Virus record (IMG/VR): IMGVR_UViG_3300030104_001131
Coordinates: 1-25,134 of that record
From: a virus
Strand: one strand, 5' to 3'
DNA: 25,134 nt
A model generated the notes under the pieces. It had not been told where the DNA came from. It did not search any database and was given only the letters and a program-made list of their open reading frames with translations. Shown here piece after piece: positions 1 through 25,134 of this stretch (positions are counted from its first letter, which is position 1; every line of letters starts with the position of its first letter). The position numbers and the translations under genes are program-made.

Positions 1-1166
1 TAGAACATTATATATGGCTTATACTTGCTGGTCGTGGTTGGGGAAAAACAAGAACAGGTGCACAAGATATTGCTTTATATGCATTAAGAAATCCTAATGT
101 AAACTGTGCTGTTGTTGCACCTACACATGGAGACCTAAGAAGGGTGTGCTTTGGTGGTAACTCTGGGTTACTTTCTATTTTACCTAAAGAATGTTTTTTA
201 AATTCTAAAGACCTTAAAGGTTATAGTTCATCTGTATCTGAAATAAGATTATTTAATGGTTCAAAGATTACAGGATATGCAGCACAAGAACCTGATAGGT
301 TAAGAGGACCACAATTCCATAGAGCATGGTGTGATGAGGTTGCAGCTTGGAGATACCCAGAAGCATTTGACCAACTAATGTTTGGTCTTAGACTTGGAGA
401 TAATCCTCAATGCGTTATTACTACAACACCAAAGCCAATACAATTAATAAAAAATTTAGTAGAAAGAGATGATGTATATGTAACTAGAGGTAATACATTT
501 GAGAATGAAGCAAATCTAGCAGAAAGTGCTTTAACAATGCTTAAAGAAAAATATGAAGGAACAACTATAGGAAGACAAGAATTATATGCAGAAATCGTTG
601 ATGATATAGATGGTGCTTTATGGACTAACAAATTAATAGATAGAACTAGATTACAGAAAGATACAGAAAAAGATTTATCACAAATAATTATAGCTATTGA
701 CCCTGCAGTTACAGCTAATGCAAATTCTGATGAAACTGGTATTATGGTTGTAGGCAAAGATTTTAATAATAATTTTTATGTATTAGAAGATTTATCTGGT
801 AGGCATTCTGCTGATAAATGGGGTAGAATAGCAATTAATGCATTTTATGAGTGGGAAGCTGATAGAATTGTAGCTGAAACAAATAACGGTGGAGACTTGG
901 TAGAAAGGTTAATAAGAAATATAGATACCAATGTTCCTTACAGAAGTGTAAGAGCAACACGAGGTAAAATTTTAAGAGCCGAACCAATCGCAGCATTATA
1001 TGAACAAGATAGGGTACATCATATTGGTTTGTACCCTGAGTTAGAACAGCAAATGTGCAGTTATACTGGCGAGACAAATACTTCACCTGACAGATTAGAT
1101 GCTTTAGTTTGGGGATTAACCGAGTTAAGTAAATCTAAAGGACAGGTAAATTGGAGAATAAGCTAA
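1..1166 (+). CDS. terL: Terminase large subunit (5' partial)
   Basis: Packaging motor ATPase and nuclease that cuts phage DNA and drives it through the portal. The reading frame is open from base 3 with no start visible, so the gene begins upstream; 387 codons remain. The Walker A loop AGRGWGKT is at 27-50. A Walker B-like acidic pair (AWCDEVA) is at 324-344, followed by the ITTTPKP coupling motif near 414-437. The C-terminal RNase H-like nuclease shows its acidic residues in AIDPAVT (Asp codon at 699), VAETNNGGD (Glu codon at 876) and DRLDALVWG (Asp codon at 1098). Only a few tens of residues before Walker A appear to be missing. The stop shares a base with the portal ATG (TAATG), so translation is probably coupled. 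A small subunit is not in the window and would be expected upstream. Confidence 0.96.
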   Translation, partial: EHYIWLILAGRGWGKTRTGAQDIALYALRNPNVNCAVVAPTHGDLRRVCFGGNSGLLSILPKECFLNSKDLKGYSSSVSEIRLFNGSKITGYAAQEPDRLRGPQFHRAWCDEVAAWRYPEAFDQLMFGLRLGDNPQCVITTTPKPIQLIKNLVERDDVYVTRGNTFENEANLAESALTMLKEKYEGTTIGRQELYAEIVDDIDGALWTNKLIDRTRLQKDTEKDLSQIIIAIDPAVTANANSDETGIMVVGKDFNNNFYVLEDLSGRHSADKWGRIAINAFYEWEADRIVAETNNGGDLVERLIRNIDTNVPYRSVRATRGKILRAEPIAALYEQDRVHHIGLYPELEQQMCSYTGETNTSPDRLDALVWGLTELSKSKGQVNWRIS

Positions 1167-3286
1167 TGGCACAAAGAAATATATTTCAAAGGATATTTAA
1201 TATAAATCCTACGCAAACTAAACAAAGCAATATGATGGGTTACTTTGGTGTTGGTACTCAAGATGCTAAAGTTTATAAGTATCAAGACCTTGCAAAAGAA
1301 GGGTATTTAAAAAACGCTATTGTTTATAGATGTGTAAATGAAATATCTAAAGGTGCAAGTGCTGTACCTTTTATTGTAAAAGCAGGTGACCAAATATTAG
1401 AAGAACACCCATTAATAGACTTACTTAAAAGACCAAATCCACTACAATCATACTCTGAGTTTTTTAATAGCTTATTTGGTTATGTTCTGTTAAGTGGTAA
1501 TGCATATATATTAAAAGTAGGTGCAGAACAAGGTACACCTAAAGAATTACACCAATTAAGACCTGATAGAATTGTTATAAAGGGTAGTGGTAACTCAATA
1601 CCTGATAAGTATCAATACATACTTAATGGTAGAGTACAGCATACATACGAAGTAGACCAAGAAAATGGATTTAGTGAACTTAAACATATTAAGTTATGGA
1701 ATCCCTTAGACGATTATTATGGCCTGAGTCCAATGAGTGCTGCTGCTGTAGAAATAGACCAGTTTAATTTATCTAGTAAACACAACGTTAACTTATTACA
1801 AAATGGTGCTAGACCAAGTGGCGCTGTTATATTTAAACCACAAGACGATGCAGGATTTGCAGTAAATTTAACAGAATCACAAAGACAACAATTACTTACA
1901 GACCTTAATAATAGATTTAGTGGTACTGCTAATGCAGGAAGACCTTTATTATTAGAAGGTGACTTTGACTGGCGTGAAATGGGTTTAAGTCCTAAAGATA
2001 TGGATTTCTTAAACTTAAAACACATGAGTGCTACTGATATTGCTATGTGCTTTGGAGTACCTAGTCAATTAGTAGGTGTGCCTGATGCGCAAACATATTC
2101 TAATGTAGCAGAAGCAAGATTAGCACTTTACGAAGAAACAATAATTCCACACCTTAGAAAATTAGCATCTGACCTGAACGAATGGTTAGTGCCTATGTTT
2201 GATGATAGATTAATGCTTGAATTTGATATTGATTCAATACCAGCATTATCAGAAAGAAGAAGAAAGATATATGAGAATGTAACATCAGCAGTTCGTGAAG
2301 GCATTATGACAAGAAACGAAGCTAGAGAGATTATTGGATTGCAACCTGTAGATGGTGCAGATGATTTATATATATCAGCAACATTATTCCCATTGACAGA
2401 TGAAAGTGTAGATAAACCTAAAGACCCAGTTAATGAAGAAGATTTAAAGGAATACGAAGATAACTTTGATGATTATGATGACTTTAGTATGGAAGAAGAA
2501 AAGAACGATTTAACTAATTTTCCTAAAAGTGGGGATAATAAAAAGATTTCATTAAGAAACAGTAATTATCCGCAATTTAGTTACGAATTTGCATCTAATG
2601 TTAAAAATGATGGACCAAAAGGAATATGGAGAGCAGGTGGAAATATACGAGGTAATGAAGCTTATATGTTATGGGGTAGAGCAAGAGATGGTTCCGAATC
2701 ACCAGCAGTATTAAAGTGGATAAAAGAAAGGGAAGCTTGGGCTGCAAGACATTTTAGAGACGGACAAAAATTTAAAAATAGTTCTGTACAACCTAATTTA
2801 AGTAATGTAGCAGGTGTAGTTGCACAAATAAAATGGGGAGTAGTTGGAACTCTTGGCGAACAAGGTATGAAAGATGTAATATTAGAACTTACTAAAAAAT
2901 TAGAAGGTAAAAAGCAAATGGAAGATTTTGAACCTTTAGAAGAAGACACACATATAGCAATACCTGAAGATACAAAACAATTATCAGCTAAGATAAAAGA
3001 AGCATTAAAAAAGAAAGTAGATGAACATAATGAAAAATATGGAGATAATTCTAAAAAGAGAGCAACTTTAAGAATGTTATCTGCTGTTTTTAAGCGTGGT
3101 GTAGGCGCATACAACACAAATCCTTCTAGTGTAAGACCAGCTGTAAGAGCAAGTGGTGGCGCTGACAGATGGGCATATGCTCGTGTTAATTCATTTTTAT
3201 TTGCATTAAGAAAAGGCAGATATCAAGGTGGCAAACATGATTCTGATTTATTTCCAAAAGGTCACCCATTATCATCTAAGACCTGA
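1166..3286 (+). CDS. Portal protein with long C-terminal extension
   Basis: Dodecameric ring at the capsid vertex through which DNA enters; docking site for terminase and neck. The ATG at 1166 overlaps the terminase stop and has GGAG at 1153-1156, so it is preferred over the in-frame TTG at 1151. The product is 706 aa, against roughly 400-450 for an HK97-type portal. Residues 1 to about 410 are the portal core, with the typical NAIVYRCVNEI, GNAYILK, GLSPMSAA, SGAVIF and MCFGVPSQLVG segments. An acidic linker follows (about 411-460), then two extra modules. Residues 458-583 carry IRGNEAYMLWGRARDG and REAWAARHFRDG. Residues 605-703 carry ATLRMLSAVFKRGVGAYNT, WAYARVNSFL and LFPKGHP. I recognise both modules as recurring in phage structural proteins but cannot assign a function. 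The core call is secure; the role of the extension is unknown. Confidence 0.93.
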   Translation: MAQRNIFQRIFNINPTQTKQSNMMGYFGVGTQDAKVYKYQDLAKEGYLKNAIVYRCVNEISKGASAVPFIVKAGDQILEEHPLIDLLKRPNPLQSYSEFFNSLFGYVLLSGNAYILKVGAEQGTPKELHQLRPDRIVIKGSGNSIPDKYQYILNGRVQHTYEVDQENGFSELKHIKLWNPLDDYYGLSPMSAAAVEIDQFNLSSKHNVNLLQNGARPSGAVIFKPQDDAGFAVNLTESQRQQLLTDLNNRFSGTANAGRPLLLEGDFDWREMGLSPKDMDFLNLKHMSATDIAMCFGVPSQLVGVPDAQTYSNVAEARLALYEETIIPHLRKLASDLNEWLVPMFDDRLMLEFDIDSIPALSERRRKIYENVTSAVREGIMTRNEAREIIGLQPVDGADDLYISATLFPLTDESVDKPKDPVNEEDLKEYEDNFDDYDDFSMEEEKNDLTNFPKSGDNKKISLRNSNYPQFSYEFASNVKNDGPKGIWRAGGNIRGNEAYMLWGRARDGSESPAVLKWIKEREAWAARHFRDGQKFKNSSVQPNLSNVAGVVAQIKWGVVGTLGEQGMKDVILELTKKLEGKKQMEDFEPLEEDTHIAIPEDTKQLSAKIKEALKKKVDEHNEKYGDNSKKRATLRMLSAVFKRGVGAYNTNPSSVRPAVRASGGADRWAYARVNSFLFALRKGRYQGGKHDSDLFPKGHPLSSKT

Positions 3287-3319
3287 CTTGTGAGTTACAT
3301 TTATTAATTTTTTCCACTT

Positions 3320-4138
3320 ATGAGTCAGGCAACCCAATTCAAAAGAATAAGAAGTCTGAGACAGAGACGAATATCTGAACGCAACGAGATAAGACAACAA
3401 TTAATATTAAGAAACAATTTAGAAAAAAGGTTTTTTAAAAGATTAGATTCTTTATTTAGAAAGTTTGTAAGAGTGCAAATGCATTTATATAAAGAATACG
3501 GAATATATCAAGAAGCAACAGCAGTACAAATATTAAACGAAGACTTTATACCTCTAATACAATCACACTACCGAAGGGTGTTTAAAGCTATTTACGATTT
3601 TAACGAAAACAAGTATGAAGATAATTACAAACAAGAAGCAGTTGTATTTGGCAGAAGTATAGACTTTGAGAATGTAGTTAATGAATATTTTACATCACGA
3701 CAATTAATATTAACTGGTATAAGTGTTCGTATGGCAAACCGAATATCTAAAATAATAGAACAAGGTAGAACAGATAATCTTACACTTCCACAGATAGCAA
3801 AACTTGTATCAGATAAGTTTTTACCAATAAGCAGAGCAAGAGCAGCACTTATTGCAAGAACAGAAACACATAGTGCAGCTTCTTTTGCAAATCATTCGTA
3901 TCACAAAACAGTACAAGAAGATTTAGGTATGAAGATGTTAAAGAAATGGGTTGCAACTAATGATGCACGAACAAGACCTACACACTCTGCAGCTAGTGGT
4001 CAAATAGTAGACATGGACGAAGACTTTACAGTTGGTGGTGTGCCGATGGGGTTTGCAGGCGATACAAGAGGTGGTGCAGCTAATGTAATAAACTGTAGAT
4101 GTGTAATTGTTTATGCAGATGAAAGAGATATGGAGTAA
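3320..4138 (+). CDS. Minor head protein, SPP1 gp7 / Mu gpF type
   Basis: Minor capsid protein of the family that associates with the portal and is needed for correct head morphogenesis and DNA ejection. The 272-aa product has a highly basic N-terminus (residues 1-50, rich in Arg and Lys) and a helical middle. The family-defining C-terminal block follows: SRARAALIARTETHSAA, KKWVATNDARTRPTH (His222), a GxxF/GG stretch and the terminal NCRC signature (Cys259 and Cys261), which may bind metal. The ATG at 3320 is the only early start, because the frame has a TAA at 3305. There is almost no Shine-Dalgarno sequence in front of it, only a T-rich stretch. Its position between portal and protease is standard for this family. 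Confidence 0.93.
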   Translation: MSQATQFKRIRSLRQRRISERNEIRQQLILRNNLEKRFFKRLDSLFRKFVRVQMHLYKEYGIYQEATAVQILNEDFIPLIQSHYRRVFKAIYDFNENKYEDNYKQEAVVFGRSIDFENVVNEYFTSRQLILTGISVRMANRISKIIEQGRTDNLTLPQIAKLVSDKFLPISRARAALIARTETHSAASFANHSYHKTVQEDLGMKMLKKWVATNDARTRPTHSAASGQIVDMDEDFTVGGVPMGFAGDTRGGAANVINCRCVIVYADERDME

Positions 4139-4199
4139 ATATATTTTATGTACTATATATTGTGCAAATCAATCCAATAAGATACTATATGAAGTAATT

Positions 4200-5243
4200 A
4201 TGCCTATACCCAAACCAAAACAGAATGAGTCTAGGCAAGAATTTACAGAACGATGCATGGGAGATAGCACTATGGTTGACGAATTTAATTCAAATCAAAG
4301 GTTAGCTGTCTGTAACACCAGTTATGAAAACAATAAAGAAGATTCTTTAGATAGCAAAGAAGAACTACGAGAAGATGTTTTTACTACCGAAGAAGAAGCT
4401 GAAGCAAGAGCAAAAGAAATCGGTTGTGTAGGCACACATTCTCATGACGATAATGGTAATACAATCTATATGCCATGTAATACCCACGAAGAATATACTG
4501 AACTTACTGGCAGAGAAGTATCAGGATATGGCAAAAAACCTAAAAAGAAAAAACCTAAAGACATGAAAGATGCTTTAGATAATCTTGAAGAAACTTTAGA
4601 AGTTAAATCAGAGTTAAAAGCATATCACGATGAAGAAGAAGATAAAGATTATGGAACATTTGAGGGATATGGTTCTGTATTTGGTAATAAAGATTTAGGT
4701 AACGATGTTATAGAATCAGGTGCATTTGCTTCTTCGTTAAAAAAGAAAAAACCACATCAAGTTAAATTACTTTATCAACATAAGTCAGATATGCCTATTG
4801 GTGTATTTGATGAAATCAGAGAAGATGATAGAGGTCTATATGTAAAAGGTCGGTTAGCGTTAAAAACACAAGCTGGTCAAGAAGCATACGAATTATTAAA
4901 AATGGGTGCTTTAGATGGTCTATCTATAGGATTTAGAGTAAACCCTAAAGAAGTTTCTTACGATAAAAGAGCAAATAAGCGAATTATTAAAGAAGTAGAT
5001 TTAATGGAAGTTTCGTTGGTAACTTTTCCAATGAACCCAAAAGCGACAGTAATGTCGGTTAAAGGTGAAGAAATTTCCATAAGAGAATGGGAAAATGGAA
5101 TGCGAGACGCTTTCGCATTATCTCGTTCAGAAGCGAAAGTTGCAGCAAAAGCCGTAACTGATGCATTCAGTCAACGAGAGGTTGGCTCAAATGCTGAATT
5201 GGTAGATGCCATAAAGAACTTAACTTTAACCTTAAAATCTTAA
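4200..5243 (+). CDS. HK97-type prohead (head maturation) protease, S78/U35 family, with extra N-terminal modules
   Basis: Serine protease packaged in the procapsid that removes the scaffold region of the capsid protein. The start is placed at ATG 4200, giving MPIPKPKQNESRQEF, a conserved phage N-terminus; the longer frame from 4107 would overlap the upstream gene and encodes no recognisable sequence. Of 347 aa, residues 1-45 form the MPxPKP...RCMGD...QRLAVC motif seen on various phage proteins. Residues 58-106 hold a Cys/His cluster (Cys76, His80, His82, Cys93, His96), and 111-140 is a Lys-rich then helical linker. The protease domain is about residues 140-290: His194 in LLYQHK, Ser242 in LDGLSIGF and Glu270 in LMEVSLVTFPMNP are the likely catalytic residues. 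HK97 gp4 is about 225 aa, so roughly 120 residues are added. A 61-nt AT-rich gap precedes the gene. Confidence 0.94.
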   Translation: MPIPKPKQNESRQEFTERCMGDSTMVDEFNSNQRLAVCNTSYENNKEDSLDSKEELREDVFTTEEEAEARAKEIGCVGTHSHDDNGNTIYMPCNTHEEYTELTGREVSGYGKKPKKKKPKDMKDALDNLEETLEVKSELKAYHDEEEDKDYGTFEGYGSVFGNKDLGNDVIESGAFASSLKKKKPHQVKLLYQHKSDMPIGVFDEIREDDRGLYVKGRLALKTQAGQEAYELLKMGALDGLSIGFRVNPKEVSYDKRANKRIIKEVDLMEVSLVTFPMNPKATVMSVKGEEISIREWENGMRDAFALSRSEAKVAAKAVTDAFSQREVGSNAELVDAIKNLTLTLKS

Positions 5244-5257
5244 TATAGGAGATTAAT

Positions 5258-6472
5258 ATGTCGGAAGATGTAAAAAACGCTATTCAAGAAATGGGTTCAA
5301 CCTTTGAAGAATTTAAAAAGGTCAATGACGAAAGACTTGAAGCGATAGAAAAAGGCGAAAGTACAGCATATGTGGACGAGAAATTAGCTAAAATGGAAGC
5401 TAAGATGGATTCTTATGAAGACATCAATCAGAAGCTAACGATTGCTGAACAAAACGCTGAAAACATCAAAAGCCAACTAGATAAACTTGAAACAGTCGTA
5501 AAAAGACCAAATTCAGGCTTTGAAAGTAAGCAAGTAGATGAATACATGGAAGCTTTTGACAAATATTGTAGAAAAGGCATAGAAGGTCTTGATGCAGTAG
5601 AAAAGAAAGCTTTAACAGTCAGCAATGACTCAACTGGCGGATACTTAGCACCACCTGAATATATAAAAGAACTGTTAAAAGATATAACAGAAATCTCACC
5701 TATTCGTAGTATTGCTAGAGTAAGAAGCACAGGGCAAAGAAGTGTACAAATCCCAAAAAGGACTGGTACATTCTCTGCAGCATGGGTAGCTGAAAGTGGA
5801 ACAAGAAGTGAAACTACTGGATATACAGTAGGTCTTGAAGAATTACCAGCACATGAGCATTATGCTCTTGTTGATATTTCTGAGCAGGACTTAGAAGATT
5901 CAGTATTTGACTTAGAAGCAGAAATGCAATCAGAGTTCTCTACACAGTTTGCAAAAGCTGAGGGAACTGCATTTGTAAGTGGTAATGCTGTAGGCAAACC
6001 TGAAGGATTTATGACTAACAGTGATGTTAGCTCAGTAGATTCAGGTTCTAATAGTGCAATACTTGCAGATAGCTTGATTTCATTAGTGCATAACATTAAG
6101 TCTGACTATGGTAGAAATGGTACTTTTGTATTTAACAGAAGCACATTAGCTGCTATTAGAAAACTTAAAGATACTGCTGGTCAGTATGTTTTTCAAACAG
6201 GCATGATGTTAGGTGGAAACATGGTTAACACTATTTTAGGTCAACCTTATGTAGAAGCTACAGATATGCCTTCTATTGCACAAAATGCTTTTCCAGTTGC
6301 CTTTGGTGACTTTAGTAAAGCATACATGATTGTGGATAGAGTGAGCTTAGCGGTTTTAAGAGACCCATTTACCCAAGCAACTACTGGTAATGTAAGATAC
6401 ATTGCTAGAAAAAGAGTTGGTGGGCAAGTGATTATTCCTGAAGCCATAAATAAACTTAAAATAACAGCGTAA
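5258..6472 (+). CDS. Major capsid protein, HK97 fold
   Basis: Forms the icosahedral shell. The 404-aa product has a charged, helical N-terminal part (about residues 1-115, predicted coiled coil) matching the delta/scaffold domain that the upstream protease removes. The mature part begins near TVSNDSTGGYLAPPEYI (residues 120-136), the usual post-cleavage signature. Further family hallmarks are VQIPKRTGTFSAAWVAES, the P-domain helix region, GTAFVSGNAVGKPEGFM, and the C-terminal ARKRVGGQVIIPEAINKLKI strand. The ATG has a strong AGGAG seven bases or so upstream, as expected for the most abundant virion protein. Cleavage within about 105-120 is inferred from the position of the conserved TGGYL segment; whether the HK97 crosslink residues exist cannot be judged by eye. 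Confidence 0.96.
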   Translation: MSEDVKNAIQEMGSTFEEFKKVNDERLEAIEKGESTAYVDEKLAKMEAKMDSYEDINQKLTIAEQNAENIKSQLDKLETVVKRPNSGFESKQVDEYMEAFDKYCRKGIEGLDAVEKKALTVSNDSTGGYLAPPEYIKELLKDITEISPIRSIARVRSTGQRSVQIPKRTGTFSAAWVAESGTRSETTGYTVGLEELPAHEHYALVDISEQDLEDSVFDLEAEMQSEFSTQFAKAEGTAFVSGNAVGKPEGFMTNSDVSSVDSGSNSAILADSLISLVHNIKSDYGRNGTFVFNRSTLAAIRKLKDTAGQYVFQTGMMLGGNMVNTILGQPYVEATDMPSIAQNAFPVAFGDFSKAYMIVDRVSLAVLRDPFTQATTGNVRYIARKRVGGQVIIPEAINKLKITA

Positions 6473-6486
6473 GCGAGGAGTAACTA

Positions 6487-6948
6487 ATGCAAGATTTATC
6501 AAATAATATTTCAATAGGCAACTCAATCATCAATGCTGTAAAAACTGCTGCTGCCAATGGCACTGGTATTGATTTACAAGGCTTTGAAGAAGCAACTGCT
6601 GTAGTTAGCGTGGGTGCAGAGGGTGATACATTATCATCTTCAGTATATTTTGAAATTTCATTAGAACATTCTGATGATAATTCAACTTTTACTGACTGTG
6701 CTCAAGCAGATATCGTCAATGGTACAATTACTGCTGGTGGTATTTGGCTTAAACTTGATGGTACTACAGGTGGAGACCCAGATACCACAGGTGATACATG
6801 GCAAGTTGGTTATGTTGGTGGTAAGAGATATGTAAGACTAGTTCTAGCAAAAACTGGAACACATTCTAATGGTACACCCATTAGTGGAATGATTGTTAAG
6901 AGTAGACCAAGGTCGGCTCCGATTACAAATGTCAAACATGACGCTTAA
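6487..6948 (+). CDS. Capsid-adjacent conserved protein, possible head decoration protein
   Basis: The 153-aa product is Gly/Thr/Ser/Asp-rich and looks beta-stranded throughout, with no signal peptide, membrane segment or catalytic motif. It resembles the small proteins found directly after the major capsid gene in many HK97-type phages of alphaproteobacteria, with the pattern MxDLxNNI near the start, a central VYFEISLEHSDD strand, and VGYVGGKRYVRL followed by a TGT turn at the end. Its position, 14 nt after the capsid stop with its own GAGGAG-type ribosome site, suggests high expression and a virion role such as shell decoration or stabilisation. That role is inferred from position and composition only. 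A GC hairpin follows it. Confidence 0.7.
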   Translation: MQDLSNNISIGNSIINAVKTAAANGTGIDLQGFEEATAVVSVGAEGDTLSSSVYFEISLEHSDDNSTFTDCAQADIVNGTITAGGIWLKLDGTTGGDPDTTGDTWQVGYVGGKRYVRLVLAKTGTHSNGTPISGMIVKSRPRSAPITNVKHDA

Positions 6949-6962
6949 TTGAGGAAACTCTT

Positions 6963-6983
6963 GGGGGGTGTAAACCCCCCTTT
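6963..6983 (+). terminator. GC hairpin with GNRA-type loop after the capsid genes
   Basis: GGGGGGT (6963-6969), loop GTAA, then ACCCCCC (6974-6980): a perfect 7-bp stem with a GNRA-class tetraloop, followed by only TTTAAAT. The U-run is short, so it may be a weak, leaky terminator or a barrier that stabilises the 3' end of the abundant capsid mRNA. The next gene starts at 6999 in the same direction. It is conspicuous as a G/C run in very AT-rich DNA. Confidence 0.6.
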
Positions 6984-6998
6984 AAATAGGTAAAAAAA

Positions 6999-7370
6999 AT
7001 GGCAAGAAAATTTAAAATAGTAGTTCCAAAACCAGCTTCATGTAATGAACATGGAACTGAAGTAAAACTTTATACAGCAGATGAAATAGTTGAATCTGAA
7101 GGTACATGGCAAGATGAATTAATGGATTCATTTATTGAAAATGGTTGGGCAATGGAAGTTAAAGTTGATTCAGTAGATGAAACTGTTCAAGTAGAAGCTG
7201 ATGTAAAAGAAGTTAAAAGAGCAAGAAACGATAAAGGTCAACTTATAGGTGATGACCCTGACACCCCTGATGTGAATGAAGCATGGGAAGGTGGAGAAGC
7301 ACCTAAGAAAAAAACGACTGCAAAAAAGAAAACTACTAAAAAGAAAACGACAAAGAAAGCATCTTCATAA
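6999..7370 (+). CDS. Small capsid-region protein with a histone-like Lys/Thr tail
   Basis: The 123-aa product has three parts. Residues 1-65 are a compact domain with KIVVPKPASC, a TADEIVE helix start and FIENGWAMEVKV. Residues about 75-100 carry the acidic linker motif RARNDKGQLIGDDPDTPDVN followed by EAW, which I recognise as recurring in phage structural proteins. Residues about 103-123 are a tail of KKKTT/KKAS repeats resembling histone H1 tails. I do not recognise a named family. Such a tail could bind DNA or the negatively charged capsid interior, but this is inference from charge alone. The start is supported by being the first ATG after the hairpin; the preceding TAGGTAAAAAAA gives a weak ribosome site. 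The tail is encoded by AAA/AAG and ACT/ACG/ACA mixtures. Confidence 0.75.
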   Translation: MARKFKIVVPKPASCNEHGTEVKLYTADEIVESEGTWQDELMDSFIENGWAMEVKVDSVDETVQVEADVKEVKRARNDKGQLIGDDPDTPDVNEAWEGGEAPKKKTTAKKKTTKKKTTKKASS

Positions 7371-7403
7371 ATTCTTTGTTATGATTAACATAGCAGAAGC
7401 TAA

Positions 7404-7417
7404 ATGGTAGATACCAT
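7404..7417. repeat. Near-perfect inverted repeat in the gap before the small beta protein
   Basis: ATGGTA-GA-TACCAT is a 6-2-6 inverted repeat (or a 5-bp stem with a 4-nt loop). It lies 20 nt upstream of the ATG at 7438. A second AT-rich inverted repeat, TGTTA-TGAT-TAACA, lies at 7377-7390 in the same 67-nt gap. Either could be an mRNA hairpin or a protein-binding site. Both are short enough to arise by chance. Confidence 0.3.
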
Positions 7418-7437
7418 GCAATTTATAGGAAGTTTTA

Positions 7438-7788
7438 ATGAGTGCAGGTTATCATCATTTTATCATAGAGCAAGGTGCGACATTTGGTCAGACGCTTACT
7501 CTAAAAGATTCATCTAATGCAGTAATAAACCTTACAGGTTTTACAGGTGCTATGTCACTAAAAGAAAAACCTGATGCATCTGCAACAATCCTATCCCTTA
7601 CAACTGCAAATGGTCGTATGACTATGGGTGGTACTGCAGGAACAATAGTGTTAACAATAAGTTCTACAGATACAGGCAATTTATCGCCTGATGATGGTGT
7701 GTTTGATTTAGAAATAACAAGTGGTGGTGGTGTTGTTACAAGAATCATTGAAGGTACTTATAGTGTTAGGAGAAACATTACAGCATGA
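7438..7788 (+). CDS. Small beta-rich structural protein preceding the fibre genes
   Basis: The 116-aa product starts MSAGYHHFIIEQGATFGQTL and continues with alternating strands: NLTGFTGAMSLKEKP, LTTANGRMTMGG, GTIVLTISSTDTGNL, VFDLEITSGGG, RIIEGTYSVRRNIT. This is the pattern of small phage proteins next to tail fibre or baseplate genes, similar in outline to N-terminal domains of upper baseplate proteins. No catalytic or membrane features are visible. Its ATG has TAGGAAG about eight bases upstream, and its stop overlaps the giant fibre ATG by 4 nt (ATGA), so the two are likely translated together. It may be an adaptor that anchors the fibre to the virion; this is inferred from position. Confidence 0.65.
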   Translation: MSAGYHHFIIEQGATFGQTLTLKDSSNAVINLTGFTGAMSLKEKPDASATILSLTTANGRMTMGGTAGTIVLTISSTDTGNLSPDDGVFDLEITSGGGVVTRIIEGTYSVRRNITA

Positions 7789-10700
7789 GTTCTGTTGATA
7801 GCATTACAATTACAAGTGTAAGCACTGTAAATCAAATAACAATTACCGATACTAGTGGCATAACAGTAACAACTGTTGGCACACAAGGTGTTGCTGGTCC
7901 AAGTGCTATTATGGGAAAAAGTGTTGACCAAAATACTGCTGGTGCAAGTAATAATGGTGCTTTACTTATATATGATAATGGCAATACTCAATGGACAGCA
8001 AACGATACAACCGAAGGCAAACAACTAACACAAAAGTTATTTAATCTACAACTCGGAGAAGGTGGTGCAACAGTAACTACCATACTAGATGAAGATAATA
8101 TGGCAACAGATAGTGCTACTGCTTTATCTACACAACAAAGTATTAAAGCTTATGTAGATGCACAAGTAACTTTACAAGATTTAGATATATCAGATGGCTC
8201 AACAACTATTGCTATTGATTTAGATAGTGAAACTTTAGGATTACTTGGTGGTGTAGGTATCTCATCTACAGCTAGTGGTAACAATGTTACCTTTGCAATA
8301 GACGCAACTGTTACAACCTTATCAGGAACACAAACTTTAACAAATAAAACACTTACTTCCCCTACACTTACATCACCAGTATTAAATACAGCTATATCAG
8401 GAAGTGCTTTTCTTGACGAAGATGATATGTCAAGTAACAGTGCAACTAAGGTAGCATCACAACAATCAATTAAAGCTTATGTTGATACACAACTTACAGC
8501 AGAAGACCTAGATGTTTCAGATGGTTCTAATAGTGGTTCAATAGACTTAGATTCCGAAGTATTAGGTCTGTTAGGTGGTACAGGTCTTACTTCTTCGCTA
8601 AGTGGTAATAACTTTACTTTTGCTATAGATGGAACAGTAGCAACTCTCACTGGTACACAAACATTTACTAATAAGACACTTACATCACCAAAAATAAATG
8701 GTTCTACAGCAATAACTACAACTGGTACAGAAATAAATGTATTAGATGGTGATACTAGTGCAAGTTCTGTAGTTTTAGTAGATGCAGACCAATTCATAGT
8801 TAATGACAATGGAACTATGAAACAATTAGCTGTTACAAGATTAGATACTTACTTTTCAGGCACTACAGCTACATTAACTAACAAAACACTTACAAGTCCA
8901 GTACTTAATGGCACATTATCAGGCACAGCATTTAAAGATGAAGATAATATGTCTAGTAATTCAGCTACAGCAGTTGCTAGTCAGCAATCTATTAAAGCGT
9001 ATGTAGATTCGCAAGTCACAGCACAGGATTTAGATGTATCTGATGGTAGTAACGATATAGCAATAGATTTAGACTCAGAAACACTCACATTAGCTGGTGG
9101 TACTGGTATAGATTCAACTGCAAACACTAATACAGTAACTTTTGCTATAGATAACACAGTAGCAACGCTTTCAGGCAGTCAAACACTAACTAACAAAACA
9201 ATAGATGTTAATAGTAATGCAGTTACTAACATAGAAGTAGATAATCTAAAAGTAGGTGTATTAGATACCGATTTATCAAGTGTAGCAGCTACAGATACAA
9301 CATTAGCATCTGCAAAAGCAATTAAAACCTATGTAGATACAAATATAACTGCACAAGACCTTGATATTAGTGATGGTTCTTCTACGATAGCAATTGACCT
9401 TGATTCAGAGACTTTATCGCTATTAGGTGGCACTGGTGTAACAAGTACAGCTTCAGGTAATGGAGTAACATTTGCAATAGGTCAATCTGTAGGTACAGGA
9501 GATGATGTAGAGTTTAACCAAGTAACAGGTGCATTGGTTGGTAATGCTTCTACAGCTACAGCACTTGCAACAGCTAGAGCCATTGCGTTATCAGGAGATG
9601 TAGTAGGTACTGCAAACTTTGATGGTACAGCAGGTATTTCTATATCTACAACAATTCAAGCAAATAGTATTGTATTAGGTACTGATACAACTGGTTCTTA
9701 TGTTGAAAGCTTAGTAGCTGGAACTGGTGTATCTTTAGCAAATAATAGTGGTGAATCTGCAACACCAACTATTGCAATTGGTCAGTCAGTAGGTACATCA
9801 GACAATGTGCAATTTGGAACAGTAACAGCAGCATTAAGTGGAAATGCATCAACAGCAACAGCTTTAGCAACTGGTCGTACAATAGCTTTATCAGGAGATG
9901 TAACTGCTTCAGGTGTATCGTTTGACGGAACAGGTAACATTACTTTATCTACTACAATAGCAGCAAATAGTGTTGCTCTTGGAACAGACACTACTGGTAA
10001 CTATGTAGCAGGTATAAGTGGTACAACGAACGAAATAGAAGTTTCAGGTTCAGGAAGTGAAGGTTCTACTGTAACTATAGGATTACCTGACAATGTAACT
10101 ATATCAGGTAACTTAACTGTTAATGGAACAACAACAACTACAGATACTAACGAACTTCATGTTACAGACCCATTAATTAAATTAGCTAAAGACAATACAG
10201 CTAATTCTTTAGATATTGGTTTTTATGGTCAATACAGAGCATCAGGTTCAAATAATCAGTTTTCAGGTTTATTTAGAGACCAAAACGACAGTGGTAAATA
10301 TAAACTCTTTGAATTACTAGAAGCAGAACCTACAACTACTGTTAATACAAGTGGAACAGGTTTTCAGATAGCTACACTTGTTGCGAACTTAGAAGGTAAT
10401 GTAACAGGTAACTTAACAGGTGCTATACAAACAGCAGCACAAACAAATATTACAAGTTTAGGCACATTGACTGCTTTACAAGTAGATAACATTAATATTA
10501 ATGGCAACACAATATCATCTACAGCAGGTACAGATTTAAACATTACACCATTAGCAGGACAACAAATAGTATTAGATGGTGCAATAGTTATAGATGCAGG
10601 AGTAGTTACTGGTGCAACTTCTATAACTTCTACAGCATTTGTAGGAAATGTAACTGGTAATGTTACAGGTACATCTGCAACAGTCACAGGTGCTGCTCAA

Positions 10701-13700
10701 ACTAATATAACTTCTTTAGGAACTTTAACAGCATTACAAGTTGATAATATCAACATCAATGGTAATACAATATCTAGCTCTGCAGGAACAGACCTCAATA
10801 TAACTCCTCTTAGTGGTCAACAAATTGTTTTAGATGGAACTATTATCATTGATGCTGGTGTTGTTACAGGTGCTACCTCAATCACATCTACTGCTTTTGT
10901 TGGTGATATAACAGGTGATGTAACAGGTAATGCAGATACATCTACAACATTAGCAAATAGCAGAAATTTCTCTATAACAGGAGATATTACAGCTAGTGCT
11001 ATAGCATTTGATGGTTCAGGTAATGTGGCTTTAAGTGCAAGTATTGACGACAATGTTGTGGGTGCTGCTCAACTCAACATATCAGGCAACGGAACTGCAG
11101 GACAAGCAGTCTTATCTGATGGAGATGGTTCATTTTCGTATGGTTCTAGTGGTAAAACTACAGAAGAAATACAAGATATTGTTGGGGCAATGGTTTCCAG
11201 TAATACCGAAACTGGTATCACTGTAACTTATGAAGATGGAGATGGAACATTAGATTTCGTTATAAACCCTGCACAAACTACTATAACAAGCTTACTTGCT
11301 ACTGATATTAAGATTGGAGAAGATGACCAAACTAAAATAGACTTTGGAACTGCAGATGAAATACATTTCTTTGCAGGTAATGAAAGTCAAATTAAACTTA
11401 CTAATGGTGCTTTAGTTCCTTCTACAGATAATGATATAGATTTAGGAACATCATCAGCAGAATTTAAAAATGCATTCTTTGATGGCACTGTTACTAGTGA
11501 TGCATTTAGTGGCCCTTTAACTGGTGATGTTACAGGTAACGCTAGTACAGCTACAGCTTTAGAAACAGCTAGAACAATTGGTGGAACAAGTTTTGATGGT
11601 ACAGGTAATATTGCAGTAGCACTTTCTGCTACAGCTACAGCACTTGCTAATGCTCGTACTATTGGTGGTGTTTCTTTTGATGGAACAGCTAATATTAACC
11701 TTGCAGGTGTAAATACAACAGGAAATCAAGATACAACAGGAAATGCTGCAACAGCAACTATATTAGCTACAGCAAGAACAATCGGTGGTACTTCCTTTGA
11801 TGGAAGTGCAAATATAGCTGTTGCTTTAGCAAGTACTGCTACTACATTAGCAAACGCAAGAACTATTAATGGTGTTAGCTTTGATGGTAGTGCAAACATA
11901 ACAACTCTTACAGCAGGAACAGGTGTTTCTGTTTCAGGAACAGCAGTATCTATAGGACAAGCTGTAGCGACTTCTGATAGTCCTACTTTTGCAAACATGA
12001 CACTAAGTGGTACTGATTCAATTAAAGTACCAGCAGGAACAACAGGACAAAGGAATGGTTCACCTGCAAATGGTATGTTTAGGTATAACTCAACTAATGA
12101 AGAATTTGAAGGTTATCAAAATGGTGCATGGGGTGCGATAGCAGGTGGTGGTGCAAGTGCTATGGAAACCAACACTTTTACAGGAGATGGTAGTACAACA
12201 GCATTTACAATTAGTTCAAATGTAAGTAGCGAAGATGATTTAATTATATTTATAGATGGTGTGTATCAAAACAAAGCAGATTTTGTTGCTAGTGGTACAA
12301 CAGTTACTTTTGATACTGCACCTGTTAATAGTAGAAAAGTAGTAATCAACCACATAAAAGCAAACATAGCAGGTTCTTCTGTAACACAAAATGCCTTTAG
12401 TGGAGATGGTTCAACAGTTGCATTTACATTATCTATAAGTCCAACAAACGAAAACAATACACAGATTTACATTGATGGTGTTTATCAACACAAATCTACT
12501 TACACAGTAAGTGGAACAACTCTTACCTTTGATACTGCACCAGTCAATAGCACAGCTATAGATGTAATCATGTTTAGTCAAACTGCACTTAACACACCAG
12601 CTTCAGATACAGTCACCACCAGTACGATTGCTGATGCTAATGTTACAAGTGCAAAACTAGCAAGTAATGCAGTAACAACAGTAAAAATTGCAGACGATGC
12701 AGTTACTTCTGCAAAACTAGATACAAACATAGCTGTTGCAGGAACACTAGCTTCTACAGGCGTACTTACAGCAAATGCAGGAGTTGTAGTAGATAACATA
12801 ACTATTGATGGTCAAGAAATAGATGTAAGTTCAGGCAACTTAACATTAGATATAGCTGGAGAACTTAATATAGATGTAGATGGTGGTGCAATTAATTATA
12901 AAGATGGTGGTACACATTTTGGTTCTGTAGAGAAAGATGGAAACAATTTTAGATTTGAAAGTAAAATTTCAGATGGAGATATAGTATTCAGAGGTAGTGA
13001 TGCAGGGTCAGGGATAAATGCTCTCACACTTGATATGTCTAATGCAGGTGCAGCTACTTTTAATGCAGGTGCAACTTTTGGTGGAGACATAACACTACCA
13101 TCTTCAGGTCAAATAAATGCTTCAGGTGCTTTGTATTTAGATAGTGATATTACACACTTTAGGCTTAATAATGAAACTGAATTGATGCGTATTCAATCTT
13201 CAGGTGTTGGAATAGGAACTACAAGTCCTACAACACCACTTCATGTTGAATCTTCTACTAGCAACCAAAATACTACACTAATAAAAAATACAGCAGGTAC
13301 AGGTGTAAATTATGGTTTGGAAATACAAGCAGGAACAAATGCAACAGACCACGCATTACAAGTTTTAGATTCTGGTGGTACATCAAGGCTTAGAGTTACA
13401 GGTGAAGGTAAAGTTGGAATTGGAAATACAGCACCTCTAGGTAAGCTAACAATTTCTAATGCAGCAGGTCAAAATGCACCAACATCTATAACAGCAGCAA
13501 ATACTTACTTACAACTTGGTAGTGATGATTTTGGACCTGATGGTAGTACTGGTCATTTTATGATTGGTTTTGGTTATACTGATGCTACAAACACAAACTC
13601 TCCAGCTTATATAGGTTTTAAAGAAACAAGCACAGCAGGAGATACAAAAGGCGAACTTATTTTTCTTACAAGAGATGTTGTTACTGATACAGCACCAACC

Positions 13701-14531
13701 GAAAGATTAAGAATTACAGATGGTGGAGATGTAAGTATAGGTTCAGACCATTCTGGATTTAGTGGTTACAGAGTTTTAAACTTAAGAGGTGGGTCAACAG
13801 GTGGTATATATAATCTTGAAAATAGTAGTGGCACACGAACTGCATCTTTACTCAATACAGGAAGTGACCTTAGATTACAAACATTTGTAAGTGGTGGTAA
13901 CATTCAGTTTGAACCTGAAGGCACAGAAGCTATGCGTATTCATAGTGGTGGAACAGTATCAATAAATTCAACATCAACAAAAAATGCAGATATGGGTTCT
14001 ACTCCAAAATTATTTATAGAAAATGGTAGTACATCAAGCACATCAAATCTTGGTTTATATAATTCATCAACTGCAAATATTGAATTGATGGAGTTTATGC
14101 ACGAAAGAGCAGGTGGTGTAGATACTGCTTTTATGGCTATATTTAGAGAAAATGCAGGAAATGCTGTTGGAAGTATCTCAATTAATGGTTCAGCAACTAC
14201 TTATAATACTTCATCAGATTATAGGCTTAAAACAAATATAAGACCTATTGAAAATGGAATTGACAGAGTTAATAAATTAAAACCTGTTAAATTTGATTGG
14301 ATAGATAATAGTGAATTAGTTAGTGAGGGATTTATAGCACATGAAGTAGATGAAATATTTGCTGATGCAGTTTCAGGTGTTAAAGATAAAGTAGATGAAA
14401 AAGGTAAAATAGTTCCTCAAAGTTTAGACTATGGTCGTATAACACCATTGCTGGTCAAAGCTATACAAGAACAACAAGAACAAATTGAAACACTAAAAGC
14501 AGAAGTAAAGGAGTTAAAAGACAATGGCTAA
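7785..14531 (+). CDS. Giant repeat-built tail/head fibre with C-terminal S74 chaperone domain
   Basis: The 2248-aa product is dominated by Thr, Ser, Gly, Asn, Asp and Val, and I saw no Cys. Residues 1-60 end in a collagen-like VGTQGVAGPS stretch, a common phage fibre anchor. Four related blocks begin at residues 101, 210, 384 and 495 (DEDNM...SIKAYVD...LTNKTL), a 100-aa duplication follows from 568, and an 86-aa duplication from 884. Then come several RTIGGxSFDGxxNI units (about 1260-1375), two GDGST...IDGVYQ...FDTAPVNS beta domains (1465 and 1538) and VGIGTTSP-type motifs. The C-terminus is a Peptidase_S74 domain: Ser2144 and Lys2149 in SDYRLK are the expected self-cleavage pair, releasing about 105 residues after the trimer folds, and it ends in a coiled coil. 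The product is probably a trimeric receptor-binding fibre. AGGAG precedes the ATG. Confidence 0.93.
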   Translation: MSSVDSITITSVSTVNQITITDTSGITVTTVGTQGVAGPSAIMGKSVDQNTAGASNNGALLIYDNGNTQWTANDTTEGKQLTQKLFNLQLGEGGATVTTILDEDNMATDSATALSTQQSIKAYVDAQVTLQDLDISDGSTTIAIDLDSETLGLLGGVGISSTASGNNVTFAIDATVTTLSGTQTLTNKTLTSPTLTSPVLNTAISGSAFLDEDDMSSNSATKVASQQSIKAYVDTQLTAEDLDVSDGSNSGSIDLDSEVLGLLGGTGLTSSLSGNNFTFAIDGTVATLTGTQTFTNKTLTSPKINGSTAITTTGTEINVLDGDTSASSVVLVDADQFIVNDNGTMKQLAVTRLDTYFSGTTATLTNKTLTSPVLNGTLSGTAFKDEDNMSSNSATAVASQQSIKAYVDSQVTAQDLDVSDGSNDIAIDLDSETLTLAGGTGIDSTANTNTVTFAIDNTVATLSGSQTLTNKTIDVNSNAVTNIEVDNLKVGVLDTDLSSVAATDTTLASAKAIKTYVDTNITAQDLDISDGSSTIAIDLDSETLSLLGGTGVTSTASGNGVTFAIGQSVGTGDDVEFNQVTGALVGNASTATALATARAIALSGDVVGTANFDGTAGISISTTIQANSIVLGTDTTGSYVESLVAGTGVSLANNSGESATPTIAIGQSVGTSDNVQFGTVTAALSGNASTATALATGRTIALSGDVTASGVSFDGTGNITLSTTIAANSVALGTDTTGNYVAGISGTTNEIEVSGSGSEGSTVTIGLPDNVTISGNLTVNGTTTTTDTNELHVTDPLIKLAKDNTANSLDIGFYGQYRASGSNNQFSGLFRDQNDSGKYKLFELLEAEPTTTVNTSGTGFQIATLVANLEGNVTGNLTGAIQTAAQTNITSLGTLTALQVDNININGNTISSTAGTDLNITPLAGQQIVLDGAIVIDAGVVTGATSITSTAFVGNVTGNVTGTSATVTGAAQTNITSLGTLTALQVDNININGNTISSSAGTDLNITPLSGQQIVLDGTIIIDAGVVTGATSITSTAFVGDITGDVTGNADTSTTLANSRNFSITGDITASAIAFDGSGNVALSASIDDNVVGAAQLNISGNGTAGQAVLSDGDGSFSYGSSGKTTEEIQDIVGAMVSSNTETGITVTYEDGDGTLDFVINPAQTTITSLLATDIKIGEDDQTKIDFGTADEIHFFAGNESQIKLTNGALVPSTDNDIDLGTSSAEFKNAFFDGTVTSDAFSGPLTGDVTGNASTATALETARTIGGTSFDGTGNIAVALSATATALANARTIGGVSFDGTANINLAGVNTTGNQDTTGNAATATILATARTIGGTSFDGSANIAVALASTATTLANARTINGVSFDGSANITTLTAGTGVSVSGTAVSIGQAVATSDSPTFANMTLSGTDSIKVPAGTTGQRNGSPANGMFRYNSTNEEFEGYQNGAWGAIAGGGASAMETNTFTGDGSTTAFTISSNVSSEDDLIIFIDGVYQNKADFVASGTTVTFDTAPVNSRKVVINHIKANIAGSSVTQNAFSGDGSTVAFTLSISPTNENNTQIYIDGVYQHKSTYTVSGTTLTFDTAPVNSTAIDVIMFSQTALNTPASDTVTTSTIADANVTSAKLASNAVTTVKIADDAVTSAKLDTNIAVAGTLASTGVLTANAGVVVDNITIDGQEIDVSSGNLTLDIAGELNIDVDGGAINYKDGGTHFGSVEKDGNNFRFESKISDGDIVFRGSDAGSGINALTLDMSNAGAATFNAGATFGGDITLPSSGQINASGALYLDSDITHFRLNNETELMRIQSSGVGIGTTSPTTPLHVESSTSNQNTTLIKNTAGTGVNYGLEIQAGTNATDHALQVLDSGGTSRLRVTGEGKVGIGNTAPLGKLTISNAAGQNAPTSITAANTYLQLGSDDFGPDGSTGHFMIGFGYTDATNTNSPAYIGFKETSTAGDTKGELIFLTRDVVTDTAPTERLRITDGGDVSIGSDHSGFSGYRVLNLRGGSTGGIYNLENSSGTRTASLLNTGSDLRLQTFVSGGNIQFEPEGTEAMRIHSGGTVSINSTSTKNADMGSTPKLFIENGSTSSTSNLGLYNSSTANIELMEFMHERAGGVDTAFMAIFRENAGNAVGSISINGSATTYNTSSDYRLKTNIRPIENGIDRVNKLKPVKFDWIDNSELVSEGFIAHEVDEIFADAVSGVKDKVDEKGKIVPQSLDYGRITPLLVKAIQEQQEQIETLKAEVKELKDNG
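8085..9485 (+). repeat. Four in-frame diverged repeats of the DEDNM-SIKAYVD-LTNKTL block
   Basis: Copies begin at 8085, 8412, 8934 and 9267. Each carries, in order, DEDxMxxxSAT (altered in copy 4), QQSIKAYVD (AKAIKTYVD in copy 4), a DLDxSDGS turn, IDLDSExL, GGTG and VTFAI; the first three also carry GTQTLTNKT-like endings. Copy 2 has an internal insertion and is about 174 codons, while copies 1 and 3 are 109 and 111. They are protein repeats of the fibre shaft, diverged at DNA level. Confidence 0.8.
9486..10022 (+). repeat. Duplicated 100-residue fibre block
   Basis: Two in-frame copies start at 9486 and 9786, exactly 300 bases apart. Both run SVGTxDxVxF, GNASTATALAT, IALSGDV, a FDGTxxI turn, STTIxANS and LGTDTTGxYV. 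The second copy is shorter at its end. Confidence 0.75.
10434..10935 (+). repeat. Tandem 86-residue fibre repeat, near-identical in protein but diverged in DNA
   Basis: Copy A starts at 10434 and copy B at 10692, a period of 258 bases. Over the first 79 residues only 7 differ. In a 28-codon stretch with identical amino acids (10437-10520 against 10695-10778), 19 codons differ synonymously, including serine AGT/TCT and TCT/AGC switches. A related single copy occurs in the third fibre gene near 17990. Confidence 0.85.
12177..12572 (+). repeat. Two GDGST/IDGVYQ beta-domain repeats in the giant fibre
   Basis: Copies start at 12177 and 12396. Each reads FxGDGSTxAFT, then IxIDGVYQxK, then SGTTxTFDTAPVNS. 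This is a small beta-sandwich-like unit that I recognise from other marine phage fibres. It lies between the shaft repeats and the C-terminal region, so it may be a projecting domain. Confidence 0.7.
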
Positions 14532-17388
14532 TACTAAAGTCACAAGTGGTGTAATTAAAGATGATGCTGTTGGTGCAGACCAGTTAGCTAGTAACTCTGT
14601 TGTTACTGCTTCTATAAATGATAATGCTATTACTACAGCAAAGATTGCAGATGATGCAATCCTTACAGCAAAAATATCTGATAGTGCAATTACTAACGCA
14701 AAGATGTCAGCAAATAGTGTTGATTCTGACCAATATGTAGATGCTTCTATAGATACAGCACATATAAGAGATGCACAGGTAACAAGTGCTAAGTTAGATA
14801 CCAATATATCTATATCAGGAGAACTTACAGTCGGTTCGCATCTAAATATGGGCGATAACGATATTTTAAAAATAGGTGCTGGTGCAGATTTAGAGATTTA
14901 TCATAGTGGAACTAATACATTTATAAGAGAAGTTGGTGAAGGTTCATTATTTATTGATTCTGATAATACTATACATTTTAGAAATGTAGCAGGTAATTCT
15001 ACTATGGCACAATTTACTCCTAGTGGTGCTGTAACTCTTAACTATTCAGGTTCTACAAAATTAGTAACAACAAGTAGTGGTGTAACTGTAACTGGTACAG
15101 CAGAGATACCAAATTTAACAATTAGTGGGCAACAAGGCACAGATGGTCAATTATTAACATCAACAGGTAGTGGCATTCAATGGGAAGATGCACCAGCAAG
15201 TGGACCAACATTTAAAACATTTGGTACTGATTCTATTATGGTTGGTGATAATGCCACAGGCACAATAGATGCAGCTAATTTTAATACTGCATTAGGTGTT
15301 GATGTATTTTCAGCTTTGACTTCAGGCGATAGTAACACAGCAGTAGGTTATAAAGCTTTAGAAGACCATACAACAGGCAATAATAATGTTGCTATAGGTA
15401 AAGATGCATTAAGAACAAACACGACAGGCACAGGTAATGTTTCTATAGGTGCTAATTCGTTAGAAAACAATACTACAGCAGACACCAATACAGCAATAGG
15501 TAACGGGTCGCTACTAGCAAATACAACAGGTGCAGATAATGTTGCTTTAGGTGCTAGTGCTTTAGCAGCAAACACAACAGCAAGTAATAATGTCGCTATA
15601 GGTCATTCATCTCTTTTATCAAACACAGAGGGTCATTCTAATGTAGGCGTAGGTTTACAAAGTTTAGAAGCTAATACAACTGGAGATGCAAATACAGCTA
15701 TAGGATTTAAAGCATTGGAAGCAAACACCACAGCAGATAAAAATACTGCCGTTGGTCAATCATCTTTAAAAGTAAACACAACAGGAACAGAAAATACTGC
15801 TATAGGACAAGGTTCATTAGCAGCAAATACCACAGGTGATTACAATACAGCAGTAGGTAGAAGTGCTTTAGTAGCAAACACTACAGGTGCTAGAAATACA
15901 GCTATGGGTACTTTTTCTTTAGATGCTAATACAACTGGTGACTTTAATACAGGATTAGGTTATGCGACATTAACTGGAAATACAACTGCAGATAATAATA
16001 CAGCAGTGGGCTACGAAGCTATGCTTGTAAATACAACTGGCTATGACAACACAGCTGTAGGAAGAAGGTCACTAGATGCAAACACTGAAGGACATAGCAA
16101 TACTGCAGTAGGAGAAAGTTCATTAACAAGCAATACAACTGGGGATAGAAATGTTGCTATTGGTCAAAATGCTATGTCAGTCAATACCACAGGTAGTGAA
16201 AATGTAGCTATTGGAAGAAATGCATTAGATGCAAATACTACAGCAGATGCGAATACAGCAATCGGTGATGGTGCTTTAACAGCTTGTACTACAGGTAATA
16301 ACAATGTTTGTATTGGACATGGTGCTGGTGAATCAATAGATACAGGTCAAGGAAATGTTTGTATAGGTTCAAATGCAGGTGATGGATTAAATGCTGATAA
16401 TGGTAAATGGAATGTTGCTGTTGGTTATAATGCTTTAAGTGCATCAAGTACACACTTTCAAAATACTGCTGTAGGTCAAAATGCTTTAAACAAAAATACT
16501 GCACATGGTAATACAGCAGTTGGTGCAAAGTGTCTTGAAGATAACACAAGTGGTAGTAGTAATAATGGACTTGGATATTTTGCTTTAAGTAGCTGTACAA
16601 CTGGCGATGATAATTGTGCTTTTGGAAATGATGCTTTAGGCGATGTTACTACAGCTAATCAAAATACTGGTATGGGTAATGGTGCAGGAAATCAAATCAC
16701 TACAGGTGGCAATAATACTTGTATGGGATATGATGCTTTAACTCGTTGTGTTGGTGGCTCAGGAAACACTGCTATTGGAAAAACAGCAGGAGATAATATT
16801 ACAACAGGTGCAAATAATGTCTGCGTTGGTGTAGATGCAGGAAACAATATTACACAAGGTAGTCAAAATGTTTGTATAGGTGATGCTACAAATACATCAG
16901 GTGAAGCAACAGCAAACTGTATTGTTATTGGAGATAATATTGCAGCACCACAATCAAATACTTTTAGCTTTGGTAAATCTAGTAATGTTGTATCATGTAC
17001 ATTTACATCAAATGCTACTTTTACAAGAAACTCTGATTTCCATAAAAAAACTAATATAGAAAATACAGACTTAGGTTTAAGTTTTATAAATGAATTGAAA
17101 CCTGTAACTTTTAATTGGAAACCTAATACTGAATTTCCAAAACATTACAAAGACTATTCAGAAACAGAAAATCACATGGACACAGAAACAAATCTGTATG
17201 GAATGATTGCACAAGATGTAGAAAAAGCATTAGAGAAAGTAGGACACAAAAATTTTGGTGGTTGGTCAGAGCAAGAAGATGGCTCACAACATTTAGCACA
17301 AGCTATGTTTATATATCCACTTATTAATGCAGTTAAAGAACTATCAGCAGAAGTAGAAGAACTTAAAGCTAAACTGGAGAGTAAATAA
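14524..17388 (+). CDS. Second fibre: YadA-head-like 17-residue repeat protein with S74 domain
   Basis: The 954-aa product overlaps the end of the giant fibre by 8 nt, with GGAG just upstream of the ATG. Residues 1-90 hold short TTAKIADDAI-type repeats ending in TSAKLDTNI. Residues about 90-265 are beta-rich modules shared with the third fibre (LEIYHSGTN, GQLLTSTGSG). Residues 271-797 are about 31 repeats of 17 residues, consensus NTAVGxxALxxNTTGxx, similar to trimeric autotransporter (YadA) head repeats and expected to stack as a trimeric left-handed beta roll. The S74 domain follows: Ser837 and Lys842 in SDFHKK form the presumed self-cleavage pair, releasing about 118 residues ending in a coiled coil. 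This S74 copy has extra residues in its middle and lacks the DYGxIxP segment of the other two. The likely function is adhesion. Confidence 0.93.
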   Translation: MANTKVTSGVIKDDAVGADQLASNSVVTASINDNAITTAKIADDAILTAKISDSAITNAKMSANSVDSDQYVDASIDTAHIRDAQVTSAKLDTNISISGELTVGSHLNMGDNDILKIGAGADLEIYHSGTNTFIREVGEGSLFIDSDNTIHFRNVAGNSTMAQFTPSGAVTLNYSGSTKLVTTSSGVTVTGTAEIPNLTISGQQGTDGQLLTSTGSGIQWEDAPASGPTFKTFGTDSIMVGDNATGTIDAANFNTALGVDVFSALTSGDSNTAVGYKALEDHTTGNNNVAIGKDALRTNTTGTGNVSIGANSLENNTTADTNTAIGNGSLLANTTGADNVALGASALAANTTASNNVAIGHSSLLSNTEGHSNVGVGLQSLEANTTGDANTAIGFKALEANTTADKNTAVGQSSLKVNTTGTENTAIGQGSLAANTTGDYNTAVGRSALVANTTGARNTAMGTFSLDANTTGDFNTGLGYATLTGNTTADNNTAVGYEAMLVNTTGYDNTAVGRRSLDANTEGHSNTAVGESSLTSNTTGDRNVAIGQNAMSVNTTGSENVAIGRNALDANTTADANTAIGDGALTACTTGNNNVCIGHGAGESIDTGQGNVCIGSNAGDGLNADNGKWNVAVGYNALSASSTHFQNTAVGQNALNKNTAHGNTAVGAKCLEDNTSGSSNNGLGYFALSSCTTGDDNCAFGNDALGDVTTANQNTGMGNGAGNQITTGGNNTCMGYDALTRCVGGSGNTAIGKTAGDNITTGANNVCVGVDAGNNITQGSQNVCIGDATNTSGEATANCIVIGDNIAAPQSNTFSFGKSSNVVSCTFTSNATFTRNSDFHKKTNIENTDLGLSFINELKPVTFNWKPNTEFPKHYKDYSETENHMDTETNLYGMIAQDVEKALEKVGHKNFGGWSEQEDGSQHLAQAMFIYPLINAVKELSAEVEELKAKLESK
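15334..16914 (+). repeat. Array of about 31 in-frame 51-bp (17-codon) repeats
   Basis: The unit is NTAVGxxALxxNTTGxx. The first 20 units are exactly 51 bases each (15334-16353); unit 21 is 57 and unit 23 is 48, and the rest are 51 except the last. The fixed frame and Asn/Gly/Leu positions show a protein solenoid, not a DNA repeat. Units 1-18 contain no Cys, whereas units 19-31 contain 10, often at position 3 (NVCIG). Confidence 0.9.
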
Positions 17389-19358
17389 TGTCATATACAT
17401 TAGTACCAAGTGAACTTATTGTAGATGGTGCTATCACTAGTGCAAAGTTAGATACTAATATTGCAATATCAGGAACATTAGGTGTAACAGGAGAAGTAAC
17501 TTTAGCTACTCATCTTGTTATGGGAGATAACGATAAGATAAAGATAGGTACAGGTGGAGACCTAGAGATTTATCACGATGGTTCAAACAGTTACATAGCT
17601 AATTCAACAGGTAATATTTACATAGCAGATACTAATGGTGCTGTGCATATACAAGCTAAACTTAATGAAGAAAGCATTGTATGTGCAGCAGATGGTGCAG
17701 TAACCCTTTATCACGATAATAGTGCAAAACTTGCTACAACAAGTTCAGGTGTAGATGTTACAGGAACACTTAATACAGATGGGATTGTTAGTACAGTAGG
17801 AATTACAGTAGACCATTCTGATGGCACGGACAACATTAGTATTACTCCAACATCTAGTGGTGGTGTTTTAAATGTAAGAAATTCAAGTGGAACTTCTGTT
17901 ATTGCTTTAGATGGTCGTGATGGTCAAATTGGAATTGATATTACAGGAACACTAACAGCAACTACACTAGCAGGAACTTTATCAACAGCAGCACAAACTA
18001 ACATTACAAGTGTTGGAACTCTTACTACTCTCACAGTAGATGATATAACAATTAATGGTTCTACTATTTCTGATAGTGGTGATTTAACTGTAGATGTTGG
18101 TGGTAATATTATTCTTGATGCTGATGCAGGTGATATTGAATTACATGATGCTGGTACAAAAATAGGACAGTTTGCACTTAACAATACTGGAAATTTTGAT
18201 ATTTATTCAGCAGTATCAGATGCAGATATTAGAATTAGAGGAAATGATGGTGGCTCAACTATTACAGCTCTTACTCTTGATATGTCAGCAGCAGGTGCAG
18301 CTACATTTAATGATTTAGTTGATGCAAAAAACTTTAAAATAAATGGTGGTCAAGGTTCTGATGGACAAGTATTAACATCTACTGGTAGTGGCGTTGCATG
18401 GGAAGATGCATCAGGAACAACTATTAATAACAATGCTGATAATAGAGTTATCACTGGTAGTGGTACTGCTAATACTTTAAATGGTGAAGCAAATGTTATA
18501 ATAGATGGTGAATCAAATATATCTTTTGGTACTCAAAAACAAGACCCAAACTGGTCGCAGTTTTTTAATGCAATATCAGGTAATTATGGTGGTCATGTAT
18601 CTTTTCAAAATAATAATGTACCTGTAACTACTTTAGGAAATAATTTTTATATAAATAATTCAACAGCAAATGAGAGAGTACTAGCATATCCTACACAACA
18701 ATTTAAATTAGACCATCAACAGAATTTCTTGTGGGAAAGTGCAGCTAGTAGTACAGCAGGTGCAACTTTTAGTTTTACTGAACATATGCGTCTTAATGCT
18801 AATGGTACGCTCATGGTTGGTACAGCTACAAATCCAAGTTATGCACATAGAATCTTTGCAGATGGTAATAGTATTACTGATGGTATTGTAAGATTTAACG
18901 ATAATGATGTTTCAGTTGGTTTAGCAAATGTAGTTCTTCAGTTAAGTTTTGGAAGCGATAATGACTGTACAAGTGCTTCATTTATATATATGACTGATGG
19001 TGGTGGTGCAATTGGTTCAATTACAGCAGCATCAGGAACTTCTGTTAGTTACAATACAACTTCAGATGAAAGATTAAAGAAAAATATTGTAGATGCTTCA
19101 TCTCAATTAGATACAATTAAAAATATAAAAATTCGTGAATTTGATTGGAAGAAAAATAATTACCATGAATTAGGAGTCATAGCACAAGAAATAAAAACTC
19201 TTGTACCAAATGCAGTAACAGAAGGTGGAGATGATGAAACAAAAAATCCTTTTGGTGTAGATTATGGAAAAATAGTTCCTTATTTAATAAAAGCAGTTCA
19301 AGAACAACAAACAATAATAGAAGATTTAAAAACTAGAATAGAAACATTAGAAGGATAA
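17388..19358 (+). CDS. Third fibre with S74 chaperone domain
   Basis: The 656-aa product starts at a TAATG overlap with the second fibre, with GGAG upstream. It opens with a short anchor-like segment (PSELIVDGAITSAKLDTNI) shared in part with the other fibres. LEIYHDGSN, a DNISITPTSSGG strand set, an AAQTNITSVGTLT block like the 86-residue repeat of the giant fibre, an IRGNDGGSTITALTLDMS block, and GQVLTSTGSG follow. The middle (about 350-540) is unique and may carry the binding surface. The S74 domain has Ser559 and Lys564 in SDERLK as the presumed self-cleavage pair, the VIAQEI and DYGKIVPYLIKAVQEQQ segments, and a terminal coiled coil; about 98 residues would be released. Two Cys codons are seen. 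It is probably a trimeric fibre or side fibre; its target is unknown. Confidence 0.92.
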   Translation: MSYTLVPSELIVDGAITSAKLDTNIAISGTLGVTGEVTLATHLVMGDNDKIKIGTGGDLEIYHDGSNSYIANSTGNIYIADTNGAVHIQAKLNEESIVCAADGAVTLYHDNSAKLATTSSGVDVTGTLNTDGIVSTVGITVDHSDGTDNISITPTSSGGVLNVRNSSGTSVIALDGRDGQIGIDITGTLTATTLAGTLSTAAQTNITSVGTLTTLTVDDITINGSTISDSGDLTVDVGGNIILDADAGDIELHDAGTKIGQFALNNTGNFDIYSAVSDADIRIRGNDGGSTITALTLDMSAAGAATFNDLVDAKNFKINGGQGSDGQVLTSTGSGVAWEDASGTTINNNADNRVITGSGTANTLNGEANVIIDGESNISFGTQKQDPNWSQFFNAISGNYGGHVSFQNNNVPVTTLGNNFYINNSTANERVLAYPTQQFKLDHQQNFLWESAASSTAGATFSFTEHMRLNANGTLMVGTATNPSYAHRIFADGNSITDGIVRFNDNDVSVGLANVVLQLSFGSDNDCTSASFIYMTDGGGAIGSITAASGTSVSYNTTSDERLKKNIVDASSQLDTIKNIKIREFDWKKNNYHELGVIAQEIKTLVPNAVTEGGDDETKNPFGVDYGKIVPYLIKAVQEQQTIIEDLKTRIETLEG

Positions 19359-19393
19359 TGGTAGACTTATGATTTTAATTAGGAGAATTAATT

Positions 19394-19699
19394 ATGGCAG
19401 AAGCTAAAGAAAATACAGTCAATGAAGAACCACAAGTTTTAACTATGACTGAAAAGGTTGATGATGTTGATGTAAGTAAACAATACCTTGTTGATGATAT
19501 GTCTGATGAAGGTAAAGTTATCTACAATAAACTAGCGATAGTACAAAAAAACAAGAACGATATAATTGCTAACGCTAATTTTGAAGTAGAAAAAGCTGAC
19601 ATACTTATAGCATATTTCATGGAACAACTTAAAAATAATCTTCCTGAAGCAATGGAAGATGAGGAAAGTGCTGATGACGGAGATAAAAAACCAAACTGA
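19394..19699 (+). CDS. Small acidic helical protein, unknown function
   Basis: The 101-aa product begins after a clear AGGAG (19381-19385) and reads as an acidic N-terminal tail, then YLVDDMSDEGKVIYNKLAIV and a long helix to about residue 85, then an acidic tail with DEESADDGD. Length and charge pattern suggest a coiled coil. I have seen similar short proteins beside phage fibre genes but cannot name the family. There is no membrane segment or catalytic motif. Its 3' end overlaps the next gene by 26 nt. A chaperone or fibre-attachment role is possible only by position. Confidence 0.7.
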   Translation: MAEAKENTVNEEPQVLTMTEKVDDVDVSKQYLVDDMSDEGKVIYNKLAIVQKNKNDIIANANFEVEKADILIAYFMEQLKNNLPEAMEDEESADDGDKKPN

Positions 19700-19865
19700 T
19701 ACAAGCAAACTTGAACTACATGAACAAATTTGTGCGTTGCGATATGAAAATATAGAAAGGCGTATGGAATCAGGTTCTAAGCGATTTATTCGTATGGAAC
19801 AACAAATATGGGGTTTATATGCTTTAATTATAGCTGCACAGATTATTGGGGCATTTTACAAATAA
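19674..19865 (+). CDS. Small C-terminal membrane-anchored protein, XhlA/holin-like in layout
   Basis: The start is placed at ATG 19674 (MTEIKNQTD), which has GAGGAAAG six or so bases upstream; a longer start at 19659 would lack that site. The 63-aa product has a charged helix (about residues 10-42, LHEQICALRYENIERRMESG) and then a hydrophobic segment (about 44-60, IWGLYALIIAAQIIGAF) ending in YK. This layout matches small haemolysin XhlA-like or holin-associated phage proteins, but the similarity is architectural. Its place between fibres and neck genes is unusual for a lysis gene, so a structural or superinfection-related role is equally possible. Confidence 0.7.
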   Translation: MTEIKNQTDTSKLELHEQICALRYENIERRMESGSKRFIRMEQQIWGLYALIIAAQIIGAFYK

Positions 19866-20521
19866 TGGCAGGTTTAACAGTAAATACAGCACCAACACAA
19901 GAACCTGTAACTCTACAGGAAGTAAAAGAATATTTGCGAGTTGATGATTCTACAGATGAAAGAATTATAAGACCTTTTATTGAAACAGCTAGAAGGTTTT
20001 GTGAAGAACATACTGGTAGAGCATTAATGACACAAACTTTAACTTTGTTTATTGATGCTTTTGAAGATATAGAAGACCCACTGTGGGAAGGCATGAGAAC
20101 AGGGCCATACATAAACTACTATAAAAACTATGTTGTATTACCAAGAAGTCCAGTCGTATCTGTAACCCATGTTAAAACCTATGATGATGCAGATACAGCA
20201 ACTACATTTGCAGCTTCTAAGTATTACTTAGATAGTGCAAGAGAACCAGCAAGAATAGTATTAAGAACAGGGGAGACTTTTCCAACAGCTTTAAGAGTGG
20301 CTAATGCAATAGAAGTTAAGTATGTTGCAGGTTATACATCACAATATAATGTTCCTGAACCTTTAAGGTTAGGCATATTACAACACATAGCATATTTATA
20401 TGAACATAGAGGAGATATGTATGATGCTAAGTTACCTTATCCACCTATGTTAAGAGCATTATATGCACCTTATGTGGTACACAGAGGATTAGGTTCTTCT
20501 TCCTTAATGGCACTTGGATAA
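19865..20521 (+). CDS. Head-tail connector protein, HK97 gp6 / SPP1 gp15 type
   Basis: The ring protein that binds under the portal and begins the neck. ATG 19865 overlaps the previous stop (TAATG); the longer frame from 19808 is rejected because MAGLTVNTAPTQEPVTLQEV is the expected N-terminus. Family features in the 218-aa product are VTLQEVKEYLRVDDSTDE, a helix with FIETARRFCEEHTGR, LPRSPVVSVTHVKTYD, IEVKYVAGYTS and the closing helix LRLGILQHIAYLYEHRGD. The C-terminal part ends in a Leu/Tyr-rich helix and a Ser tail. It forms the first gene of a tightly overlapped neck operon. Confidence 0.92.
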   Translation: MAGLTVNTAPTQEPVTLQEVKEYLRVDDSTDERIIRPFIETARRFCEEHTGRALMTQTLTLFIDAFEDIEDPLWEGMRTGPYINYYKNYVVLPRSPVVSVTHVKTYDDADTATTFAASKYYLDSAREPARIVLRTGETFPTALRVANAIEVKYVAGYTSQYNVPEPLRLGILQHIAYLYEHRGDMYDAKLPYPPMLRALYAPYVVHRGLGSSSLMALG

Positions 20522-20851
20522 ATGTCCAACTCTATTGGCAAAATGCGTTTTAGAGTAAAAGTAGAAACTGCTACAAATACTCGTGATGCAGGTGGTGGTT
20601 TATCACAATCTTACACACCAGTTACTTTTATTTACGCTAACATTAAGCCCTTAAAAGCCGATAGCACCTATAGACAAGGGATAGTGCAAGAAAAGGTCAC
20701 ACACGAGGTTACAATTCGCCACATGGACAATATATCTACCAATCATAGAATAAGTTTTGGTAGTAGGTTGTTTGATATAAAAGGTATTATAAATGTAGAT
20801 GAAAGGTCAAGATTTCTAAAACTTTTATGTGCTGAAGGTGTAGCAATATGA
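20522..20851 (+). CDS. Head closure / head-tail joining protein, HK97 gp7 / SPP1 gp16 type
   Basis: Sits between the connector ring and the tail and helps close the portal after packaging. The 109-aa length is typical. Recognised features are IGKMRFRVKVET, the DAGGGLSQSYTPV loop, YANIKPLKADSTYRQG, THEVTIRHMDNI and the C-terminal SRLFDIKGIINVDERSRFLKL. The gene abuts the connector stop directly (TAA then ATG), and its own stop overlaps the next ATG as ATGA. Confidence 0.9.
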   Translation: MSNSIGKMRFRVKVETATNTRDAGGGLSQSYTPVTFIYANIKPLKADSTYRQGIVQEKVTHEVTIRHMDNISTNHRISFGSRLFDIKGIINVDERSRFLKLLCAEGVAI

Positions 20852-21297
20852 GTGCTTTCGGAAATCAAGGTTTTAAAAACATAGAACAATTTAAAAAAAG
20901 ACTTGAAAAAAAATTGATTTCAAACCCACATGACAATGCATTAAAAGCTGTTGGACGTTCAACACTTATTGTTAATGGTGAAGCAGTAAAAAGCATTACT
21001 GCAGGTGGAACAGGTAAGGCTTATGCAAAATATTCTCCAAAAAGAACTCATATAGCATCAGCACCAAATCAACCACCAGCTAGTGATACAGGTTTTTTAG
21101 TAAGTCAAATTACAAGCAATATTAAATCCTATCCTGACGGTAGTGTAGTTGGTCAAATAATATCTGCTGCACCTTATTCAAAACACCTTGAATTTGGTAC
21201 AACGAATATGACCGAAAGACCTTTTATGCAACCAGCGTTAAGAAAAAACAAAAGAAAAATATTAGAAATATTTAATAAAGAAGGTGTTATTACATGA
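20848..21297 (+). CDS. HK97 gp10-like head-tail / tail completion protein
   Basis: The 149-aa protein belongs to the HK97-gp10-like family that acts at the neck or tail junction. It has a basic N-terminal helix (FKNIEQFKKRLEKKL), RTHIASAPNQPPASDTGFLV, a VGQIISAAPYSKHLEFGT strand and the diagnostic RPFMQPALRKNK near the end. It overlaps its neighbours on both sides by 4 nt (ATGA), so translation is likely coupled throughout the neck genes. Confidence 0.92.
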   Translation: MSAFGNQGFKNIEQFKKRLEKKLISNPHDNALKAVGRSTLIVNGEAVKSITAGGTGKAYAKYSPKRTHIASAPNQPPASDTGFLVSQITSNIKSYPDGSVVGQIISAAPYSKHLEFGTTNMTERPFMQPALRKNKRKILEIFNKEGVIT

Positions 21298-21698
21298 GTA
21301 TAGGACAGTTTCAATTACAAAGTGCTGTTTATACTGCATTAAATGTAAGTGCTATTACGTCAACATTGTCTTGTGGCGTATATGATGAAGTTATAGAAGG
21401 TAATACATACCCTTTTATTACATTAGGAGAAGAAACAGTAGTAGATTATGGAACAAAAGATTTAAATGGTGGTGATTTTACAGTAAATATACATATTTGG
21501 TCACAATATAAAGGAAGTAAAGAAACTAAGGAAATCATGGACAAGGTACACGATTTATTGCATGATATAAACTTAACAGTCACAGGTTTTAATTTGATAA
21601 ACCTCAGATTTGAATTTAGTGATATAATGAGAGACCCAGATGGTGTTACTAGACATGGAGTCATGCGATTCCGAGCAATAATATTAGGTACTAACTAA
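21294..21698 (+). CDS. Tail terminator, DUF3168 family
   Basis: The 134-aa protein matches the DUF3168 tail terminator/completion family that caps the tail tube at the head end. It opens with FQLQSAVYTALNVSA, followed by VYDEVIEGNTYPFITLGEE, then FTVNIHIWSQYKGSKETKEI, a VHDLLHDINL helix, and a C-terminal FEFSDIMRDPDGVTRHGVMR strand pair. It overlaps the gp10-like gene by 4 nt and is followed by a short gap with the ribosome site of the major tail protein. Confidence 0.9.
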   Translation: MSIGQFQLQSAVYTALNVSAITSTLSCGVYDEVIEGNTYPFITLGEETVVDYGTKDLNGGDFTVNIHIWSQYKGSKETKEIMDKVHDLLHDINLTVTGFNLINLRFEFSDIMRDPDGVTRHGVMRFRAIILGTN

Positions 21699-21715
21699 TT
21701 TTATAGGAGAAAAAT

Positions 21716-22159
21716 ATGGCAGCACAAAAAGGTAAAGATGTCTTAATGAAGATTAACACTAGTGGTTCTACTTATGTAACTATTGGTGGTCTTAGGTCTA
21801 CATCAATAACTCTTAATGATGAAGCAGTTGATATAACTAATAAAGATAGTCTTGGCACTAGAACTTTATTAGCTGGTGCAGGGGTAAATAGTATTTCAGT
21901 TAGTGGGTCAGGAGTTTTTACTGATTCAACAGCAGAAGCACTTGTAAGAACTACATACCAAGCACAGCAACCTACATCTGATGGTTCATCTGCACAAACA
22001 CCTGCATTTAAAAACTTTCAATTCTTGATTCCTGATTTAGGAACTTATACAGGTTCTTTTATGATAGCAAGTATGGAGTTTGCAGGAGAGTATAATGGTG
22101 AAGCGACTTATTCATTCACATTTGAATCTGCAGGTTACATAACATTCGCAGCAGTGTAA
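21716..22159 (+). CDS. Major tail tube protein
   Basis: The 147-aa protein is of the TP901-1/Phage_tail_2 type that polymerises into the tail tube. It shows MAAQKGKDVLMKINTSGS, IGGLRSTSITLNDEAVDITN, SISVSGSGVFTDS and the closing FAGEYNGEATYSFTFESAG. A strong AGGAG (TAGGAGAAAAAT before the ATG) fits high expression. It is preceded by the tail terminator and followed within 1 nt by a small unknown gene, then chaperones and tape measure, the canonical order. Confidence 0.93.
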   Translation: MAAQKGKDVLMKINTSGSTYVTIGGLRSTSITLNDEAVDITNKDSLGTRTLLAGAGVNSISVSGSGVFTDSTAEALVRTTYQAQQPTSDGSSAQTPAFKNFQFLIPDLGTYTGSFMIASMEFAGEYNGEATYSFTFESAGYITFAAV

Positions 22160-22160
22160 T

Positions 22161-22394
22161 ATGAAGCAAGTTAAGGTTAAACATAACAAAAGTCTTGTAG
22201 ATGGAATGTTATATAAAGGTGAACTTGTTTTACCTGCTAATGTAAAAGTTGGCGAGACTGTAAACATTGATGGGAAAGAAACCAAAGTCTTATCTACAAA
22301 TGTAGATTACAGAGACAATATACAAACAATTCAGGTTGCAAACGCAACTTTAGATAAAGGAGAAAAGTCAGATGGCGAATCCACTGAAGGGTGA
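22161..22394 (+). CDS. Small conserved-position protein between tail tube and chaperone genes, unknown
   Basis: The 77-aa product has a basic N-terminus ([20 protein letters not shown]) and short beta strands ([30 protein letters not shown]), ending in an acidic Ser/Glu tail. The ATG is 2 nt after the tail-tube stop and has no strong ribosome site, suggesting coupling. Its 3' end overlaps the chaperone gene by 23 nt. No family is recognised; a tail-assembly role is inferred from position. Confidence 0.65.
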
Positions 22395-22722
22395 AATAAC
22401 TTTAGATTTAGCTGGTAAGGAATACAAAGCTAGACTCACAATGAATGCAATCATGCAAGTTGAAGATGCGTGTGGTTGTGGAATTATAAAATTAGCTACA
22501 AAAATGAGTGAAGCTGACATAAGAATGTCAGAAATTATCTCAGTGCTATTACCTGCATTAAGAGGTGGTGGTAACGATTTGCAACACAATGATGTTGTTA
22601 AGCTTGTAGAAAAAGCAGGTATTGTCAAAGCAACTTCTGCTGTTGCTAATTTACTTGCAAAAACTCTAACTGATGATTCAGAGGAAACAACAGACGAGGG
22701 AAAGTTAGAAAAGGTGGGTTAG
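22372..22722 (+). CDS. Tail assembly chaperone, unshifted frame (gpG-like, gene-transfer-agent type)
   Basis: The 116-aa zero-frame product starts at ATG with AAAGGAG eight bases upstream. It shows [22 protein letters not shown] and [14 protein letters not shown], then [20 protein letters not shown], the pattern of the GTA TIM-barrel-like/Phage_TAC_11 tail chaperones of alphaproteobacterial phages. Such proteins coat the tape measure before tube assembly. Near its end the gene contains G GGA AAG (22698-22704), exactly the lambda G/GT slip heptamer in frame, so most ribosomes should stop at 22720-22722 and a minority shift -1 into the longer product. Confidence 0.88.
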
Positions 22723-22925
22723 TAAGTGATTCACTTCCCATCAAACGTTATTTTTCTATATGTGTGGGCATGATGCACATGACACCTAATACTTTTTGGA
22801 AATCATCACCACAAGAAATATATATGGCTATAGATGGTTTTATTGAATTTAATAATGGTGCAGAAAAAGAAGAACCTATGTCTAAAGATAGGTTAAACGA
22901 AATGATGGAGTTATATCCTGACTAA
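22372..22925 (+). CDS. Tail assembly chaperone, -1 frameshift fusion (gpGT-like)
   Basis: Slipping back one base at 22698-22704 joins Lys111 of the first frame to a second frame that is open from 22677 to the TAA at 22923-22925. It adds 73 residues ([17 protein letters not shown] at its start, then [15 protein letters not shown]) for a 184-aa fusion. The second part looks like real coding sequence, resembling the small second chaperone (TAC_6/rcc01693-like, with the FWxxxPxEI pattern). Its first own ATG, at 22770, lacks a good ribosome site and would drop the conserved-looking [12 protein letters not shown] part, which favours frameshifting. The tape measure ATG overlaps its stop (TAATG). In lambda the two products occur at a fixed ratio and are lost from the virion; the same is inferred here. 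Confidence 0.82.
22698..22742 (+). promoter_or_regulatory. Programmed -1 ribosomal frameshift signal
   Basis: The heptamer GGGAAAG at 22698-22704 is in the G GGA AAG register of the zero frame. After an 8-nt spacer (22705-22712) a stem-loop is possible. GGTGGG (22713-22718) pairs with CCCATC (22737-22742), with one G-U pair, and AAGTG (22724-22728) pairs with CACTT (22732-22736) around an ATT loop, with a 5-nt bulge TTAGT on the 5' side only. A GAGG at 22681-22684, 13 nt upstream, could act as a stimulatory Shine-Dalgarno-like element. The zero-frame stop lies inside the stem. Confidence 0.8.
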
Positions 22926-24757
22926 TGGCTAATGCAGTAGACCAATTAATTGTTGAAATACGTGCTGAAACTAAGCAGTTGCGTAGAGGTTTAGATGATG
23001 TTAATAGAAAATTAGGTACAGCTAATAAAACAGCAAAGTCTTCAGTAGCAACATTTAGTAATTTAGCAAAAATTTTTGCGACTATTGGTGTTTTGCGAAT
23101 TGGTTCATTTATTGCTAATACTGCTAGAGAATTCCAAGATTTAGAAGCAACACTAGAGGGTATAACTGGTTCTGCAGAAAGTGCAGCAACCTCTTTTGAA
23201 TTAATAAAACAGTTTACTGCTACCACAACATTTCAAGTACAAAATGTAGCAAGTGCATTTACTACTTTAGTTAATGCAGGAATTGCGCCAACAAGCGAAG
23301 TTCTACAAGATTTTGGTAATTTTGCTGCTGGTGCTGGTAAAGACATTACACAAATGGCACAAGCTGTTTTTAATGCTACTACTGGCGAAATGGAAATGTT
23401 AAAACAGTTTGGTGTTATTGCAAGAGTTGAAGGTGATAAATTAGCAGTAAATTTTAGAGGTAACAGAAAATTAATAGATAGAGATGCAGATTCAATAGTA
23501 GCTTTTTTAAGAAAAATATCACAAGAAAATTTTAGTACAGCTTTAGAAAAAAGAGCTGCTACAGCAAGTGGTGCAATATCAAATTTAAAAGATGCTGTTT
23601 CTATTTTTGCTGCTGAAATTGGTGATGCAGGTTTACTGCAAGTTTTAACTGATGCTTCTCTTGCCTTAAAAAGTGTAGCTGAAAATGCAAAAATTCCTGC
23701 ACAAATTATTGGTGGTGTTTTATTACAATCTTTTAATTTACTAAAAAATGTTGTCAGTATTTTACTTGCTAATTTTAAAAGTTTTACAATAATTCTATCT
23801 GCATACGCTTTATCTCGTGCACCAGCAATAGCAACATTGTTTTTAGCACAAGCAATGACAGCTTTAAGAAAAGCTATTATGTTAGTTCGTACTGCTATGG
23901 TTTTATTAAGTAAAAATAAATTATTTGCTATTTTTGCACTAGGTGCATTAGGTGTTGAAAGACTAACTGGAGGTATGACTAAGCTATTAAAAAAAGCTGA
24001 AGAATTAGGTAAAACAATGTTTATGGAGTTAGGTATTTTAGACCCTGAAAACTTAAACGAAACTGACAAGGAATTAGAAGATTTAAATAAAGAAATTGAT
24101 GCAATGGTTGAAAATATGACTAGCAATTTAAGTCCTGCATTAGAAGATACTGGTGCAATATTTACAGAAGAATTGGAACAAGCTGTTACAAATACTGCAA
24201 ACGCTTTTACAAACGAATTTGTAGACGCTTTATTAACAGGACAAAATGCTTTAGAAAGTTTTAAAAACTTTGCAAGAAATATTGTTTCACAAATAGTTGC
24301 TATATTCCTACAAATGGAAGTTGTTAACAGAATATTAGCAGCAGTATTCCCTAACTTCAGTGGTACTGTTGGAACAGGATTATTTTCAGGTAGTGGTGGT
24401 GCAGGTGGTGGTGATATTGATTTAACTGCAGGAAAACTAGATGCTATGGGTGGTTTAGGTGGTGCAGGTGGTGGTGCTATGTACAAAGGACAACCTAGAA
24501 TAGTTGGTGAAAGAGGTGCAGAAATATTTATACCACATACTGGCGGCACGTTGATAAACAACATGAATAGCAAAAATGCAATGGGTGGTGGTACTACTGT
24601 TATTAATCAATCTATCAACTTTGCTACTGGTGTTGTACCTACAGTTAGAGCAGAAGTTATGAAGATGATGCCACAGATAGCTGATGTAACAAAAGGCGCA
24701 GTAGCAGAAGCAGCAGTGCGTGGTGGTAACTATAGGAGAGCATTACAAGGTGGCTAA
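22925..24757 (+). CDS. Tail tape measure protein
   Basis: Sets tail length and is ejected ahead of the DNA. The 610-aa product starts with VDQLIVEIRAETKQLRRGLDDV, the usual N-terminal tape-measure helix. A long helical stretch follows with FQDLEATLEGITGSAESAA, LVNAGIAPTSEVLQDFGNF and QAVFNATTGEMEMLKQFGV, typical of this family. Residues about 255-355 are strongly hydrophobic, with several possible membrane-inserting segments. The C-terminus is Gly-rich with a PRIVGERGAEIFIPHTGG motif, common at tape-measure ends. At roughly 0.15 nm per residue the tail would be about 90 nm (inference). The ATG overlaps the chaperone stop as TAATG, and the position right after the frameshifted chaperones is diagnostic. 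Confidence 0.93.
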   Translation: MANAVDQLIVEIRAETKQLRRGLDDVNRKLGTANKTAKSSVATFSNLAKIFATIGVLRIGSFIANTAREFQDLEATLEGITGSAESAATSFELIKQFTATTTFQVQNVASAFTTLVNAGIAPTSEVLQDFGNFAAGAGKDITQMAQAVFNATTGEMEMLKQFGVIARVEGDKLAVNFRGNRKLIDRDADSIVAFLRKISQENFSTALEKRAATASGAISNLKDAVSIFAAEIGDAGLLQVLTDASLALKSVAENAKIPAQIIGGVLLQSFNLLKNVVSILLANFKSFTIILSAYALSRAPAIATLFLAQAMTALRKAIMLVRTAMVLLSKNKLFAIFALGALGVERLTGGMTKLLKKAEELGKTMFMELGILDPENLNETDKELEDLNKEIDAMVENMTSNLSPALEDTGAIFTEELEQAVTNTANAFTNEFVDALLTGQNALESFKNFARNIVSQIVAIFLQMEVVNRILAAVFPNFSGTVGTGLFSGSGGAGGGDIDLTAGKLDAMGGLGGAGGGAMYKGQPRIVGERGAEIFIPHTGGTLINNMNSKNAMGGGTTVINQSINFATGVVPTVRAEVMKMMPQIADVTKGAVAEAAVRGGNYRRALQGG

Positions 24758-25134
24758 ATTAATTACAATGCCTACAACACCTAACTTTATTACAAGCAAC
24801 TTTTCGCTTATAAGAACAGTAGGAACAACAGTGTCGCCTTTTACAGGTAAAACAAAAACACAAGAGTTTGATGGTGTAAGTTGGAATGCAGAAGTATCAC
24901 TACCACCTATGCGTAGAGATGTAGCTTTAAATTGGCAATCTTTTCTTTTAGAACTCAATGGTCCAGTCAATACATTTAAGTTTACTGACCCTGATGCTTT
25001 AGCTAACTTAGGAACATATTCAACAGCTTTTTTAACAAGTGAATTAAGAACTAATAATACAAGTGTAACTTTATCATTTAATAACAATGGAACATTAACT
25101 GCAGGTGCTTCAACCTTTAGTAGTACAAAGGTTG
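24750..25134 (+). CDS. Distal-tail-region protein (3' partial)
   Basis: A frame of 128 codons runs off the end of the window. I favour the GTG at 24750 (reading MAKLITMPTTPNFITSNFSL), which has AGGAG at 24734-24738 and overlaps the tape-measure stop by 8 nt; ATG 24768 is the alternative. Visible features are TSNFSLIRTVGTTVSPFTGK, WNAEVSLPPMRRDVALNWQ and FTDPDAL. They resemble the phage proteins that follow the tape measure and precede the tail-tip genes. No catalytic motif is visible in the part present. The call rests on position and general resemblance. Confidence 0.7.
   Translation, partial: MAKLITMPTTPNFITSNFSLIRTVGTTVSPFTGKTKTQEFDGVSWNAEVSLPPMRRDVALNWQSFLLELNGPVNTFKFTDPDALANLGTYSTAFLTSELRTNNTSVTLSFNNNGTLTAGASTFSSTKV

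Follow-up and report, generated by a model that had tools for sequence, protein, structure and literature searches.

A predicted lambda-type -1 frameshift joining TAC_11 and TAC_6 tail assembly chaperones in a phage group, and its possible extension to gene transfer agents

We analysed a window of 25,134 nucleotides, bases 1-25134 of a virus record of 48,463 bases, in which a tail assembly chaperone gene very probably gives both a short product and a -1 frameshifted one through slippage at the heptamer G_GGA_AAG, as judged from its sequence and those of its relatives (Table 1). Most ribosomes would read positions 22372-22722, stop and release a 116-residue chaperone, while a minority would slip back by one base at the heptamer, the tRNAs on GGA AAG re-pairing on GGG AAA, and would continue in the -1 frame to 22925 to give a 184-residue protein with an added TAC_6 domain. 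By analogy with lambda gpG and gpGT, the part common to both products may be what binds to the tape measure protein, and the major tail protein may be recruited by the extension; we infer these chaperone roles, as well as the slipping and its frequency. The heptamer of lambda G/GT is also G_GGA_AAG, in the same register as that of the window. This heptamer shows a strong tendency to shift in E. coli and is a known g-t shift site (PMC5009743).

The chaperone pair follows the major tail protein gene and precedes the tape measure gene, as in lambda-type G/GT, with one small gene (22161-22394) separating it from the former, and the tape measure ATG begins on the final A of the TAA that closes the -1 frame (22925). 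The match of the zero-frame product to PF11836 scored 64.1 bits (curated cut-off of 27.8), and in the -1 frame Phage_TAC_6 (PF09550) scored 31.7 bits (E 2.1e-7; cut-off of 23.4) and NCBIfam TIGR02216 (rcc01693) 27.1 bits (E 3.7e-6), which is under the NCBI cut-off of 56.1. Zero-frame codons around the slip site are GAC GAG GGA AAG TTA GAA AAG GTG GGT TAG, and this codon phase bears out the slippery register that a first-pass annotation, made from the sequence alone, had assigned to the heptamer. The same annotation had described the -1 frame as open across the zero-frame stop and had given the fusion 184 residues; we found the frame bounded by a TGA just before 22677 and by the TAA at 22923-22925, and the predicted length agrees (111 + 73 residues). 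Its expectation that a plain gene caller would leave about 200 bases unannotated needs correcting, as the earliest -1 frame start codon (GTG at 22764, with the next, ATG, at 22770) gives a 53-aa ORF, a fragment that could be annotated. Elsewhere in the window, a 2248-codon open frame occupies 7785-14531 between the capsid and head-tail connector genes, an odd place for a frame of such size.

Table 1 Features of the chaperone locus in window coordinates, with the evidence for each
Feature	Position	Strand	Evidence
Major tail protein gene, upstream	21716-22159	+	PF06199 E 7.8e-32
Tail assembly chaperone 1 (zero frame, lambda gpG analogue, Phage_TAC_11 / GTA-gp10 type), 116 aa	22372-22722	+	PF11836 E 1.3e-17, residues 7-99; PHROG 2115 'tail protein'
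Shine-Dalgarno-like AGAGGAA, candidate frameshift stimulator as in dnaX	22680-22686	+	anti-Shine-Dalgarno pairing in relatives
Slippery heptamer G_GGA_AAG	22698-22704	+	sequence; kept in relatives
-1 frame extension (lambda T analogue, Phage_TAC_6 / rcc01693 family), 73 codons after the slip plus TAA	22704-22925	+	PF09550; TIGR02216
Possible stem-loop (22713-22718 with 22737-22742, 22724-22728 with 22732-22736)	22713-22742	+	minimum-free-energy fold, weak
Zero-frame stop TAG, end of short product	22720-22722	+	sequence
Tape measure protein gene, downstream, 610 aa	22925-24757	+	PHROG 1716 E 1.1e-40

GGGAAAG occurs three times in the window versus 1.8 expected, so that its presence alone is no evidence. 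When the overlap codons were resampled synonymously, keeping the encoded overlap residues and using the phage's own codon usage (GGA is 24% of Gly and AAG 19% of Lys), any X_XXY_YYZ arose in 2.7% of cases and GGGAAAG in 0.65%. The main support for the predicted slip site is its conservation in relatives, and not its occurrence. Viral contigs scanned with each chaperone half, together with two phage records, provided 114 distinct junctions (101 + 13), in every one of which the TAC_6 part lies in the -1 frame of TAC_11. In all but one of them, the first gene carries a plausible slip heptamer close to its end and in slippery register: GGGAAAG, AAAAAAG or AAAAAAA in 99 of the 101, and a slip heptamer in each of the 13 further ones. 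Within the window's own group (group A), aligned homologues all carry the heptamer in the same register, as GGGAAAG or in a few cases AAAAAAG, and among 55 relatives of the same layout the seven heptamer columns are 100% identical in all 55 while the flanking columns vary. The distance from heptamer to zero-frame stop varies (7, 10, 16, 19, 22 or 28 nt), and the heptamer has thus persisted while its position with respect to the stop changed. These relatives already refute the reading in which one long chaperone gene was broken in two by decay or by an error of sequencing or assembly: such a reading would fit a record that consists of one metagenome contig, but the identical split recurs in the 114 distinct junctions from many samples with a second part under purifying selection, and we put its probability at practically nil. 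Distant phages in the databases were few (4 and 3 records). One distant phage relative, MW202613.1 (L163:2639-3201), expresses the two chaperones from separate genes that overlap at ATGA and lacks a plausible slip site.

Substitution patterns in the relatives show protein-level selection on the -1 frame: past the zero-frame stop its dN/dS is 0.17-0.22, and that of the two other frames about 1 or higher. In 36 group A sequences, the first ATG, GTG or TTG comes 44 nt or more after the stop; over the stretch ahead of that codon, dN/dS was 0.15 in the -1 frame but exceeded 2 in both others. Stops in this stretch were present in 0 of 55 sequences in the -1 frame versus 17 and 52 of 55 in the other two. 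Across group A, no stop in the -1 frame precedes the conserved domain. The -1 frame is therefore selected as protein before any usual start codon, which indicates that ribosomes read there in the -1 frame without such a start and makes independent initiation a poor explanation. A separate small protein, initiated independently at GTG 22764 or ATG 22770 or made by ribosomes that restart past the TAG, would fit the 53-aa ORF as well as the NTGA starts that overlap the stop in a sister group and in many alphaproteobacterial relatives, but this selection covers the frame ahead of any usual start codon, conserved residues are encoded upstream of GTG 22764, and no Shine-Dalgarno-like sequence lies at a usable distance ahead of that GTG; we regard such a protein as improbable. 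Among the 73 GGGAAAG members of group A, 51 reach their first start codon only well within the domain. Another 20 of the 73 have a TTG, GTG or ATG 0-25 nt past the stop, at no fixed place, so the no-start argument rests on the majority without one, and rare non-standard starts (ATC, ATA) upstream of the domain are, strictly speaking, conceivable. Frameshifting at the sole heptamer of the overlap is the simplest account, and the frameshift that the first-pass annotation had proposed gains support from both the relatives and the selection on the -1 frame; none of the refuting observations that it had named turned up in group A.

The elements that might stimulate such a frameshift differ in their evidence. 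The first-pass annotation had drawn a two-part stem downstream of the heptamer, and folding of 22690-22760 indeed yields this stem as the minimum-free-energy structure (-15.2 kcal/mol), but comparison with shuffled sequence shows it to be weak (z -1.5; 19 of 200 shuffles fold as well) and the exact stem is not a feature of the family. RNAalifold detected no common stem among 43 relatives, and when the annotated pairs were followed through relatives 67.7% of cells were paired, with 18 double changes versus 9.7 in shuffles and several pairs mostly broken. On average, the segment that begins about 10 nt from the first base of the heptamer is slightly more stably folded than its shuffles (mean z -1.3). 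Relatives may use differing stems, or none, and a downstream structure is not established. A shifted stem, pairing alignment columns 16-21 with 36-41, was no better than shuffles. About 8 nt past the heptamer, a G-rich AGGxGG (22712-22718 in the window) is kept in relatives without a fixed stem partner; it may form one arm of a stem whose other arm varies.

An upstream Shine-Dalgarno-like element, which the first-pass annotation did not contain, is better supported than the stem. In group A a GAGG or GGAG precedes the heptamer by about 10-14 nt; in the sister group B it is a few nucleotides closer. Over 33 diverse relatives, anti-Shine-Dalgarno pairing averaged -6.1 kcal/mol at this place versus -2.5 and -2.1 kcal/mol in comparable windows of the same genes. 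In the window, the element includes the rare Glu codon GAG (11% of Glu codons in this phage). This upstream GAGG may stimulate the predicted frameshift.

Group B, whose viral loci are part of L042-L081, combines an invariant A9 run (A_AAA_AAA in slippery register) with a GTGA or ATGA stop-start overlap (for example L074 near 2690-2720), and it has the Shine-Dalgarno-like element as well. Members of this group may use transcriptional slippage, ribosomal slippage, restart, and/or slippage together with restart. The element lies about 16-22 nt ahead of the overlapping start, a distance too great for the ordinary ribosome site of that start, which would speak for a part in frameshifting in group B as well. 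A run of nine A is a length at which bacterial RNA polymerase slips (PMC5009743), and the -1 frame could accordingly be reached by transcriptional slippage instead of ribosomal frameshifting; against this, the window has GGGAAAG alone with no long run, and the heptamer keeps its translational register in all members, so that we consider transcriptional slippage very improbable as the source of the -1 frame.

A scan of genome contigs returned one weak relative, which served as a handle into alphaproteobacterial genomes. In alphaproteobacterial chromosomes we found 80 distinct junctions of the same gene pair with TAC_6 in the -1 frame. Among those lacking a start codon ahead of the TAC_6 domain, 37 of 45 have an X_XXY_YYZ heptamer in slippery register versus 2 and 1 in the other registers, and where a start codon is present only 12 of 35 do so (Fisher p 2e-5, uncorrected for species kinship). 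Removal of junctions more than 70% alike left 34 of 42 versus 12 of 35, with kinship otherwise likewise uncorrected. Of the junctions with a start codon, 30 of 35 have an NTGA start-stop overlap. The heptamers are mainly C_CCU_UUN, A_AAC_CCU and G_GGA_AAN; U_UUC_CCU counts for less because it is partly fixed by a conserved Phe-Pro-Trp motif.

One of these pairs belongs to a cluster of gene transfer agent (GTA) type. Cluster L345, whose junction (in L276) carries C_CCT_TTC, has an RcGTA-type tape measure (E 1.5e-53, under the NCBI cut-off), and its distal tail (Rcc01695 family) and hub (GTA-type) proteins score above cut-off. A slip heptamer with a second chaperone lacking a start codon is seen also in L183, L321, L275 and others. 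A -1 frameshift in gene transfer agents is thus a prediction from such pairs. We think it likely that, among RcGTA-type g10 and g10.5/rcc01693 pairs and related prophages, many Alphaproteobacteria frameshift by -1 at C_CCU_UUC, A_AAC_CCU or G_GGA_AAG and others have swapped to NTGA coupling. If true, a domesticated phage tail would have kept a programmed frameshift that is interchangeable with restart. The RcGTA genes g10 and g10.5 are described as tail chaperones 1 and 2 with frameshifting unmentioned (PMC11409702), gp10 and frameshifting are both absent from the paper on the RcGTA structure, and among the open-licence papers searched we found no report of frameshifting in gene transfer agents. 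The window locus itself does not class as a gene transfer agent: it has a phage tape measure of 610 aa in a virus record of 48,463 bases, not a short one of RcGTA type within a cluster on a chromosome.

These findings would amend the annotation of a large marine phage group, in which the second tail chaperone, having no usable start, is overlooked or cut short by plain gene callers. For gene transfer agents they predict that the annotated start of the second chaperone is wrong in the species that frameshift, and this extension is the part most worth following. In E. coli dnaX, the spacing from Shine-Dalgarno sequence to heptamer is similar to that in the window's group. The dnaX site also resembles the window in having a Shine-Dalgarno-like element upstream of an X_XXA_AAG heptamer (dnaX stimulator: PMC5009743), whereas no conserved downstream stem was found in the window's group and the purpose here would be an added domain, not truncation. 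RcGTA g10 (pfam11836) and g10.5 (rcc01693) belong to the same families in the same order ahead of the tape measure gene, although the window is from a phage with a 610-aa tape measure and no frameshift is described for the GTA pair (PMC11409702). Lambda G/GT likewise has the major tail protein gene on one side and the tape measure gene on the other, and gives a short and a -1 extended product (PMC5009743), but the window's proteins match TAC_11 and TAC_6, and a Shine-Dalgarno-like element is conserved upstream in its relatives. The type of frameshift is hence already known from lambda G/GT, and the TAC_11/TAC_6 pair is an addition to it, one in which an upstream Shine-Dalgarno-like element is conserved where a firm downstream stem is not.
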